The translations under genes and the position numbers were made by a program. A DNA stretch of 61,723 bases from contig DXEG01000029.1 in the NCBI GenBank assembly GCA_019115125.1, positions 1 to 61,723 on the forward strand, given 5' to 3'. A model generated the notes under the pieces. It worked only from the letters and a program-made list of their open reading frames with translations, searched no databases and was not told where the DNA came from. Below are positions 1-61,723 of this stretch, piece by piece. The DNA is from Candidatus Blautia faecipullorum (GTDB lineage Bacteria; Bacillota; Clostridia; Lachnospirales; Lachnospiraceae). Within the stretch, counting starts at the first letter, position 1. Every line of letters starts with the position of its first letter.

Positions 1-4
1 TCAT

Positions 5-1732
5 ATGAATCTTCACATAACAAAATCCAAAAATGCAGAGTCCTTCTATATCTGTAAATCTTATGTAAAAACAAATGGAAGTACTTCTTCCACGATCGTA
101 CGCAAGTTAGGAACTTTGGAACACCTTCTGGCGGAACACGGCCCAACCAGAGATGATGTGATTGCATGGGCAAAAAATGAAGTGAAACTGGAAACCGAAA
201 AATACAAAAAAGAAAAAGACGCAAAAACGGTATTGATTCCTTTCCATGCGGACAGGCAGTTAGATTATGAGAAACAGGTCTTCTACCGCGGCGGATATCT
301 TTTCCTGCAATCTATTTATTATCAGATGCAGATGCCTAAAGTCTGCCGGAAATTAAAACAGAAATATAAATTCAAGTATGATATCAACGCCGTCCTTTCC
401 GACCTGGTCTATGCCAGGATCCTGGAGCCTTGCAGCAAGCGTTCTTCCTACAAAGCTGCGCTGGAGTTTTTGGAGAAACCTTCCTATCAGCTTCATGACG
501 TATACCGCGCGTTGGATGTCCTTGGTACGGAATGTGACATGATCCAGGCGGAACTCTATAAAAACAGCCCCTTCCTGGGGCAAAGGAATGATAAGATCCT
601 TTATTATGACTGTACGAATTATTATTTTGAGATCGAGCAGGAAGACGGCAGCAAGAAGTATGGGAAGGGAAAGGAGCACAGGCCGAACCCGATCATCCAA
701 ATGGGGCTTTTCATGGATGGGGATGGGGTCCCTCTTGCATTCTCCCTTTTCCCAGGAAACGCAAACGAACAGACGTCCCTGAAACCTCTGGAGAAGAAAG
801 TCCTTGGGGATTTCGGATGCCAGAAATTTATTTACTGCTGCGATGCCGGTCTGGGTTCAGAAGCCATCCGGGAATATAATCATATGGGAGAACGGGCTTA
901 TATCGTGACCCAGTCGATCAAAAAGCTAAAGAAAGAAGAAAAAGAGTGGGCGCTAAGCCCACAGGGGTTTAAGCGGGTCACGGATGACACACCTGTCGAT
1001 ATCACGAAGCTGCCGGAAGATGACAAAGGGCTTTATTACAAGGATGAACCGTATACCACAAAAAAACTGCACCAGCGCCTGATCATAACGTATTCCCCAA
1101 AGTATGCTTTATACCAGAGATCCATCCGCGGCAAACAGGTGGAGCGGGCACAGAAAATGCTGGATTCGGGGAATACAAAAAAGAACCGGAGGAACCCGAA
1201 TGACCCGGCGCGTTTCATTGGAAAGACGGCTGTTACAAAAGATGGGGAAGCTGCGGAGATCAGGCAATACCTGGATAAGGATAAGATTGCGGAAGAGGAA
1301 CAGTATGATGGACTTTATGCCGTATGCACGGATCTTTTGGACGATGAGGTCGGCGACATTTTAAAGGTAAGCGAAGGCAGATGGCGGATTGAGGAATGTT
1401 TCCGGATCATGAAAACAGATTTTTCTGCAAGGCCGGTTTACTTACAGGATGAGAATCGGATCAAGGCTCATTTCCTGATTTGTTTTCTAGCACTGGCTCT
1501 CTATCGGTTTCTTGAGAAAAAGCTGGATCATAAATATACCTGCGAAGAGTTATTGGATACACTGAAAGATATGAACTTTGCGGAGATACAGGAGCAGGGA
1601 TTTATCCCACTGTACAGAAGAGAGGAGATCACAGATGACCTCCACGAAGTCTGTGGTTTCCGGACGGACTATCAATTCATAACCAAAAGTAAAATGAGAA
1701 GCATCCAGAAAAAAAGCAAAGGGAAAGAATAA
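5..1732 (+). CDS. IS1634 family DDE transposase
   Basis: This 575-residue protein catalyses cut-and-paste movement of its insertion sequence. The length and layout fit the IS1634 branch of the IS4-like transposases. The first catalytic aspartate is in YYDCTNYYFE (about residue 201). The second is in CCDAGLGSEAI (about residue 279). The glutamate lies in the signature GRWRIEECFRIMKTDF (about residue 460). The N-terminus, with the strand pattern of ITKSKNAESFYICKSYV and VRKLGTLEHL, is typical of the family, so the ATG at 5 is taken as the true start. The reading frame is intact, so the element may still be active. The neighbours downstream are a toxin-antitoxin pair and gene fragments, consistent with an accessory insertion zone. 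Confidence 0.93.
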   Translation: MNLHITKSKNAESFYICKSYVKTNGSTSSTIVRKLGTLEHLLAEHGPTRDDVIAWAKNEVKLETEKYKKEKDAKTVLIPFHADRQLDYEKQVFYRGGYLFLQSIYYQMQMPKVCRKLKQKYKFKYDINAVLSDLVYARILEPCSKRSSYKAALEFLEKPSYQLHDVYRALDVLGTECDMIQAELYKNSPFLGQRNDKILYYDCTNYYFEIEQEDGSKKYGKGKEHRPNPIIQMGLFMDGDGVPLAFSLFPGNANEQTSLKPLEKKVLGDFGCQKFIYCCDAGLGSEAIREYNHMGERAYIVTQSIKKLKKEEKEWALSPQGFKRVTDDTPVDITKLPEDDKGLYYKDEPYTTKKLHQRLIITYSPKYALYQRSIRGKQVERAQKMLDSGNTKKNRRNPNDPARFIGKTAVTKDGEAAEIRQYLDKDKIAEEEQYDGLYAVCTDLLDDEVGDILKVSEGRWRIEECFRIMKTDFSARPVYLQDENRIKAHFLICFLALALYRFLEKKLDHKYTCEELLDTLKDMNFAEIQEQGFIPLYRREEITDDLHEVCGFRTDYQFITKSKMRSIQKKSKGKE

Positions 1733-1756
1733 ATTACTAGACTCCGTAACGACGGT

Positions 1757-1801
1757 AAAAATCGCTGCAGCCCAGTAAACACAAGGGTTACAGCGATTTT
1801 T
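1757..1801 (+). terminator. Stem-loop after transposase
   Basis: Arms AAAAATCGCTGCAGCCC (1757-1773) and GGGTTACAGCGATTTTT (1785-1801) pair over 17 positions with two G-T wobbles around an 11-base loop. A T-rich stretch follows. It fits a factor-independent terminator of the transposase gene and could also block read-through from outside in the other direction. Confidence 0.75.
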
Positions 1802-1991
1802 TCTTTCTCTAACTGTCAAAGATGGGATTATAAATTTTATTAAACCATGTTTCAATAATTAATACTATAATCGATAATGCAGTATGGAATTTAAGTTTAC
1901 ATGTGGAATTTACTTTTTCACTCACCCCCCCCAAATTTAAGCGCTTACTATCTGGATCGCATCACAGCCATCCCATCCTTTCTTTTTAGAC

Positions 1992-2032
1992 AAAAAAGGC
2001 AGGGTATAAAGTTCATTCTTCCATACCCTGCC
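1992..2032 (-). terminator. Terminator of the toxin-antitoxin operon
   Basis: On the minus strand GGCAGGGTAT (rc of 2023-2032) pairs perfectly with ATACCCTGCC (rc of 1998-2007), followed by six T (1992-1997). It lies 38 bases past the toxin stop codon. Confidence 0.85.
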
Positions 2033-2069
2033 GGCAGTTTTCCGCTGCACAAAATTCATATGTGGTTTT

Positions 2070-2489
2070 TTATCGTTCCCTGTCTTCCAGAATTTCCATC
2101 ATTTCGTGAGGTGTTACAATAAAATCACGAATTGGGAAATGTTTTTGGTTCCCGGTCACAAGATAGGCATCATCCTCCCGTTTTTCCATTGCGACTTCGT
2201 AAAAAATCAAATCATCCATATCGATCAGCACTTCTCCCGTTGCCTGTGGAAATACCTCTATCCCATAGCGAACGATCACAGCTAACAATTTCATGATCAA
2301 TTCCTCTGGGATATGGAATTTTGTGCGATGCAGCACTTCGGCATATTCCGCAAGAATATCTTTATGATACAGCGGTATGATCCTGCCTTGAAATACAGCC
2401 TCCATCACTCGCACAGTTGCCGCATCATCCTTTTTTGAGATCAATGCAGAAAGGAATACATTCGTGTCAATAACTGCATAGCATTTCAT
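2070..2489 (-). CDS. PIN-domain toxin (COG1569-type ribonuclease)
   Basis: This 139-residue protein is a PIN-fold, metal-dependent RNase of the putative-toxin PIN family (COG1569). The first acidic metal ligand is in AVIDTNVFLSALIS (Asp8). Further acidic positions are in ILAEYAEVL (about residues 45-50) and the DDLIFYEVAMEKRED stretch. The family-typical YLVTGNQKHFP motif precedes the C-terminus. The start ATG overlaps the antitoxin stop as ATGA, so the two are translationally coupled. A terminator follows. RelB/DinJ antitoxins more often sit with RelE/YafQ toxins, so the PIN partner is a mixed pairing, though such pairs are known in Clostridia. Toxicity is inferred from the family and arrangement. 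Confidence 0.88.
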   Translation of the reverse strand: MKCYAVIDTNVFLSALISKKDDAATVRVMEAVFQGRIIPLYHKDILAEYAEVLHRTKFHIPEELIMKLLAVIVRYGIEVFPQATGEVLIDMDDLIFYEVAMEKREDDAYLVTGNQKHFPIRDFIVTPHEMMEILEDRER

Positions 2490-2791
2490 TTTTCGTTTGC
2501 CCTTCCTTCTTCCCTGATCGTTTTGATTTCGGCATTGATCTGGTCAAGGGACATTTCCGGAGTTTCTGATAGGATTTCTCGAATCTCACGGAATGCCTGA
2601 AGACCATCCATTCTTGTCACAGCATCTTCTGGAAGCTTCACTTCAAAAGGAAGCCCTCTTTCCATTACACTTCTTTTCATGAACATCCGAAATGCAGTCG
2701 GCAAATCCATTCCCAAAGATTCATAAATTTCCGTTACTTCTTGCTTTAATTGCTTATCTGCTCGGAATTGGATCAATACTTGCTCTGCCAT
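2486..2791 (-). CDS. RelB/DinJ family antitoxin
   Basis: This 101-residue protein has the ribbon-helix-helix start of RelB/DinJ antitoxins: EQVLIQFRADKQLKQEV, then a helix with LGMDLPTAFRMFMKRSV, then the conserved RGLPFEV. The charged C-terminus would wrap the toxin. It would bind its own promoter as a dimer and neutralise the PIN protein encoded 4 bases overlapping downstream. The ribosome site GAGGTG sits seven bases before the ATG. An inverted repeat flanks the predicted promoter upstream and is a good operator candidate. Confidence 0.9.
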   Translation of the reverse strand: MAEQVLIQFRADKQLKQEVTEIYESLGMDLPTAFRMFMKRSVMERGLPFEVKLPEDAVTRMDGLQAFREIREILSETPEMSLDQINAEIKTIREEGRANEK

Positions 2792-2808
2792 GCTTTCACC
2801 TCACAATC

Positions 2809-2877
2809 ATTCATATTTGATTTGCAGTTGTTTGTATTATAATTATATGCTTATTATTTCATCAAATCAATATGAAT
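2809..2877 (-). promoter_or_regulatory. Antitoxin promoter with flanking inverted repeat operator
   Basis: On the minus strand TTGATT (rc of 2865-2870), 17 bases, then TATAAT (rc of 2842-2847) forms a housekeeping promoter. It is bracketed by ATTCATATTTGATTTG (2809-2824) and CAAATCAATATGAAT (2863-2877), which are inverted copies differing by one T. The -35 box lies in the upstream copy. This is what autorepression by a ribbon-helix-helix antitoxin would need. Confidence 0.65.
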
Positions 2878-3245
2878 TTTCAACCTTTTACGCCGACTTC
2901 TGCTTCTGCTGCGCTTCCTTCATGATCCTGCGCAGTTGCATCGCCAGCCGGGTATTCCTTCTTTTCGTCACTTAAAGCAAGCTCTCTCATTCTATGCATT
3001 CTCGGTTCCCGCTTGATTAGAAACGTCCCTTTTGTCTATTTATGTCTTATGTTTTTACAGATAATGCCGCAAAAAAAGAACTCCCCCGTCAGCAGTTATG
3101 CGTTCAGAGGGAGCCCCTGTTTCTATTTCCTTTTTCTGTTTCATTAAAGGGCCTCAAATAACGGCCTCGATGCCCCGCTGCATTTTGGTCAGGTATATGT
3201 GTAGCGCCAGACTTCCAATATCGCACTATCGGCAAAAATAGAAAT
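2878..3245. other. Intergenic stretch with gene debris and a terminator-like hairpin
   Basis: No intact gene is seen. On the minus strand a short frame (about 2893-2973, from a GTG) reads RRNTRLAMQLRRIMKEAQQ and ends in a stop; a stop also sits directly before the GTG, so it looks like the tail of a lost gene. Further up, 3071-3113 on the minus strand has CTCCC/GGGAG arms followed by TTCTTTTTTT, a plausible terminator for whatever once lay upstream. Confidence 0.4.
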
Positions 3246-3503
3246 CTAAGTCCCATAAAATTCTGGAAACGTTTCCTTCACAACGGCAGATAAATATTTC
3301 ACAATAAAATCTATTTGGCTCATATTTTTATTGCCCAATAGTCTGTACTTGATAATGATTGATAGCATACCATTCAGCAAAAAGTCTAGGGGACATTTCC
3401 TGTTGTTGGCACAATTGTTGCCGTGGACACGAAGGCGGAAAAATACACGCTGCAAGCTCCGGATTTCCCCGACAAAGTTATACATAATCCAGATTTCCTG
3501 CAC
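3246..3503 (-). pseudogene. Possible C-terminal fragment of a TetR-type regulator
   Basis: The frame reads PLDFLLNGMLSIIIKYRLLG and then a helical tail ending ETFPEFYGT. This resembles the last helices of TetR-family regulators. No helix-turn-helix is present, the frame has a stop a few codons above the GTG at 3503, and the first half is less protein-like. It is best read as a decayed remnant. The TetR assignment rests on a short stretch and is weak. Confidence 0.3.
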
Positions 3504-3531
3504 CTGCTCCCACTCCTCCGTAAATTACATT

Positions 3532-4200
3532 TTATTTTATCCCCATTATACCTACTTGCATATTTGATAACCAGATTATTTCACTATATCTAAAACCGCA
3601 ATCTGCCAGAATTTTTATATGTTCATCAATAGTAATAGGAAAATAATCTTTTTCATAACGTTGAAGATGCCGGTCTGCTTCTTCCTGAGATTTTCCTTGT
3701 GAAAGCTGATAGGCTTTCCATCTTTGAAGATATAGCGGCAGGAGCACCTCGTTTCCAGGACGGAAATTTTCAAAATATATAAAAATCCCATTCTTACGGA
3801 GTGCATTTAGACAATTTTTGATTGCCGCTATTCGTTCTTCGTAAGATAGATAATGCAACACCTGTATTGCTGTGACAATATCAAAGCAATCTTTTTCTTT
3901 TATATCAAGAACTGAAATATTCATAAACTCTGAGCATGGCTCAGTATGCTGCTTTTTGACCAGCTCAATCATTTTCTGAGAATTATCACAAAATGTGAAA
4001 CGTTTAACGGGTATATTATGAAATACCTCTTCTGCCATCCGTCCCGTTCCACACCCTACATCAAGCCAACACAATGGAAATTCTGTTTTAGCTTTAACAA
4101 CTGAAATAATTTGTTTATAAAATTCATCATAATAGGGAATCGTTTTTCGGATTTTAGTATTGTATTCATGCGAATTAAAAGCAGATACATTATCTCCCAT
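3532..4200 (-). CDS. Class I SAM-dependent methyltransferase
   Basis: This 222-residue protein has the Rossmann methyltransferase fold. Motif I is CWLDVGCGTGRMAEEVF (about residues 44-60), followed by an acidic loop near FCDNSQKMIELV. Motif IV/post-IV is FDIVTAIQVLHYLS, and LRKNGIFIYFENF resembles motif VI. The C-terminal part has a DEHIKILADCGF segment typical of small-molecule methyltransferases. The substrate is unknown. It follows the DUF3267 gene by 16 bases on the same strand and was probably co-transcribed with it. Both genes are visibly richer in A and T than the core genes further along, which suggests arrival by transfer together with the nearby insertion sequence. Confidence 0.85.
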   Translation of the reverse strand: MGDNVSAFNSHEYNTKIRKTIPYYDEFYKQIISVVKAKTEFPLCWLDVGCGTGRMAEEVFHNIPVKRFTFCDNSQKMIELVKKQHTEPCSEFMNISVLDIKEKDCFDIVTAIQVLHYLSYEERIAAIKNCLNALRKNGIFIYFENFRPGNEVLLPLYLQRWKAYQLSQGKSQEEADRHLQRYEKDYFPITIDEHIKILADCGFRYSEIIWLSNMQVGIMGIK

Positions 4201-4216
4201 AAATACTTCTCAACTC

Positions 4217-4804
4217 CTATTTGTAAAATTTAATATATCCTGCTTCTGTCGGATGATCTATAAGCAGACTATCCTGCTCCTTTAATACATTAAAAGCAAT
4301 AACCAAATCTGCTCCTGATGCAATAAAATTAACCATCATAGTAAGTAAAGATATAGTACCGGGATATATAAAAACAAACAGTACACTACCCAATCCTAGT
4401 ATGACAAAAGGTGTTAAAACACCGATTAGATACTGTTTCTTGTTCAAAGCTGCTTTACACGCACAGCTCGGCATCATTGCATTGATATTAAAGTGAACTA
4501 CATTCCAGCCTTTAGCGCTTGACAATGCCCAACCAAGGCCATGTAGTAACTCATGTATTACAACAGAAACAGCAATAATCACAATAAACATAATGTAGAA
4601 TGAAAGTCCCCCCACTTCTGTTAAGTGTGCACTTTCAATTAGCAGGAAGCGATACAGCAGACCGAAGATTATTACGAATGGAAGAGCATAAAGAAGTCCT
4701 AAGACCATTGCTTTTCCTGATGAAATTGTAACATCTTTTTCTTTGTACCCATTTTTATGTAATTGTACTTTCATTTTTTCAAATTCTTCACTGTGGTTAC
4801 TCAA
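4217..4804 (-). CDS. DUF3267 membrane protein, putative zinc peptidase
   Basis: This 195-residue protein belongs to DUF3267, a family of putative membrane zincins. The motif VVIHELLHGLGWAL (HExxH, about residues 84-88) lies at the end of a membrane segment. Membrane helices are seen at about 32-52, 66-86 and 122-165. The start is chosen as the TTG at 4804 because an ideal GAGGAGG lies seven bases upstream; the next ATG at 4774 has no such site. It is followed after 16 bases by the methyltransferase. Peptidase activity is inferred from the motif only. Confidence 0.82.
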   Translation of the reverse strand: MSNHSEEFEKMKVQLHKNGYKEKDVTISSGKAMVLGLLYALPFVIIFGLLYRFLLIESAHLTEVGGLSFYIMFIVIIAVSVVIHELLHGLGWALSSAKGWNVVHFNINAMMPSCACKAALNKKQYLIGVLTPFVILGLGSVLFVFIYPGTISLLTMMVNFIASGADLVIAFNVLKEQDSLLIDHPTEAGYIKFYK

Positions 4805-4955
4805 TAGATGTCCTCCTCAACTCCCGTTTTTTCTTCATATCCACATTATATCAACTATATTCCAGCCATTCAATGAAATTCATCGCAAGATTGTCTTTTA
4901 TCCGCATATCAGTAAAATATCCTTCAATCAGTCACTCCGATTCTACATTTTCACG

Positions 4956-5222
4956 TCAGTCAACATGCTCAGCTTCAATTTTAAATACATTGATCACATC
5001 CGCATCCGGACAGCAAAATACAGCAGAACCCTCCGGTTGATTCGGAAGCCTGCCTCCATAGCGCAGAATATCAATGTAAGGGAACGCAACATGCATGGCC
5101 ATAGGACATAATTTTCCTCTCTCTGTATCAAAGTCAAAGGTATCGCCCACCTGATGGCCTCGGTGGCATCCCATCTGGCCCTTCTGATCGATCAAAGTGA
5201 TTTTTATTTTAGGTTTCTTCAT
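4956..5222 (-). CDS. TIGR04076 family protein
   Basis: This small 88-residue protein fits the TIGR04076 family of unknown function. Family landmarks are GCHRGHQVGDTFDFD near residue 18, ERGKLCPMAMHVAFPYIDIL in the middle, RYGGRLP, and a CCPDADVINVFKIE end. The conserved cysteines and histidine suggest metal or redox chemistry, but none is proven. The start has GGAGG upstream inside the end of the kinase gene, and the gap is two bases, so it is expressed with the pyridoxal-kinase-like gene. Confidence 0.85.
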   Translation of the reverse strand: MKKPKIKITLIDQKGQMGCHRGHQVGDTFDFDTERGKLCPMAMHVAFPYIDILRYGGRLPNQPEGSAVFCCPDADVINVFKIEAEHVD

Positions 5223-5224
5223 TC

Positions 5225-6055
5225 CTATATTTCCTCCAGAAATTGCTCGATTGGAATTCCTTTATATTTATCTGTATTGTTCATATTAGAACGGATAATT
5301 CTTTCAAGACAGTGCATCGCAGTCTCGACGCTTTTCGATAATTTTCCTGATCTCAGATAATGTCCCACCACGATCGACATAAAAATATCTCCGGTTCCCG
5401 GAAAGCGAACCGTGATCTCCTCATAAGGGATCAGCACCAGAGAATCGTGGGGAGAAGCTTTCACTGCGGTAAACATCTGCCCGTCAATATTGGTACTGGT
5501 GATTACAACTGCCTTTGCGCCCAGCATATGAAGCTGCTCCGCGATCGTTTCGATATCGGTCTCGGTATACGACTGCTTCACATTATGACCGGATAAAAAG
5601 CAGGCTTCTGTAATGTTCGGGACAATCACATCCGCAGTGGAACATAACCTTCTCATATACATGACAGATTCATCGGTTACTCCATTATATCGTTTCCCGT
5701 CATCTCCCATGATTGGGTCCACAAAGACAAGCGTGCCATTCTTCCTCTGTTCTTTACAGTACTCGTAAACTAATGCGGACTGCTTTTCGGATACGATAAA
5801 GCCTGTACAGACTGCATCAAAAGAAAACGAAAGGTTCTTCCATACGCTGAGTGTATTTCGCATATATTCTGTTGTATCCAAAATGTCAAACTGTCCGTAA
5901 TCCAAAGTATTGGAAACCAGTGCAGTCGGCAGATTGAAGGTTTCATACTTTAAGTGTGAAAACACCGGGATCATTACCGACAGGGCAACTTTTCCATATC
6001 CGGCCATATCATTGATCAGCAGTATCCGGGGATTTGATTTTATTCTGTCCATCAT
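5225..6055 (-). CDS. pdxY: Pyridoxal/pyridoxamine kinase (PdxY-like)
   Basis: This 276-residue ribokinase-fold enzyme likely phosphorylates pyridoxal or pyridoxamine to the 5'-phosphate (B6 salvage). It starts ILLINDMAGYGKVALSV as in PdxK/PdxY. The ATP/substrate region is VFVDPIMGDDGKRYNG, followed by DVIVPNITEACFLSG, and the anion hole with catalytic Asp is RFPGTGDIFMS near the C-terminus. The upstream reading frame could start at 6097, but that ATG lies inside a TATAAT-like box; the double ATG at 6055/6052 has GGAAG six bases upstream and is preferred. It pairs with the TIGR04076 gene. Pyridoxamine kinase is the usual label in Clostridia; exact substrate preference is inferred. Confidence 0.87.
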   Translation of the reverse strand: MMDRIKSNPRILLINDMAGYGKVALSVMIPVFSHLKYETFNLPTALVSNTLDYGQFDILDTTEYMRNTLSVWKNLSFSFDAVCTGFIVSEKQSALVYEYCKEQRKNGTLVFVDPIMGDDGKRYNGVTDESVMYMRRLCSTADVIVPNITEACFLSGHNVKQSYTETDIETIAEQLHMLGAKAVVITSTNIDGQMFTAVKASPHDSLVLIPYEEITVRFPGTGDIFMSIVVGHYLRSGKLSKSVETAMHCLERIIRSNMNNTDKYKGIPIEQFLEEI

Positions 6056-6124
6056 TATACACTTCCGTTTCTCAATATTATCCTCTCCATTATACACTAT
6101 TTTCAGGGGAATGGTATCCTTTTA

Positions 6125-6177
6125 CGGCTGTTTTTCCAGCAAGACAGCCGCCTCATCTGTTATAGCTGGGGCGGCTG
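6125..6177 (-). terminator. Overlapping alternative hairpins between cheBR and pdxY
   Basis: Three segments can pair in two exclusive ways. CAGCCGCC (6145-6152) pairs with GGCGGCTG (6170-6177), and ACAGCCG (6144-6150) pairs with CGGCTGT (6125-6131). The middle segment is shared. This lies just past the cheBR stop, so the simplest role is transcription stop or mRNA 3' protection; there is no strong T run. Confidence 0.5.
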
Positions 6178-6222
6178 ATACGTTCTGAAATCCAGATTAT
6201 GATATTTTTCAGGACTGCCCTG

Positions 6223-8757
6223 TCACTTGGCCTGGCCGGTTCCCAGACTGTCGATAATGGTGATGACAAGTCCCTTGATGCTGTTTTCTGTGGTCCGGTA
6301 GGGCGCGATACGAAGTGTGTAGTACTGTCCGTTATTAGCCACTACCTCCCGGTCAATAGGCGTCAGCGTTTTCAGTACGCTCCGGGCGTCCTCCACGATT
6401 TTCTCATAGGGGAAGCTGTGAGCGAAGATCTGAATGGAACGGCCGATATCCTGTTCCATAAGCTGAAATTCCCGTCCGATATACTCTGTAAATTTACGGA
6501 TATTCAAATTCCCGTCCACAAAAAGAATACCTATCATTGTGGAGGAAAGGAAGTTGGACAGGTCGTTCGTCATCATAGTCAGCTCGTCCACCTTCTGCTG
6601 ATACTCCGTGTTGACAGTATAAAGCTCCTCATTCACGGACTGAAGCTCCTCGTTGGAGCTTTGCAGCTCTTCGTTAGCTGTCAGCAGCTCCTCGTTGGCA
6701 GCCTGGAGCTCTTCGTTGACTGTTTCCAGCTCACCGATGGTCTTATGAAGATCATTCTGGGATTCCAGCAGCTCCTGTTCCAGATCGGTAATGCGCCGGG
6801 CCGCTGTGGTATCAATATCATATTTTTCCTGGATACCTTCCTCCGGGGATTTTTGCTTCTGATGCTCTTCAAAAATCATGGCGGTGAGACCGCTTTCTCC
6901 CTTCTTCTGAAGAGGAATCGGATGTACGCTCAGATTTACCCGTCTGGAACCGGAAGGAGTATCTACCGGTATGTCCGCGTAAGTTACAGAAGTATGCTCG
7001 GAACGGCTGCGGCTCAGAGCGGTTGAGGCTGCCAGGCTCAGATCCTTGTTAAGGATATGGAACAGGTTGAAGGAAGCCTTCCCCGGCGCGATGGAAACGT
7101 AATCCATATAGTTTCCGAAAAAGTGGATGACATTGTTCGCCTCATTAAGTACAAGAGACGCGGGCATATATTTTTCAAGAAATTCTGTATAAATAGACTC
7201 CATCTCATATTCCTGCTTATCCAGTCCCTGAAGGCTGATGGAATGAGGCAGTATCGGCTGAAAGCTCGGTACATGGAAGGTGGGCGTCATCAGGTGATCG
7301 GTTTTTCCGGAGCTGTTGTGGATATAAATTTTTTCCGCGCTGCAGGCCGGCTTAAACACATCTGAATATTCGTTGGCCGTTTCGCTCTTTCCCAAAAACA
7401 GATATCCGCCGTTCTTTAACGCGGAATGGAATACAGCGAATAATCCCCTCTGGAGAACCGGCTGAAAATAAATCATCACGTTGCGGCAGCTGATCAGATC
7501 CAGCTTGCCGAAAGGAGGATCCGACAGCATATTATGGGGAGCGAATATGATCATCCGCCGGATATCCTTGGATATATGGTACTGCTCGTTGCGCTTGATA
7601 AAATATTTTGAAAGACGTTCCGGTGAAAGATCGTCGATGATATTATCTGAAAAGACTCCCTTTCCGGCCTGTTCAATAGCCTGGATATCAATATCAGTGG
7701 CGAAAATTTTAATATCACGCCGTACATGGAGCTCCTCCAGTATTTCCTGGAAAAGAATAGCGATGGAATAGGCCTCCTCGCCTGTAGAACATCCGGCGCT
7801 CCATACGCGGATCGGTTCTTTTTCGTTTGCGTTCTGAACGATGGGATAAAGGGCTTTTTCCTTCAAAGTCTGGAAGAAAACAGGATCCCTGAAAAAATTG
7901 GTGACTCCGATCAGGATCTCCTTGACCAGGATATTTACCTCCTCCTGGTTAATATCCAGGAATTTTGCGTACTCGGCAAGACTTTCGCAGTGATTTACCA
8001 CCATACGCCGTTCTATGCGGCGCAGCACCGTTGTTCTCTTATAATGGGTAAAATCAATCCCCCGGATTTTCTTCATTACTGAGTAGATATGGGAAAAGCT
8101 TTCTTCGTCATTGGGACGCATTTCTCCGTGATCCGGCTCAATGATCGTCCGGTATTTGGAATAATGGAGAATTTCTCCGGCGATATCTTTGGGTGAAAGT
8201 ATATAATCCGCCAAGCCTGTATTAATAGCGCTCCTTGGCATACCGTCGAATTTGGCGGTTTCCGGATCCTGAACGATGGTAAGGCCTCCTTTTTCTTTTA
8301 CGGCCTTTACTCCATTTGTTCCGTCAGAGCCTGTACCCGACAGGATTACGGCTACCGAGTGATCGCCCTTCTGCTCTGCCAGCGAAATGAGAAATATATC
8401 AATAGGATGGTTCAGTTGTCCCTGAATGTATTCTTTAAGATAAAGCTTCCCATCCTGATAAGTAATATTCATTTTGGGCGGGATCAGATAAACCCGGTTT
8501 GGTTCCATCTCCATACCATTTTCCGCCTGCAGTACCATCATTTCCGTATATTTCCCCAAAATATCAGCCATCAGGCTTTTATAATCAGGCGCCAGATGCT
8601 GTACCACCACAAAGCTGAGTCCGCTGTTTGCCGGCATAAAACGGAAAAACTGCTGCAGAGCCTCCAGGCCTCCGGCTGAGGCTCCCACACCTACTATAAA
8701 TAACTCCTTCTCTCTCAGCGTCAGATCTGATTTATAAATCTTTTGTTCTTCCATCAT
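6223..8757 (-). CDS. CheB-CheR fusion with C-terminal PAS domain
   Basis: This 844-residue protein joins a CheB-type methylesterase and a CheR-type methyltransferase, which remove and add methyl groups on chemoreceptors. The CheB triad is visible as Ser27 (GVGASAGG), His54 (VVQHLAP) and Asp145 (SGTGSDGTNG). No response-receiver domain precedes it. The CheR part (about 215-480) has TNFFRDP, WSAGCSTGEEAYS, FATDID and SCRNVMIYF. A long coiled coil with repeated ETVNEELQAANEELLT heptads (about 650-725) leads to a PAS-like domain. Such fusions are often orphan signalling proteins not tied to flagellar clusters; no che or fli gene is nearby. Its ATG overlaps the stop of the EAL gene as ATGA, so the two are made together. 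Confidence 0.95.
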   Translation of the reverse strand: MMEEQKIYKSDLTLREKELFIVGVGASAGGLEALQQFFRFMPANSGLSFVVVQHLAPDYKSLMADILGKYTEMMVLQAENGMEMEPNRVYLIPPKMNITYQDGKLYLKEYIQGQLNHPIDIFLISLAEQKGDHSVAVILSGTGSDGTNGVKAVKEKGGLTIVQDPETAKFDGMPRSAINTGLADYILSPKDIAGEILHYSKYRTIIEPDHGEMRPNDEESFSHIYSVMKKIRGIDFTHYKRTTVLRRIERRMVVNHCESLAEYAKFLDINQEEVNILVKEILIGVTNFFRDPVFFQTLKEKALYPIVQNANEKEPIRVWSAGCSTGEEAYSIAILFQEILEELHVRRDIKIFATDIDIQAIEQAGKGVFSDNIIDDLSPERLSKYFIKRNEQYHISKDIRRMIIFAPHNMLSDPPFGKLDLISCRNVMIYFQPVLQRGLFAVFHSALKNGGYLFLGKSETANEYSDVFKPACSAEKIYIHNSSGKTDHLMTPTFHVPSFQPILPHSISLQGLDKQEYEMESIYTEFLEKYMPASLVLNEANNVIHFFGNYMDYVSIAPGKASFNLFHILNKDLSLAASTALSRSRSEHTSVTYADIPVDTPSGSRRVNLSVHPIPLQKKGESGLTAMIFEEHQKQKSPEEGIQEKYDIDTTAARRITDLEQELLESQNDLHKTIGELETVNEELQAANEELLTANEELQSSNEELQSVNEELYTVNTEYQQKVDELTMMTNDLSNFLSSTMIGILFVDGNLNIRKFTEYIGREFQLMEQDIGRSIQIFAHSFPYEKIVEDARSVLKTLTPIDREVVANNGQYYTLRIAPYRTTENSIKGLVITIIDSLGTGQAK

Positions 8758-11700
8758 TTACGAATCTCCTTTTTCATCGGCCGTAAATACTTTTCCTCAA
8801 AGCTCTCCAGAGACATTGGCCGGTCATAATAAAATCCCTGGGCGCAGATACATCCGTCTTCCAGCAGCATATCCGCCTGGGTCTGATTTTCTACTCCCTC
8901 GGCGACGCAGAGCATTCCGCAGCTTTCGCAGATATGCACCAAATCCCTCACAATCATACGGGTCATTGTATTTTCAGTTATATTTTTGATCAGGCCGCGA
9001 TCCAGTTTTACCGAATGAAATTTCAGCTCGGACAGCATAGTTACATTGGAGTAGCCCGACCCGAAATCATCCAGCGAGAAACGAAGGCCATATTCTCCGA
9101 AACGGCGGATCTGTTCTTCAAAGGTATTATTTTCAAAATCACCTGCCGTCTCTGTGATCTCCAGCTCTATCAGCTCCTGGGGCACCTGGGGATAACGGCT
9201 CATGACTGCCAGAACAGAGGCCAGAACAGAGGAATTCAGCAGCGTGTACCTGGAAAAATTGCTGGACATGGGATATAGAGGATATCCCTTTTTCTGCCAT
9301 TGACTCATGCTGTCCAGCATCCGGTCAAATACAAAATAGTCCAGCTTCTGTATGGTTCCCTCTTTTTCCATATCTTCAATAATACGGCTGTGAGACAAAA
9401 GCTTTCCGTCTTTATCCAGAATACGCACAAGAGCCTCCGCCCCCATCAGACTGCCGTCCCTCATGTCAATCTTCGGTTGGATGAAGATCGTCAGTTGTCC
9501 TTCCGCCTGGAGCTTAGCCATTACATCCTTTTCCAAGGAGTAGTTCTGTTCCTGGATGGCCCTGAGATCTGTCGGTGAAAATTCTCCCGGATTGTCACAT
9601 TCCATGATGGAACGGGCTTTTTTTACAAGATCACGCCCTCTGAACACTCCGTCGGACCAGGTGATCCCCACCCGGTACAGTCCCGTATACTGCCGTCCTA
9701 TCATCTGCTTCGCTCTGGCGCACAGATTCAAAAATGAATGGTAGACCACGTCCGTACACAGAACAAGAAATTCTGTTTCATGGGTGTGAAACAGGAGCGA
9801 TTTATCAAATGCTTCCCTGAGGATCTCAGAAATATGAAGCAGAAACTGACGGGCAAACTCGAAGCCCCTCAGCTCTTTCAGCTTATCGTACTCCGGAACA
9901 TCTACCATCATAACGCCAAGAGAGCTGTAGCTATCCGAATCTATAGAATACAGCGCTTCCATGCAGGCGTCCAGATTTGACATCGTAAAAAATCTGTCCA
10001 AAAGAGAATCCTGCGTTCGCACATCACGGACCCGCCTTCTCTCCCTGATCAGATAGGGAAGCAGTTTTTGTATTAAGGCCGTACAATTCATATTCTTCCG
10101 GGGATTCTCAATGCACAGCATCTGTTCGGAATCTTTGTCGCTGTCCATGGGAAATATCGCGTACTGCCAGGACGATTTATCTTCTGTCTGTCTCGTCAGA
10201 ATTACCTGAGCCGGATTCACCGCGTAATTGGCGATCACAGGAAAGCTTGCCGTTTTCTTTCCGGAAATAGAATGTTGTATATTGTATTTTCCCGGGCCGA
10301 CCCATTCGTTGAGCATTGTCATGATCTGCTTTCCCTCTGTCAGCATCAGGATATATACGCGGTCGGCCTGATAATACTGGCCGATTTTACACAGAATTCC
10401 ATTTAAAGAATCTTTCGCGCTCTCAGAGGACAGCATCAGCTCCATACATTCCAGAGCCATATCCTTGTCCTCCTCCGTCAATATATGGGAAGTTGTCAGC
10501 GCATGGGATTCTTCCGGTGTATTCAGATCCCCCGGCACCAGGTCGTTTCTGAAATGTGTCTCTTTTTCCTGACAGAAGTCCACCGTATCCGCCGCTTCCC
10601 CGGCATGCAGAACACACAGACCGGATACGGAACTGAGCATATCCTCCAGTACGAAATCATCTGATCTTTGCGAGACCGCGCCGGCTACGAAACGGATAAA
10701 TCTCATCTCACGCATTCCGCTCAGGGAAATCCGGGCAAAGGAAAACGCGTTTTCCAGTCGTCTGCGTATCTGGGAGCTTGTATCGCTGTCAGGAAAAAAT
10801 ACCAGTAAACTACGTTCATCTTTCCATCCCACCAGACAGTCTGTATTTAATAGAACATGCAGAGCCGTGGCAATATCCTGCTCCTTCTGGCTGAGCCAGC
10901 CGTCGCAAAACAATTCTCCGGCTCCTTCTATGCTGATCTGCACTAAAGTGCAGGTGTGTCTGCTGTTATTACTCAGCAGACTTCTGATCAGCTTTTCTGT
11001 TGTTTCGTATGTATAAAGCCCCGTATACGGGTCAGTCTGTATATCCCCCCGAAGCTTCTTTTCCCATTCCGCCCTGCGGTCTCTTCTGTTGAGATAAGCG
11101 TACAGGCAGACATCCCCCGTTTCCTGGTCCCTGTTCAGATTGACTCCTATGGAAACCCAACGGATACTTCCGTCAGAGTCAACAATGCGGCACTTATCGT
11201 AAATCCAGCATCTTCCTCCGTCAAATTCGCCCAGCAAATACTCTCTGTTGAATTTTTTTCGGAAGCGCTTCACATCCTCCTCGGAAAAAAGTCTGGAAAT
11301 ACCCTTATCTATAATTTCATCATATGTCTGGTATTGGAGAAGCCGGATACGCTCCCTGCCTTCAAGGAGAAGCTTTTCAACTGTGTCGTAGGTAAGATTC
11401 GCCTGCAAAAAACAATACAGATTCGAGTACATATCCGACGGCATGATTCTCCGCTGCATAAAACGCGATTGCTGCCATGGAATATAGGAAAGATCCTCCT
11501 TAATACCAATGGCCTTTACCGGACTTCCATTCTCGTCGCAGAGCAGATGATAAGACATGGCTGCCCAGCCATAGCAGCTTGTCTGACGGTACTGGATCAT
11601 AAAATTTCCGCTGTTCTGCATCCGTCCGGACAGCAGTTCCCACCCGAAGGCACGAAATGCTTCCGCCGAGCCGCTGTGTATTCTTCCGCTTTCAATCAGA

Positions 11701-12719
11701 GATTCAGGAAAATCCTGGTATATGTTATGACGGCCCTCCAGAAGATCATTGGTATAAAGCATACGAAATACTCTGGAACGGACATCCACCTCCCAGAGCT
11801 GGTAGTCCGTCTGATCCGCCACAAAGTTCAGCCATTCTTTTTTTTCGTCCAACTGCGCCTTCAGTCTCTCCAATCCTTCGGTATTGTGAGAGATTTCAAT
11901 AATGATCGGCTTCCGGTCCTTGCTTCCGCCAGTGATACGAAGAAATCTGACCCGGCAGGAAATCCAGTTCCTTCCGTCAGGAGAAATCCTGTAGCAGGTG
12001 TTACCCGGCTTCCCGGTCCTGACCGTTTCCCATGCGTAAGACTCATAAGCTTCTATATCGTCCGGATGGATCTGAATCAGCTCTATGTTTGAAATTTCCT
12101 CGTCAAGGGACAGCCGTCTGTAGAAGCCAGGACTGACATATATGGGCTTTAATGAATCCCCTGCTTCAAAAATCCTCACGCCCTCGTCAATATAATGCAG
12201 CATCATCTGAGAAGAGGCGGACGAGGTCCGATCCATTTCACGCTCCGCCCATATGTCCGGAGACGTATAAATATAGTAATGGCAATTTTTATTCTTTTTT
12301 GCCATCTCGAGAGCATAATCGGCCTTTCGGGACAAATCCTCATAATCCGTTTCTTTTATAGAGGAAAGGTATACTCCAGTCGTCACTTTTATTTCTCCGG
12401 CGCCGCTTTCCTCAAAAGCCAGACGTAGCGATTGTACGATTCCGTTGATTTTTTCGTATATCGTTTTTTCTGTCAGACTGCCTGCTATAAATATCGCATA
12501 CCGTCTGTTTCCAATGTCCCCCGCAATATCCGTCTGCCGGAAAAAGCGCGCAAACACATCCGATATCAGTTCAGAATATTGCTCCTCTGCCTGTTTTGGT
12601 CCGGTGTTTTCTGGCTCCTTTTCTCTGAGAGAAATCAAAAAAAGAGCGCACAAATCAGAGGGCTTCAGCCCCTGCATACGCTCTTTTATCTTCCTCATAA
12701 CCGCATCTCTGTTCAGCAT
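8754..12719 (-). CDS. Multi-PAS, degenerate-GGDEF, EAL c-di-GMP phosphodiesterase
   Basis: This 1321-residue signalling protein ends in an EAL domain (about 1070-1315) that should cleave cyclic di-GMP. Catalytic landmarks are all visible: GAEALVR, SSNFSR, ELEITET, LDDFGSGYS, KLDRGL, AEGVE and QGFYYDRP. Three diguanylate-cyclase-like segments come earlier but lack the active motif: GNRRYAIF near the N-terminus, DERSLLVFF in the middle, and HETEF before the EAL domain. Between them are PAS-type sensor segments (about 145-480) and a GAF-like segment (about 730-880). No membrane helix is evident, so it is probably cytosolic. It is the first gene of a two-gene unit with the CheB-CheR fusion. AAGGA lies very close to the ATG, and the next ATG is at 12698, so the start is uncertain by a few codons. 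Confidence 0.92.
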   Translation of the reverse strand: MLNRDAVMRKIKERMQGLKPSDLCALFLISLREKEPENTGPKQAEEQYSELISDVFARFFRQTDIAGDIGNRRYAIFIAGSLTEKTIYEKINGIVQSLRLAFEESGAGEIKVTTGVYLSSIKETDYEDLSRKADYALEMAKKNKNCHYYIYTSPDIWAEREMDRTSSASSQMMLHYIDEGVRIFEAGDSLKPIYVSPGFYRRLSLDEEISNIELIQIHPDDIEAYESYAWETVRTGKPGNTCYRISPDGRNWISCRVRFLRITGGSKDRKPIIIEISHNTEGLERLKAQLDEKKEWLNFVADQTDYQLWEVDVRSRVFRMLYTNDLLEGRHNIYQDFPESLIESGRIHSGSAEAFRAFGWELLSGRMQNSGNFMIQYRQTSCYGWAAMSYHLLCDENGSPVKAIGIKEDLSYIPWQQSRFMQRRIMPSDMYSNLYCFLQANLTYDTVEKLLLEGRERIRLLQYQTYDEIIDKGISRLFSEEDVKRFRKKFNREYLLGEFDGGRCWIYDKCRIVDSDGSIRWVSIGVNLNRDQETGDVCLYAYLNRRDRRAEWEKKLRGDIQTDPYTGLYTYETTEKLIRSLLSNNSRHTCTLVQISIEGAGELFCDGWLSQKEQDIATALHVLLNTDCLVGWKDERSLLVFFPDSDTSSQIRRRLENAFSFARISLSGMREMRFIRFVAGAVSQRSDDFVLEDMLSSVSGLCVLHAGEAADTVDFCQEKETHFRNDLVPGDLNTPEESHALTTSHILTEEDKDMALECMELMLSSESAKDSLNGILCKIGQYYQADRVYILMLTEGKQIMTMLNEWVGPGKYNIQHSISGKKTASFPVIANYAVNPAQVILTRQTEDKSSWQYAIFPMDSDKDSEQMLCIENPRKNMNCTALIQKLLPYLIRERRRVRDVRTQDSLLDRFFTMSNLDACMEALYSIDSDSYSSLGVMMVDVPEYDKLKELRGFEFARQFLLHISEILREAFDKSLLFHTHETEFLVLCTDVVYHSFLNLCARAKQMIGRQYTGLYRVGITWSDGVFRGRDLVKKARSIMECDNPGEFSPTDLRAIQEQNYSLEKDVMAKLQAEGQLTIFIQPKIDMRDGSLMGAEALVRILDKDGKLLSHSRIIEDMEKEGTIQKLDYFVFDRMLDSMSQWQKKGYPLYPMSSNFSRYTLLNSSVLASVLAVMSRYPQVPQELIELEITETAGDFENNTFEEQIRRFGEYGLRFSLDDFGSGYSNVTMLSELKFHSVKLDRGLIKNITENTMTRMIVRDLVHICESCGMLCVAEGVENQTQADMLLEDGCICAQGFYYDRPMSLESFEEKYLRPMKKEIRK

Positions 12720-12741
12720 TTCCTTTTTTACCCTACCCCTG

Positions 12742-12824
12742 GGAAAATCGCTGGTTCAGCGATTTTCCACATAAGGGTGATTATGTCCTATGCACTTGCG
12801 ATATCCTCTCCATATAAGGGTAAT
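12742..12824 (-). promoter_or_regulatory. Leader hairpin and paired repeats upstream of the EAL gene
   Basis: A perfect 12-bp inverted repeat with a 3-base loop, GGAAAATCGCTG (12742-12753) and CAGCGATTTTCC (12757-12768), lies 22 bases before the start codon. Two near-identical repeats, TCCACATAAGGGTGAT (12766-12781) and TCCATATAAGGGTAAT (12809-12824), follow at a 43-bp period. No GEMM c-di-GMP riboswitch signature is seen. The hairpin could limit translation and the repeats could be operator sites. Confidence 0.55.
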
Positions 12825-12858
12825 GACACTGCAAATAAATATTGTCAGTTACTTTTTT

Positions 12859-12887
12859 ACTTTAGCATAAATTTGTTTATTCTTCAA
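12859..12887 (-). promoter_or_regulatory. Promoter for the EAL/cheBR unit
   Basis: On the minus strand TTGAAG (rc of 12882-12887), 17 bases, TAAAGT (rc of 12859-12864) with a TGC extension before the -10 box. The leader would be about 130 bases long. Confidence 0.55.
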
Positions 12888-12936
12888 GTGTCAGACTCTC
12901 TCTATTTTTTAAGAATCCCGCTGTATAACTAAATAA

Positions 12937-12960
12937 GGAGAGACATCATTCTGTCTCTCC
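12937..12960 (-). terminator. Terminator after the propeller protein gene
   Basis: GGAGAGACA (12937-12945) and TGTCTCTCC (12952-12960) pair perfectly around a 6-base loop, 10 bases after the stop codon. On the minus strand it is followed by TTATTT, a modest T tract. Confidence 0.65.
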
Positions 12961-12970
12961 CTATGGTGGT

Positions 12971-15028
12971 TTACCCTAACTCCACTCCCCAGATCTTGCA
13001 GTCCCGCGTTCCCACTACGGCGCAGTTTCCATAGACCGCGGGAGACGCCTCGATCACGCCATCGCTTAAAGAGAGTGTGTCATGCACCTCTCCTGTTTCT
13101 CCGTTCAGGAGATACATATTTCCGTCGCTGCTGCAGTACAGTACCTTGCCTGTGCCCTGGGAATCATATACGCAGACGGGGGAAGACCACGCGTAACCCG
13201 CATGATGCTCCCAGCAGATTTCTCCTGTCTCCTTATCCAGACATGCCAGCACTCCGGACGCATTGTCTTCTGTCTTGGAAACCGTCACGTAAATATAGCC
13301 GGACAGGCTGTCTGCGCCGGAAGCGATGGTGGACTGTACTCCGCCGGATACGCCGTCGTCAGTATAACATTGATAATCCGTATGCCAGATGATTTCTCCT
13401 GTTTCCGCGTCGATCTTCCATATGGGGATCTCCGCCCTGTCGCTGCTCCGCCATCCCAGCCGGAATGAGGTGCTGACATAAAGGTACAGCCGTCCGTTTT
13501 CTATGGAAAGGACAGGTGTGGAATTAGAATCGTCCAGCACATCCTGCACCCATACGAGCTGAAGAGTGTTCAGGTCAAGGCACATCAGATTTCCGCCGTT
13601 GTCAGCGATAAAAAGATATCCTTTATAGATGGCGGCGCTGTCCTCCATGCCCAGCCAGAAGCTTTCGGTACTGGACCGCGTTCCGTTATACCGCCATTTT
13701 ACCGTCTTTCCCGGAGCGACGGATAAGGTCCCCGCCTCCTGGTCGTACTGCGTATTCAGTTTGATCAGATAAACGATCCCGTTTTCACCTGGATAGATCA
13801 GGGTGTCCGTCTCCTCATCCACCAGCGCGGAGCCGTCAAAAAAGCTGAGACTGCCTCTGAGAGAGAACGGATCGTTGTCTCCGAAGGTATACATGGTGCT
13901 GCAGTCCAGAAGATTGATGATAAATACTCTCGCCGTGCCTTCGTCGCTGTTGTATCCGGCTCCCACATACATAATGGGATACCCTCTGGGATCAAGCGCC
14001 CCGGCTCCCTTGAAGGTATATCCCAGATAAAGGGCGTCGCGGGTGGGTTCTCCGTCCTCCAGATCCAGAAAGTATACATAGCCGTTCATGCAGGCGTAGA
14101 TCACCTCCACGAGACTGTCCTTTTCCTTCGCCCAGTCGTACATATTCATATGGGCTTTTACTTCCTTCGGCCAGCGGCGCATCAGAGGCTGGCCGGTCCA
14201 TCCGCTTCCGGTCCATACGGTTCCTCCGGAGGAAAGAGACCCGGTATCGTGAGACCATTTTGAACTGAGGGTGTAATTTTTCATTTCCGCAGTTTTGAAG
14301 GAAGCCCCGTCTCTGAAATTGTTTCCACGGAAGGTAAGGATACCGTCCGCGTCTGTGTACTCCTCCCCCACCAGAAAACTGATCTCCTCGTCGGAAACAT
14401 ATTCTGCGGGACTGTCCAACATGGTTCCGTCGATTTCAATATCTGTGGAACTGATCAGATTTGAAGGAGCGGTCGCCTCCGTACTGTGCGGCTCAAAGGT
14501 AATTTCCTTTGTGGCGACCATATCCACAGGAGCCGCTTCCTCCTCTCCCATCCCGGCGGCCGCTTCCATGAGCTTTTCCGGCGCCTTAAAAATATTTACT
14601 TTCCCCCGAATGAGCAGAATTACAACCACAAGCGCGCAGAGAATACCCGCTCCTGCAAAAATCCTCAGCGCCGCTGGATTTTTGATTCTTTTTCCGGAAG
14701 GCCGTCTGCCGCTGGATTTCCGCTTCTGTCCGGGGCGTTTTGTTCCCTCGGCAGGATGTATCTGATTCGTCTGAGAATAGTATCCGGTTCGGGGCCGGGC
14801 GTTATTCTTATCCTTTGTATTTTTTATCTGACTGCTTTTTACCGGGGCTTCCGTCCTGTATACTGCTTCACGACGGCTTTCCGCCCGGGGAGATTCTGAT
14901 CCCGTGGTTTTCCGGGAAATATTTTTCTCAGAGTTCTCCTGTCTTTTTGCCGCAAGCGCTCTCTGGCGGCTTTTATACTGGCTGCCGAACCTGCTTTTTC
15001 TCACATGAGACTTTTTTCTTTCGTTCAT
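12971..15028 (-). CDS. Membrane-anchored PQQ-type beta-propeller protein
   Basis: This 685-residue protein has a very basic, Ser/Arg/Lys-rich N-terminal tail (1-118), one membrane helix (about 121-140) and a large outer part. The outer part carries PQQ/YVTN-type propeller blades, seen as repeats such as NGYVYFLDLEDGE, NGIVYLIKLN, NGGNLMCLDLNT, WKIDAETGEIIWHTDY, LACLDKETGEICWEH and DGNMYLLNGETGEV. The W/LD..TGE..W pattern is the family signature. No cytochrome c motif is seen. A periplasm-like enzyme role is unlikely; binding or scaffolding at the wall is a guess. The propeller blades recall those in the outer part of the kinase at 54233. It stands alone between the EAL unit and the his operon. 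Confidence 0.85.
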   Translation of the reverse strand: MNERKKSHVRKSRFGSQYKSRQRALAAKRQENSEKNISRKTTGSESPRAESRREAVYRTEAPVKSSQIKNTKDKNNARPRTGYYSQTNQIHPAEGTKRPGQKRKSSGRRPSGKRIKNPAALRIFAGAGILCALVVVILLIRGKVNIFKAPEKLMEAAAGMGEEEAAPVDMVATKEITFEPHSTEATAPSNLISSTDIEIDGTMLDSPAEYVSDEEISFLVGEEYTDADGILTFRGNNFRDGASFKTAEMKNYTLSSKWSHDTGSLSSGGTVWTGSGWTGQPLMRRWPKEVKAHMNMYDWAKEKDSLVEVIYACMNGYVYFLDLEDGEPTRDALYLGYTFKGAGALDPRGYPIMYVGAGYNSDEGTARVFIINLLDCSTMYTFGDNDPFSLRGSLSFFDGSALVDEETDTLIYPGENGIVYLIKLNTQYDQEAGTLSVAPGKTVKWRYNGTRSSTESFWLGMEDSAAIYKGYLFIADNGGNLMCLDLNTLQLVWVQDVLDDSNSTPVLSIENGRLYLYVSTSFRLGWRSSDRAEIPIWKIDAETGEIIWHTDYQCYTDDGVSGGVQSTIASGADSLSGYIYVTVSKTEDNASGVLACLDKETGEICWEHHAGYAWSSPVCVYDSQGTGKVLYCSSDGNMYLLNGETGEVHDTLSLSDGVIEASPAVYGNCAVVGTRDCKIWGVELG

Positions 15029-15115
15029 ACGCTTTCCCTCAAAATGCCGGAGCAGGAATCCTTCCCCGTCTCCGGCTCTTACACATGTTTTTCTTATATT
15101 TTAAGTTCTTCCGCC

Positions 15116-16399
15116 TTATCTTCTGGCAAGTTCCCGGGTGATCTCATCCCAGGTAACGCCTTTTTCCGCCATCAGCACCATCACATGATACAGAAAATCA
15201 GAAATCTCATATTTAATCTCTTCTTTATCCGGGTTTTTGGCCGCTATGACGATCTCGGTACATTCCTCCCCCACTTTTTTAAGGATTTTGTCAATTCCCT
15301 TGTCAAACAGATAGTTGGTATAGGAACCCTCCTTTGGATGGGCCTTCCTGTCCAGGATCACGTCATAAACCTCCTGGAACACACGGAGCGGATTGGTATC
15401 GTCATATTCCTTTTTCATCAGCGGCTGGAAAAAGCATGTTTTGTTTCCTGTATGGCAGGCTGCCCCCACCTGGGCTACCTTTGCCAGAATTGTATCATTA
15501 TCACAGTCCAGTGTCAAAGACTTTACATACTGGAAATGACCTGAGGTCAGGCCTTTTACCCATAATTCCTGACGGCTGCGGCTCCAGTAAGTCATCTTGC
15601 CTGTTTTCAGGGTTTTCTGAAAAGCCTCCTCGTTCATATAGGCCACCATCAAAACCTGATCGGTTTTGTAGTCCTGCACCACCACAGGGATCAGCCCGTC
15701 GCTGTTCAGCTTGAATTCTTCCCAGGAGACCGCGCTTTCAAAGGTGTCCACGGCAACTCCGGCTTTTTTACATTCCTGCTTAAATTCCAGGACAGAGGTT
15801 TCCCGGGCGCTCACATATGCGCCGCTTAAGCCCGATACGCCGGGATGCTTCAAAAAGCTTATCAGAGCATCCTGACGGCTCTCTTCTGTGTGAAGGATCA
15901 CCTGCATATCCGAGGTATCCGCCACAATATCCTGTACCGTGTCCAGGGCGAGGATTCCCCCCGCGTAGGCTTCGATCCGTTTTTTATTTTCTGTAAACTC
16001 TTCCGGGGAGGAAATGCAGACGATCATCTTTTCTCTGCCGAAGCGTTTGGACATTTCCTCCAGAAGCTCGACATTGCTCTGTTTTGAAAAATTGAGCGCC
16101 ACCTTGGCGCAGCCTGCGTAGATGAGCTTCTTTACATCCTCCATCCGGTTGATATTGCCTGCCGCCATTACCGGGATCTCTGACGCCTTGCAGATATCCT
16201 TAATCCGGGCAATGGCCTTTTCATGCTCCTCATCTCCGGAGGAAAAGTCGAAGACCAGAAGCTCGTCCGCTCCATTGTCGCTGTAAAAACGTGCAAGAGC
16301 TTCCACGTCTCCATTGCCGAAAAGATTTCTCTGTCCGAATCCGGTCACCGCTTTGCCGGACTGCAGATACAGACAGGGAATGATTTGTTTGTTCATCAT
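15116..16399 (-). CDS. hisIE: HisF-like domain fused to HisI and HisE
   Basis: This 427-residue protein performs steps 2 and 3 of histidine synthesis. The HisI cyclohydrolase part (about 225-315) shows [22 protein letters not shown] and [13 protein letters not shown] with its zinc cysteines. The HisE pyrophosphohydrolase part (about 330-427) has [16 protein letters not shown]. The first 210 residues are a HisA/HisF-type barrel: [41 protein letters not shown]. Aligning it to HisF puts Tyr at the Asp11 position and Ser at the Asp130 position, so the barrel should not make imidazole-glycerol phosphate. AAGGAG lies eight bases before the ATG. It is the last gene of the operon; hisH, hisA, hisC and a true hisF are not in the window. 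Confidence 0.93.
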
Positions 16400-16410
16400 A
16401 TTTTAACTCC

Positions 16411-17001
16411 TTATGAAAGACTGCCCTTTGTGGAGAGCACGTCTGTGATACGCGGGTCGAAGGAAACCGCCTGATCCAGCGCCTTGGCAAAGCTCTTGAA
16501 CATAGCCTCGGCCAGATGATGGCTGTTTCCGTTGGTAAGAACCTTCAGGTGCAGATTCATTCCGGCCGAATAGGAAACGGCGTAGAAAAATTCCTTTACC
16601 ATCTCCGAAGACATGTCCCCGATCTTTTCTGAAGAAAATTCTCCGTCCCAGGAAAAATAAGGCCGTCCGGAAAGATCCACCGCGCACAGCACCAGGACTT
16701 CATCCATGGGAAGGATACAGCTTCCGTAGCGGCGGATTCCTTTTTTGTCTCCCGCCGCCTCCCGGATGGCGTTTCCCAGCACAATGCCCGTGTCCTCTAT
16801 GGTGTGGTGGTCGTCTACCTGGAGATCCCCGTGAACGCGGAGACAAAGGTCAAAAAGCCCATGGCGGGTAAAACCGTCCAGCATATGATCAAAAAATCCC
16901 ACCCCTGTTTCGATATCGGAATAGCCGCTCCCGTCGAGAACCAGCTTCAGCTTGATCTCTGTTTCCTTTGTATTTCTTTCTAAAGACGCTTCTCTTATCA
17001 T
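16411..17001 (-). CDS. hisB: Imidazoleglycerol-phosphate dehydratase
   Basis: This 196-residue enzyme dehydrates imidazole-glycerol phosphate to imidazole-acetol phosphate, step 6 (sometimes counted 7) of histidine synthesis. Both metal-binding halves are visible: FFDHMLDGFTRHG with DDHHTIEDTG in the first, and GRPYFSWDGEF with GNSHHLAEAMFKSFA in the second. Length is normal for the single-function Gram-positive form without the phosphatase domain. It lies between hisD (17 bases upstream) and the HisIE fusion (11 bases downstream). Confidence 0.97.
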   Translation of the reverse strand: MIREASLERNTKETEIKLKLVLDGSGYSDIETGVGFFDHMLDGFTRHGLFDLCLRVHGDLQVDDHHTIEDTGIVLGNAIREAAGDKKGIRRYGSCILPMDEVLVLCAVDLSGRPYFSWDGEFSSEKIGDMSSEMVKEFFYAVSYSAGMNLHLKVLTNGNSHHLAEAMFKSFAKALDQAVSFDPRITDVLSTKGSLS

Positions 17002-17018
17002 AATCTGTCTCTTCTCCG

Positions 17019-18320
17019 TTATTTCTTTTCATCCTCAAACCGCACGGCGATAGAATTCGCGTGAGCCGTAAGCTGCTCCGCGGCGGCGAATTTCTCAATA
17101 TCGCAGTGAATTTTCTCCAGGGCTTCCCGGGAATAATATACGATACTGGATTTTTTTACAAAATCATCCACCGAGAGAGGCGAGAAAAATTTCGCCGTTC
17201 CGTTGGTGGGAAGCACATGGTTCGGACCCGCAAAATAATCGCCCAGAGGCTCCGAGCTGTAAGGACCGATAAAAATCGCTCCGGCGTTGCGGACCTTCAT
17301 CATCACCTCGAAGGGATTGCCGGTAACGATCTCCATATGTTCAGAGGCGATCTCATTGGCAGCCTCCACAGCCTCGTCCATATTCTCCGCGATGAGGATA
17401 TATCCGAAATTGTCCAGGGATTTCTCTATGATCTCCCGTCTGGAAAGCTTTTCCGCAAAACCGTCCACCTCCCGGCTGACCTTTTCCGCAAGCTCCGCGC
17501 TTGTGGTGATCAGTATCGCGGAGGCCAGCTCGTCGTGCTCCGCCTGGGAAAGAAGATCGGCGGCCACATACCGGGGATTGGCCGTCTCGTCCGCCAGAAC
17601 AAGAATTTCACTGGGGCCGGCGATTGAATCAATGCTTACATAACCATATACGGCCTTTTTCGCCAGGGCTACAAAGATATTTCCCGGCCCCACGATCTTG
17701 TCCGCCTTGGGGATACTCTCTGTTCCGTAGGCCAGCGCCGCCACTGCCTGGGCGCCTCCGGCTTTATAGATCACGTCCGCTCCCGCTTCCCTGGCCGCCA
17801 CAAGGGTGGTGGGGCATACCTTCCCGTCCTTTCCCGGAGGCGTGGTCATGATGATCTCATCCACTCCCGCCACCTTTGCCGGAACAATATTCATAAGAAC
17901 AGAAGAAGGATAAACCGCTTTTCCGCCCGGAACATAGACGCCTACTCTTTTCAGGGGCGTCACCTTCTGTCCGAGCATGGTTCCCTCCTCTGTGCTTGAG
18001 AACCAACTGTTCTGCTTCTGCTTTTCATGAAAGCTTCTGATATTGACGAGAGCCCTGCGGATCACCTCCACAAGAGAAGGATCCACCGCCTCATAGGCCT
18101 CCTTTATTTCTTCTTCTGTCACGCGGACGGTTTCCGCCGTGATCTCCGCCTTGTCAAATTCTCTGGTATAGGCGAAAAGAGCCTTGTCTCCTTCTGCCCG
18201 TACCTTTTTTAAGATCTCGTCCACGGCGGCTTCATACTTCCCGTAATTATTCGGGCTGCGCTTCAGGAGATTTTCCAGAATATCCTTCGTGCTGTCCTTT
18301 GTCAACCTTACTGTACGCAT
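17019..18320 (-). CDS. hisD: Histidinol dehydrogenase
   Basis: This 433-residue zinc enzyme oxidises histidinol to histidine in two NAD-dependent steps. The family shows clearly in GVYVPGGKAVYPSSVLMN, GAQAVAALAYGTESIPKADK, KIVGPGNIFVALAKK, LSQAEHDELASAIL and the late GPNHVLPTNGTAKF with its base histidine. Length is typical. It starts one base after hisG ends, so the two are coupled in translation. Confidence 0.98.
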   Translation of the reverse strand: MRTVRLTKDSTKDILENLLKRSPNNYGKYEAAVDEILKKVRAEGDKALFAYTREFDKAEITAETVRVTEEEIKEAYEAVDPSLVEVIRRALVNIRSFHEKQKQNSWFSSTEEGTMLGQKVTPLKRVGVYVPGGKAVYPSSVLMNIVPAKVAGVDEIIMTTPPGKDGKVCPTTLVAAREAGADVIYKAGGAQAVAALAYGTESIPKADKIVGPGNIFVALAKKAVYGYVSIDSIAGPSEILVLADETANPRYVAADLLSQAEHDELASAILITTSAELAEKVSREVDGFAEKLSRREIIEKSLDNFGYILIAENMDEAVEAANEIASEHMEIVTGNPFEVMMKVRNAGAIFIGPYSSEPLGDYFAGPNHVLPTNGTAKFFSPLSVDDFVKKSSIVYYSREALEKIHCDIEKFAAAEQLTAHANSIAVRFEDEKK

Positions 18321-18321
18321 A

Positions 18322-18963
18322 TTATTTCATCCCTTCTTCTCTTAAATCCTGGATCAGTTTGCGGATCCTTTCGTCCTCCATTTTCATACTGACCTGGTTC
18401 ACGATCATCCGGGCGGAAAGAGGACAGATTTCCTCCAGAACCTTCAGACCGTTTTCCTTCAGGGTGCTTCCTGTTTCCACAATGTCCACGATCACCTCGG
18501 AAAGTCCCACAATGGGAGCCAGCTCAATGGAGCCGTTCAGTTTAATGATCTCTACAGTCTGATGTTTTTTATTGTAGAAATAATCCTTGGCGATATTCGG
18601 ATATTTTGTAGCCACCCGGATAAGCTGATTATTGCGGAGAACCTCCCTGGCGCTTTCCGGCCCGCAGACGCACATCCGGCAGGCTCCGAAGCCCAGATCC
18701 ATCACCTCGTAAAGCTTCCGCCCCTCCTCCATGATGGTGTCCTTTCCGGTAACGCCGATATCGGCGGCTCCATACTCCACATAGGTGGGTACGTCAGGAC
18801 CCTTTGCCAGGAAAAATTTCAGTTTCAGCTCCTCGTTTACAAAAATCAGTTTTCTGGAGTTTTTATCCCGGATCTCCTCACAGGTGATCCCGATTTTTTC
18901 AAACATGTCCAGCGTTTTCTGGGCAAGTCTTCCCTTTGTCAGTGCGACTGTCAGATATCTCAT
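18322..18963 (-). CDS. hisG: ATP phosphoribosyltransferase, short form
   Basis: This 213-residue protein catalyses the first step of histidine synthesis from ATP and PRPP. It is the short HisG that lacks the C-terminal regulatory domain and needs HisZ, which is the gene just upstream. Landmarks are [17 protein letters not shown] at the N-terminus, [14 protein letters not shown], and the PRPP loop [16 protein letters not shown]. Feedback control by histidine would act through HisZ. Gap to hisZ is one base and to hisD one base. Confidence 0.98.
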
Positions 18964-18964
18964 A

Positions 18965-20083
18965 TCAGCACTCCTCCTTCTTCTGGCGCAGTGCCACTCG
19001 TTTTCCTTCTTTTCTCAGACTCTGGGCTTTCATCACGGCCTCCCTGCGGTTTTCCTCCGCATATGTGATCGTGCAGAGCGGCTCCTCCTCCGGAAGCCGG
19101 ATCTTCTGTCTGGACAAAGCCAGAAGCAGGCTGTCCACCACGATCACGAACCCGATGGACGCGGCGGGCTTCCCGAAATGCTTCAAAAGCTCGTCATAGC
19201 GGCCGCCCTTTACCAGAGGCTCTCCTGTACCGTAGGTATAGGCCTGGAAGATCATCCCCGTATAATACTGGATCTTGCTGACCATACCAAAATCAAAGCT
19301 GATATACTTTTCATAGCCGTAAATCTTAAGGATTTCATAAATCTCCTCAAGTCTCTCCACCGCCTTCAAAGCCTCCGGATTTTTTGTAAGGGAACGGGCC
19401 TTATCCAGCACCTCATAGGAGCCGAACAGATGGGGCAGCGCCTGAAAGGCTTCCGACAGAGCCGCGTCCATCTTCTGTTCCTGAGTAAGGTCTTCCACAC
19501 CAAAATAGTTTTTCTGGGAGATCAGCGAACGCAGCCGTTCTTCTGATTCCTCGTCCAGTCCCGCTTCCTTCAGAAGAGACTTAAAATAATTCACCTGGCC
19601 GACGCTGACCTGAAATTCCGTAAGGCCCGCCGCAAGAAGACATTCCACCGTCATTGCCAGCAGCTCCGCGTCCGCCTCCGGCGAGCTGTCCCCGATACGC
19701 TCGACGCCCATCTGTGTAGTTTCCTTCAGCCGGCCCTGATAGCTGGAGCTGTTGACAAAAGCCTGCCCCGTATAGGAAAGGGTTACAACCTCCCTGTCCG
19801 GTGAAAAATAAGAGGCGCAGGCCCTTGAAACAGAGGGCGTAAAGTCCGGCCTCAAAACAAGGGTGTTTCCCTCTCGGTCAAAAAATTTGTAGAGATCCTT
19901 GGAGGGGATCGTTCCTACCTCCCGGCTGAACACCTCAAAATACTCAAAGGTGGGCGTTTCAATTTCTTCATATCCATATCTCAGAAACACCTTTCTGATA
20001 TCGCCCTGAAGCCGGTGCTTCTGACTGCATTCTCCGTTATAAATATCCCGAACACCTTCCGGTGTGTGAAAAATCCGCTGCAT
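18965..20083 (-). CDS. hisZ: ATP phosphoribosyltransferase regulatory subunit
   Basis: This 372-residue protein is a histidyl-tRNA-synthetase relative that has no synthetase role and activates short HisG. It shows the class II fold pieces [43 protein letters not shown], and [22 protein letters not shown]. The ATG at 20083 is chosen because AGGAGG lies seven bases upstream; the longer frame begins inside that ribosome site. It is the first gene of the his operon, about 70 bases after a consensus promoter. A small hairpin (CGGAC/GTCCG) lies between promoter and ribosome site. No T-box or histidine-rich leader peptide is seen. Confidence 0.96.
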
Positions 20084-20153
20084 ATTTCTCCTCCTCACAG
20101 GCAGAACGGACGCTTTAGTCCGCTACCATGTTACTATATAAAAACCAATCAAA

Positions 20154-20182
20154 ATTATAGTAAATTATCAGAAACTTGTCAA
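20154..20182 (-). promoter_or_regulatory. Consensus promoter of the his operon
   Basis: On the minus strand TTGACA (rc of 20177-20182), exactly 17 bases, TATAAT (rc of 20154-20159). Both boxes match the housekeeping consensus at every position. The -35 box overlaps the last codon and stop of recU, so expression of his genes is initiated separately from the upstream operon. Confidence 0.9.
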
Positions 20183-20712
20183 TCCCGTAATTCAAGATCT
20201 GTTTTCAGGCCCTCAAGGTAAGGAACCAGAAATCCTCCCTGCTTCGGAAGATAAAAGGCTTCCTCCAGTTCCTCCCGGCGAAAGCTCTTCCTTCCGCCGT
20301 TTTCCATCCTCTCCCAGAATTCCAGAAGCTTTTTCAGTGTGAGATAATAAAAAAGGTTCTCATGGCTGAAAAAGAGCAGAAAGAAAGCTACTCCTCCCTG
20401 CTCTTCAAATTTTTTCATAAAAGAAACCTGATGAGGGTGGATATTACTCAGAGGAAAGGTATCGGTACAGCATTCCTTGGCGTCGAAGCATACGGGGATT
20501 CCCTGCACCGCGCCGATATAATCCACAGTACTGCGCTGCTCAAAATACGCCAGCGTGATCTGATGATGCTCTTTATCCATCCGCACCGGGGTGATCGGGG
20601 TGGGGATTTTCTGGATGAGAGCCAGATTTTTTTCTGCGTACTGTTCATTTGTCCGGTTGATCAGTTCCTCAAGGGTAGAACCTCTGAGGCCTCTGCTGTT
20701 CCATGTCGCCAT
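20179..20712 (-). CDS. recU: Holliday junction resolvase RecU
   Basis: This 177-residue nuclease cuts Holliday junctions in Gram-positive bacteria and aids chromosome segregation. Family motifs are NSRGLRGSTLEELINRTN at the N-terminus, QKIPTPITPV, the catalytic STVDYIGAVQG and VCFDAKECCTDTFPLSNI, then HQVSFMKKFEEQGGVAFFLL. The chain ends slightly shorter than the Bacillus protein. It is the last gene of the run that begins at the alarmone synthetase, 12 bases after lepB. Confidence 0.93.
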   Translation of the reverse strand: MATWNSRGLRGSTLEELINRTNEQYAEKNLALIQKIPTPITPVRMDKEHHQITLAYFEQRSTVDYIGAVQGIPVCFDAKECCTDTFPLSNIHPHQVSFMKKFEEQGGVAFFLLFFSHENLFYYLTLKKLLEFWERMENGGRKSFRREELEEAFYLPKQGGFLVPYLEGLKTDLELRD

Positions 20713-20724
20713 ATCCGGTCTTTC

Positions 20725-21282
20725 CTAATCCAGAAGCTTAATGGACGGGAAGTAGCGGATCACAGCCTTGCCCACGATTTCATCAAAGGTGACAAAGGTA
20801 TTGTCCCAGTATCTGGAATCTCTGGAATTGTTTCGGTTGTCTCCCAGCATAAAGTAGCAGTTTTCCGGAACCTTCACCGGTCCGAAGTCTCCCAGAGGAG
20901 TCTCCCGCACAAAGCTGTCGTCCAGGGGCTCCTCCGCTCCGTCGATAAACACCTTGCCGTTTTTGATCTCCACTGTCTCGCCCGGAAGGCCGATCAGCCT
21001 TTTGATAAAAAGCTGGCTTTCATCATCGGGATACTTGAAGATGATAATATCAAAACGCTCGGGATCCTTCATTTTTTTTGAAATATGCTTGCCGAAAAAG
21101 TCAAAATTGATGCCGTAGGCCATGCGGAAGCCGAAGATACGGTCTCCTGTCATAATGGTGTTTTCCATGGATTCTGAAGGAATCTTGGCGTTGATCAGCA
21201 CAACGTTATTGACTACAAGTACTACTACGATCACAATGATGATCAGTTTTACATAATCCCATATTTCTCTCCAAATATTCAT
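20725..21282 (-). CDS. lepB: Signal peptidase I
   Basis: This 185-residue membrane protease removes signal peptides from exported proteins. One N-terminal membrane helix (about 11-31) leads to the catalytic serine Ser38 in KIPSESMENT, and the general base Lys94 is in LFIKRLIGLPGETVEI. Later family boxes are FMLGDNRNNSRDSRYW and IVGKAVIRYFP. AGAGGAGAG precedes the ATG. The first 77 bases are shared with the 3' end of the rluA-type gene in another frame. Confidence 0.97.
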   Translation of the reverse strand: MNIWREIWDYVKLIIIVIVVVLVVNNVVLINAKIPSESMENTIMTGDRIFGFRMAYGINFDFFGKHISKKMKDPERFDIIIFKYPDDESQLFIKRLIGLPGETVEIKNGKVFIDGAEEPLDDSFVRETPLGDFGPVKVPENCYFMLGDNRNNSRDSRYWDNTFVTFDEIVGKAVIRYFPSIKLLD

Positions 21283-22264
21283 AATAACTCTCCTCTAAGT
21301 GTTCTTCCTTCAGTATATATCGAAAAATCTGCGGCGGTTCCCCGTAAAAGCTCCGCCCGGAAAGCCCTTCAAAGCGTCCGGAAAGCTCCGGAAACGTCAG
21401 GCTGTATCCATGCAGAAGCTGATGCTTCAGGTGATAACGGTCGCGGCAGAATCTGTTGAAACTTTCATTTCCATATTTCCAGTCCCCCATAAGAGGATGA
21501 CCCTCCGCCGCCAGATGGGCCCGGATCTGATGGGAACGTCCGGTGATCAGCCGGATCTTCAGAAGCGTTGCCCTTCCGCTGCTGCCAAGGGGAGTGTACA
21601 CGGTTTCTATGGGCAGCGAGCCCTCCCGTTTGCTTTCATATACAGATACTTTATTACTTTTTGTGTTTTTATGCAAATATCCTTTGATATGCTTTTCATG
21701 CTCCAGAACTCCCTCAGCCAGGGCCAGATAATCCTTGTGGACGCTTCTGTCCCGGAAAAGCTCTGACAACGTCTGAAGGCCGGGAAGGGTTTTTCCCGCC
21801 GCTACAATTCCGCTGGTATTTCTGTCCAGACGGTTGCATACGGAAGGTCTGAAGGTTTTCAGCTCTTCCTCTGTAACAGCTCCTGTTTCCAGAAGATATC
21901 CTGTCACAAACTCCACAAGGGACGGTTCCCCGCTTCCGTCCGGCTGGGAAAGAACGCCTGCCGGCTTATTGATCAGAAGAATATCCTTATCCTCGTAAAT
22001 AATGTCCAGCTCCCGGCCCGGCGCCGCTTCTACGGTTTCAGCGCTTCCGGAAAATTTCTGAAAAGTCTCGTCTGCGAGAAAGAGCTTTACCTGGTCTCCT
22101 ACGGACAGCTTTTCGCTTCCTGACGCCTTTTTCCCGTTCAGGGTGATGTTTTTTTTGCGCAGCATTTTGTAAAAAAAGCTTTTGGGAGCCTCCTTCATAA
22201 GCTTGGCAAGGTACTTGTCAAAGCGCTGTCCCGCTTCGTTTTCCTTAATTATAAATTCCTTCAT
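21206..22264 (-). CDS. RluA family pseudouridine synthase
   Basis: This 352-residue protein converts uridine to pseudouridine in rRNA or tRNA. An S4 RNA-binding domain (about 12-70) precedes the catalytic domain. The active-site motif is PSVCNRLDRNTSGIVAAGK (catalytic Asp in RLDRNT). Other boxes are INKPAGVLSQPDG, LIKIRLITGRSHQIRAHLA-like sequence and GHPLMGDWKYG. The C-terminal 25 residues run over the start of lepB in another frame and look unlike the family, so a late frame change or a simple long overlap are both possible. The exact target uridine is not inferable. Confidence 0.92.
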   Translation of the reverse strand: MKEFIIKENEAGQRFDKYLAKLMKEAPKSFFYKMLRKKNITLNGKKASGSEKLSVGDQVKLFLADETFQKFSGSAETVEAAPGRELDIIYEDKDILLINKPAGVLSQPDGSGEPSLVEFVTGYLLETGAVTEEELKTFRPSVCNRLDRNTSGIVAAGKTLPGLQTLSELFRDRSVHKDYLALAEGVLEHEKHIKGYLHKNTKSNKVSVYESKREGSLPIETVYTPLGSSGRATLLKIRLITGRSHQIRAHLAAEGHPLMGDWKYGNESFNRFCRDRYHLKHQLLHGYSLTFPELSGRFEGLSGRSFYGEPPQIFRYILKEEHLEESYYEYLERNMGLCKTDHHCDRSSTCSQ

Positions 22265-22273
22265 AAAATACTC

Positions 22274-22897
22274 CTACAGACAGATGGCCAGAATCGTATG
22301 CCGGATCAGCTCGTTTCTGGAGAGCTCCGGATATCGTTCGTCGGGCCTGAAGCGGATCCCCTCCTCCAGAGATTCCCTGTGGGCGTTCATAGAATCCAGA
22401 CGTTCCAGATAAGGTCCAAGATCCTTAAAAATTTTTACTGTGGTCCGGAACCCGTTTCCCTTCAGAATTTTCTGGGCTTCTGTTTCCATAAAAGCAATAT
22501 CTATGTTCGGATCGCTGCTGTAGCCCACTACGAGATTGCCGCAAATGGCAAAAGCGTCGATAAAAGCGCTTTTCTCATAAAAAGTCATATACATCTCATA
22601 GGACATCAGAAGCTCTCCGCTGTGAGCGGCTATCTGACGGTAGCTGTTCTCATCCATGAAAGGACTCCGGAAAAGCATGATCAGGTTCACCATGCTTTTG
22701 CAGGCCGGAAGACATCCCACTGTGGCTACTACCGTCCATACGGTCAGCCGCGTCTTAAAATATAAAAAGGCAGTAAAAAAGATCAGAAGGGGGACTGCGA
22801 ACAAAACCGCTGTGACAAGCAGCCGCCTCTTCCTCTCCGCCCGCGTATAGCCGTATTCTCCCTTTCGGGCTTTTCGTTTGCCTGGTTGTGTGCTCAT
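22274..22897 (-). CDS. Conserved membrane protein of unknown function
   Basis: This 207-residue protein has a basic N-terminus, two adjacent membrane helices (about 27-48 and 53-75) and a cytosolic C-terminal domain of some 130 residues. The C-terminal part has ETEAQKILKGNGFRTTVKIF and FICGNLVVGYSS-like stretches without a motif I recognise. It sits between ygiQ (15 bases) and rluA (10 bases) in an apparent operon. I cannot assign a role. Confidence 0.75.
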   Translation of the reverse strand: MSTQPGKRKARKGEYGYTRAERKRRLLVTAVLFAVPLLIFFTAFLYFKTRLTVWTVVATVGCLPACKSMVNLIMLFRSPFMDENSYRQIAAHSGELLMSYEMYMTFYEKSAFIDAFAICGNLVVGYSSDPNIDIAFMETEAQKILKGNGFRTTVKIFKDLGPYLERLDSMNAHRESLEEGIRFRPDERYPELSRNELIRHTILAICL

Positions 22898-22912
22898 AAA
22901 CTCTCCTTGCTG

Positions 22913-24832
22913 CTATTTCTTTTTGCGGTGGATATTCCGGATGGTTTTCTTCCTGGGCTTTTCCCGCTCCCGGCTGGAATTTTCCCTTTTTTTCCCGGAA
23001 GCCTTTTCATTGCTTTTTTCTTTGATTTTGTCCCGGGAACCGAAAGTCCGCACAAGGCATTTCGGGCCGCCGCCGGCCAGATCCATCCGCCCCGCCTTTT
23101 TCAGTCCCTCCAGCACCAGCCTTTTGTTGGCCGGATTCTTATACTGCATCAAAGCCCTCTGAATCTCCTTCTCATGGGGATCCCTGGGAATATATACAGA
23201 TTCTCCTGTAAGGGGATGGATCCCCGTATAATACATGCAGGTGGAAAGCGTAGACGGCGTAGGATAAAAATCCTGAACCTGCTCGGGCGTGAATCCAAGA
23301 TCCCGCACATACTCCGCCAGCTTCACCGCCTCCTTCATGGTACAGCCCGGATGAGAGGACATAAAGTAGGGCACCGCGTACTGCTTCTTCCCCGTCTTTT
23401 TATTTTCCGTCTCGAAGGCCTTCAGAAAATCCTGATAAGTCTGATGATCCGGCTTTCCCATATAATAAAGCACCTGATCGGAAACATGTTCCGGAGCAAC
23501 GCGGAGCTGTCCGCTGATATGATGCTCCACCAGCTCCCGCAGGAAAGTACGGCTGTGGTCTGCCATTACATAATCAAACCGTACGCCGGACCGGATAAAA
23601 ACTTTTTTTACCCCCGGAAGCTTCCTGAGCTTTTCAAGAAGAGCCACATAATCTCTGTGATCCGCCCTGAGATTTCTGCACGGCTTTGGAAAAAGACACT
23701 GTCTGTCCGCGCATACTCCTTTTGTAAGCTGTTTTTCACAAGAGGGCTGCCGGAAATCCGCCGTAGGCCCTCCTACGTCGTGAATATATCCCTTAAACAG
23801 AGGATCCTCCGTCATAAATCTCGCTTCTCTCAGAATAGAATCATGACTTCTGGTCTGGAGGATCCTTCCCTGATGAAAGGTAAGAGCGCAGAAACTGCAG
23901 CCCCCGAAGCATCCTCTGTTGCTGGTGAGGCTGAAGCGGATCTCCTCCAGGGCTGGAATCCCGCCCTCCTTATCATACATGGGATGCCAGGTTCTTTCAT
24001 AAGGAAGATCGTAGATATCATCCATTTCCTGAGTACTTAACGGACGGGCCGGCGGATTCTGTACCACATAGCCTCTGGTTCCGTAATCCTCCGCCAGGGC
24101 GCGCGCCGTAAAAGGATCTGTATTTTTGTACTGGACGGCAAAGCTGTCCGCGTAGGCCTTCCTGTCTGCCTGAAGCTCTTTAAAGGAAGGCAGGAGAATG
24201 GGATCGTAGGCCGCGTCAAGGGTTTTACTTTTATAGACAGTCCCCGGTACGAAGGTGATCTGCTCTGCCGGAATCCCGCTCTGAAGGGCCTCCGCGATCT
24301 CCAGGATCGAATGTTCTCCCATGCCGTAGGAGATCAGGTCAGCCCCGGAGTCCAGAAGCACGCTTCTGCGTATTTTGTCCTCCCAGTAGTCATAATGGGC
24401 AAGACGCCGGAGACTGGCTTCTATTCCGCCCAGAATAATGGGAGTATGCCGGTAGACCTGCCGGATCAGATTGCTGTATACTACGGTGGCCATATCGGGA
24501 CGCAGCCCCATTTTGCCGCCGGGTGAATACGCGTCCCTGTGACGTCGTTTTTTGGATACTGTATAATGATTTACCATGGAATCCATGTTCCCAGCGCTCA
24601 CAAGAAAACCCAGGCGCGGTTCCCCGAACACCTGGATGCTTTCCCTGTTCCGCCAGTCAGGCTGGGGGATCATCCCCACACGGTATCCCCGGCTTTCAAG
24701 CAAACGGCTGATGATGGCGGTTCCAAAAGAAGGATGGTCGATATACCCGTCGCCTGTGATATAAACGAAATCTACAGAATCCCATCCCAGGTCTGTCATT
24801 TCCTGTTTTGTTACCGGTAAAAAATGATTCAT
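22913..24832 (-). CDS. YgiQ family radical SAM protein
   Basis: This 639-residue protein belongs to the YgiQ group of radical SAM enzymes, whose function is not settled. The cluster-binding motif is NRGCFGGCSFCALTFHQG (CxxxCxxC). Upstream parts include GDGYIDHPSFGTAIISRLLE and ILGGIEASLRRLAHYDYW, typical of the group. DVGGPTADFR and APEHVSDQVLYYMGK lie further on. The C-terminal tail (about 600-639) is very basic and lysine-rich, as often seen. It begins 10 bases after the alarmone synthetase gene ends. Confidence 0.94.
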   Translation of the reverse strand: MNHFLPVTKQEMTDLGWDSVDFVYITGDGYIDHPSFGTAIISRLLESRGYRVGMIPQPDWRNRESIQVFGEPRLGFLVSAGNMDSMVNHYTVSKKRRHRDAYSPGGKMGLRPDMATVVYSNLIRQVYRHTPIILGGIEASLRRLAHYDYWEDKIRRSVLLDSGADLISYGMGEHSILEIAEALQSGIPAEQITFVPGTVYKSKTLDAAYDPILLPSFKELQADRKAYADSFAVQYKNTDPFTARALAEDYGTRGYVVQNPPARPLSTQEMDDIYDLPYERTWHPMYDKEGGIPALEEIRFSLTSNRGCFGGCSFCALTFHQGRILQTRSHDSILREARFMTEDPLFKGYIHDVGGPTADFRQPSCEKQLTKGVCADRQCLFPKPCRNLRADHRDYVALLEKLRKLPGVKKVFIRSGVRFDYVMADHSRTFLRELVEHHISGQLRVAPEHVSDQVLYYMGKPDHQTYQDFLKAFETENKKTGKKQYAVPYFMSSHPGCTMKEAVKLAEYVRDLGFTPEQVQDFYPTPSTLSTCMYYTGIHPLTGESVYIPRDPHEKEIQRALMQYKNPANKRLVLEGLKKAGRMDLAGGGPKCLVRTFGSRDKIKEKSNEKASGKKRENSSREREKPRKKTIRNIHRKKK

Positions 24833-24842
24833 GTATCTGCTC

Positions 24843-25649
24843 CTAAAACGCTACCGACTGGGCGCGGTAGCCTTCTGCGATAATATCAAGCTGTCGGTGG
24901 AAGCGTTCAAGCTGCTGCAGATCCTTGGTCTGAAAAACCCGCAGGAATTCATTCTGGATCTTAGTAACCTCTCTTACATTGGATACCTTATACAGGTTTT
25001 CGATGATCAGCAGAATATCCTTAATAAGATTGGACTGGGTTTTTGATGAATTCTGCGCGTCCATAATCTCGTTCCGCACAGAAGACATCTCCTGATCCAG
25101 GGCGATAATCGCGTCCGCGGCATTACTGAGACGCTCCGCCACGTGCAGAGGCATCTCTCCTTTATATTTGTACTGGAGAGAATGTTCGATAGTGGCCCAG
25201 AAATTCATGGCCATGGTGCGGATCTGGATTTCCGCCTGGATCGTCTTTGGTCCGTTTATGGTCTCTACCGTATAGTAGATAATGAGATGATAGCTCCTGT
25301 ATCCGCTCTGCTTAATATGCTTCAGATAATTTTTCTCGCTTTTGATGGTCATATCACTGCGTTTCTGGATCATGGCCGCGACCGTGTCGATATCCTCCTC
25401 AAACTGGCAGATAATCCTGATACCCGCAATATCCTCCACTTCTTCTTCCATACGCTCAATGGGAATATGCTTTCTCTGCATCTTTTCAAGGATACTGGAA
25501 ACGCTTTTTACCCTTCCCCCCACCTGCTCAATAGGGGAATACAGATCATTCTGCTTGTACTCCATAATAATATGTTCAAACTTCACGGTCAGCTCCCTGA
25601 CGGCAAGCTCATAGGGACATAATATTCTTCTCCATAACTGTATTTCCAT
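24843..25649 (-). CDS. Small alarmone synthetase (RelA/SpoT synthetase domain)
   Basis: This 268-residue protein is a single-domain (p)ppGpp synthetase of the YjbM/YwaC type that transfers pyrophosphate from ATP to GTP or GDP. Motifs are IEQVGGRVKSVSSIL, the metal site EDIAGIRIICQFEEDI, the G-loop tyrosine SGYRSYHLIIYY, and EIQIRTMAMNFWATIEHSL. There is no hydrolase, TGS or ACT domain. AAGGAG eight bases before the ATG at 25649 decides the start over an upstream ATG at 25691. It appears to lead the operon running to recU. Stress-linked control of that operon is possible but not shown. Confidence 0.93.
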   Translation of the reverse strand: MEIQLWRRILCPYELAVRELTVKFEHIIMEYKQNDLYSPIEQVGGRVKSVSSILEKMQRKHIPIERMEEEVEDIAGIRIICQFEEDIDTVAAMIQKRSDMTIKSEKNYLKHIKQSGYRSYHLIIYYTVETINGPKTIQAEIQIRTMAMNFWATIEHSLQYKYKGEMPLHVAERLSNAADAIIALDQEMSSVRNEIMDAQNSSKTQSNLIKDILLIIENLYKVSNVREVTKIQNEFLRVFQTKDLQQLERFHRQLDIIAEGYRAQSVAF

Positions 25650-25760
25650 CTGACATCGCTCCTTGCAGGAAATAATAATCTGGTTCAGCATAAAAAAATG
25701 TAAAAGTTCATTTTTGACGCTTCCTGCTCATTATAGCATACTTTTGATAAGATATTAACT

Positions 25761-26570
25761 TTAATATACATACTTCCTGATTTTTTTCTCTAAAATTTTT
25801 AAGATCCAGTATGGATTTACGCTCATCTCCTCCTGGCGGGGAGTGGCGATATAGATTCCCAGATGAAGATGAACAGGAAACTGTCCCTTTGTTCCTTCCG
25901 GCCCGTAGCCGGTATTTCCCATATATCCGAGAATGTCTCCCGCGGATACGGCGTCTCCCGGAAGGAAATCCTCCTCGTAGGAGCTCAGATGAGCGTAATA
26001 AAAGTAACCTCCCGATGAAGAACGGATTCCGATCCGATAGCCCCCAAGAGGCAGCCAGCCCTTGTTCTCCACAGTTCCGTCTGTCATACTGATCACAGGA
26101 TAATAGCCCGACGCATCCTCCCTGCCGAAAATATCGGTTCCCTCATGAACTCTCTCCCCGCCATATTCTCTCGGCGCCATCCATGTGTCTTCAAAGAAAA
26201 CGTCCTCCGCCGCCACAGGAAAAAATTCTAAGTCTGTCCAGACCGCTCTGTAGCAGTTTGCCAGAAGCCTGTATTCCCTTTCCTTATATTTCAGGTACAG
26301 CTCTCTGTTGGGAGATATTGTTTCCGGTGAAAAATTCCCGTCCAGCATGGAAGCCGTCAGAAGATCCGTCCAGGCGTCCCCATCTCCCTTTTTTCTGAGC
26401 CTTTTGTATAATCCGGGAGAAAGCTTTTGTTCCCGGAATCCTTCGGAAGAGCAGGTATTGATGGAAAGCCCTGAAACAATACTTCTTTCGCGGATCAGAT
26501 CTTCAAGAGAGGCCAGAAAAAACACCCATAGGATTCCGGCGGTCAACAGACAAATCCACCTTCGTCTCAT
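25761..26570 (-). CDS. M23 family metallopeptidase (LytM type)
   Basis: This 269-residue exported protein has an N-terminal membrane segment (about 4-22) and a C-terminal LytM domain that would cut peptide cross-links in peptidoglycan. Zinc and catalytic motifs are present: RVHEGTDIFG (HxxxD), YYAHLSSYE and PVHLHLGIYI (HxH). LPGDAVSAGDILGYMGNTGYG is the usual turn before the HxH. The middle region (40-140) has no domain I recognise. A sporulation role, as for SpoIIQ-type proteins, is possible but not shown. Confidence 0.9.
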   Translation of the reverse strand: MRRRWICLLTAGILWVFFLASLEDLIRERSIVSGLSINTCSSEGFREQKLSPGLYKRLRKKGDGDAWTDLLTASMLDGNFSPETISPNRELYLKYKEREYRLLANCYRAVWTDLEFFPVAAEDVFFEDTWMAPREYGGERVHEGTDIFGREDASGYYPVISMTDGTVENKGWLPLGGYRIGIRSSSGGYFYYAHLSSYEEDFLPGDAVSAGDILGYMGNTGYGPEGTKGQFPVHLHLGIYIATPRQEEMSVNPYWILKILEKKIRKYVY

Positions 26571-26704
26571 TTTGTCCCTCCCTGAGTCCGGAATTCCGCC
26601 CCATACGCCGGCCCCGGCGCCCGGTCGGGCAGATATTTCCAGAACGCTTTCTGTCCTCCCCTAAATATATGAGATTCCATCGCTTTTTTTTCCGGAATTG
26701 AGCC

Positions 26705-26746
26705 AAAAAGATCCGGAACCTGGTTTCCCGGCTCCCGGATCTTTTT
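26705..26746. terminator. Bidirectional terminator
   Basis: AAAAAGATCCGG (26705-26716) and CCGGATCTTTTT (26735-26746) pair perfectly over 12 bp and carry T tracts in both directions. It lies past the pepD stop. Confidence 0.85.
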
Positions 26747-26759
26747 AGAGATTTGTTTT

Positions 26760-26775
26760 CAGAGCAAAAGCTCTG
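26760..26775 (-). terminator. Short hairpin after pepD
   Basis: CAGAGC (26760-26765) and GCTCTG (26770-26775) around an AAAA loop, between the pepD stop and the stronger terminator at 26705. It may add to termination or protect the mRNA end. Confidence 0.45.
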
Positions 26776-26801
26776 CCATTCTTTTATCGTCAAAATAATA
26801 T

Positions 26802-28253
26802 TCAGTTTTTCAGATGAGCAAGCACCTTCACCAGGTAATCCCATACCCGTCCCGCGGAAGCGATATCCAGAACTTCCTCTGAGGTATGGATATCCTTCAT
26901 ATTCGGTCCAAGTGAAACACAGTCCAGACCTTCCATCTTCTTATAAAACAGCCCGCACTCCAGTCCGGCGTGGATGGCGACTACCTCGGGTTTATTTCCG
27001 TACATTTCCTCATAAACCTCTACCATCTGATCGCGGAGAGAGGAATCCTTGCGGTATTCCCAGGCCGGATAAGCGCCCTGGATCTCGTAGCTTCCCCCAA
27101 CAAACTCTGTCAGGTACTGGATTTTGTCAGAAAGAGCGTCTCTGGCCGCCTCCACGGAGCTTCTCACGCCTGAGCTGCCGAAAAACTCATCATCCGAAAG
27201 CTTCACAATACCGATATTTGTAGAGGTTTCTACCAGGCCCTCAATACTTCCGCTCATCTTCTGGATGCCGAAGGGAACCTCCATCAGATAAAACAGCACC
27301 TTTTCCCTGCTTGTGGGATGAAGCACCATCTCAGAGGATTCGCCCATTTCTCCGATCTGGATGGTAATGCCCGCGTCCGATCCGGCATATTCCTCTCTGA
27401 GCTCTTCCTGAACTTTTTCCGCGTATGCCCGGACAGCCTCTGCATCCTCTTTGCCGATCAGGATCTCTGTCACGGCTTCTCTTGTGATGGCGTTGTCCTT
27501 CTGACCGCCTTCCATGGAAATGATCTCATATTCCGCTTCCTTCTGAAGTCCGTAGAGAAATCTCCCCATAAGGACATTGGCGTTGGCACGTTTTTTGTCA
27601 ATCTCCGCGCCGGAATGTCCGCCCATAAGGCCGCAGATCTTTACCTGAAGCTTCTGGCCCTCTGCCTGTACTCTCTGCACCGGGATACGGCTGATAGCGG
27701 AAAGTCCGCCCGCGCAGCTAATCCAGAGGCTTCCCTCCGCCTCAGAATCCAGGTTGATCAGTCTCCGGCCTTTCAGAACGCTGCAGTCCAGACCTACCGC
27801 GCCAAGAAGTCCGATCTCCTCATCTACGGTGATCAATACCTCCAGCGCCGGATGAGCGATGTCCGTGCTTTCCAGAAGCGCCAGTCCGTACGCCACCGCG
27901 ATTCCGTCGTCGCCTCCAAGGGTTGTGCCGTTTGCGGTGATATATCCATCCTTTACGGAAATATTCAGTCCGTCTTTTGTAAAATCATGCTCCACATCCG
28001 GTCTTTTTTCGCATACCATGTCCATGTGGCCCTGGATAATGACCGTGGGCGCGTTTTCGTAGCCTTCTGTGGCCGGTTTGTAAATAACAACGTTATTCAG
28101 CTCGTCCTGCACATACTCGAGACCATGCTCTTTCGCAAAGCTTACCAGATAATCGCTGATCTGTTTCGTGTTTCCTGAGCCATGGGGAATTTTACAGATT
28201 TCCTCGAAATAGTAAAATACTCTCTTCGGCTCGCAGTTTTCCAATACTCTCAT
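26802..28253 (-). CDS. pepD: Aminoacyl-histidine dipeptidase (M20C)
   Basis: This 483-residue zinc peptidase cleaves Xaa-His and related dipeptides in the cytosol. Metal-site motifs are VIIQGHMDMVCEK, TLGGDDGIAVAYGLALLES and LLITVDEEIGLLGAVGLD-like sequence, and the dimerisation lid starts near KICGLMGGHSGAEIDK. Near the end are HAGLECGLFYKKMEGLD and SLGPNMKDIHTSEE, typical of PepD. GGAGG lies ten bases before the ATG. It stands alone, divergent from ylbJ. Confidence 0.96.
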   Translation of the reverse strand: MRVLENCEPKRVFYYFEEICKIPHGSGNTKQISDYLVSFAKEHGLEYVQDELNNVVIYKPATEGYENAPTVIIQGHMDMVCEKRPDVEHDFTKDGLNISVKDGYITANGTTLGGDDGIAVAYGLALLESTDIAHPALEVLITVDEEIGLLGAVGLDCSVLKGRRLINLDSEAEGSLWISCAGGLSAISRIPVQRVQAEGQKLQVKICGLMGGHSGAEIDKKRANANVLMGRFLYGLQKEAEYEIISMEGGQKDNAITREAVTEILIGKEDAEAVRAYAEKVQEELREEYAGSDAGITIQIGEMGESSEMVLHPTSREKVLFYLMEVPFGIQKMSGSIEGLVETSTNIGIVKLSDDEFFGSSGVRSSVEAARDALSDKIQYLTEFVGGSYEIQGAYPAWEYRKDSSLRDQMVEVYEEMYGNKPEVVAIHAGLECGLFYKKMEGLDCVSLGPNMKDIHTSEEVLDIASAGRVWDYLVKVLAHLKN

Positions 28254-28329
28254 AATTGGTTACCTCCATTTTTGCCTTCATATTTATTTTATAAACACCA
28301 TATATTTTAAGAAAAAAAGGTGTCTGTAT

Positions 28330-29268
28330 ATGAAGCGGATCTTATCTACAGCAGGAATCCTTCTAATGCTTCTTTTTTTATTGAAATATCCTCAGGAAGC
28401 CCTCGCCGCCTCCCGGGAAGGCATGGGACTGTGGCTGAATACCCTGATCCCGACTCTTCTTCCTTTCCTGATACTGACCGGCTTTCTGATCAAAACAGGA
28501 GCCGCGGAAAAGCTGACCGCCCCCGCGCGTTCATTCTGGAACACGTTTATAGGCATCTCACCATCAGGGGCTTACGCGCTGATCCTCGGACTGCTCTGCG
28601 GATATCCCATGGGCGCGAAAATCACCTCAGACATGTACATGCACGGAAAAATCGGACGCAGGGAGGCAGAATATCTTCTCACCTTTACCAATCATGCCAG
28701 CCCTGTTTTTATTAATACCTACATGCTCCATATCTGTCTGAAGGATCAGGCGGACGCCGGGAAGGTATATCTGCTCCTGCTTCTCTCCGCCGCGCTGACC
28801 ATGGTGTTTTTCCGGTTTATCGTGTTCAGAAACCAGACGATCACGCAGGAAAATATTTCCACTTCAAAAATGGAGCCATCCGAACCTGGTTCCCTGGGAA
28901 CGCTGCTGGATACCTCCATCATGAATGGTTTTGAGACAATCGCCCGTCTGGGCGGCTACATTCTCCTTTTTTCCATTTTGTCTGCCTGGGTCAGACATTA
29001 TTGGAAAGCCGGCACATTCGCACTATGCCTGCTTCTGGGAAGTCTGGAGCTTACCACAGGACTCCATTTTCTGGCCCAGAGCGCAATGCCCTTCGGCATC
29101 ACATATTTCTGCGCAATGACCATGGTCTCCTTCGGGGGGCTTTGTATTCTTGCTCAGACAAAAAGCGTTCTCCACAAAGAACTGTCTGTGATGCCTTATA
29201 TCTGTGCAAAATGCGTGAATGCGGCGATTGCTGCAGCTCTGACCTTAGTTTTCCTCAAGGTCGTCTAA
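28330..29268 (+). CDS. ylbJ: YlbJ-like sporulation membrane protein
   Basis: This 312-residue polytopic protein resembles YlbJ, needed for spore formation in Bacillus. About eight membrane helices are seen. Family stretches are GLWLNTLIPTLLPFLILTGF, SGAYALILGLLCGYPMGAK and EAEYLLTFTNHASPVFINTY, the nucleoside-recognition (GATE) type core. In Bacillus ylbJ lies beside coaD and rsmD (ylbI/ylbH), and the same genes are neighbours here, though on the opposite strand. AGGTG lies ten bases before the ATG. Its last 24 bases overlap the end of the convergent coiled-coil gene. Confidence 0.87.
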   Translation: MKRILSTAGILLMLLFLLKYPQEALAASREGMGLWLNTLIPTLLPFLILTGFLIKTGAAEKLTAPARSFWNTFIGISPSGAYALILGLLCGYPMGAKITSDMYMHGKIGRREAEYLLTFTNHASPVFINTYMLHICLKDQADAGKVYLLLLLSAALTMVFFRFIVFRNQTITQENISTSKMEPSEPGSLGTLLDTSIMNGFETIARLGGYILLFSILSAWVRHYWKAGTFALCLLLGSLELTTGLHFLAQSAMPFGITYFCAMTMVSFGGLCILAQTKSVLHKELSVMPYICAKCVNAAIAAALTLVFLKVV

Positions 29269-29874
29269 AAGCTCATCATCCTCATGATCCTCTGTATCTT
29301 CGTGATAGGAACCAGTGATGGCCGCTGCCTGCGCAGTCTGCGGCGCAAGCTCCTGACGGTTATGATTTACTACGTCAAGACAGCTCTGAAGCGCCTCAAT
29401 GAAGCCCTTATATTTGCCGCCGGCATCTTCCAGCGTCTGATCCAGAACGGATCCAATATTCGCCATCATATCATCCGTATAGGTGATGGCGCTCAGACGG
29501 ATGCTGTTAGCGTCCTGAGTAGCTGAATCGAGAATTTCCTGAGCCTGCTTATTGGCCGCGTTGATCGTATCGTTGGCCTGGGCGTATGCCTTCTGCATGA
29601 TCTCATGCTGGGTTACCAGCTCCTGCGCTTTCGCCTGAGCGTCTGCGATGATCGCGTCCGCCTTTGACTGAGCGTCCTCAAGGATGGCGTCCTTGTTGTT
29701 GATGATCTTCTGATAACGCTTGATCTCATCAGGCGTCTTCAGACGAAGCTCTCTCAACAGCTCGTCCATTTCCTCTTTGTTTACGATGATCTTTGCTGTA
29801 GACAGCGGCTGATATTTACAGCTCTCGATAAATTCCTCGATATCATCAATAATCTGTTCAATTCTGCTGCTCAT
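29245..29874 (-). CDS. Conserved coiled-coil protein, unknown function
   Basis: This 209-residue protein has a short structured N-terminus (IEQIIDDIEEFIESCKYQPL), a coiled coil of alanine-rich heptads (about 60-135, like ATP synthase b subunits), and an acidic end (HEDDELLDDLEEN). Similar proteins in Clostridia are often labelled ATPase without support, and no nucleotide-binding motif is seen. The layout recalls DivIVA-like organisers, but that is a guess. It is two bases from coaD and belongs to the mgsA-rsmD-coaD unit. Confidence 0.8.
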   Translation of the reverse strand: MSSRIEQIIDDIEEFIESCKYQPLSTAKIIVNKEEMDELLRELRLKTPDEIKRYQKIINNKDAILEDAQSKADAIIADAQAKAQELVTQHEIMQKAYAQANDTINAANKQAQEILDSATQDANSIRLSAITYTDDMMANIGSVLDQTLEDAGGKYKGFIEALQSCLDVVNHNRQELAPQTAQAAAITGSYHEDTEDHEDDELLDDLEEN

Positions 29875-29875
29875 T

Positions 29876-30376
29876 TTACACTCTCCTTATTTGCTTTTCT
29901 TCCTGCATTTTTGCGCACAGCGCCTGTATGATCTCAGGCGGCGCAAATTTCGACAAATCACCGCCGAAACGGGCAACTTCTTTCATAATTGTGGAACTGA
30001 CATATGCATATTCCAGACTGGTAGTCAAAAACACCGTGTCAACATCAGGAGCCAGAACCCGGTTGGTCTGCGCCATCTGAAGCTCATATTCAAAATCCGT
30101 AACAGCGCGGAGTCCGCGCACGATCACCTGAGCCTTATTTTCTCTGGCGAAATTCACAGATAATCCGTCAAACGGCCTGATGACAACATTTGGTATATCC
30201 TTTGTCGCCTTTGCTAATATATTAACACGTTCTTCTACAGAAAACAACGGACTTTTTGCAGAATTATGCAAAACGCCCACCACTACTCTGTCGAACGATA
30301 CGCTGGCCCTGCGGATAATATCCAGATGGCCGTAGGTGGCCGGGTCAAAGCTCCCGGGATAAACTGCAGTTATCAT
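29876..30376 (-). CDS. coaD: Phosphopantetheine adenylyltransferase
   Basis: This 166-residue enzyme joins ATP and 4'-phosphopantetheine to dephospho-CoA, the fourth step of coenzyme A synthesis. The nucleotidyltransferase motif [19 protein letters not shown] holds the catalytic His. Other boxes are [30 protein letters not shown] and [19 protein letters not shown]. The ATG at 30376 fits the family start; a GTG four codons earlier overlaps the rsmD stop and is an alternative. Confidence 0.97.
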
Positions 30377-30384
30377 GTGTATTC

Positions 30385-30939
30385 TCACTTTCTTTTTCGC
30401 AAAAAGACATGCTTATTGGTTTTGTATTCCTTGGAACGGATCATGTCATAGCCGAGCTCCTCCGCATAGGAAAAATCTGTATGCAGCTCCGCCTCGATAA
30501 TGATCAGCGTCTCCCCGTCTGCCAGCGAACTTCCGGCCAGATACTCAAGAGCCTGCCGCTCCAGTTCCTTTCCGTAAGGAGGATCCATAAAAATACAGTC
30601 GAAAGCCTCCTGACCCTCCAGTGACCGGAGAGCCTGAAGAACATCCATGGTCAATAGTTTACCATCTTCCACCAGTTTTGTAAACGCCAGATTCTCGCGG
30701 ATGCAGGCGCACGCCCTGGGATTCTTTTCTACAAATACGGCGTAAGAAGCGCCTCTGCTCAGGGCCTCGATCCCAATAGCGCCGCTTCCGCTGTACAGAT
30801 CGAGAAAACGGCAGTCGGGAAGCTCCGGCTGCAGGATATTAAACAATGTTTCTTTTATGCGGTCTGTGGTAGGCCGCGTATCAGGACCCGGGAGCGTCTT
30901 CAGAGGAAGTCTCCGGGCTTTTCCGGCAATTACTCTCAT
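30385..30939 (-). CDS. rsmD: 16S rRNA (guanine966-N2)-methyltransferase
   Basis: This 184-residue enzyme methylates G966 of 16S rRNA. It begins [13 protein letters not shown] with [15 protein letters not shown], then the SAM motif [20 protein letters not shown] and the catalytic [12 protein letters not shown]. The ATG at 30939 overlaps the upstream stop as ATGA, which fixes the start over an in-frame TTG upstream. It lies between the mgsA-like gene and coaD, the usual rsmD-coaD order. Confidence 0.96.
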
Positions 30940-31331
30940 TTCAGATTCAGTCTCCAATCCAGATCACCGCGTGCAAGACCCAGGATCAAAAGTTCGGCTG
31001 TGGCAATATTGGTAGCCACAGGGATATTATATCGGTCGCAGCGCATAACAATAGCTGATATGTCCGGTTCCTTGGGATCCATCATGGCAGGATTATAAAA
31101 CAGAATGACCATATCAAAATCTTCTCTCTCGATCATCTCCATAAACTGCTTGTCCCCGCCCATACTTCCCGCGAGAAATTTGTGCACATGGAGGTTCGTC
31201 ACTTCCTCGATCCGCCTTCCGGTGGTACCCGTAGCATAAACCTCATGCTTAGAGAGAATATTCTTATATGCGATGCAAAAATCTTCTATCAGAACCTTTT
31301 TACTGTTGTGTGCGATAATTCCTAAATTCAT
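30936..31331 (-). CDS. mgsA: Methylglyoxal synthase-like protein
   Basis: This 131-residue protein has the methylglyoxal synthase fold, which turns dihydroxyacetone phosphate into methylglyoxal. Phosphate-binding ATGTTGRRIEE and the base region LAGSMGGDKQ (Asp60, E. coli Asp71) are kept, as is IPVATNIATAELLI. Three positions differ from E. coli MgsA: Asn9 for Asp20, Asn80 for Asp91, and Lys87 for His98 (PKEPD in place of PHDPD). The protein may be slow, altered or regulatory. It is first in the unit with rsmD and coaD. Confidence 0.85.
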   Translation of the reverse strand: MNLGIIAHNSKKVLIEDFCIAYKNILSKHEVYATGTTGRRIEEVTNLHVHKFLAGSMGGDKQFMEMIEREDFDMVILFYNPAMMDPKEPDISAIVMRCDRYNIPVATNIATAELLILGLARGDLDWRLNLK

Positions 31332-31480
31332 GGTTCACTCTCCATTCTCACCAATACACTTTATATTCTCTGATATTATAACAAGTCACCAAAAAAAGCG
31401 CAATAAAATCTTGTAAAATATACAAAGTTCATAGAATATTAATAATTACTATTTTCTGGAAGCAGATGCAGTAACTTCTA

Positions 31481-31509
31481 GTGTATTATTATTTTTTTTT
31501 CACATACTA
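31481..31509 (+). promoter_or_regulatory. Sigma-G-like promoter of the spore protein gene
   Basis: CATACTA (31503-31509) matches the -10 pattern of forespore sigma-G promoters. The -35 side (GTGTATT from 31481) is only a partial match and its spacing depends on the alignment chosen. A strong AAGGAGG follows at 31540-31546. Confidence 0.5.
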
Positions 31510-31555
31510 CCAGTGTAACACCAAACAACAAAAACAACCAAGGAGGAAATGAATA

Positions 31556-31783
31556 ATGTCAAACACAAATTCTTCTAACAAAGCAGTTGTTCCGGAAGCA
31601 AAAAGCGCTCTGAACCGTTTTAAATATGAAGTGGCAAATGAACTGGGCGTACCGCTTACCGACGGTTACAACGGAAACCTGACATCCAAGCAGAACGGAT
31701 CTGTCGGCGGCTATATGGTCAAGAAAATGATCGAGGCCCAGGAAAGACAGATGTCCTCAGGATCTCAGAGCGGACAGATGTAA
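31556..31783 (+). CDS. Alpha/beta-type small acid-soluble spore protein
   Basis: This 75-residue protein coats and protects DNA in the dormant spore. Family landmarks are VPEAKSALNRFKYEVANELG with the germination-protease cleavage region around KYEVANELG, then GYNGNLTSKQNGSVGGYMVKKM. The length and the Gly-rich, Gln/Ser-rich ends are typical. It stands alone on the plus strand with its own ribosome site and terminator, consistent with forespore-only expression. It is direct evidence that the organism is or descends from a spore former. Confidence 0.97.
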   Translation: MSNTNSSNKAVVPEAKSALNRFKYEVANELGVPLTDGYNGNLTSKQNGSVGGYMVKKMIEAQERQMSSGSQSGQM

Positions 31784-31789
31784 ATAGTA

Positions 31790-31815
31790 AATTCAGATCG
31801 CATCATATCTGAATT
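31790..31815 (+). other. Stem-loop just after the spore protein gene
   Basis: AATTCAGAT (31790-31798) and ATCTGAATT (31807-31815) pair perfectly around an 8-base loop, seven bases after the stop codon and before the main terminator. It may shield the 3' end of the mRNA. Confidence 0.5.
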
Positions 31816-31824
31816 CTGACGCGC

Positions 31825-31865
31825 AAAAAGACTCAGGCAGCAAAACACGCCGCCTGAGTCTTTTT
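31825..31865. terminator. Bidirectional terminator
   Basis: AAAAAGACTCAGGC (31825-31838) and GCCTGAGTCTTTTT (31852-31865) form a perfect 14-bp stem with T tracts both ways. It serves the spore protein gene and the convergent DUF6465 gene. Confidence 0.9.
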
Positions 31866-31923
31866 CGCACTTCCTGTAACGGCGCCTGAGAAGGGCCGCC
31901 GCATGTCCTGTGAAGGCTTCCGG

Positions 31924-32349
31924 TTATAAACCGAGGAAACCGGTGATCTCACCATTCATCACATAATGCGCTCCATTGTCTTCTGGTTTGATATATACTT
32001 TCAGGTCTGTAAGCTCTTCTTCCTTCTTGTCCATCTCGTCAGTCCATATTTTCTTGATGCTTTCCACTACGTCTTTCGCATATACCTCTTTGCCCCAGAA
32101 CTGTACATATACCTCTGTATTTGCAGCAGCGGCTTTTTTGGCCGTTCTTCTGGCAGCCGGTTTCTTTACAGGAGTCTTTTCAGCAGTCTTTTTGGCTGCT
32201 GCCGTCTTTCTGGCGGGCGCTTTTTCAGTAGTTTTTTTTGCCGCTGTTGTTTCCTGTGCGGCAGCAGTTGCAGGAGCCTCTTTTTCGATAGCCTTTTTTG
32301 CAGTTGTTGTCTTAGGTTCTGCTTTCTTTGTTGTTGTCTTTGTAGCCAT
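31924..32349 (-). CDS. DUF6465 protein with histone-H1-like tail
   Basis: This 141-residue protein has two parts. Residues 1-78 are a low-complexity tail of Lys, Ala, Thr and Pro with repeated KKT/AKKA units (TTEKAPARKTAAAKKTAEKT), like the tails of histone H1 and bacterial Hc1/AlgR3 proteins. Residues 79-141 (EVYVQFWGKEVYAKDVVESI onwards) are the DUF6465 domain found in Clostridia. The basic tail suggests nucleic acid binding; the role is not known. AAGGAGG precedes the ATG. Confidence 0.85.
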   Translation of the reverse strand: MATKTTTKKAEPKTTTAKKAIEKEAPATAAAQETTAAKKTTEKAPARKTAAAKKTAEKTPVKKPAARRTAKKAAAANTEVYVQFWGKEVYAKDVVESIKKIWTDEMDKKEEELTDLKVYIKPEDNGAHYVMNGEITGFLGL

Positions 32350-32390
32350 AATAGCCTCCTTACAAGGTGAAATAAAAATTGTACTGTAAT

Positions 32391-32419
32391 AGGATACTAC
32401 GTTTTATATTTTTTTGCAA
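32391..32419 (-). promoter_or_regulatory. Promoter of the DUF6465 gene
   Basis: On the minus strand TTGCAA (rc of 32414-32419), 17 bases, TATCCT (rc of 32391-32396). The spacing is ideal and the boxes are partial matches. The 145 bases further up to the recG stop hold nothing I recognise. Confidence 0.5.
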
Positions 32420-32564
32420 CATTTTCTTCTGTGCAATACAGTGTCAGCGTTCAAAAGCAGTTGCAATTCGCAGGCTCCTGCGGACTGTAATGGTTTCAGC
32501 ATACGGGCGCATAGCTTGACAGCCAGTGTCAAACTTGCGAGTACACAGTAACAAAAAGTGCTCT

Positions 32565-34616
32565 CTACAGACCGAGATTCTCCAGGGCCGCTGTCTGTCC
32601 GGCCTCCAAAAATTTTCTCAGACTTTCATGCTGGGCAAGGGACAGGTCCGGGTCTAGAGCCAGGATTTCCCCGGCCGCTTCGCTGGCCTCTTTCAAAATA
32701 CCGGCGTCATTGTAAATATCTCCGATCCGGAATTCCATCAGACCGCTTTGACGGATGCCGAAAAGATCTCCCGGTCCTCTCAGCTTCAGATCCTCTCCCG
32801 CGATAAAAAAGCCGTCGTTGGATCTGTTCAGTATTTCCAGTCTTTTGGATGTGGTCTCCTCGTTATTTCCCTGAACGAAAATACAGTAGGACTGATATTC
32901 TCCTCTTCCGACACGCCCCCGGAGCTGATGAAGCTGCGCAAGACCGAACCGCTCCGCGTTTTCCACCATCATAACCGTCGCGTTGGGAACATTGACTCCA
33001 ACCTCAACTACAGTAGTAGAGACCAGCACCTGTATCCCGCCTCCGGCAAATTCCTCCATGATATGGTTCTTTTCCTTCGGTTTCATTTTTCCGTGAAGGG
33101 CAGACACTGTTATCTCTCCCGGCAGAATACCTTTCAGCTTTTTTGTATAGTCCATGACATTTTCCGCGTCCAGGCCCTCGCTTTCCTCTACCATTGGACA
33201 GATCACATATGCCTGGCGGCCCTCTTTTATCTGCCTTTCTATGAAGCTGTATGCCTTTGGACGGTAAGAGATGTCCACCACACAGTTTTTGATCGGCAGG
33301 CGTCGGGCCGGAAGCTCGTCTATAACTGAAATATCAAGATCTCCGTACAGGATGATCGCCAGAGTACGGGGAATAGGCGTCGCGCTCATAACAAGCACAT
33401 TGGGCGGCGCTCCTCTGGTAGTAAGAGCCTCGCGCTGCTTTACGCCGAAGCGATGCTGCTCGTCTGTGATCACAAGCCCCAGGCTTTTGTATTCCACCGC
33501 TTCCTGGATCAGCGCGTGGGTTCCTATAATAACAGATACCTCGCCTGTTCTTATCTGCTCATATATGATCTTTTTCTCCCTGGCCGTACTGGATCCCGTC
33601 AGGAGTACGCATTTTACAGACAGCTCCTGTTCCCCGGCCAGCTTTCTGAAAGCCTCGTAATGCTGGCGGGCCAGCACCTCCGTCGGAACCATCAGGGCGG
33701 ACTGATATCCGTTTTCCCAGGCCAGTATCATGGCAAGAAAGGCAATGATCGTCTTTCCGCTGCCTACGTCTCCCTGAACAAGCCGGGACATCAGCGCCTG
33801 GCCGGAAAGATCCCTCTCGATCTCATGCCAGGTGTTTAACTGCGCGTTTGTAAGCCGGTAGGGAAGCCTTTCTATGATCTGCTCTGTGGTCCAGGTTTTT
33901 TTCATAGGAAAGGAGTTTTCCGCCTCCTCCGTTTTTTCCTTCAGAAGCTGCACGGACAGAATAAATAAAAGAAACTCGTCGAAAACCAGTCTCCTTCTCG
34001 CCTTTAGAAGCTCCTCCATATTTTGGGGAAAATGAATCGTATTCAGCGCGTAATTGATATCCGCCAGCCTGTATTTTTCCCGGATCTCATCAGGAAGATA
34101 TTCGGACTGAAGAGAACGGTCCTCCAGCACCTGACGCACCAGTTTTGTAACCATTTTGTTGGACAGGCCTGCCGTAAGGCGATAAACCGGCTGCATACTG
34201 TGAAGAATTTCCTCATAAGCCGCCGGAGTAAAAATTTCCGGATGCTCCATCTGGAGCTTTCCCTGTTTTTTTACGACTTTTCCCCGCAGCACAAAAAAAC
34301 TGCCCTTTTTGAGCGTGCTTTTCAGATAAGGAGCGTTAAACCAGACGGCCGCCAGACGGCCTGTGCTGTCGCCCACTGTTACGGAAATCACCTGCAGATT
34401 TCTCACCGGATTCACGTAAACGCCGGAGCATACCGCGGCGGAGACGGCCTGAACCGTCCCCTCCTTTAACTCTGCGATACTCTCCGGCTTTTCATATATG
34501 TCGTAATTCCTGGGATAGTAACGAAGAAGCCCTTCTGTGTCATAAATCCCTGCCTTTATCAGAAGCTTTTCCGTTTTCTCTCCCACACCCTTTAAGGTTC
34601 TTAAGCTTTTTCCCAT
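32565..34616 (-). CDS. recG: ATP-dependent DNA helicase RecG
   Basis: This 683-residue helicase remodels stalled replication forks and branched DNA. An N-terminal helix-hairpin part (LKGVGEKTEKLLIKAGI) and OB-fold wedge (about 60-150) precede the motor. The motor has SRLVQGDVGSGKTIIAFLAM (Walker A), VIGTHALIQ, LVITDEQHRFGVKQR (DEQH), MSATPIPRTLA, and QLHQLRGRVGRGEYQSYC. Length is normal. It follows fakA by two bases, the same order (asp23, dak2, recG) seen in many Firmicutes. Confidence 0.98.
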   Translation of the reverse strand: MGKSLRTLKGVGEKTEKLLIKAGIYDTEGLLRYYPRNYDIYEKPESIAELKEGTVQAVSAAVCSGVYVNPVRNLQVISVTVGDSTGRLAAVWFNAPYLKSTLKKGSFFVLRGKVVKKQGKLQMEHPEIFTPAAYEEILHSMQPVYRLTAGLSNKMVTKLVRQVLEDRSLQSEYLPDEIREKYRLADINYALNTIHFPQNMEELLKARRRLVFDEFLLFILSVQLLKEKTEEAENSFPMKKTWTTEQIIERLPYRLTNAQLNTWHEIERDLSGQALMSRLVQGDVGSGKTIIAFLAMILAWENGYQSALMVPTEVLARQHYEAFRKLAGEQELSVKCVLLTGSSTAREKKIIYEQIRTGEVSVIIGTHALIQEAVEYKSLGLVITDEQHRFGVKQREALTTRGAPPNVLVMSATPIPRTLAIILYGDLDISVIDELPARRLPIKNCVVDISYRPKAYSFIERQIKEGRQAYVICPMVEESEGLDAENVMDYTKKLKGILPGEITVSALHGKMKPKEKNHIMEEFAGGGIQVLVSTTVVEVGVNVPNATVMMVENAERFGLAQLHQLRGRVGRGEYQSYCIFVQGNNEETTSKRLEILNRSNDGFFIAGEDLKLRGPGDLFGIRQSGLMEFRIGDIYNDAGILKEASEAAGEILALDPDLSLAQHESLRKFLEAGQTAALENLGL

Positions 34617-34618
34617 TT

Positions 34619-36298
34619 TTACTCTACGGAAACGATATAATAATAGATCGGCTGGCCGCCTCTGCTCAGCTCTACCTCGCAGTCAGGGTACTTTTCTTCT
34701 ACGGAAGCCGCAAGCTCTTCCGCGTTCTCCTCTGTGATATCAGCGCCGTAATAGATGCTGATGACCTCCGCGTCCTCCGTCATCATGGCTTCTATTGTAG
34801 TGAGCGTCACAGCCTCCCTGTCCGCGCCCACGGCAAGGATACCGCTGTCGCCGATTCCCATGATATCGCCTTCATGGATCTCTTTATCGTCAATCCTTGT
34901 ATCTCTTACCGCGTAAGTGATCTGTCCTGTTTTTACCTTAGAAACAGCTTCCGCCATTACTTCCGCGTTCTCTTCTGGGGATTTTTCCGGTACATAGCTG
35001 ATCATGGCTGTGATTCCCTGAGGAACCGTCCTGGTAGGCACAACGATGATCTGCTTGTCTTCCGTGAGATCTCTGGCCTGGTTGGCCGCCAGAACAATAT
35101 TTTTATTATTGGGGAAAATGTAAACGGTCTTCGCACGCACCTTATCGATGGCGTTCAGCATATCTTCCGTACTTGGATTCATTGTCTGGCCGCCCTCGAT
35201 CAGATAATCGACTCCAAGCTCCTTGAAAATATCTGTCAGGCCCTGTCCGGCAGAAACCGCGATAAATCCGGCCTCTTTTTCCGGAGTCTGGGCTTCAAGA
35301 GCCGCCTCCTGCTCCGCCTGCTCTTTCGCGAGCTTTTCCGCGTCCTTGATCAGCTTCTCCTGATGCTCTTCTCTCATGTTGTCTATTTTCATACGGGAAA
35401 GCGCGCCGTAGGTAAGCGCCCTCTCGATCGCCTGTCCCGGATGATTGGTGTGCACGTGAACCTTTACGATCTCATCATCCGCCACAAGCACGATGGAATC
35501 CCCGATAGAGGTAAGAAACTCCTTAAAGCTGTGTTCTTCCTCCTCAGGCATCTCCTTGTCGAGAAGGATGATAAATTCTGTACAATATCCGAATTTGATA
35601 TCTGCTTCCGCCTGGGGAGAGATCTTTGTCACGGAGGAAATTCCGCCGCTCTTCTCAAACGCTGAATAATCAACCTCTTTTCCAAGATATCCGTCCACAG
35701 CCCCTCTTAATACTTCGAGAAGTCCCTGTCCGCCGGAATCCACCACCCCCGCTTCCTTCAGCACCGGGAGCATCTCAGGAGTCCTGGCCAGCGTATCTTC
35801 CGCGTGAGTAAAAACTGTCTGGAAAAACGGAAGAAGCTCGTCCGCGTCCTCCGCGATCTCAGAAGCCTTCGCCGCCGCCTCTCTCGCAACGGTAAGGATC
35901 GTTCCCTCCTTCGGCTTCATAACTGCTTTGTAAGCAGTCTCCACAGCCTTCTCCATGGCTGCCGCGATTGCGGGCGCGTCAAGCCGGGAAGCCTTCCTGA
36001 CGCTTCTTGTGAAGCCCCTGAGAAGCTGCGAAAGAATAACGCCCGAGTTTCCTCTTGCCCCTCTGAGAGAGCCGGAAGAGATGGCTTTTGCCAGAGTCTC
36101 CATATCGGGATCCTCAAGAGCGCTTACCTCCGAGGCCGCAGACATAATTGTCATCGTCATATTGGTCCCTGTATCGCCGTCCGGCACAGGAAATACATTC
36201 AGTTCGTTTATCCACTCTTTTTTTGCTTCCAGGTTCTTGGCTCCGGCCAGAAACATTCTGGAAAGTATTTTGGCATCTATGGTTTTCTCGCTCACCAC
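34619..36298 (-). CDS. fakA: DAK2/DegV-type fatty acid kinase subunit (FakA-like)
   Basis: This 559-residue protein is YloV/FakA-like, the ATP-binding kinase that phosphorylates fatty acids bound to a FakB partner for phospholipid synthesis. The DhaL domain (about 9-200) holds VFPVPDGDTGTNMTMTIMSA, SLRGARGNSGVILSQLLRG and GVVDSGGQGLLEVLRG. The C-terminal part (340-559) has TVYIFPNNKNIVLAANQA and a VVPTRTVPQGITAM stretch. The start is GTG at 36298 with AGGAGG five bases up. No FakB/DegV gene is in the window. It is 19 bases after the Asp23 gene. Confidence 0.93.
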   Translation of the reverse strand: MVSEKTIDAKILSRMFLAGAKNLEAKKEWINELNVFPVPDGDTGTNMTMTIMSAASEVSALEDPDMETLAKAISSGSLRGARGNSGVILSQLLRGFTRSVRKASRLDAPAIAAAMEKAVETAYKAVMKPKEGTILTVAREAAAKASEIAEDADELLPFFQTVFTHAEDTLARTPEMLPVLKEAGVVDSGGQGLLEVLRGAVDGYLGKEVDYSAFEKSGGISSVTKISPQAEADIKFGYCTEFIILLDKEMPEEEEHSFKEFLTSIGDSIVLVADDEIVKVHVHTNHPGQAIERALTYGALSRMKIDNMREEHQEKLIKDAEKLAKEQAEQEAALEAQTPEKEAGFIAVSAGQGLTDIFKELGVDYLIEGGQTMNPSTEDMLNAIDKVRAKTVYIFPNNKNIVLAANQARDLTEDKQIIVVPTRTVPQGITAMISYVPEKSPEENAEVMAEAVSKVKTGQITYAVRDTRIDDKEIHEGDIMGIGDSGILAVGADREAVTLTTIEAMMTEDAEVISIYYGADITEENAEELAASVEEKYPDCEVELSRGGQPIYYYIVSVE

Positions 36299-36317
36299 AA
36301 GTTCCTCCTCTACATAC

Positions 36318-36677
36318 TTAGTCTATGGCACGGACGCCTTCTACATAGATATTGATCTTCTCAATTTCCATGCCGGTAAATTCCTCTACCTTATATTTGA
36401 CGTTGCTGACGAGATTATCTGCGATCGTGCTGATATTGACACCGTATGCCACGATTAAATGGAAATTCAGCCGGATTTTGTTTTCTTCTGTGATCGCCAC
36501 GCTGATACCATGCTTCAGGCTGTCCCGGCGCAGCAGCTTCACAAGACCGTCCTTCATACTGACTGCCGCCATTCCCACAATACCAAAACATTCTACCGCG
36601 ACACTTCCCGCATAGGTAGCGATCACGTCGGTATCAATGACAATCTTCCCGAGTCCAGAGTCTATATGTCCATTCAT
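36318..36677 (-). CDS. yloU: Asp23/Gls24 family envelope protein (YloU)
   Basis: This 119-residue protein matches the Asp23/Gls24 family, small proteins associated with envelope stress and, in some species, tethered to the membrane. Landmarks are GKIVIDTDVIATYAGSVAVE, CFGIVGMAAVSMKDGL and FHLIVAYGVNISTIADNLV. There is no membrane helix in this copy. GGAGG precedes the ATG and a TATAAT box (rc of 36710-36715) lies about 33 bases upstream with a weak -35. It leads the unit with fakA and recG and diverges from rpmB. Confidence 0.93.
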   Translation of the reverse strand: MNGHIDSGLGKIVIDTDVIATYAGSVAVECFGIVGMAAVSMKDGLVKLLRRDSLKHGISVAITEENKIRLNFHLIVAYGVNISTIADNLVSNVKYKVEEFTGMEIEKINIYVEGVRAID

Positions 36678-36767
36678 ACAGGTACCTCCAAAATTTTTAA
36701 TATGTATGTATTATAACCTCTTTTTAATAAAAAAGGAATATTATTTTTACATTTTTCCTTTTTTTGC

Positions 36768-36796
36768 TTGCAAAAGCAATATTCTTCTGTTACAAT
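36768..36796 (+). promoter_or_regulatory. rpmB promoter
   Basis: TTGCAA (36768-36773), 17 bases, TACAAT (36791-36796); the start codon is 37 bases further and preceded by AAGGAGG. Confidence 0.75.
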
Positions 36797-36833
36797 AAAA
36801 CCTGTTGAAAAAAAGCGTCAAGGAGGTGCTATC

Positions 36834-37022
36834 ATGGCTAAGTGTGCGATTTGTGAAAAAGGTGCTCATTTTGGAAATAATGTAAGTCATTCCCATAGAA
36901 GATCCAATAAAATGTGGAAATCCAATGTAAAATCCGTAAAGGTTAAGACCGCTAACGGCGGAGCTAAGAAGATGTATGTCTGCACTTCTTGTCTGAGATC
37001 CGGAAAAGTAGAAAGAGCATAA
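36834..37022 (+). CDS. rpmB: 50S ribosomal protein L28
   Basis: This 62-residue ribosomal protein is the zinc-ribbon (C+) form: CAICEKGAHFG holds the first two cysteines and MYVCTSCLRSGKVERA the second pair. NVSHSHRRSNKMWKSNVKSV is the family core. The ATG at 36834 follows AGGAGGTGCTATC; a longer upstream frame is not used. It diverges from the Asp23 gene, a common arrangement in Firmicutes. Confidence 0.98.
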   Translation: MAKCAICEKGAHFGNNVSHSHRRSNKMWKSNVKSVKVKTANGGAKKMYVCTSCLRSGKVERA

Positions 37023-37034
37023 ATAAAAGAGAGA

Positions 37035-37065
37035 TCCCCCACGCAAACGCGAGGGGGAATTTTTT
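37035..37065. terminator. rpmB terminator
   Basis: TCCCCC (37035-37040) pairs with GGGGGA (37053-37058), extended inward by GC pairs past one mismatch, with seven T after. It lies 12 bases after the rpmB stop and can also end miaB transcription from the other side. Confidence 0.85.
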
Positions 37066-37145
37066 TATACCTTATCAACGCAGCAGGACGCAAAATTTAC
37101 TCTTTATCGATCGTGTGTGCTCTTGTAAAGAGAGGGTACGGTGAT

Positions 37146-38576
37146 TTATCCTTCCAGATGTCCGAGATAATAAAATCCCTTACATTCTTCCAGTCTCACA
37201 TTTACGTAAGAACCGAGAAGACTTTCATCCGCCGGAAAATGTACCAGAAGATTATACTGGGTCCTTCCGGTAAAAATTCCCTTTTCCTTGCTCTCCTCCT
37301 CTACAAGAACCTCCTGTACAGTCCCTGCGAAACGGGAGGAGCGCTCTCTTCCCTTTTGCTGCACAAGAGCCAGAAGCCGGTTGAACCGTTCCTTCGCCAC
37401 ATCCTCAGGTATCTGATCTTCCATCTCCGCGGCCGGCGTCCCTGTTCTCCTGGAATATAAAAAGGTAAAGGCTGTGTCATATCCGGCTTTTTCTACCACG
37501 TCCAGAGTCTCCCGGAAATCCTCCTCCGTCTCTCCCGGAAATCCCACGATAATATCTGTCGTGAGGGAAATATCAGGAATCGCTTTCCGTATTTTGTCCA
37601 CCAGAGTAAGATATTTTTCTTTGTCATACCTGCGGTTCATCTCTTTCAGGATCCTGCTGCTTCCGGACTGGAGAGGCAGATGAAGATGATGGCAGATTTT
37701 GCTGCTCGCCGCCATTGTTTCGATGAGCTCGTCGGAAAGATCCTTGGGGTGCGAAGTCATAAAACGAATCCGCTTCAGCCCTTCTACAGGCTCCAGCATT
37801 CTGAGAAGCTGCGCGAACGTTACCGGTTCCTCCAGAGTCTTGCCGTAGGAATTTACGTTTTGTCCCAGCAGCATTACTTCGGAAACGCCGTCTTCCACCA
37901 GTCTCTCTACCTCTTTTATGATGGCCTGCGGTTTCCGGCTTCTTTCCCGGCCGCGCACATAGGGCACTATGCAGTAGCTGCAGAAATTATTGCAGCCAAA
38001 CATGATATTTACTCCTGATTTAAAGGTATAATTTCTCTCCGTGGGAAGGTCCTCAACAATCTGGTCTGTCCCCTCCCAGATATCTACAACCTGCATATCC
38101 GACAAAAGCATGCCGTAAAACAGTTCCGCGAACTTAAAAATATTGTGAGTACCAAATACAAGATTCACAAACGGGTAGGATTTTTTGATTTTTTCCACTA
38201 CATGAGGCTCCTGCATCATACATCCGAAAAGTATGATCTTCATATCCGGATTCTCGTTCTTCAGGCTGTGAAGATGGCCCAGACGGCCGTAAACCTTCAG
38301 GTTGGCGTTCTCTCTGACTGTGCAGGTATTATAGATCACAACGTCGGCTTCCTCGCTGTCCTGACGCTGATATCCGATCTCATCCATGATCCCGGCCACC
38401 GCCTCAGACTGCTTCTCATTCATCTGGCAGCCGAAGGTGGTCAGACAATAGGTCAGGGGACGTCCGAGCGACTGGCTTTTTTGTCCGGTCAGGGCTCCCG
38501 CAAGTCTGATAAAAGAGCGCTGGAGAGCTGTTTCATCAATATTCTTTTGAGGTTCTCTGTTTTTTTCTTCTGTCAT
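37146..38576 (-). CDS. miaB: tRNA-2-methylthio-N6-dimethylallyladenosine synthase MiaB
   Basis: This 476-residue radical SAM methylthiotransferase adds the 2-methylthio group at A37 of tRNAs. The N-terminal cluster site has CLTTFGCQMNEKQSE, VIYNTCTVRENA and ILFGCMMQE. The radical SAM site is GCNNFCSYCIVPYVRGRE (CxxxCxxC). A TRAM domain fills the last 65 residues (GTVQEVLVEEESKEKG, GRTQYNLLVHFP). The start at 38576 gives about 40 residues before the first motif, as in clostridial MiaB. A target-modifying enzyme for i6A is not in the window (miaA absent). Confidence 0.96.
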   Translation of the reverse strand: MTEEKNREPQKNIDETALQRSFIRLAGALTGQKSQSLGRPLTYCLTTFGCQMNEKQSEAVAGIMDEIGYQRQDSEEADVVIYNTCTVRENANLKVYGRLGHLHSLKNENPDMKIILFGCMMQEPHVVEKIKKSYPFVNLVFGTHNIFKFAELFYGMLLSDMQVVDIWEGTDQIVEDLPTERNYTFKSGVNIMFGCNNFCSYCIVPYVRGRERSRKPQAIIKEVERLVEDGVSEVMLLGQNVNSYGKTLEEPVTFAQLLRMLEPVEGLKRIRFMTSHPKDLSDELIETMAASSKICHHLHLPLQSGSSRILKEMNRRYDKEKYLTLVDKIRKAIPDISLTTDIIVGFPGETEEDFRETLDVVEKAGYDTAFTFLYSRRTGTPAAEMEDQIPEDVAKERFNRLLALVQQKGRERSSRFAGTVQEVLVEEESKEKGIFTGRTQYNLLVHFPADESLLGSYVNVRLEECKGFYYLGHLEG

Positions 38577-38722
38577 GAACGTATATTCTCCTTGCTGATC
38601 CGTACTTCAGATCTGTTCTATTATATTATCATTCTTACTGCCGCTTTATGTCCGGCCGCCGGCTGCGGCGCTGTTTATCGGCAAAATTCAATTTTATATG
38701 ATACAGGAATTTTTCTTTTCTG

Positions 38723-39619
38723 TCAAAGAGAAAAAAGGTACTCCAGCGGCAGTGTATGGATCTCCTGATATTCCTTCATGCTGCAGATATCCTTTTCCTC
38801 TTCCGACACCGGAGGCACCTCAATACGGAAAGAAGGCTGTCTGCAGACTTCCGCGTAATAGCGTTCCGGAGATCCGCCGCCTGATAAATGGGAGATATCC
38901 TTTTTATCCATATCAAAGGTGTATTTTTCCATACGGAAGCCTGCTTTTTGCTGCAGATGACGGGCCAGCCGGTAGCTTTTCTGATTAACGGCAAAAGACT
39001 GCGGCTGGCGGAAATATACAATTTTCCTTCCGGCACTTCCGAAGGAGAGGAGTCCCCTGCCTGTGTATTCCTGAAAAACGCGGATAAGAGCCTTGGTTTC
39101 GTTTTCACTGGCCGGCTGCTGATGAATCCTGTTCCGGCTGTAATAACTGGTGGGAAAATTTCTCTGTATGTCCATTCCCCGCGCATTGCAGCAATATTCC
39201 ACGCAGGGTGTTTCCTGCATTCTGAGCATTTGGCGGTAAATTGGATTCCGGATCACAATATAATCCTTTTCATATATCTCATAACCGTCGGGATTCAAAA
39301 CAGGAATAAAACAGAGTCTCCAGCTTTTCAGAAGACTTCTGACATCATAAAATTCTTCCAGCTCCCAGCCGCATTCCCAGGCTGTACAGTATTCCTGAAC
39401 CATCCACATAAGATAGGACGGCATCCGCCTGTCCGGACCGCACAGGCCGGCCAGACAGAACACGGCGTCCTCCCCCGTTCCCAGCTCCAGCATGGGGATC
39501 ATCCGGTCGTCATGGCTTTTGCCGATCACCCGGAACTGCGCAATTTCTCCGTACCTCTGCGCCGCTTCCCAAAGTGTATAATAAATTGTTTCATATGCAC
39601 AGGCCGCCGTCTCTGTCAT
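38723..39619 (-). CDS. M14 zinc carboxypeptidase relative lacking its zinc ligands
   Basis: This 298-residue protein has the frame of M14 carboxypeptidases, close to the gamma-D-glutamyl-diaminopimelate peptidase group. Kept stretches are FIPVLNPDGYEIYE and NARGMDIQRNFPTSYY. The first zinc motif, normally HxxE, reads GLCGPDRR, and the third ligand region, normally SxHS, reads LLSFGSAGR. The late catalytic Glu is kept in SFRIEVPP. With all three metal ligands replaced it is probably a non-catalytic binding protein for wall peptides. No signal peptide is seen. Two ATGs are two codons apart; the second (39619) has GGAGG at seven bases. Confidence 0.8.
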   Translation of the reverse strand: MTETAACAYETIYYTLWEAAQRYGEIAQFRVIGKSHDDRMIPMLELGTGEDAVFCLAGLCGPDRRMPSYLMWMVQEYCTAWECGWELEEFYDVRSLLKSWRLCFIPVLNPDGYEIYEKDYIVIRNPIYRQMLRMQETPCVEYCCNARGMDIQRNFPTSYYSRNRIHQQPASENETKALIRVFQEYTGRGLLSFGSAGRKIVYFRQPQSFAVNQKSYRLARHLQQKAGFRMEKYTFDMDKKDISHLSGGGSPERYYAEVCRQPSFRIEVPPVSEEEKDICSMKEYQEIHTLPLEYLFSL

Positions 39620-39748
39620 TCTCATTCCTCCAAAAAATAAATATGTTCTCTGAAAAAGGGATTCCTGTAACCCTATGTAGTAAGATACAAACTTCCTTTC
39701 ATGCAGAACACCGGAAAATCCACATTTCTACATGGTATATATATGAAA

Positions 39749-39774
39749 AGAGACAGGCATTCATACCTGTCTCT
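39749..39774 (-). terminator. Terminator of the surface protein gene
   Basis: AGAGACAGG (39749-39757) and CCTGTCTCT (39766-39774) pair perfectly around an 8-base loop; on the minus strand the stem runs into TTTTC. It lies eight bases after the stop codon. Confidence 0.8.
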
Positions 39775-39782
39775 CATTGCAA

Positions 39783-42014
39783 TCAAGATTCTTTTTTACG
39801 TTTTCTCATAAGAATATATCCGCCTGCCGCAAGGGAAAAAGCCGCAAGCGCGGACATCGTGCCGATGGGCGATTCATCAGCCGTGGAAACCGCGGATTTC
39901 GAAGTGCTTCCGCCGTCCTTGGAGCTTGCCGCTTCCGTCAGCTCCAAGGAATAGCCGCTGCTTCCCCCATTTCCACTGTAATCAATTCCCGGTGTAGCTG
40001 TCAGCTCTGTGAGTTCATCATCTGTGATCTCTGCAGAGCGGAATTGCGTAGTGATAGATTCGATTACGTCAGTGTCTGTCCACTCGGAACCATTATATAC
40101 CTGTTTCTTGAAGAAGATATACATATTGTAGGTAGCCGCCTGAGTGATACCGCCTCCGGAGCCGATCCTCCATGTAGTATTCTTTTGATTATTGCCTGGA
40201 TTCTGTGCTGTGCTCCAGTACATAGGAATCCATCTCTCGTCACCGGATACATGAGGCGCCTCGTCATTCTGGCCCGCGCCGGTTACACGGAACTCATAAA
40301 ATGTATTCGGATAAAATTTTAAGGGCTCTTCCAATCCAGTTACTTTGCTCTCTGATACCGAATAAGTGCGCGGTGCCCGTGTGGTACCGGAAGGTGTAGC
40401 CGCAGGACGCTTTTTCTTAAAGGCTTCGCTGTTCAGCTTCAGCACACGCATCTGAACGTTTCCTGATGTAGGCTCCGCCGCGACTACCAACCAGCTGTCT
40501 GCCTCCGGAACATTCTCCACCTTTATGGTAAACGTGGTATTGGCCTTTGCCGGATTCACTGCTCTGCTGGAATCATACATTCCCTGAATCACTGAAGTGG
40601 ATGTATCCGCATCCACAAAGAAATAATACCATTTGCAGTCTTTGGTGGTAGACATACCAACAGAAATCGTGTTATGATCCACCCATTTCAGGCTTCCGCT
40701 CTGATAAGCCAGGAATGAAGAAGAAGGTGTTGTGGTTGGTTCCGGTCCGGGTGTTACGGTGACAGAAGGAGTAACACTAGGTGATACAGAAGGTACCGGC
40801 GTCTCTTCAGCATTTTTTTTCAAAACAGCCGATACACCGTCAGAACCAAGTTCGACAGTATACTCAGATCCATCATATAAAAATTGACTCACTGCTGTCT
40901 TAAACTCTTCCTGGTCAAGCTGTGTTCCTTCTCCTGTATTCCCGGCTTTTATCACAATCTTCTGGTCGGCGGCACTGCCGTGAGTAAAAGATACAGAAGC
41001 ATCAGACATGGCTCCTGTCACAACAATGGCCGCATCTGCGTCAAGATAAAGATTCGCGCCTGTATTGTCTTTAACAGAAACACTTCCCTGAACCGCAACA
41101 TCTGTATTTGTATAAACCGCACCGTTGGAACCTTTATTACCTGTGATTGTTCCTCCTCTTAAAACCAGACTTCCGCCGTTATTCATAACCGCTCCGCCGT
41201 TTGCAGAGGAATTACTTCCGGTAAGAGTAACTCCGGAAGAAAGTCCAAAAGCAGCCCCGCTGCCTACATTTACAATAGAACCGGCAGAGGGAGCTTCTTC
41301 ACCTTTGCCATTGTCCCCGTTAACTGTAAGAGAAGCCCCGTCGCCCACAGCGAACTGAAGCTCGCTTCCGCTTCCTGTTACAGAAAACATATCTCCGTCA
41401 AAAATACCGCTGCCGCTGTCTCCGCGGACAATACTGATATCTGCGGCAGTTGCCTGAATACAAACTTTCTTGCCGGATACAGTGACTGTATTTGAAAGAG
41501 AAAGCATTTTAGTAATTCTGATTACCGTAGTCTCTCCCGAATCCCCTGTTGTGGTTACTGCGTCTACCGCCTCCTGAAGAGACGTATAATATGTCACCAT
41601 TTCTGAACCGTCTGCAGCAGTAGTAACAATAGAAATTCCTGTGTCTTCTTGTTCTGCTTCTTCGCCATTTTCCTGATCTCCGCTGTTCGCCGACTCAGTT
41701 TCCCCTGGAACAGGTGTCTCTTCTGCCGGAGTTTCTGTCGGTTCAGCAGACGCTCCTCCGGCAGCCGGAACTTCTGCAGGCTCTGTAGGCGCTGCTGTAG
41801 GCTCAGCAGGCACTTCTTCCGCCGGCGCCTCTGTAGGCTCAGCGGGAACCTCTGTCGGCTGAACGTTTTCGTCTTCTGCAGGCTCTAAATTTTCTCCTGC
41901 TGCGGCCGTCTCCGAAACAGACGCAGTGTCCTCTGCCGCCCATACGGCAGGTGAAGTGCTTCCCGCGGCCAAAGCGCCTGCCAAAAGAATTGCGTATAAT
42001 TGTTTTTTTCTCAA
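39783..42014 (-). CDS. Large cell-surface protein with Pro-rich stalk and beta-helix-like region
   Basis: This 743-residue protein has a signal peptide (MRKKQLYAILLAGALAAGS, cleaved near VWA-AED). A repetitive Pro/Thr/Glu/Ala stretch follows (about 48-115, units like PTEAPAEE and PAEPTAAP). Residues about 130-400 have short repeats (GAAFGLSSGVTLTGS, GGSLVLRGGTITGNKG) of the kind that fold into right-handed beta-helices. A second Pro/Thr linker and a C-terminal ligand-like region lead to a tail with SPIGTM, a membrane helix (about 715-734) and RKRKKES. This resembles a sortase signal but lacks LPxTG. The start is TTG with AGGAGG seven bases upstream; no ATG is near. Confidence 0.85.
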   Translation of the reverse strand: MRKKQLYAILLAGALAAGSTSPAVWAAEDTASVSETAAAGENLEPAEDENVQPTEVPAEPTEAPAEEVPAEPTAAPTEPAEVPAAGGASAEPTETPAEETPVPGETESANSGDQENGEEAEQEDTGISIVTTAADGSEMVTYYTSLQEAVDAVTTTGDSGETTVIRITKMLSLSNTVTVSGKKVCIQATAADISIVRGDSGSGIFDGDMFSVTGSGSELQFAVGDGASLTVNGDNGKGEEAPSAGSIVNVGSGAAFGLSSGVTLTGSNSSANGGAVMNNGGSLVLRGGTITGNKGSNGAVYTNTDVAVQGSVSVKDNTGANLYLDADAAIVVTGAMSDASVSFTHGSAADQKIVIKAGNTGEGTQLDQEEFKTAVSQFLYDGSEYTVELGSDGVSAVLKKNAEETPVPSVSPSVTPSVTVTPGPEPTTTPSSSFLAYQSGSLKWVDHNTISVGMSTTKDCKWYYFFVDADTSTSVIQGMYDSSRAVNPAKANTTFTIKVENVPEADSWLVVAAEPTSGNVQMRVLKLNSEAFKKKRPAATPSGTTRAPRTYSVSESKVTGLEEPLKFYPNTFYEFRVTGAGQNDEAPHVSGDERWIPMYWSTAQNPGNNQKNTTWRIGSGGGITQAATYNMYIFFKKQVYNGSEWTDTDVIESITTQFRSAEITDDELTELTATPGIDYSGNGGSSGYSLELTEAASSKDGGSTSKSAVSTADESPIGTMSALAAFSLAAGGYILMRKRKKES

Positions 42015-42121
42015 TTTAAGTCCTCCTGTGCAACAATCACAAAATCATTAAAAAACATCTAGTCCTGATCGAAAGCCCCTTCAAACACTAGTTTGATAAG
42101 CTTCACAAAAATTCTCTGCCT

Positions 42122-42150
42122 ATTATACACAGTAACAGATAAAAAGTCAA
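42122..42150 (-). promoter_or_regulatory. Promoter of the surface protein gene
   Basis: On the minus strand TTGACT (rc of 42145-42150), 17 bases, TATAAT (rc of 42122-42127). The leader is about 100 bases and contains a CAAAC/GTTTG inverted pair near 42080-42095. Confidence 0.8.
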
Positions 42151-42227
42151 ACTACAGCGCCGGAAGCCGGCTGCTTCAAACGTTCAAATTACCATATCTA
42201 AAAAACGCCATACTTCATCCGCTGTTC

Positions 42228-43478
42228 TCAGGGCCGTACCTGACCGCTTCCGTAAATAATAAACTTGGTAGTGGTCAGCGCCAGCAGCCCCATGGGTCCT
42301 CTTGCGTGAAGCTTCTGGGTGCTGATTCCGATCTCGGCTCCGTAGCCAAACTCAAATCCGTCTGTAAACCGGGTGGAAGCATTGACATATACCGCCGCGG
42401 CATCCACCTCGTCCAGGAACTTCTGGGCGTTTGTGTAGCTGTTGGTGATGATCGCCTCAGAATGTCCGGTATTGTAACGGTTAATATGCGCAATTGCCTC
42501 TTCTACAGAATACACTACTTTGATCGAGAGAATGTAATCCAGATATTCCGTTCCCCAATCCTCCTCTGCCGCCGGAACTGCTCCGGGCATCAGGGCTATG
42601 GACTCGGCATCCGCCCGCATCTCCACCTTTTTTTCCTTCAGCCGCTGCGCCAGCGCCGGAAGGAGGGCTTCCTTTACACCGTTATGTACAAGAAGGGATT
42701 CACAGGCATTGCAGACTCCCACTCTCTGGGTTTTTGCGTTGATGATAATATCCGCCGCCATATTAAGATCGGCTGTCTCATCCACATAGATATGGCAGTT
42801 TCCGGTGCCTGTTTCTATGACCGGAATGGTGCTCTGGCTGACAACCGCCTGGATCAGGCCTTTTCCGCCTCTGGGGATCAGCACGTCCACATACTGATTC
42901 AGCTTCATAAATTCCGCGGCCGTCTCTCTGGAAGTGTCCGCGATAAGCTGCACCGCGTTTTCCGTCACTCCGTGCTCCCGCAGCGTCTCTCTGATACAGC
43001 TTACAATAGCCTGATTCGAATGGATGGCGTCGCTGCCGCCCTTCAGGATAACCGCGTTTCCGGTCTTAAAGCAAAGACCGAAAGCGTCCGCGGTAACATT
43101 AGGACGGGCCTCATAAATGATGCCGATCACTCCCAGGGGAACCCGCTTCTGGCCGATCAGAAGTCCGTTGGGACGTTTTTTCATTCCTGTGACTTCTCCT
43201 ATGGGATCCTCCAGCTCCACAAGCTGACGCAGCCCTTCGGCCATGCCCTGGATTCTTTCTTTTGTCAGAAGCAGCCGGTCCACCAGACTTTCCGGCATAT
43301 GATTTTTTCTTCCGTTTTCCACGTCCTCTTCATTGGCTCTTATCAGATTCTCCGCCTGTTCGACAAGGTGTTCCGCCACGGCGGAAAGAACCTCGTTTTT
43401 TTTGTCTGTGGAAAGTGAACGGGGTATAGTCTCCGCTTCCTTCGCGTTTTTTCCCATCTGTATCAGCATATCGTTCAT
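42228..43478 (-). CDS. proA: Gamma-glutamyl phosphate reductase
   Basis: This 416-residue NADPH enzyme reduces gamma-glutamyl phosphate to glutamate semialdehyde, step 2 of proline synthesis. The aldehyde-dehydrogenase fold shows [39 protein letters not shown] sequence, [12 protein letters not shown], and the catalytic cysteine in [38 protein letters not shown] is near the end. The ATG at 43478 is chosen for GGGAGG eight bases upstream over an ATG at 43496 that lies above it. It ends the run that includes proB, with an 80-base gap after the cyclo-ligase gene. Confidence 0.97.
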
Positions 43479-43557
43479 GAACATCCTCCCTTTCATCTTA
43501 TTATAAACGAGACGTCACGTCCAAATCATTCATTTTTCTGTTTTCCAGCTTTTTCTT

Positions 43558-44127
43558 TCAGAATCCGCTTCCGCCTGAAAATCTTATCGTTTCTTTTTCT
43601 GTCACCAGAATTTCCGGAGAGATATCTGTAGCTTCCCAGGGAACCTCCGGAAATACCTGGAAGGAAAAGGCGGCGGCGGCTCTTTTGATCCCCGGATGCT
43701 TTTCCAGAAAACGGTCATAGAAGCCGCCCCCGTAGCCTACCCGGTGGCCGCGCCTGTCAAAGGCCACGCCCGGCATGATCATCAGGGCATCCTCCCAGTG
43801 CACAACTTCTCCGTCCACAGGCTCAGGAATACCGAAATACCCCGGCTCCAGCTGCGCAAAATCCGTGAGGCGGTAAAAGACCATATCCTTTCCCTCTACT
43901 TTCGGAACCGCCGTCTCTTTTCCGGCTTTCCATGCCTCCTCTATCAGAAATCCAGTCATGACCTCGTGATTATAATCCGCGTATACAAGGATCCTTCCCG
44001 CGTTTTGGAATTCCGGCAGTTCTGTGATGCGCCGGGTGATCTCCTGGCTCCAGTTCCTGATATTTTCGCCGGAACATGCTTTTCTTTTTGCAAAAACCTG
44101 TTTTCTAATGGCTTTCTTTTCTTCCAT
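43558..44127 (-). CDS. 5-formyltetrahydrofolate cyclo-ligase
   Basis: This 189-residue enzyme converts 5-formyltetrahydrofolate to methenyltetrahydrofolate with ATP. The N-terminal KKAIRKQVFAKRKA helix and the late signature MPGVAFDRRGHRVGYGGGFYDRFL are diagnostic. The ATG at 44127 follows AGGTG; an in-frame GTG three codons up is part of that ribosome site. Its first 23 bases overlap the end of the DUF896 gene, so they are coupled. Confidence 0.95.
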   Translation of the reverse strand: MEEKKAIRKQVFAKRKACSGENIRNWSQEITRRITELPEFQNAGRILVYADYNHEVMTGFLIEEAWKAGKETAVPKVEGKDMVFYRLTDFAQLEPGYFGIPEPVDGEVVHWEDALMIMPGVAFDRRGHRVGYGGGFYDRFLEKHPGIKRAAAAFSFQVFPEVPWEATDISPEILVTEKETIRFSGGSGF

Positions 44128-44326
44128 ATTTTTCACCTAAATTTGTAATACTTCCATCGGCTTCTTTAATACTGATATTGTCAAGCTGATTCCGGAGATT
44201 CATACGAATGGCGGCAAGATATTCCTTTCGGAGAGCCGCCTGTTCTTTTTTCTCTTCCTCCGTAAGGCCCACGCTTTTCGCTTTGTGAGCCAGCGTATTG
44301 ATCCTGTCGATCTTGATGTTGTCCAT
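44105..44326 (-). CDS. DUF896 (YnzC/UPF0291) family protein
   Basis: This 73-residue protein fits the YnzC/UPF0291 family of small helical-hairpin proteins seen across Firmicutes. Signature parts are IDRINTLAHKAKSVGLTEEE, EQAALRKEYLAAIRMNLRNQLD and a short IKEADGSITNLGEKY tail. In Bacillus a member is in the SOS regulon; nothing here shows that. It lies between proB (9 bases) and the folate gene (overlap). Confidence 0.94.
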   Translation of the reverse strand: MDNIKIDRINTLAHKAKSVGLTEEEKKEQAALRKEYLAAIRMNLRNQLDNISIKEADGSITNLGEKYGRKESH

Positions 44327-44335
44327 AAACTCCTC

Positions 44336-45190
44336 CTATATCAGTTTTTCAATATAATCAATCAGATAAAATTCTTCTTTTTTATTCCGCACAAACAGCG
44401 TCCCGTAGCTGCGTCCTTCTATGATCTTATGGATCACATGAAAATCCGCCCCGTTCGCGATCACCATATCCGCTCCGGCGGCAGTGGCGATCTCCGCCGC
44501 GGTCAGCTTCGTGGCCATGCCTCCTGTGCCGACCTTGCTGACGGAGCCCTTTCCCATGCTTAAAAGCCTGTCGTCGAGAGCCTCCACTGTATCGATAAAC
44601 TCCGCGCCTGGATTGGTATTGGGATCATCCGTAAAAAGTCCGTCGATATCAGAAAGCAGGATCAGAAGATCCGCTCCGATCAGGGCCGCGATCACTGCCG
44701 AAAGCGTGTCGTTATCGCCGAATTTATCCAGAGCCTCCAGCTCGTAGCTGGAAATAGAATCGTTCTCATTTACCACCGGAATGGTGTTCAGCCGCAGCAT
44801 TTCTTCAAAGGTATTTCGGGCGTGCATTCTGTTCAGATTATTGACCATGGTATTTTTTGTCATGAGAATCTGCCCCGCCGTCTGATTATACTCCGCGAAA
44901 AGCTTCTGGTAGATCATCATCAGCCTTGCCTGTCCTACCGCCGAGCAGGCCTGTTTCACCTTCAGATCCTTAGGCCTTTCCTCCAGCCCCAGAACCGCGG
45001 CTCCTACCGCTACGGCTCCGGAGGATACCAGCACTACGTTTTTTCCCTGATTGTGCAGGTCGCTGATCTCCCGTACGAGCACCTCCACCTTTCTCAGATC
45101 CAGTTTTCCAGTTTCTTTGTGGATCAGGGAGGAGGATCCCACCTTGATCACAATACGCTTTTTGTCTTTCAGTAATTCCCGGTAATTCAT
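44336..45190 (-). CDS. proB: Glutamate 5-kinase
   Basis: This 284-residue enzyme phosphorylates glutamate in step 1 of proline synthesis. Landmarks are KRIVIKVGSSSLIHKETG, LVSSGAVAVGAAVLGL, IPVVNENDSISS, and DNDTLSAVIAALIGADLLILLSDIDGLFT split across the amino-acid-kinase core, then GTGGMATKLTAAEIA. It has no C-terminal PUA domain, so it is the short type. The ATG at 45190 follows GGAGAG; an upstream in-frame TTG is part of that site. proA lies three genes downstream in the same run. Confidence 0.96.
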   Translation of the reverse strand: MNYRELLKDKKRIVIKVGSSSLIHKETGKLDLRKVEVLVREISDLHNQGKNVVLVSSGAVAVGAAVLGLEERPKDLKVKQACSAVGQARLMMIYQKLFAEYNQTAGQILMTKNTMVNNLNRMHARNTFEEMLRLNTIPVVNENDSISSYELEALDKFGDNDTLSAVIAALIGADLLILLSDIDGLFTDDPNTNPGAEFIDTVEALDDRLLSMGKGSVSKVGTGGMATKLTAAEIATAAGADMVIANGADFHVIHKIIEGRSYGTLFVRNKKEEFYLIDYIEKLI

Positions 45191-45210
45191 TTTTGTCTGT
45201 CTCTCCAAAT

Positions 45211-46266
45211 CTATTCCACAGCAGCCTCATCCTGCTGTCCGTTTTCATCCCAGTAAGTAATATCCGGAATCCTGTCGTCCTGAACGATCTCAACCCAGGT
45301 CACTCCGGGATTCAGCTTTACTTCCTGATTATCCATGGTGATATAATGGGTGATCCCCCAGGGCGAATCCTTCTGCCAGCGGATGTCGATGGCCTTTCCT
45401 CTGGTGATATATTTTCCCATGCCTCCGGAATTTCCATTGCCGTCTGTGATGGTGTCGATCTTTTTGTAGGTAGTGCCCTCATAGGTGGTCACATCCGAAT
45501 ACTGCACCAGTATATTGTCGCAGGTGAGCTGCTCTCCTGTCAGATCGTCGATCTGCGGCTCCCCGAACTGAAAACGGCTGTATTTTTTTGTTTCCGGATC
45601 ATAAGTAAACCAGGGATGATTATGAGTGAAATTGTCAAAATGTACCTGATCCGCATCCCGGCCGCCCGGAAGCGTGTTTTCTGTACCATCCTCCGCGAAG
45701 ATGTAATGCCCCTCATAGCCTTCCTTCAGCTCTCTGCGGTAGCCCATCTTATCGATCCCCTGCTGAAGAAGCTCATAGGTAGTATAGGCGTTGTGCGGAG
45801 CCACCCGGTCGCTGCTTCTGAAAAAGCAGGCGGTACCCAGCTTCACTCCATTCAGATTATCAATAAGATGCTGTTCAAAATACGGCAGCGCAAACGCCGA
45901 CTGCCCGTAATGGGCATAGATCGCGTCAAATTCATTTGCGTAAAAAATATAATAATCACGGCAGCTTCTGACAGAACCGATACGCTCAAGATTTTCATAA
46001 TCCTCAAAAATCCCCATCAGGCGGGTAATGTCTCCTTCCACCGGCGCCTCGTAGACAACGCCGGCTCCGGAGATCCCGCTCTGGGGACAGCCCTCCCGGA
46101 TGTTGTTCAGCATGACGGCGACGGGCCGGACACGCCCTAAGGATTCCGGCACCTCCAGGCCTGTAAGATAGCTTTTTACCACAGGTTCCGTCTCCGCGGC
46201 TTTTACGGTCAGGGGCGTCATTCCCAGGAATAACGCTGCCGCTGCGGCAATGATTCTCTTTATCAT
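45211..46266 (-). CDS. DUF3048 (YerB-like) exported protein
   Basis: This 351-residue protein belongs to DUF3048, represented by YerB in Bacillus. It has a signal peptide (MIKRIIAAAAALFLGMTPL) with a likely VKA-A cleavage and no lipobox cysteine, so it is secreted and not a lipoprotein like YerB. Family stretches are RPVAVMLNNIREGCPQSGIS, YEAPVEGDITRLMGIF, RIGSVRSCRDYYI, DAIYAHYGQS, then RGKAIDIRWQKDSPWGIT in the second half. AGGAGG precedes the ATG at 46266. Function is unknown. Confidence 0.9.
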   Translation of the reverse strand: MIKRIIAAAAALFLGMTPLTVKAAETEPVVKSYLTGLEVPESLGRVRPVAVMLNNIREGCPQSGISGAGVVYEAPVEGDITRLMGIFEDYENLERIGSVRSCRDYYIFYANEFDAIYAHYGQSAFALPYFEQHLIDNLNGVKLGTACFFRSSDRVAPHNAYTTYELLQQGIDKMGYRRELKEGYEGHYIFAEDGTENTLPGGRDADQVHFDNFTHNHPWFTYDPETKKYSRFQFGEPQIDDLTGEQLTCDNILVQYSDVTTYEGTTYKKIDTITDGNGNSGGMGKYITRGKAIDIRWQKDSPWGITHYITMDNQEVKLNPGVTWVEIVQDDRIPDITYWDENGQQDEAAVE

Positions 46267-46276
46267 ATACACCCTC

Positions 46277-46771
46277 CTACCTGCCGATGCCAAGCTCCTT
46301 TAACGCATCCGACTGCTTTTTTTCCATTACGGCCGCCTCTTCAGGCTCCATATGGTCGTAACCAAGAAGATGCAGCATGCTGTGGGCAAAGAGAAAGCTG
46401 AATTCTCTTTCCCTGCTGTGCCCGTATTCCTCCGCCTGAGAATATACCTTATCTACGGAAATCATCACATCTCCAAGGAGAAGCTCCCCGGTATCCAGGT
46501 CAAAATAAATATCCTGGCCGTCCACGAAGGAATAATCCGCCGGACTGGGAAAAGGAACCATCGGGAACGAAAGAACGTCCGTAGGCGCCCCCACAGAGCG
46601 GAACTGAGAATTTACATTTTTAATCTCCTCGTTGTCTGTAAGGATCAGATTTACCGATACCTCATAGGGACAGTTTTCCATTTTCAGGATCTCACCCGCC
46701 ACAAGCTCAGCCAGCCTTGTATAATCGACATCCAGCTCCCGGTCCGTTTCATAATCAATCAGTATCGTCAT
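46277..46771 (-). CDS. ybeY: Endoribonuclease YbeY
   Basis: This 164-residue zinc protein matures 16S rRNA and aids ribosome quality control. The metal motif is FLFAHSMLHLLGYDHMEPEE (HxxxHxxxxxH). Before it are SVNLILTDNEEIKNVNSQFR and PTDVLSFPM, also diagnostic, and LLGDVMISVDKV. It starts 9 bases after phoH, the near-universal gene order. Confidence 0.97.
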   Translation of the reverse strand: MTILIDYETDRELDVDYTRLAELVAGEILKMENCPYEVSVNLILTDNEEIKNVNSQFRSVGAPTDVLSFPMVPFPSPADYSFVDGQDIYFDLDTGELLLGDVMISVDKVYSQAEEYGHSREREFSFLFAHSMLHLLGYDHMEPEEAAVMEKKQSDALKELGIGR

Positions 46772-46780
46772 AGTTCCTCC

Positions 46781-47794
46781 TTATCTCTCGGAAAATGCCT
46801 GGCCCCGGCGTCCGGCCTTTCTGGGAGCCTTCTGTTTTTTCTCGTAGGAATCATAGGCCTGTACGATCTGCTGCACCAGAGGATGCCGCACCACATCCTT
46901 GCTGGTAAGCTGACAGAACCCGATATCTTCTATCTTTTTCAGCACCTTCATGGCCACGTCGAGACCGGACACCGCGTCCTTCGGAAGGTCCTTCTGGGAT
47001 GTGTCGCCGGTAACAATCACCTTGGAGCCGAAACCGATCCTCGTAAGAAACATTTTCATCTGAGCCGGGGTGGTATTCTGAGCCTCGTCAAGAATAATAA
47101 AGGCGTTATCCAGAGTTCTTCCTCTCATATATGCCAGCGGCGCCACCTCGATCAGTCCCTTCTCCATATTCTTGGCAAAGCTGTCGGCGCCCATGATCTG
47201 ATACAGGGCGTCATACAGCGGACGAAGATAGGGATCCACCTTGCTCTGCAGGTCGCCCGGGAGAAATCCCAGCTTTTCTCCGGCTTCTATGGCGGGTCTT
47301 GTCAGGATGATCCGGCTGACCTCCTCGTTCCGGAAGGCGGTAACCGCCATTGCCATGGCAAGATAGGTTTTGCCCGTGCCCGCGGGCCCTATTCCGAAAA
47401 CAATCATCTTTTTACGTATCTGCTCTACATAATCCTTCTGTCCGAGAGTTTTTGGCTTAATAGGCCGTCCCTGGATCGTATTGCATATAAAATCCTTATC
47501 AATTTCCGTAAGCACCTGGTTCCTCTGCTCCATAGCCAGAGCAAGGGCATAGGTGACATTTTGTTTCGTAATACTGTTTCCTCTTCCGGCCAGAGTCACA
47601 AGCTCCTCGATCAGTTTTTTTGTCTGGGAAGCGCTCTGCTCTGCGCCGATTATTTTAAGAATGCCGTCTCTTGATATCAGAGTGACATTTAATGTCCGTT
47701 CAATCAGTTTCAAATGTTCATCAAACTGTCCGAATACATTTCCTTCCAGATCCGCCGGGATCTGGACGTGCAGCTCGATAATGCCGTTAGTCAT
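46781..47794 (-). CDS. phoH: PhoH family ATPase
   Basis: This 337-residue protein is a PhoH-type P-loop ATPase, thought to act on RNA with YbeY. An N-terminal KH-like part precedes the Walker A GIGPAGTGKTYLAMAMA (about residues 135-150). IILTRPAIEAGEKLGFLPGD, the Walker B FIILDEAQNTTPAQMKMFL and IVTGDTSQKDLP follow. Its first 8 bases overlap the end of yqfD. Confidence 0.97.
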   Translation of the reverse strand: MTNGIIELHVQIPADLEGNVFGQFDEHLKLIERTLNVTLISRDGILKIIGAEQSASQTKKLIEELVTLAGRGNSITKQNVTYALALAMEQRNQVLTEIDKDFICNTIQGRPIKPKTLGQKDYVEQIRKKMIVFGIGPAGTGKTYLAMAMAVTAFRNEEVSRIILTRPAIEAGEKLGFLPGDLQSKVDPYLRPLYDALYQIMGADSFAKNMEKGLIEVAPLAYMRGRTLDNAFIILDEAQNTTPAQMKMFLTRIGFGSKVIVTGDTSQKDLPKDAVSGLDVAMKVLKKIEDIGFCQLTSKDVVRHPLVQQIVQAYDSYEKKQKAPRKAGRRGQAFSER

Positions 47795-49013
47795 CCTCTG
47801 TGGTCCTTTCCGCAGGCTGCTCCAGCACCTCTACCGGAGTATCCCTGCCAATCTTCTCAATGATCTCCAAAGTCCCGCTGCTCACGCAGGTTTTATGATC
47901 AACCTCTATTTTAACATTATTTGCGGATATTTGAAGCCCCTTTTCCATTAATTTTTCTTCATATTCCTGTAATTCACGGAAAGCTTCCGCCTTTGCCTCT
48001 TTTTCTGTATATGTTTTTTTCTGCTTTTCATATGCCTTTACTGAAATTTTTCCCACGGAAACCGGAAGGACGAAATTTTCTGTAATGCGAAGAGGATACT
48101 CCTCCACGATCCGGTGCTGTCCATCTCCGCCCTGTCCGCCCCACTGGAAGTACCAGTCTCCGGCCTTCAGATAACCGCCTTTGTTCTCTTTGCCAAGGGG
48201 AACCTCTGTCTCATACTCCATAGGAAGCTCTGCGTAATAGGACAGGTTCCTTTTTATGTAAACATCCGCGTCCGCATGAACATATTCGTAACGGACGATC
48301 TCCTGACTGTCGTTTCTCAGATCCAGCCGTCCCAGGACCAGGATATCGCCTTCTTTACAGACGTCTCCCGGCTTCATCTGCGGAATTCCCGCCCGGGTTA
48401 CCATTTTTATGATAGTTCCCCCTTCGTCAGCCACAATGCTGCAGGGCTCCGGCTGCTCCTCTTCTTTTTCCTGAACAAAAATCCCCTCCTCCACAGTCAG
48501 TATCAGTCTCGTTCCCTCGATACGGGCTGACACCCAGGTGATCTCCGGATAATTCTGCCGGACGGAGGCCGCGATCTCGCCGCAGTTGATCCTGGATTTT
48601 CTGATCCCGTGACTGATGCCCTGCTGTCCCAGAAATTCCAGTATTTCCGGCGTGCTGTTCTGAACGTTTCCCTCCACATGAATATTCCAGATACGGCCTG
48701 AACAGATAAAAAGCAGAAGCAGACATAGAAGGATCCCAAGAAAAAAAGCCTTTCTTTTTTTGCTTCTCACAAAAAAGAAGGGCAGTCCATGCTTTTCCAG
48801 AATATGAATCTGTACCTTTGTTTTTTTATGTATGGACGAAAGAAGGAAGAAATGGCGGACAGACAGAAAACAGACAAGGCTTCCGTCTTCCCCGCGGGCA
48901 AGCCCTCTCATGGTGATTCCCCTGCTTCGGCACAGATTCAGGAAGCGCTCGCCCTGCTCTCCCTGTATCCTGATTTTTACATAGCCTGACAGAAAACGCA
49001 GTAACCTTTCCAT
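47787..49013 (-). CDS. yqfD: Sporulation protein YqfD
   Basis: This 408-residue protein is YqfD, a sporulation protein with one membrane helix (about 87-106, FFLGILLCLLLLFICSG). The cytosolic N-terminus has the family start LLRFLSGYVKIRIQGEQGER. The outer part begins IWNIHVEGNVQNSTPEIL and continues with TWVSARIEGTRLILTVEEG and a YLKAGDWYFQWGG segment. It follows yqfC by nine bases and overlaps phoH. Confidence 0.95.
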   Translation of the reverse strand: MERLLRFLSGYVKIRIQGEQGERFLNLCRSRGITMRGLARGEDGSLVCFLSVRHFFLLSSIHKKTKVQIHILEKHGLPFFFVRSKKRKAFFLGILLCLLLLFICSGRIWNIHVEGNVQNSTPEILEFLGQQGISHGIRKSRINCGEIAASVRQNYPEITWVSARIEGTRLILTVEEGIFVQEKEEEQPEPCSIVADEGGTIIKMVTRAGIPQMKPGDVCKEGDILVLGRLDLRNDSQEIVRYEYVHADADVYIKRNLSYYAELPMEYETEVPLGKENKGGYLKAGDWYFQWGGQGGDGQHRIVEEYPLRITENFVLPVSVGKISVKAYEKQKKTYTEKEAKAEAFRELQEYEEKLMEKGLQISANNVKIEVDHKTCVSSGTLEIIEKIGRDTPVEVLEQPAERTTEDD

Positions 49014-49022
49014 AGGCGCCTC

Positions 49023-49298
49023 CTACTGTTCCAGATTCATGCCGCAGATCACTCCGGTGAGCATCATTTCATCAGCAGTATACCATGGAATTTCCAGTCT
49101 TTTCCCAAAGACGGTAATTCTTCCCTGATAAGTGAGCACCACGATCTCTTCCCCGGTATATCGGAGAATACTGCGGTAATTTTCTATTACCGCCCGGTTT
49201 TTTCCGGTAAAAGTCACTATAGTTTCCTTACATGCCAGATCTCTGGGAACCTCGAGAGCTGTCACAAGCTGCTCTTTCAGATGCTGTCTTTTTTTCAT
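49023..49298 (-). CDS. yqfC: YabP/YqfC family sporulation protein
   Basis: This 91-residue protein matches YqfC: EVPRDLACKETIVTFTGKNR, IENYRSILRYTGEEIVVLT, and a GKRLEIPWYTADEMMLTGVI end. It heads the run yqfC-yqfD-phoH-ybeY. No clear sigma-E promoter was picked out in the 88 bases upstream. Confidence 0.95.
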   Translation of the reverse strand: MKKRQHLKEQLVTALEVPRDLACKETIVTFTGKNRAVIENYRSILRYTGEEIVVLTYQGRITVFGKRLEIPWYTADEMMLTGVICGMNLEQ

Positions 49299-49386
49299 AC
49301 ATTACCTCCGGCTTTATTGCTAATTTATGCCGGGGGCGGGAAGATTATGCGCGGAGGGTACTGAAACATCGGACAGCGCTTCTGCT

Positions 49387-49935
49387 TCACCGGAACAAAA
49401 TGATAGAAAACCAGAGGATCGTATTTATCCCAAGCTGATATTCCATTTGCTCCGCTTCTATAATTTCCGCCGCAACAATACCGTGGCTTTCCAGGCAGGG
49501 ATGCATCCTCTCCGGATAACGGCAGGGCTGTCCCTGGGGATAGGTACACTGTCCGCAGATGTCGCAGGATTCCGTAGAAAGAATATAGGTTTCATATCCT
49601 TCATTTCTCAGAAAAGCCGCGATCTCCCCTGTAAGCTCCTCATGGGCCCGTCTGGTGGAAAGCGTTTCCTCCATATTCAGTGCGTCCGAAACCTCAGCCA
49701 CACTGGAAAAGAAAACTGCTTTTTCATAGCTGTGGATCTTTTCTGCACATTCACCGAGAGTTCCCACTGCCGGAGGACAGGCCCAGGTCGTTCCATAGCG
49801 TTCACATTCCTCTCTGCATATGGTCCTCACACGTTCCCGAGTATGGAGCCCTTCCGTGTCTAAAAGCCTGTACTCATAAACCGGATACTGCGAGATAAAT
49901 TCTTCGAATTTTTCTGTATTAAACTTTACTCTCAT
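49387..49935 (-). CDS. DUF2284 cysteine-rich metal-binding protein
   Basis: This 182-residue protein fits DUF2284. Two cysteine clusters are seen: RTICREECERYGTTWACPP near the N-terminus and STESCDICGQCTYPQGQPC in the C-terminal half, with PERMHPCLESHG after. Such spacing suggests an iron-sulfur cluster or zinc. The role is unknown. It follows the cupin gene by 19 bases. Confidence 0.85.
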   Translation of the reverse strand: MRVKFNTEKFEEFISQYPVYEYRLLDTEGLHTRERVRTICREECERYGTTWACPPAVGTLGECAEKIHSYEKAVFFSSVAEVSDALNMEETLSTRRAHEELTGEIAAFLRNEGYETYILSTESCDICGQCTYPQGQPCRYPERMHPCLESHGIVAAEIIEAEQMEYQLGINTILWFSIILFR

Positions 49936-49954
49936 TTTTCTTCCCCTCCGGGCC

Positions 49955-50299
49955 TTATTGTCTCTGTTCCTGCGGTCCGAGAATGATCAGCGCCATAAAT
50001 ACCAGATTATCATCTTCGGTATTTGTCAGAGCATGACCCTCTCCGTCGGGCGTAAAAGTCACATCCCCGGCCTGTACCATCCGCAGGATCCCGTTATCAC
50101 TGTAGATGCCCTGGCCGGAAAGGATATAATAGGTTTCGCTCTCTCCATGATGCTTATGATAACCCAGTGAGCATCCCGGTTCCAGAGTTACCTCCGCATA
50201 CAGCCCGCATTTTCCGTTCAGTTCTTTTTCTCCAAGCAGATGCCTGATCAGCACATGTCCATTGCCGCCGCACATGTTTTCAATTCTTTCTGTTCTCAT
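49955..50299 (-). CDS. Single-domain cupin protein
   Basis: This 114-residue protein has one cupin barrel. Motif 1 is GYHKHHGESETYYILSGQG (His, His, Glu and a later His) and motif 2 includes GDVTFTPDGEGHALTN. These would hold a metal. Substrate is unknown. The ATG at 50299 has GGGAG ten bases upstream and lies about 75 bases from its promoter; a longer frame to 50356 has a weak N-terminus. Confidence 0.87.
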   Translation of the reverse strand: MRTERIENMCGGNGHVLIRHLLGEKELNGKCGLYAEVTLEPGCSLGYHKHHGESETYYILSGQGIYSDNGILRMVQAGDVTFTPDGEGHALTNTEDDNLVFMALIILGPQEQRQ

Positions 50300-50382
50300 A
50301 TAAAATTTCTCCCGTTTTTCATACTTAAGATAGGAAATCGCTGAGACCTCCGTCACAGACCTTGTTTTCTTTGACTGCTTTT

Positions 50383-50411
50383 ATTATAAAATGCCCGCCG
50401 CCTTTTTTAAA
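50383..50411 (-). promoter_or_regulatory. Promoter of the cupin/DUF2284 unit
   Basis: On the minus strand a good TATAAT (rc of 50383-50388) with a weak TTTAAA (rc of 50406-50411) at 17 bases. Confidence 0.5.
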
Positions 50412-50467
50412 GTACTTTTATCAGATCTTTTATCTGTCAGGAATATCCGCGAAACAGAATTTTTTTG

Positions 50468-50496
50468 TTGCCTGGCCTTCCCCGGTGTGCTATAGT
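50468..50496 (+). promoter_or_regulatory. Promoter of the KaiC-like/PEP-synthase-like gene
   Basis: TTGCCT (50468-50473), 17 bases, TATAGT (50491-50496) with a TGC extension before the -10 box. Transcription would start near 50503. Confidence 0.7.
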
Positions 50497-50505
50497 TAAA
50501 GCATC

Positions 50506-50552
50506 AAACAGGACAAAGAGGTTCTCCGCAAGGGTACTTCTTTGTCCTGTTT
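50506..50552 (+). promoter_or_regulatory. Leader hairpin at the predicted 5' mRNA end
   Basis: AAACAGGACAAAG (50506-50518) pairs perfectly with CTTTGTCCTGTTT (50540-50552); the stem extends to 17 pairs with one G-U. It starts within a few bases of the predicted transcription start and is followed by TTTTC and then AAAGGAGG (50558-50565). It may stabilise the mRNA or act as an attenuator. Confidence 0.7.
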
Positions 50553-50569
50553 TCATAAAGGAGGGTTTT

Positions 50570-53143
50570 ATGGCAGCATTTGATAAAATAAACAGCGGTA
50601 TTCCAGGGGTGGATGAAATTCTGGATCACATCCGTCTGGGGGACAACGTAGTATGGCAGGTATCCACCATCGACGAATTCCGTTTTTTCGCGGAGCCCTT
50701 TGCCAGACAGGCGGTAAAAGACGGGCGGAACGTCATTTATATCCGTTTTGCCCAGCATGAGCCTGTATTGAGAGATTTGAGCGGGATCAAGGTATACGAA
50801 TTCAATCCAGACGATGGCTTCGAACCATTTACCGTTGCTATTTACGAGCAGATCACCAGGGAAGGACGCGACGCCTTCTATGTATTCGACTGTCTTTCTG
50901 AGCTTCAGTCTGTATGGTATACGGATCTGATGATGGGGAATTTTTTCCGCGTAACCTGTCCGTATCTTTTTGAGCTGGACACCGTAGCCTATTTTCCTCT
51001 TCTCAGAGGGCGCCATTCCTTTGACGCCGCGGCCAGGATCCGGGATACCACCCAGCTTCTTCTTGACGTTTATACCGGAGACAACGATATATATCTTCAC
51101 CCGCTAAAGGTCTGGAACCGCCACTCCTCCCGTATGTTTCTGCCCCACTGCTGCCGCCGTTCCGACAGCCGTTCCTTCCGGGCGGTGGAGGACGGAGTTG
51201 GTATGAGCAGATATTATCAGACCATACAAAAAGCCTCCGCCGGCTCCCAGGATCAGAATTACGACAGCCACGACCGCTTTTTTGCACAGGCAAAGCTTGA
51301 TTTCTCCCGGGGCTACTTTTCCGAAGATACGGAGGAGCTGATCATAGACAGTACCATGACAAAGGACGATCGGCTGAAAAAACTGGTAAAGCAGTATTTT
51401 ACACCTTCCGATTATTTTATGCTCCGCGACAGGATGATCGGAAGCGGAGCGATCGGAGGCAAAGCCTGCGGTATGCTTCTGGCAAGGAAAATCGCCGAGA
51501 CAGAAATCCCGGAATATCCTTCCCTGAGCGAGCCTCACGACTCTTTTTATATCGGTTCTGATGTATTTTATACTTATATCGTCTCCAACGGCTGCTGGAG
51601 ACTGCGTATCCGGCAGCGCACAAAAGAAGAATATTTCAGCGCGGCAGAGGAACTGCAGGAGCACCTGTCTACCGGAGAATTTCCGGCAAAGATCCGGGAG
51701 CAGTTCTTGAATGTGATCGAATATTTCGGCCAGAGCCCCTTTATCGTCCGCTCCTCCAGTTTTCTGGAGGATGGATTCGGCAACGCCTTCGCCGGAAAAT
51801 ATGAATCAGTGTTCTGCGTCAATCAGGGCAGCCCACAGAAACGGCTGGAAGAATTCGAGCAGGCGGTGCGCACAGTATACGCCAGCACAATGGATTATTC
51901 TGCTCTGGAATACCGTCTGCTCCGGGGGCTGGAGAAGAAGGATGAGCAGATGGCGATCCTGGTACAGCGGGTTTCCGGTTCTTATCAGGGACAGTATTTT
52001 ATGCCCTGCGCCGCCGGGGTGGGATACAGCCACAGCGCCTACAAATGGTATCCTGACATGGATCCGGAGGCGGGAATGCTGCGCATCGTCATGGGACTGG
52101 GCACAAAAGCGGTAGACCGGACGAAAGAGGATTATCCCCGGCTTTCCAACCTGGATCGTCCCTCTGTGACAGTTCTCACCACCGTGGAACAAAAGCATAA
52201 ATTTTCTCAAAGAAATATTGACGTTCTTGACTGCGGGGAAAACCGGCTGAAGGAAATCCCTCTGGAGGAGCTTCTTCCTGTGCTTCCTCTCTGGTATAAA
52301 AAAATGGTTCTGGAGCACGATTATGAAGCGGAATACCGGCTCCGGCAGCTTGGCCGCAACCAGGACGTGTGGTTCGTAAGCTGCCAGCGGCTTCTGGAAA
52401 AACAGGAATTTACATCTCTCATGCAGAAGATCCTGAAAACCCTGGAACGGGTATATAAAAATCCGGTAGATATCGAATATACGGTTAATACAGACGAATC
52501 CGGAGATTTTGTGGTAAATCTTCTTCAGTGCCGGCCCCTTTATATCGGCGAGGCCGGGGAAAAAACAGATCTGAAGAATCTCCGTCTGAAAAAGACCTTT
52601 TTTGATATCCGGGATTCCTCCATGGGACCATCGGGAAAAAGAAAAATCGACGTGGTGGTGCAGGTAGATCCTGTCCTCTATTATCAGTATCCTTACCGGA
52701 AGAAATATGACGCGGCTGCCGCTCTTGGCAAAATAAACCGCCATTACCGGGGAAGCGGCCAAAATCTTCTTCTGATGACTCCCGGACGTATCGGCACTTC
52801 CTCCCCGGAATTAGGCGTTCCGGTAAGCTTCGGCGATATCTCCGGCTTTTCCGCCATCTGCGAGATCTCCGAGAGCCGGGCCGGGTATATGCCGGAATTG
52901 AGCTATGGAAGTCATATGTTCCAGGATCTGGTGGAGGCCCAGATCCTCTACGGGGCTATTTTTAACAACAAAAAAACACTTTCCTATCATCCCGAGCTGT
53001 TCGACGGATGCCCGGATCTGTTTCAGGAGATCTGCCCGGATATGCCGGAGCTTTCCGGCATCATAAAGGTGCATCCCGCGGAATACTTATATTACTGGCT
53101 GGACGCCCTGTCAAACCGGGCTGTCTGCGGAATACCGGAATAA
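50570..53143 (+). CDS. KaiC-like N-terminus fused to PEP-synthase-type ATP-grasp domain
   Basis: This 857-residue protein has two parts. Residues 1-230 resemble a KaiC/RecA-like module (INSGIPGVDEILDHIRLGDN, NVIYIRFAQHEP, DAFYVFDCLSELQ) but have no Walker A loop. From about residue 285 it resembles the PEP/pyruvate-binding ATP-grasp domain of pyruvate phosphate dikinase: SGAIGGKACGMLLARK (about 290), SPFIVRSSSFLEDGFGNAF (about 388), AILVQRVSGSYQGQYFMP. The phosphohistidine swivel motif and PEP-binding barrel of those enzymes are not seen. The end (SFGDISGFSAICEISESRAG, SYGSHMFQDLVEAQI) is unassigned. A nucleotide-dependent phosphotransfer or sensing role is plausible. The ATG at 50570 has AAAGGAGG; the longer frame begins within the promoter. 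Confidence 0.82.
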   Translation: MAAFDKINSGIPGVDEILDHIRLGDNVVWQVSTIDEFRFFAEPFARQAVKDGRNVIYIRFAQHEPVLRDLSGIKVYEFNPDDGFEPFTVAIYEQITREGRDAFYVFDCLSELQSVWYTDLMMGNFFRVTCPYLFELDTVAYFPLLRGRHSFDAAARIRDTTQLLLDVYTGDNDIYLHPLKVWNRHSSRMFLPHCCRRSDSRSFRAVEDGVGMSRYYQTIQKASAGSQDQNYDSHDRFFAQAKLDFSRGYFSEDTEELIIDSTMTKDDRLKKLVKQYFTPSDYFMLRDRMIGSGAIGGKACGMLLARKIAETEIPEYPSLSEPHDSFYIGSDVFYTYIVSNGCWRLRIRQRTKEEYFSAAEELQEHLSTGEFPAKIREQFLNVIEYFGQSPFIVRSSSFLEDGFGNAFAGKYESVFCVNQGSPQKRLEEFEQAVRTVYASTMDYSALEYRLLRGLEKKDEQMAILVQRVSGSYQGQYFMPCAAGVGYSHSAYKWYPDMDPEAGMLRIVMGLGTKAVDRTKEDYPRLSNLDRPSVTVLTTVEQKHKFSQRNIDVLDCGENRLKEIPLEELLPVLPLWYKKMVLEHDYEAEYRLRQLGRNQDVWFVSCQRLLEKQEFTSLMQKILKTLERVYKNPVDIEYTVNTDESGDFVVNLLQCRPLYIGEAGEKTDLKNLRLKKTFFDIRDSSMGPSGKRKIDVVVQVDPVLYYQYPYRKKYDAAAALGKINRHYRGSGQNLLLMTPGRIGTSSPELGVPVSFGDISGFSAICEISESRAGYMPELSYGSHMFQDLVEAQILYGAIFNNKKTLSYHPELFDGCPDLFQEICPDMPELSGIIKVHPAEYLYYWLDALSNRAVCGIPE

Positions 53144-53202
53144 AAATTTTCACTGAATACCTGTGTCTCCGGAAATAGCATACATATATTTTCAGGAACA
53201 CC

Positions 53203-53245
53203 ATAAGGACAGCCGCAGGCGTTTCGCACCCGCGGCTGTCCTTAT
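53203..53245. terminator. Long perfect hairpin between convergent genes
   Basis: ATAAGGACAGCCGC (53203-53216) and GCGGCTGTCCTTAT (53232-53245) form a perfect 14-bp stem with a 15-base loop. It lies between the PEP-synthase-like gene and the convergent merR gene and probably ends both, though the T tracts are weak. Confidence 0.7.
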
Positions 53246-53259
53246 CATTTCAACAGGCG

Positions 53260-54129
53260 TCAGCCTTTATAGTTTTTGCCGTAGCAGTAATACAGAAAGC
53301 AGAGATTGGCAATAAATACTGCCAGCGCTCCCGCGAATATAACAATGCTTTCCCAATCGCTGAACATATCCCGGATAAGCCAGAGATTTGCGGTCACAAA
53401 TATCAAAACCGGCAGAGCAATGATGGACAGAAAACGATACCTGTAGTATTTCTTTTCCTGCATTCCTTCAGGTATATAATCTTCAGGATGTACCATCTCG
53501 CAGTGAACAGTGATCCCAAATCTTCCAGAAGTTCTGTATGCGCGATATTCCACACCGTCTATCTCAAAACGAGGGGACAGACTTTCCTGGGTTATTACGA
53601 TATTCATTCCCTCGTGACGGGCAAATTTCAGGAGCTCTTCTGTAAATTCTCTTGGATTGCCGCACATGGCCTCCGGCATAAAAGAAAATTCCCGTTTCAT
53701 CTCAGATTTTATCACAGCCAGATAGTCTTTTGCGAAATCTGAAAATACAGAGCCCTTCTTTTCTTCCCTTTCCATTTTGTCCAGATATGCGTCCACATCA
53801 AGCTGAGAAAGATTGGATTCATGTATAGAAGAACAAAATTCAAACGCATTATCTAATTTGTCCCGTTCCTCTTTCAGACGGCGGCACTGTCTGTTCACGG
53901 CTTCCCGCAAAGAAATCTCGTCCTCAAACAGCTTCCGGATCTCCGAAATCGGCATATCCAGACTTCGGAACAGGCGGATCAGCTTTAATCGCCGAAGATC
54001 CTCTCCTGTGTACTCACGATACGAATTCGCTGCATTCCGTCCTGGCGTCAGCAGCTTCTGTTTTTCATAATAACGGATGTTTTGTTCTGCTATCCCTGTA
54101 ATTCTGGCGGCCTCTTTTATAGATATCAT
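53260..54129 (-). CDS. MerR family regulator with C-terminal membrane anchor
   Basis: This 289-residue protein has a MerR DNA-binding domain (1-70): ISIKEAARITGIAEQNIRYY, EKQKLLTPGRNAANSYREYT, DLRRLKLIRLFRSLDMPISE. A helix (about 75-130) should form the dimer coiled coil. A middle domain (about 130-225) is unassigned. Two membrane helices follow (about 230-250 and 259-283), with a short KNYKG tail. Membrane-bound MerR proteins are uncommon. GGGAGG precedes the ATG. Its own promoter has the 19-bp spacer and dyad typical of MerR targets, so autoregulation is very likely. The signal is unknown. Confidence 0.9.
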   Translation of the reverse strand: MISIKEAARITGIAEQNIRYYEKQKLLTPGRNAANSYREYTGEDLRRLKLIRLFRSLDMPISEIRKLFEDEISLREAVNRQCRRLKEERDKLDNAFEFCSSIHESNLSQLDVDAYLDKMEREEKKGSVFSDFAKDYLAVIKSEMKREFSFMPEAMCGNPREFTEELLKFARHEGMNIVITQESLSPRFEIDGVEYRAYRTSGRFGITVHCEMVHPEDYIPEGMQEKKYYRYRFLSIIALPVLIFVTANLWLIRDMFSDWESIVIFAGALAVFIANLCFLYYCYGKNYKG

Positions 54130-54170
54130 ATAACCCCTCCCATCTGATAATTTCTGCTTTTTATAGTGTA

Positions 54171-54201
54171 ATTATAAAGCTTATACCAGATATAAGGTCA
54201 A
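54171..54201 (-). promoter_or_regulatory. MerR-type promoter with 19-bp spacer and dyad operator
   Basis: On the minus strand TTGACC (rc of 54196-54201), 19 bases, TATAAT (rc of 54171-54176). The spacer holds a perfect dyad CTTATA, five bases, TATAAG (54180-54196). Overlong spacers with a central dyad are the hallmark of promoters that MerR proteins activate by twisting DNA. It lies 42 bases above the merR start codon. Confidence 0.88.
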
Positions 54202-54232
54202 GACTTACATCCCTCTTTTTCTCTATACTGCC

Positions 54233-56662
54233 TTAAAACAGCGATATTTCTGTAATCGCCGTATCCTGATATTTGCTTCCCGGAAAAACAGATAGTATGC
54301 TGAAGGTTACACTGGAGGTATCTACCGCGGAGCTGAAGGTGATCTCCTGCTGACCGATAAAATCTCCCAGTTCAGCGTCCGTACTGCTTCCGTCTGAAAA
54401 AGTCACCCTTAAAGCCGCAGGTCTGGAATTCTTGTAATAAATATCATTGCTTTTCTGGTACCCGGCGTTTATCCTGAATCCGGACACCCGGTATACGCCG
54501 TTCAGGGTTAGGGTAAGCGCCTCTCCTTCTCCCTGTCCGGCGGCGCTCTCCACCCATGCCGTAGAGCTGCTTCCGTCAATGGCGTTGGACGGGGCGTGCG
54601 CCAGATTATATTGAGGTTCTTCTAAATAAGAGGTTGCCGATACGTCCATGATAACATCAGCGGACACCTGGGGAACTACTGTTTCCGTATGGCTTGTGAC
54701 AGAATTTATACCTAGGGCTGTTTCCCGGTCTGTGGACGAAGAATAGCTGCTGAGGTTTATATAAAGCACCTCTGGGCTGCCGGAGGGAGTCCCCTCAAAG
54801 GTGATCGCCGCCAGACCATCCTCAAGTACAAGCTCATAGGGCCATACATATTGGGTATCAAAAGAATCCACCCGGTTGATTGTGCCGCCGTTGCCATCAA
54901 CGATGAAAAGGTCGGGGCCGTAATATCCGCAGAGATAGAGCGAATCGTTTTCATCAAAAGCGCTGGCGGAAACACATCCCCCAAAATCCCTGTTGGACCA
55001 GACGGAGGTTCCGTCCTTTACATTGAATACCCTGACTGTTCCGTCCTCCACCATGTAGTAGCGGCCGTTGTGAACGCCGATCTCACTGACTCTGTTAAGC
55101 TCTGTACGCTCATAAATGCCTGTCGTATAGGTCCATACAGTACTGCCCGCAGAAGAAACGCCCGTCACCACCCCATATTCATTGTATGGGTCGTCTGTTT
55201 TTCTTTCGAACTTAACTGTTGAAGCAAATGCGCCGTCTTTTTCTTCTGAAGATGAATTTTCCGCAGCCTCTTCAACGGACGCTTTTTCCTCTTCCTCCGC
55301 CTCAGATGGCGTCTCCCCGGCATCCGGCTCTTCTGTATCTGTTTGTGCTGACGATACTTCTTCAGAAGCTTTGTTGTCTTCGTCGGCCTTTTCTGCCAAT
55401 TCGTCTCCGGCATTTTTTTCCTCTGTACCTGTCTCGCCCGACGATTCTTCCTCAGATTTTTCCTTCTCAGAAAATGCGCCCTTGTCCGATCCAAAAATGT
55501 CCGCAACAATTTTCGGTACTGTTTCTGCTGTGGAATCCGTCTTTATCTTCAGAAACAGGTAACCTCCCGCAAGCCCTGAAACGCACAGCAAAAGCACTGC
55601 GAGGATTACCGCCGCGGCAGTCTTCGGCCTCTGTTTCTGGGATATTTTGGGGGGAGAGGGCTTTTTTTCTTCCTCTTCTTTTTGGGGAGCTTTCCTCACA
55701 TAGACCGTTTCGTTCAGAGAATCCTGCGGACAGTCGTTCGTTTCTTTGGAAGCTGCTTTCTCTGATACTTTCAGAAGCGCTCTTTTCATCTCCGCCGCCG
55801 ACTGAAACCTCATCCCAGGTTCCGGAGAGCAGGCCCGCAGAATCACTGCCGCGAATGAACGGGAAGCATTGGCCGGCGCCGGAAGAGGCTCGCCGTTCAG
55901 GCGCCGGCGCAGCGCGTCCGCGCGCGCGTTTGGACTCATGCTCTTCTGTTCTGTGTCCAAAAACGGCATTCTGTTATTATTCATAAAACGATACAGTACC
56001 AGCCCCAGAGAATATATATCTACAGTAGCGTTATAAGGCTGGCCTTTTTCCACTTCCGGAGCGATATAACTGTAGGTACCCTTCCTCGACAATCCTGAGG
56101 TCAGATTCTCCAGTTTTCGGGCAATCCCGAAGTCACCCAGCTTAAAATCACCGAAATCATTGATGAAAATGTTTTCCGGCTTAATGTCGCGATGGATCAC
56201 ATTCCGTTTCGCGCATAATTCAAGAGCCGTACAGATGTCGCATCCAAGTTTGATCACCAGACTCTCTGACACCCCAACGTCCCGGATACAGATGTTAAGC
56301 GGAGTCAGGAGCTCCATGCGGATATAAATGTACCAGCCTATGCTGTTCTCGCGCTCCACCACTTTATAGTCATTGATACTGACAATATTCTGTACTCCTT
56401 TAAAGGTATCCATCAGTTGGATCTCACTGATAAAGCTGTTTACAATTTCCTGAAAATACGTCCTGGTTTCTCTCTGTGAAAGCCCGTCCGCCCGCAGAGA
56501 TTCAATTTCTGATTCCTCCTGGGGAATCGAGATTACTTTAATAGCGGCGCGGCTTTCTACCTGATGCTCTCTGCGCACTGCTTCATAGACAGTTCCGTAA
56601 GAACCCTGCCCAATTTTTCTGACAATCTGCCATTCCGGCCATATACCGGCTAATTTATCCAT
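54233..56662 (-). CDS. Transmembrane Ser/Thr kinase with propeller-like and glycan-binding outer domains
   Basis: This 809-residue Hanks-type kinase has its catalytic domain inside and a large part outside the cell. Kinase landmarks (numbered from the ATG at 56662) are the Gly loop IGQGSYGTVYEA, Lys42, Glu80, HRD 157-159, DFG 177-179 and APE 201-203, all intact. A membrane helix spans about 348-372. An acidic Glu/Ser/Asp linker (392-477) follows, then blades with WTYTTGIYERTELNRV and DGTVRVFNVKDGTSVW, then a discoidin-like NADase-type glycan-binding domain (about 670-809: NLAHAPSNAIDGSSSTAWVE, GFRINAGYQKSN, PGSKYQDTAITEISLF). PASTA repeats are absent. It follows the paralogous kinase by 98 bases. 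The start is set by alignment with the paralog (IWPEW). Confidence 0.9.
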   Translation of the reverse strand: MDKLAGIWPEWQIVRKIGQGSYGTVYEAVRREHQVESRAAIKVISIPQEESEIESLRADGLSQRETRTYFQEIVNSFISEIQLMDTFKGVQNIVSINDYKVVERENSIGWYIYIRMELLTPLNICIRDVGVSESLVIKLGCDICTALELCAKRNVIHRDIKPENIFINDFGDFKLGDFGIARKLENLTSGLSRKGTYSYIAPEVEKGQPYNATVDIYSLGLVLYRFMNNNRMPFLDTEQKSMSPNARADALRRRLNGEPLPAPANASRSFAAVILRACSPEPGMRFQSAAEMKRALLKVSEKAASKETNDCPQDSLNETVYVRKAPQKEEEEKKPSPPKISQKQRPKTAAAVILAVLLLCVSGLAGGYLFLKIKTDSTAETVPKIVADIFGSDKGAFSEKEKSEEESSGETGTEEKNAGDELAEKADEDNKASEEVSSAQTDTEEPDAGETPSEAEEEEKASVEEAAENSSSEEKDGAFASTVKFERKTDDPYNEYGVVTGVSSAGSTVWTYTTGIYERTELNRVSEIGVHNGRYYMVEDGTVRVFNVKDGTSVWSNRDFGGCVSASAFDENDSLYLCGYYGPDLFIVDGNGGTINRVDSFDTQYVWPYELVLEDGLAAITFEGTPSGSPEVLYINLSSYSSSTDRETALGINSVTSHTETVVPQVSADVIMDVSATSYLEEPQYNLAHAPSNAIDGSSSTAWVESAAGQGEGEALTLTLNGVYRVSGFRINAGYQKSNDIYYKNSRPAALRVTFSDGSSTDAELGDFIGQQEITFSSAVDTSSVTFSILSVFPGSKYQDTAITEISLF

Positions 56663-56760
56663 ATTCGTCATACTTCCTGTTCTTTTTATTATTTTTGACA
56701 CCTTAATCTATTGATGCTGTGTCAAATAAGAATTCCTAAAACGGCCCCTGATACGGCTTG

Positions 56761-59082
56761 TCACTGTCCAAGCCAGTTCCCGGAATATTTGATATATGCG
56801 TCGGGATAAAATTTGCGGACATTTTGCAGATTTCCCAGCGCCGCTTCCTTGGCAGAATATACGCCGGCAGCTACCACATACCATTCCACAGGATTCAGAT
56901 TATTCCAGTCAGTCGTAAGGAATACCTGGCCTTCAAAGCCTTTTTCCGATATCTGAGCCGCCATGCTTTGGGCGTCCGCCTGATTTTTAAAGGCCGCGCA
57001 CCAGATTCCGTAAAACGGCGGATGTACACTGTCTGAGGATCCGTCCGGCAGTGATGCCGTCAGTGTGCTTGTATTTGGGGCGCCGCCCTGCCAGCTTCCG
57101 GAATATTTTACATAGGCCCCCGAATATACTGCCTGAACCCCGGCCAGGACACTTTTTGCTTCTTCCTCGGAAAAATATGTGCCGGCAGTTACCACATACC
57201 ATTCTTCGGAATTCAAATTGCTCCAGTCGGCAGTCGCAAATACCTGACCTTGAAATCCTTTTTGTGAAACAGAATCCGCATAAGCCCGGGCCTCCGTACT
57301 GCTCTTCGAAGCGTAGCACCAGATTCCGTAAAATGGAGAGGGCTCAGCCTGTGAATTGGCCGGCTGAGGATTTTCCACCACATGAGTTTCCGCTTCGCAG
57401 ACGATTTGCTCATCCGTATATTGCTTGACTTTTAAAGAAAGCTCCTGATCTTCTTCCAGAAGGGAGGAAGCTTCGCTGATTTTCTGGATCGCGCCTTCAT
57501 AATCACCAGCGGCGGCGCGGTTATCCGCTGTCAAAACCGTCTGGTTTTTAAATTCCGCACAGTACGCTTCATATGTACTCTGATACTCCGAAATATCGCT
57601 GTTTTCACTTCTGGCACCGTCCAGCAGCTCTATCGCGGAAGCATAATCTCCCGCATTTTTAAACGCCTCCGCCCGAGACAATATTTCTTCTTTGTCTGCC
57701 GCTGTCTGCTCTGACTGATCGCCAATGACCCCCGTCTGTTCATTATCCTGTGTTTCATTTTCGGTATTTTCCGCGATTGCCGCTGTCCGGCTGTCTCCGG
57801 CCTGATCCGTCGTCAAATCGGTCTGTCCATCTTCCTGTGTTTTGTTTTCTGTATTTTCCGCAATTTTTTCTGTCCGTCTGTCTCCATCCTGAGTCTTATC
57901 AAAAAATAGGTAGTTACCGGCAGCAAAAATAATCAGACAAACTGCGGCTGTTGCTGCAAATACAGAAAGGGAAGTTCTTAGAATGTTTCTTTTCTGAGCT
58001 TTATGAGCAGATTGTTTGGATTTTGGCGGGGAAGGCTCTGGAGAAGTGGAATCGACCTTCCGTGCATACATGGTCCGGTCCGTATACTCGTTTTTTTCCT
58101 CAGATTCTTTATTGTTTTTCGCCACGGCTTCTATATCGCCATTCTTTGTCGACCCGCTCTCCTTCACCGCTTCCTTTTCCATATGGAGCAGAGCGTTTTT
58201 CATCGCTGACGCTGACGCAAACCGCTGATGCGGATTATAGGCACAGGCGCGGAGAAGGAGCCTGGCCATTTCCGGTGAAGCGCCGCAGGGCGGCGGAATC
58301 GGTTCTCCGCTCATCCGTCTCCTCACTGCGTTCATGCGTTCATTGGGGCTGAGAAGCTGCCTGTCTTCCGTCAAAAAAGGAAGACGGTTCCTGTTCAAAA
58401 GCCGGTATAAGACCAGCCCCAGAGAATAAATATCCGCCCTGGCGTCATAGGGCAGACCTTTTTCCACCTCCGGCGCCATATAACTGAAGGTTCCCTTCCG
58501 GGACATCCCGGCGGTGAGATTTTCCAGGCGGCGGGCAATCCCAAAGTCGCCTAATTTGAAATTTCCGAAAGTATTTACAAAAATATTTTCTGGTTTCACA
58601 TCTCGATGGATAACATTGCGTTTCTCACATATCTCCAGCGCCGTACAGATATCACAGCCAAGTCTGATCACTTCCCGCTCTGAAAGTTCTCTGCCGGCGA
58701 TATAGCTGTTCAGCGGTGTAAGCAGCTCCATCCGGATATAGATATCCCACCCGATATCCTTCTGTCTTTCAGCCACCTTATAATCCTCTATGCTGACAAT
58801 ATTTTGAACGCCCTTGAATGAATCCATGATCTGAATTTCCGCAAGAAATTCATCCACGACCTTCCGGAGATAAGACAAGGTCTCCTCCTCCGTCAGTCCT
58901 TCCAGCCGCAGGGACGCAATTTCCGACTGATCCAGGGGAATAGAGATTACTTTCACGGCGGCATGGCTTTCCATTTGGTATTCACGGCGCACAGCCTCGT
59001 ACACCCGTCCAAAGGTCCCTCTGCCGATCTGTTTTATAGTTTTCCATTCCGGCCATATATTTCTCAGAATGTCCTCGTCCAT
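56761..59082 (-). CDS. Transmembrane Ser/Thr kinase with two SPOR-like outer repeats
   Basis: This 773-residue kinase is a close paralog of its neighbour. Numbered from the ATG at 59082, the Gly loop is IGRGTFGRVYEA, with Lys44, Glu82, HRD 159-161, DFG 179-181 and APE 204-206 intact. The membrane helix is at about 367-390. The linker has two copies of a 29-residue unit with IAENTENxTQ. TPR-like helices follow (about 464-550: AEAFKNAGDYASAIELLD, NRAAAGDYEGAIQKISEA). Two SPOR-like repeats end the protein (about 583-664 and 689-773), each with FYGIWC, a KGFxGQVF segment, WY(V)VxAGxY and a YxKYSG(S/N)W end. SPOR domains bind glycan strands stripped of peptides, so a cell-wall signal is likely. 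GGAG lies nine bases before the ATG. Confidence 0.9.
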   Translation of the reverse strand: MDEDILRNIWPEWKTIKQIGRGTFGRVYEAVRREYQMESHAAVKVISIPLDQSEIASLRLEGLTEEETLSYLRKVVDEFLAEIQIMDSFKGVQNIVSIEDYKVAERQKDIGWDIYIRMELLTPLNSYIAGRELSEREVIRLGCDICTALEICEKRNVIHRDVKPENIFVNTFGNFKLGDFGIARRLENLTAGMSRKGTFSYMAPEVEKGLPYDARADIYSLGLVLYRLLNRNRLPFLTEDRQLLSPNERMNAVRRRMSGEPIPPPCGASPEMARLLLRACAYNPHQRFASASAMKNALLHMEKEAVKESGSTKNGDIEAVAKNNKESEEKNEYTDRTMYARKVDSTSPEPSPPKSKQSAHKAQKRNILRTSLSVFAATAAVCLIIFAAGNYLFFDKTQDGDRRTEKIAENTENKTQEDGQTDLTTDQAGDSRTAAIAENTENETQDNEQTGVIGDQSEQTAADKEEILSRAEAFKNAGDYASAIELLDGARSENSDISEYQSTYEAYCAEFKNQTVLTADNRAAAGDYEGAIQKISEASSLLEEDQELSLKVKQYTDEQIVCEAETHVVENPQPANSQAEPSPFYGIWCYASKSSTEARAYADSVSQKGFQGQVFATADWSNLNSEEWYVVTAGTYFSEEEAKSVLAGVQAVYSGAYVKYSGSWQGGAPNTSTLTASLPDGSSDSVHPPFYGIWCAAFKNQADAQSMAAQISEKGFEGQVFLTTDWNNLNPVEWYVVAAGVYSAKEAALGNLQNVRKFYPDAYIKYSGNWLGQ

Positions 59083-59133
59083 TCTTCCGTTCTCCTTTTT
59101 GAGTTTTTCTTCTTCCGGGATCAATGGAGCGGT

Positions 59134-59301
59134 TCAAACTGAATTTTTTTGATATCCAGACTCGCTGCTGCTCTCCAAAACTCCGATCCTCTTTACTTCC
59201 TTCTGCGCTTCATCATATGTGTAAATTACAAACTGATACAGATGATCTACTGACCGATATCCTCTTTCCACTGCCTCTAGGCGTAACTGACATCGCAGCT
59301 T
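59134..59301 (-). pseudogene. Possible C-terminal gene remnant
   Basis: An open frame of 55 codons without a good start reads LEAVERGYRSVDHLYQFVIY followed by TYDEAQKEVKRIGVLESSSE and stops at 59134. Composition is protein-like, a TGA precedes it, and no ribosome site or ATG is present. It may be the tail of a lost gene. I do not recognise the family. Confidence 0.3.
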
Positions 59302-59325
59302 TCATCGGGATCAGCCTGGATAACT

Positions 59326-60996
59326 CTACACTATCTTTGCCATACATTCTTTCCGATAGAAAGCCACCCCGCATTTCAGAATATTCTGATACCCCTCATT
59401 GCGCAGCACCTCCTCATATTTTTTCTCATCAATCTGACTCAAGGCTTCTCTGCACTTTTCTTCCAACTCCTGATATGACCTGGCCACTTTTATCTCAATA
59501 ATCACAGCCCTTCCCCTCACACTGGGGTATCTTACCAGAATATCCGGCCTGCCGATTCCTGATTCCCGATTAGACTGTACGATATAATTTCCGATATTTT
59601 TCAGCATTCCAGCCAAAAAACCATGGTAGTAGCTTTCCTGATAATCGTAAAAACTGATGGTCTCCATCAGATTTGCAGAGAGAATCTCCGAGAATTTTTC
59701 CGCATCGCCGCTTAGCAGACTATCGTACAGAGGAGTAAGTTCCTTTTTATCGGTCTGCCTGTCAAACCAGCGAAGAACCGCATTTTTATAGATATATCTT
59801 ACTTCATTGTTTGGAATAGCCATCTCTATATAAATCGTCTCCCCCTCCTGATATTCCCGTATCTTTTTCAGGTATCCGGTGAAAAATAAAAAGTTCCAGA
59901 GATTATCCTGAGTGGAGTCCATATCATCATAAGTAATATCCTCATGAACAGGCTTGCTGATAGTCATTCCTGCAATCAGCGACTCGATTTCCTGTTTCAC
60001 GGAAATATCCGCACGCTCGATCAGCGTCCGCACAATGCTGTTGGAACTTGTATTAGTCCAGTAAGGCTTGGCAAATGCTTTTTTATCGTAGTAACAGGAA
60101 TCTGCATAATTAATTACACTCCATGGATTATAAACTTCTGTCTCTCCGAATCGGTATCCGTCATACCATTTTCTGACAGTCTCCAGATTTTCCTCCAGGC
60201 CGTATTCTTTCAGCATCTGCTCCACTTCATCCGGAGTAAAGCCGAAATGCTCCGCATAAGAAATAGCTGTAATGGACATAATCTTTAAATTGTTAAGACC
60301 GGTAAAGATAGATTCCTTGCTGATACGCAGACATCCTGTAATTACAGCAAATTCCAAATTGTCATTGGTCTTTAAAGCAGATTCGAACAATGCGCGTATC
60401 AGCGCGACCATCTTATCATAAAATCCCTCAAAATACGCATTCTCCAGGGGCACATCATACTCGTCAATAAGAATTACTGCTTTTCTGCCATATATCCTGC
60501 AAAGGCATTCAGAAAGGAATTTCAAAGCTACCAGATATTCGTCTGGTTCTGCTTTCATCTCAATAAACCGAAGAAATTTTTCTCTGTCCGCATCATAGTC
60601 CAAGCTTTCCAGTATTTGGTCATGCATCCTGTACTCTCTGGATATTTCTTCTTTCAGGCAATAAAAGGCGCTGTCATACGTCGCCTGTTTCATAGACTTC
60701 AAAGTAAGCATGATAACAGGATATTTCCCCATATGATCAAGGTACCGTTCTCCTGTATCCATGATCTTTGTTCCTGCAAAAAGCTTCGGAATATCCTTTT
60801 GCTCTATGTCCAGAAAATATCTAAGCATACTCATATTCAGCGTCTTACCGAAGCGTCGCGGGCGGGTAAAAAGATTGACCTCTCCTTTCCTGTCCAGCAG
60901 TTCTTTGATAAACAATGTCTTATCTATATAGTAATACTTTCCCTCTCGCATTTTTCTGAAATTATCTATTCCAATCGGCAGAGGTTTCCATATCAT
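59326..60996 (-). CDS. AAA-ATPase-like protein with PD-(D/E)XK nuclease-like C-terminus
   Basis: This 556-residue protein belongs to a family common in gut Clostridia and Bacteroidetes (PF09820 plus PF08011). The P-loop is FTRPRRFGKTLNMSMLRYFL and the Walker B is AVILIDEYDVPLENAY. TGCLRISKESIFTGLNNLK is the family middle box. The C-terminal nuclease-like fold has GRPDILVRYP and VIIEIKVARSYQELEEKCREALSQI (the D...ExK core). No partner gene is adjacent. Function is unproven; mobile-element or defence links have been guessed for the family. The ATG at 60996 has GGAGG nine bases upstream; the ATG at 61011 lies inside that site. Confidence 0.9.
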   Translation of the reverse strand: MIWKPLPIGIDNFRKMREGKYYYIDKTLFIKELLDRKGEVNLFTRPRRFGKTLNMSMLRYFLDIEQKDIPKLFAGTKIMDTGERYLDHMGKYPVIMLTLKSMKQATYDSAFYCLKEEISREYRMHDQILESLDYDADREKFLRFIEMKAEPDEYLVALKFLSECLCRIYGRKAVILIDEYDVPLENAYFEGFYDKMVALIRALFESALKTNDNLEFAVITGCLRISKESIFTGLNNLKIMSITAISYAEHFGFTPDEVEQMLKEYGLEENLETVRKWYDGYRFGETEVYNPWSVINYADSCYYDKKAFAKPYWTNTSSNSIVRTLIERADISVKQEIESLIAGMTISKPVHEDITYDDMDSTQDNLWNFLFFTGYLKKIREYQEGETIYIEMAIPNNEVRYIYKNAVLRWFDRQTDKKELTPLYDSLLSGDAEKFSEILSANLMETISFYDYQESYYHGFLAGMLKNIGNYIVQSNRESGIGRPDILVRYPSVRGRAVIIEIKVARSYQELEEKCREALSQIDEKKYEEVLRNEGYQNILKCGVAFYRKECMAKIV

Positions 60997-61047
60997 AAAA
61001 AACACCTCCATACATGGGTGGATTCTAAATTCTTCCTCTTAGATTTT

Positions 61048-61076
61048 ATTATACCCCATGTTCTGTTTCGTGTACA
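61048..61076 (-). promoter_or_regulatory. Promoter of the AAA gene
   Basis: On the minus strand TGTACA (rc of 61071-61076), 17 bases, TATAAT (rc of 61048-61053), 52 bases above the start codon. Confidence 0.6.
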
Positions 61077-61077
61077 G

Positions 61078-61110
61078 AAAAAGCACAGCAATTCTCTTAC
61101 TGTGCTTTTT
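61078..61110 (-). terminator. Terminator of the flavin-binding protein gene
   Basis: AAAAAGCACAG (61078-61088) and CTGTGCTTTTT (61100-61110) pair perfectly over 11 bp with T tracts on both sides; it lies between the upstream gene's stop and the AAA promoter. Confidence 0.85.
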
Positions 61111-61177
61111 ACCGATGATTTTGGATGTTTTTTGCTTAATGCTTTACGGAGAATCCAGACAAGACAGAAGTTAAGGT

Positions 61178-61594
61178 CTAGAACTCATATCTTGTTCCAT
61201 GCGAAAGCAGCAATCCGTCCGTTAATTCCACGTATAAAATTATGGTGTTTTCATCGTCAAAATCATTATGCCCGTTATCAATCCATTCTTTAAAAACAAT
61301 TTTCAATTTCTCGGCAATGATAAGATTTTCTTTTTTTCCAAAATAGCCTAAATTATTCGCCTTTCCGTGTGCGGTAAACCAATCGCCTGCTATCGCAACA
61401 GTAGAGTTGCTTTTCATTTGCTTCATTTTATTTGAAAGTGCATATGTAATAATATAAAATGCACCATTTTCATAATAGGCGTTTACATAGCGTACAAAAG
61501 GCGTCTCATTTTCTACTGTTGCCAATGCAATAATGGTATCCTTTCCAAAACGTTCCGTCATTATTTTTTCAGCGTCTTCACTTAACTTTTTCAT
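61178..61594 (-). CDS. Pyridoxamine 5'-phosphate oxidase-fold flavin-binding protein
   Basis: This 138-residue protein has the split-barrel fold of PNPOx-like proteins: IIALATVENETPFVRYVNAYY, GAFYIITYALSNKMKQMKSN and STVAIAGDWFTAHGKANNLG. The C-terminus ends in VELTDGLLLSHGTRYEF, often seen in short flavin-binding or general-stress members. A true oxidase role in B6 metabolism is unlikely from length alone. AAAGGAGG precedes the ATG, and its own promoter and terminator make it monocistronic. Confidence 0.88.
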   Translation of the reverse strand: MKKLSEDAEKIMTERFGKDTIIALATVENETPFVRYVNAYYENGAFYIITYALSNKMKQMKSNSTVAIAGDWFTAHGKANNLGYFGKKENLIIAEKLKIVFKEWIDNGHNDFDDENTIILYVELTDGLLLSHGTRYEF

Positions 61595-61625
61595 AAGATA
61601 ATTTCCTCCTTTATTTCATGCTCTC

Positions 61626-61654
61626 ATTTTAGAGGGGTAAGCCGGGATTTACAA
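61626..61654 (-). promoter_or_regulatory. Promoter of the flavin-binding protein gene
   Basis: On the minus strand TTGTAA (rc of 61649-61654), 17 bases, TAAAAT (rc of 61626-61631), about 32 bases above the start codon and just after the stop of the gene at the window edge. Confidence 0.6.
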
Positions 61655-61656
61655 AA

Positions 61657-61723
61657 TCAGTTCACTTCATACGCAATATATTCATGTGATAATTCATACC
61701 CCAATTTTTCCGCCAAACGGACA
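61657..61723 (-). CDS. C-terminal end of a gene cut by the window, perhaps an acetyltransferase
   Basis: The last 21 codons read RLAEKLGYELSHEYIAYEV and Asn before a TGA at 61657-61659. The A-x-K-L-G-Y pattern near a C-terminus fits GNAT-family N-acetyltransferases, but too little is present for a firm call. Confidence 0.4.
   Translation of the reverse strand, partial: VRLAEKLGYELSHEYIAYEVN

Follow-up and report, generated by a model that had tools for sequence, protein, structure and literature searches.

Background

Wall sensing by kinases in Gram-positive bacteria is known mainly through PASTA domains. The PASTA kinases PrkC, StkP, and PknB contain a Hanks-type kinase domain, one membrane helix, and repeated small domains on the opposite side of the membrane. 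A review of the field agrees that PASTA is the main kinase route of wall sensing, and its accessible part does not bring in SPOR domains (PMC6213207). A similar layout has been described for kinases of Firmicutes with an N-terminal kinase domain, a membrane helix, and a small C-terminal YARHG domain, which is thought to bind peptidoglycan; the accessible part of that paper notes YARHG and SPOR within one protein and names no kinase-SPOR protein (PMC3355149). In conflict systems, NPCBM, a putative carbohydrate-binding module, is fused to S/T/Y kinases, which have been proposed to sense invaders inside cells (PMC8195603, accessible part). SPOR has been described as a wall-binding domain (PMC5817068, accessible part).

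The window analyzed here, the whole stretch of 61,723 nucleotides from Candidatus Blautia faecipullorum, contains a gene for a protein that carries 2 SPOR repeats where the described kinases carry PASTA repeats or YARHG. This protein, which we refer to as the SPOR kinase, is very likely a membrane receptor in which a kinase is combined with SPOR-fold modules. No report of a kinase with an outer SPOR domain was found in the openly licensed PMC literature, as represented mostly by titles and the first lines of abstracts. The combination is visible in precomputed Pfam lists and is thus present in the databases, where most of the entries are unnamed.

Gene and domain organization

The gene and its parts, all of which are located on the minus strand, are as follows:

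56761..59082, minus strand: SPOR receptor kinase gene, 773 amino acids, ATG at 59082, stop included, AAGGAG upstream
59092..59097, minus strand: ribosome-binding-like AAGGAG, 9 nt upstream of the start codon
58195..59043, minus strand: Ser/Thr kinase domain with intact catalytic motifs, residues 14-296, Pfam match (E 6.7e-42) and genome match at the same coordinates
57904..57993, minus strand: single membrane helix, residues 364-393, hydrophobic stretch and model helix
57385..57717, minus strand: predicted outer helical stretch, TPR-like, residues 456-566
57100..57333, minus strand: SPOR repeat 1, residues 584-661
56782..57015, minus strand: SPOR repeat 2, residues 690-767

The boundaries of the gene had been given exactly by the sequence-only reading; its coding strand is the minus strand, and the plus-strand frame at the same position is interrupted by stops. 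The kinase core had been described as intact, and all of the catalytic motifs searched for were present, including GRGTFG at residues 20-25, K44, HRDVKPEN from residue 159, DFG at 179, and APE at 203. The Hanks-type hallmarks (Gly-loop, VAIK Lys, HRD, DFG, and APE) were thus complete, and the Pfam Pkinase model matched with 144.1 bits. The protein contains one hydrophobic stretch only (residues 371-389), located within the model helix at 364-393, which agrees with the single membrane helix proposed earlier. By eye, the sequence is basic ahead of this helix and acidic behind it, which would place the kinase domain on the cytosolic side and the SPOR repeats outside.

The segment between the membrane helix and the repeats had been read as TPR-like. 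Its helical nature was borne out by 5 model helices in residues 456-566, with block pLDDT values mostly of 81-92, and TPR models match 27 of the best 120 of the 7820 related kinases described below, some of them together with NPCBM or LRR. Its assignment to TPR is weaker, as the TPR_14 model scored 16.5 bits against a cut-off of 23.5.

No PASTA domain was found among the 10 Pfam matches of the SPOR kinase (up to E 1), and the NCBIfam model PknB_PASTA_kin (NF033483) scored 148.5 bits, far short of its cut-off of 450. What looks like a membrane receptor kinase without PASTA was correctly recognized. The suggestion that SPOR serves as an alternative to PASTA fared less well, since the same genome encodes a kinase with 3 PASTA repeats directly after a PP2C phosphatase gene, and the SPOR kinase is thus an addition rather than a replacement.

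Fold of the repeats

The 2 C-terminal repeats were 52% identical to each other, and the motifs by which they had been recognized occur in both, with FYGIWC at residues 584 and 690, WYVV at 628 and 734, and YSGxW at 660 and 766. The SPOR model PF05036 matched the full protein in 2 stretches with a score of 62.6 bits (E 4.4e-17; Pfam cut-off 21), and each repeat scored above the cut-off on its own, with 31.6 bits for the first and 42.5 bits for the second. The match is far beyond chance.

The second repeat, which was also modeled separately, showed the order β-α-β-β-α-β with a pLDDT of 87.5, and 5 of the 6 best realigned structures were SPOR entries; the same order was seen in the model of the first repeat. 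The proposed likeness to SPOR was thus recovered both by the profile and by the predicted fold, which proved to be that of SPOR and not an unrelated one. The fold and the Pfam family are common to the kinase repeats and to the canonical SPOR domains of CwlC, RlpA, FtsN, DamX, and DedD. According to the alignment, the loop between β2 and β3, with the motif TTDWSNLN, is longer in the kinase repeats than in canonical SPOR domains; this conserved loop was poorly modeled, with pLDDT values below 50 at residues 727-730 and a block mean of 76 in the single-repeat model.

The putative binding face of the module

A structural reference for ligand binding is the complex of RlpA with peptide-free glycan (PMC6895207, accessible part). 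Four residues, Q270, R302, R309, and R311, make direct polar contacts with the glycan through their side chains, and of these Q270 alone is highly conserved in sequence. The contacts are mostly made to the backbone, and the basic patch is formed by differing residues across SPOR domains. Aromatic residues are also found in binders of denuded glycan, such as FtsN W283 and DamX W416 (PMC6895207, accessible part).

To compare these positions, we used an alignment of 41 modules, consisting of the 2 repeats in the window and 39 of the 41 loci found in a scan of genome contigs; L042, whose match is interrupted by a stop, was omitted, as was L054. The scan used the loop pattern [VLI][TS][TS][DE]WSNLN alone, so that conservation of the loop in the 39 loci follows by construction, while that of the Trp column in strand 1 and of the Lys and Tyr columns does not. 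A further set of 100 modules was cut out with a regular expression in which several columns were fixed while Gln was allowed at the key column.

The column of RlpA Q270, in strand 1, contained Trp in 40 of the 41 modules, Phe in one, and Gln in none. By eye, Phe also occupies this column in L016 and L017, which are more distant and were retrieved with a profile. In contrast, DamX, FtsN, DedD, and the SPOR domain of the organism's own amidase have Gln at the position of the Trp in the kinase repeats (4 of 4, in both alignments). The latter protein (L068, contig 60, 5145-5912, minus strand) contains an Amidase_3 domain and a canonical, Gln-type SPOR domain, and served as an internal control. Among 29 canonical SPOR domains from genomes of the family, 28 had Gln and the remaining one was gapped at the column, although these loci were drawn from the best-scoring Pfam matches and the control is biased in favor of Gln; 24 of the 29 were located in amidase-like frames, as judged with a loose motif. 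We refer to the modules with the strand-1 Trp as W-type.

Other columns of the putative face differ as well. The position of a canonical Phe was occupied by Ser in 26 modules and by Phe in only 3. The positions of RlpA R309 and R311 contained Val, Cys, or Ala and Thr, Ser, or Ala, respectively, whereas the organism's own amidase has Lys and Gln. With regard to the basic patch, a strand-4 Lys (K765 in the second repeat) was yet invariant in all 41 modules, as was a Tyr on the same strand (Y763). The column of W734 contained Trp in 35 modules and Tyr in 6, and FtsN W283 fell at this column in one of the 2 alignments only. The kinase repeats are thus distinguished from canonical SPOR domains by the Trp, the 2 changed basic positions in β3, the longer loop, and their location on a kinase. 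With the face residues assigned by alignment rather than on coordinates, the face looks aromatic with a single Lys, and would be compatible with sugar binding without carrying the canonical signature.

These residues bear directly on the ligand named in the sequence-only reading, in which the repeats bind peptide-free glycan at the septum in the manner of canonical SPOR domains and report on the state of division or of the wall. The residues do not suggest such a ligand, which we consider doubtful: the highly conserved Gln is missing in all 41 modules, although it is retained in DamX, FtsN, DedD, the organism's own amidase, and nearly all of the control domains, and 2 of the 3 RlpA arginines are replaced by the residues listed above. 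The fold, on the other hand, is that of CwlC, RlpA, DedD, and DamX, an Amidase_3 protein with a SPOR domain, belonging to the enzyme class that strips peptides from the strands, is encoded in the genome as well, and with contacts made mostly to the backbone and a variable basic patch, K765, which is invariant, could fill in (PMC6895207, accessible part). Since FtsN W283 and DamX W416 are also aromatic, the change to Trp does not exclude ordinary binding of peptidoglycan. Taken together, sensing of the septum is unlikely, but has a real chance of being correct. If the W-type modules form a class of their own, they would call into question how far the rule that SPOR means denuded glycan can be extended.

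Distribution of the module

A search with the outer part of the SPOR kinase identified 92 proteins, which were assigned to classes by hand. Kinase models matched 20 of these, and the zinc ribbon PF13240 matched 15. The architecture is thus not the isolated oddity that it had seemed from the window. The number of module copies was 1 in 78 proteins, 2 in 13, and 4 in a single protein. Two relatives with SPOR modules, P0022 and P0025, lack the aspartates of HRD and DFG and are possible pseudokinase receptors.

The module is uncommon across whole genomes. It was found in 8 of 150 genomes of the family, including that of the window, with strong matches in 4, and in 8 of 64 genomes of the genus, again including the organism's own. 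In the other 7 genus genomes, the frames examined were not kinases; the frame in G207 was cut at the contig end, and the weak locus L083 of G197 fell outside this check. The 41 loci of the contig scan belong to Lachnospiraceae, other Clostridia, and Coriobacteriia/Atopobiaceae, representing 2 phyla according to the record titles. The SPOR model matched 39 of the 41 loci, with L023 representing a short C-terminal piece. None of the 41 frames, 3 of which run off the contig or locus edge, contained the kinase motif, and kinase models were absent from the 25 families shown of the 41 Pfam families on these loci. The kinase-SPOR form is therefore found mainly in the large, mostly unnamed protein set.

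The remaining 72 of the 92 proteins are devoid of kinase models, many of them being nonkinase surface proteins, and the last copy of the module is located at most 12 residues from the C-terminus in 84 of the 92. This would also be expected if the modules served only to position or tether the kinase in the wall, with the signal being read elsewhere in the protein or by partners, and SPOR is known as a targeting module (PMC6895207 and PMC5817068, accessible parts). However, related kinases bear other domains in the outer part, and what remains of the outer part here is a helical stretch and low-confidence linkers, which leaves little else to read a signal. We give anchoring an outside chance.

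Outer domains of the related kinases

A query with the kinase domain retrieved 8000 scored candidates, 7820 of which passed E 1e-30. The outer ends were typed by hand from precomputed Pfam matches for the best 120 of these 7820 relatives, 112 of which were new, and the class of other ends may hide NPCBM domains too weak for Pfam. One stretch resembling a membrane helix was present in 109 of the 112 new relatives, and the motif WPEW in 107. The most frequent recognized outer domain was NPCBM (PF08305), which was found in 46 of the best 120, followed by SPOR in 7 (8 with P0024, found via the outer-part search), LRR in 5, discoidin (PF25302) in 3, YARHG in 2, and SH3 in 1; no model matched past the kinase domain in 32. 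The kinase domains of the NPCBM kinases with the WPEW motif were 63-68% identical to that of the SPOR kinase, WPEW and a single helix being present in nearly all, and they differ in that NPCBM takes the place of SPOR.

The family is also widespread within the genus, with a family kinase detected at E 1e-60 in 56 of 64 genomes, mostly with about 50% identity to the query. The closest kinase in the other genus genomes (G179) was 64% identical, and in this protein NPCBM replaces SPOR. Another WPEW-family kinase is encoded on contig 63 of the organism's own genome (L067, 4100-5866, plus strand); it is 43% identical over 407 residues, and its outer part matches no Pfam model.

Two quick trees, both with long branches, were inferred. 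In the larger tree, with 111 rows (96 of the 112 new kinases, 13 SPOR kinases, and 2 of the organism's own), the starred branches forced at least 8 changes in the NPCBM label, whereas in a thinned tree with 66 of the 111 rows only 1 change was forced and most rows fell in no group. It is therefore likely, rather than proven, that outer ends have been exchanged or lost within the WPEW kinase family. The SPOR label required 5 changes on the thinned tree, yet a single clade of the 11 SPOR rows among the 66 was not rejected (AU p 0.425), and repeated gain of SPOR inside the family is for this reason not claimed. Outside the family, the kinase domains of P0039 and P0083 were 34-41% identical to those of the WPEW SPOR kinases, and the kinase of P0092 looks different, by eye, at its N-terminus, which suggests that these 3 proteins may represent separate kinase-SPOR fusions.

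This wider family, which is large and little described, is a more interesting object than the single kinase. If its varied and often sugar-type outer domains function as such, abundant gut Clostridia may read many glycans via Ser/Thr phosphorylation.

The neighboring kinase and adjacent genes

A second receptor kinase gene follows that for the SPOR kinase:

54233..56701, minus strand: tandem paralogous receptor kinase, 822 amino acids from GTG, with a PQQ-like and NADase-type discoidin outer part

It lies downstream in the same orientation, separated by 59 nt, and the 2 proteins are 55% identical over 405 residues. The discoidin domain was matched by both Pfam and NCBIfam, while PQQ_2 remained below its cut-off. 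The metagenomic protein P0073 contains a PQQ-discoidin part like that of the paralogue (35% identity over 367 amino acids, E 9e-60) fused to a SPOR module, and 6 further proteins of the 92 match part of the PQQ-discoidin region. Such fusions, together with the tandem arrangement, suggest that the 2 kinases may share a ligand or target structure.

The paralogue could also be a partner in itself. The RNP-like fold is used in binding of many kinds, and the modules, whose loop exceeds that of canonical SPOR domains in length, might interact with a protein or with one another rather than with a sugar, one candidate being the discoidin part of the neighboring kinase. The presence of the module on many different surface proteins in 2 phyla is better suited to a common ligand, and binding to a protein partner has only a slim chance.

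Immediately upstream of the SPOR kinase gene ends a short frame (59124-59260, minus strand), which may represent the 3' end of a further gene for a surface protein; by eye, the N-terminal extension of the relatives P0002 and P0003 resembles it. Further upstream is a gene for an AAA-ATPase-like/PDDEXK_9 protein (59326-61011, minus strand).

Glycan sensing as a possible function

The explanation that we favor, tentatively and with chances just short of even, is that the SPOR kinase is a receptor for a glycan of the envelope or the surroundings, which acts via its W-type modules and clustering. On the inside, the protein would function as a normal Hanks-type kinase domain of a transmembrane receptor Ser/Thr kinase. 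On the outside, a helical stalk would carry the 2 divergent, W-type modules, which in tandem would most likely bind the glycan lengthwise. Binding would gather the receptors, and the kinase domains may then phosphorylate each other and, subsequently, cytosolic targets. The neighboring discoidin-type kinase would probably read a related ligand, and the 2 may act jointly.

In favor of a glycan receptor, we count the kinase motifs, the Pfam matches to kinase and SPOR, the SPOR fold, and the changed site, as well as NPCBM as a common outer end of the relatives, the NPCBM kinase in G179, and the P0073 fusion. Against it, we count the poorly modeled loop, the assignment of the face by alignment only, and the aromatic residues that are also found in binders of denuded glycan. 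Furthermore, an NPCBM partner need not mean a sugar outside the cell, since NPCBM kinases have been placed inside cells (PMC8195603, accessible part). Of the original idea that the kinase reads the state of the wall, a SPOR-like receptor kinase without PASTA is what remains, while peptide-free glycan as the ligand, the substitution for PASTA, and the isolated case do not stand in their original form.

A broader proposal, which we consider possible but doubtful, is that W-type SPOR domains form a distinct sugar-reading class, and that their kinases are members of an extensive receptor-kinase system of Clostridia whose outer ends (NPCBM, discoidin, YARHG, and SPOR) are exchangeable and mostly bind sugars. 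Tandem receptors in it, among them the pair in the window, would be complementary in specificity. The counterpart in logic of such a system would be the lectin and LysM receptor kinases of plants.

The NPCBM fusions of conflict systems resemble the SPOR kinase in that a kinase is combined with a lectin-type domain, and they would make the SPOR kinase an immunity kinase with its outer or C-terminal domain as the invader sensor; the likeness is one of description, which speaks neither for nor against kinship with the WPEW kinases, and those fusions are described as intracellular sensors, unlike the SPOR part with its predicted location outside (PMC8195603, accessible part). PADLOC models, which have no curated cut-off, do match the kinase half, with the anti-phage models MAD6 and PD-T4-6 (mad6, E 7.3e-57, 298 of 659 positions; PDLC04042, most of a 292-position kinase-only model). 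A role in conflict is nevertheless very improbable, given the membrane helix between kinase and SPOR, the limits of the mad6 match (residues 13-335), the location of the SPOR part outside all 25 PADLOC stretches shown of 34, none of which extends beyond residue 502, and the lack of a PADLOC match to the upstream AAA/PDDEXK gene. Origin from a mobile element was rejected: phage records had no match to the outer part, a single locus came from the IMG/VR scan, with a match of 28 residues, and none of the 278 matching plasmid records covered 80% of the query, the 8 listed being confined to residues 4-320.

Other kinase genes and genes in the window

The genome contains 10 kinase-domain matches in total. 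Another kinase cluster is located on contig 54, where a 1098-amino-acid kinase with discoidin PF25302 (L066, 4094-7390, minus strand) and an FHA-domain kinase are found in the same stretch. Within the window, the gene at 50465-53143 on the plus strand encodes a protein of 892 amino acids with PPDK_N (pyruvate phosphate dikinase, AMP/ATP-binding) at residues 329-699 as the single match above the cut-off.
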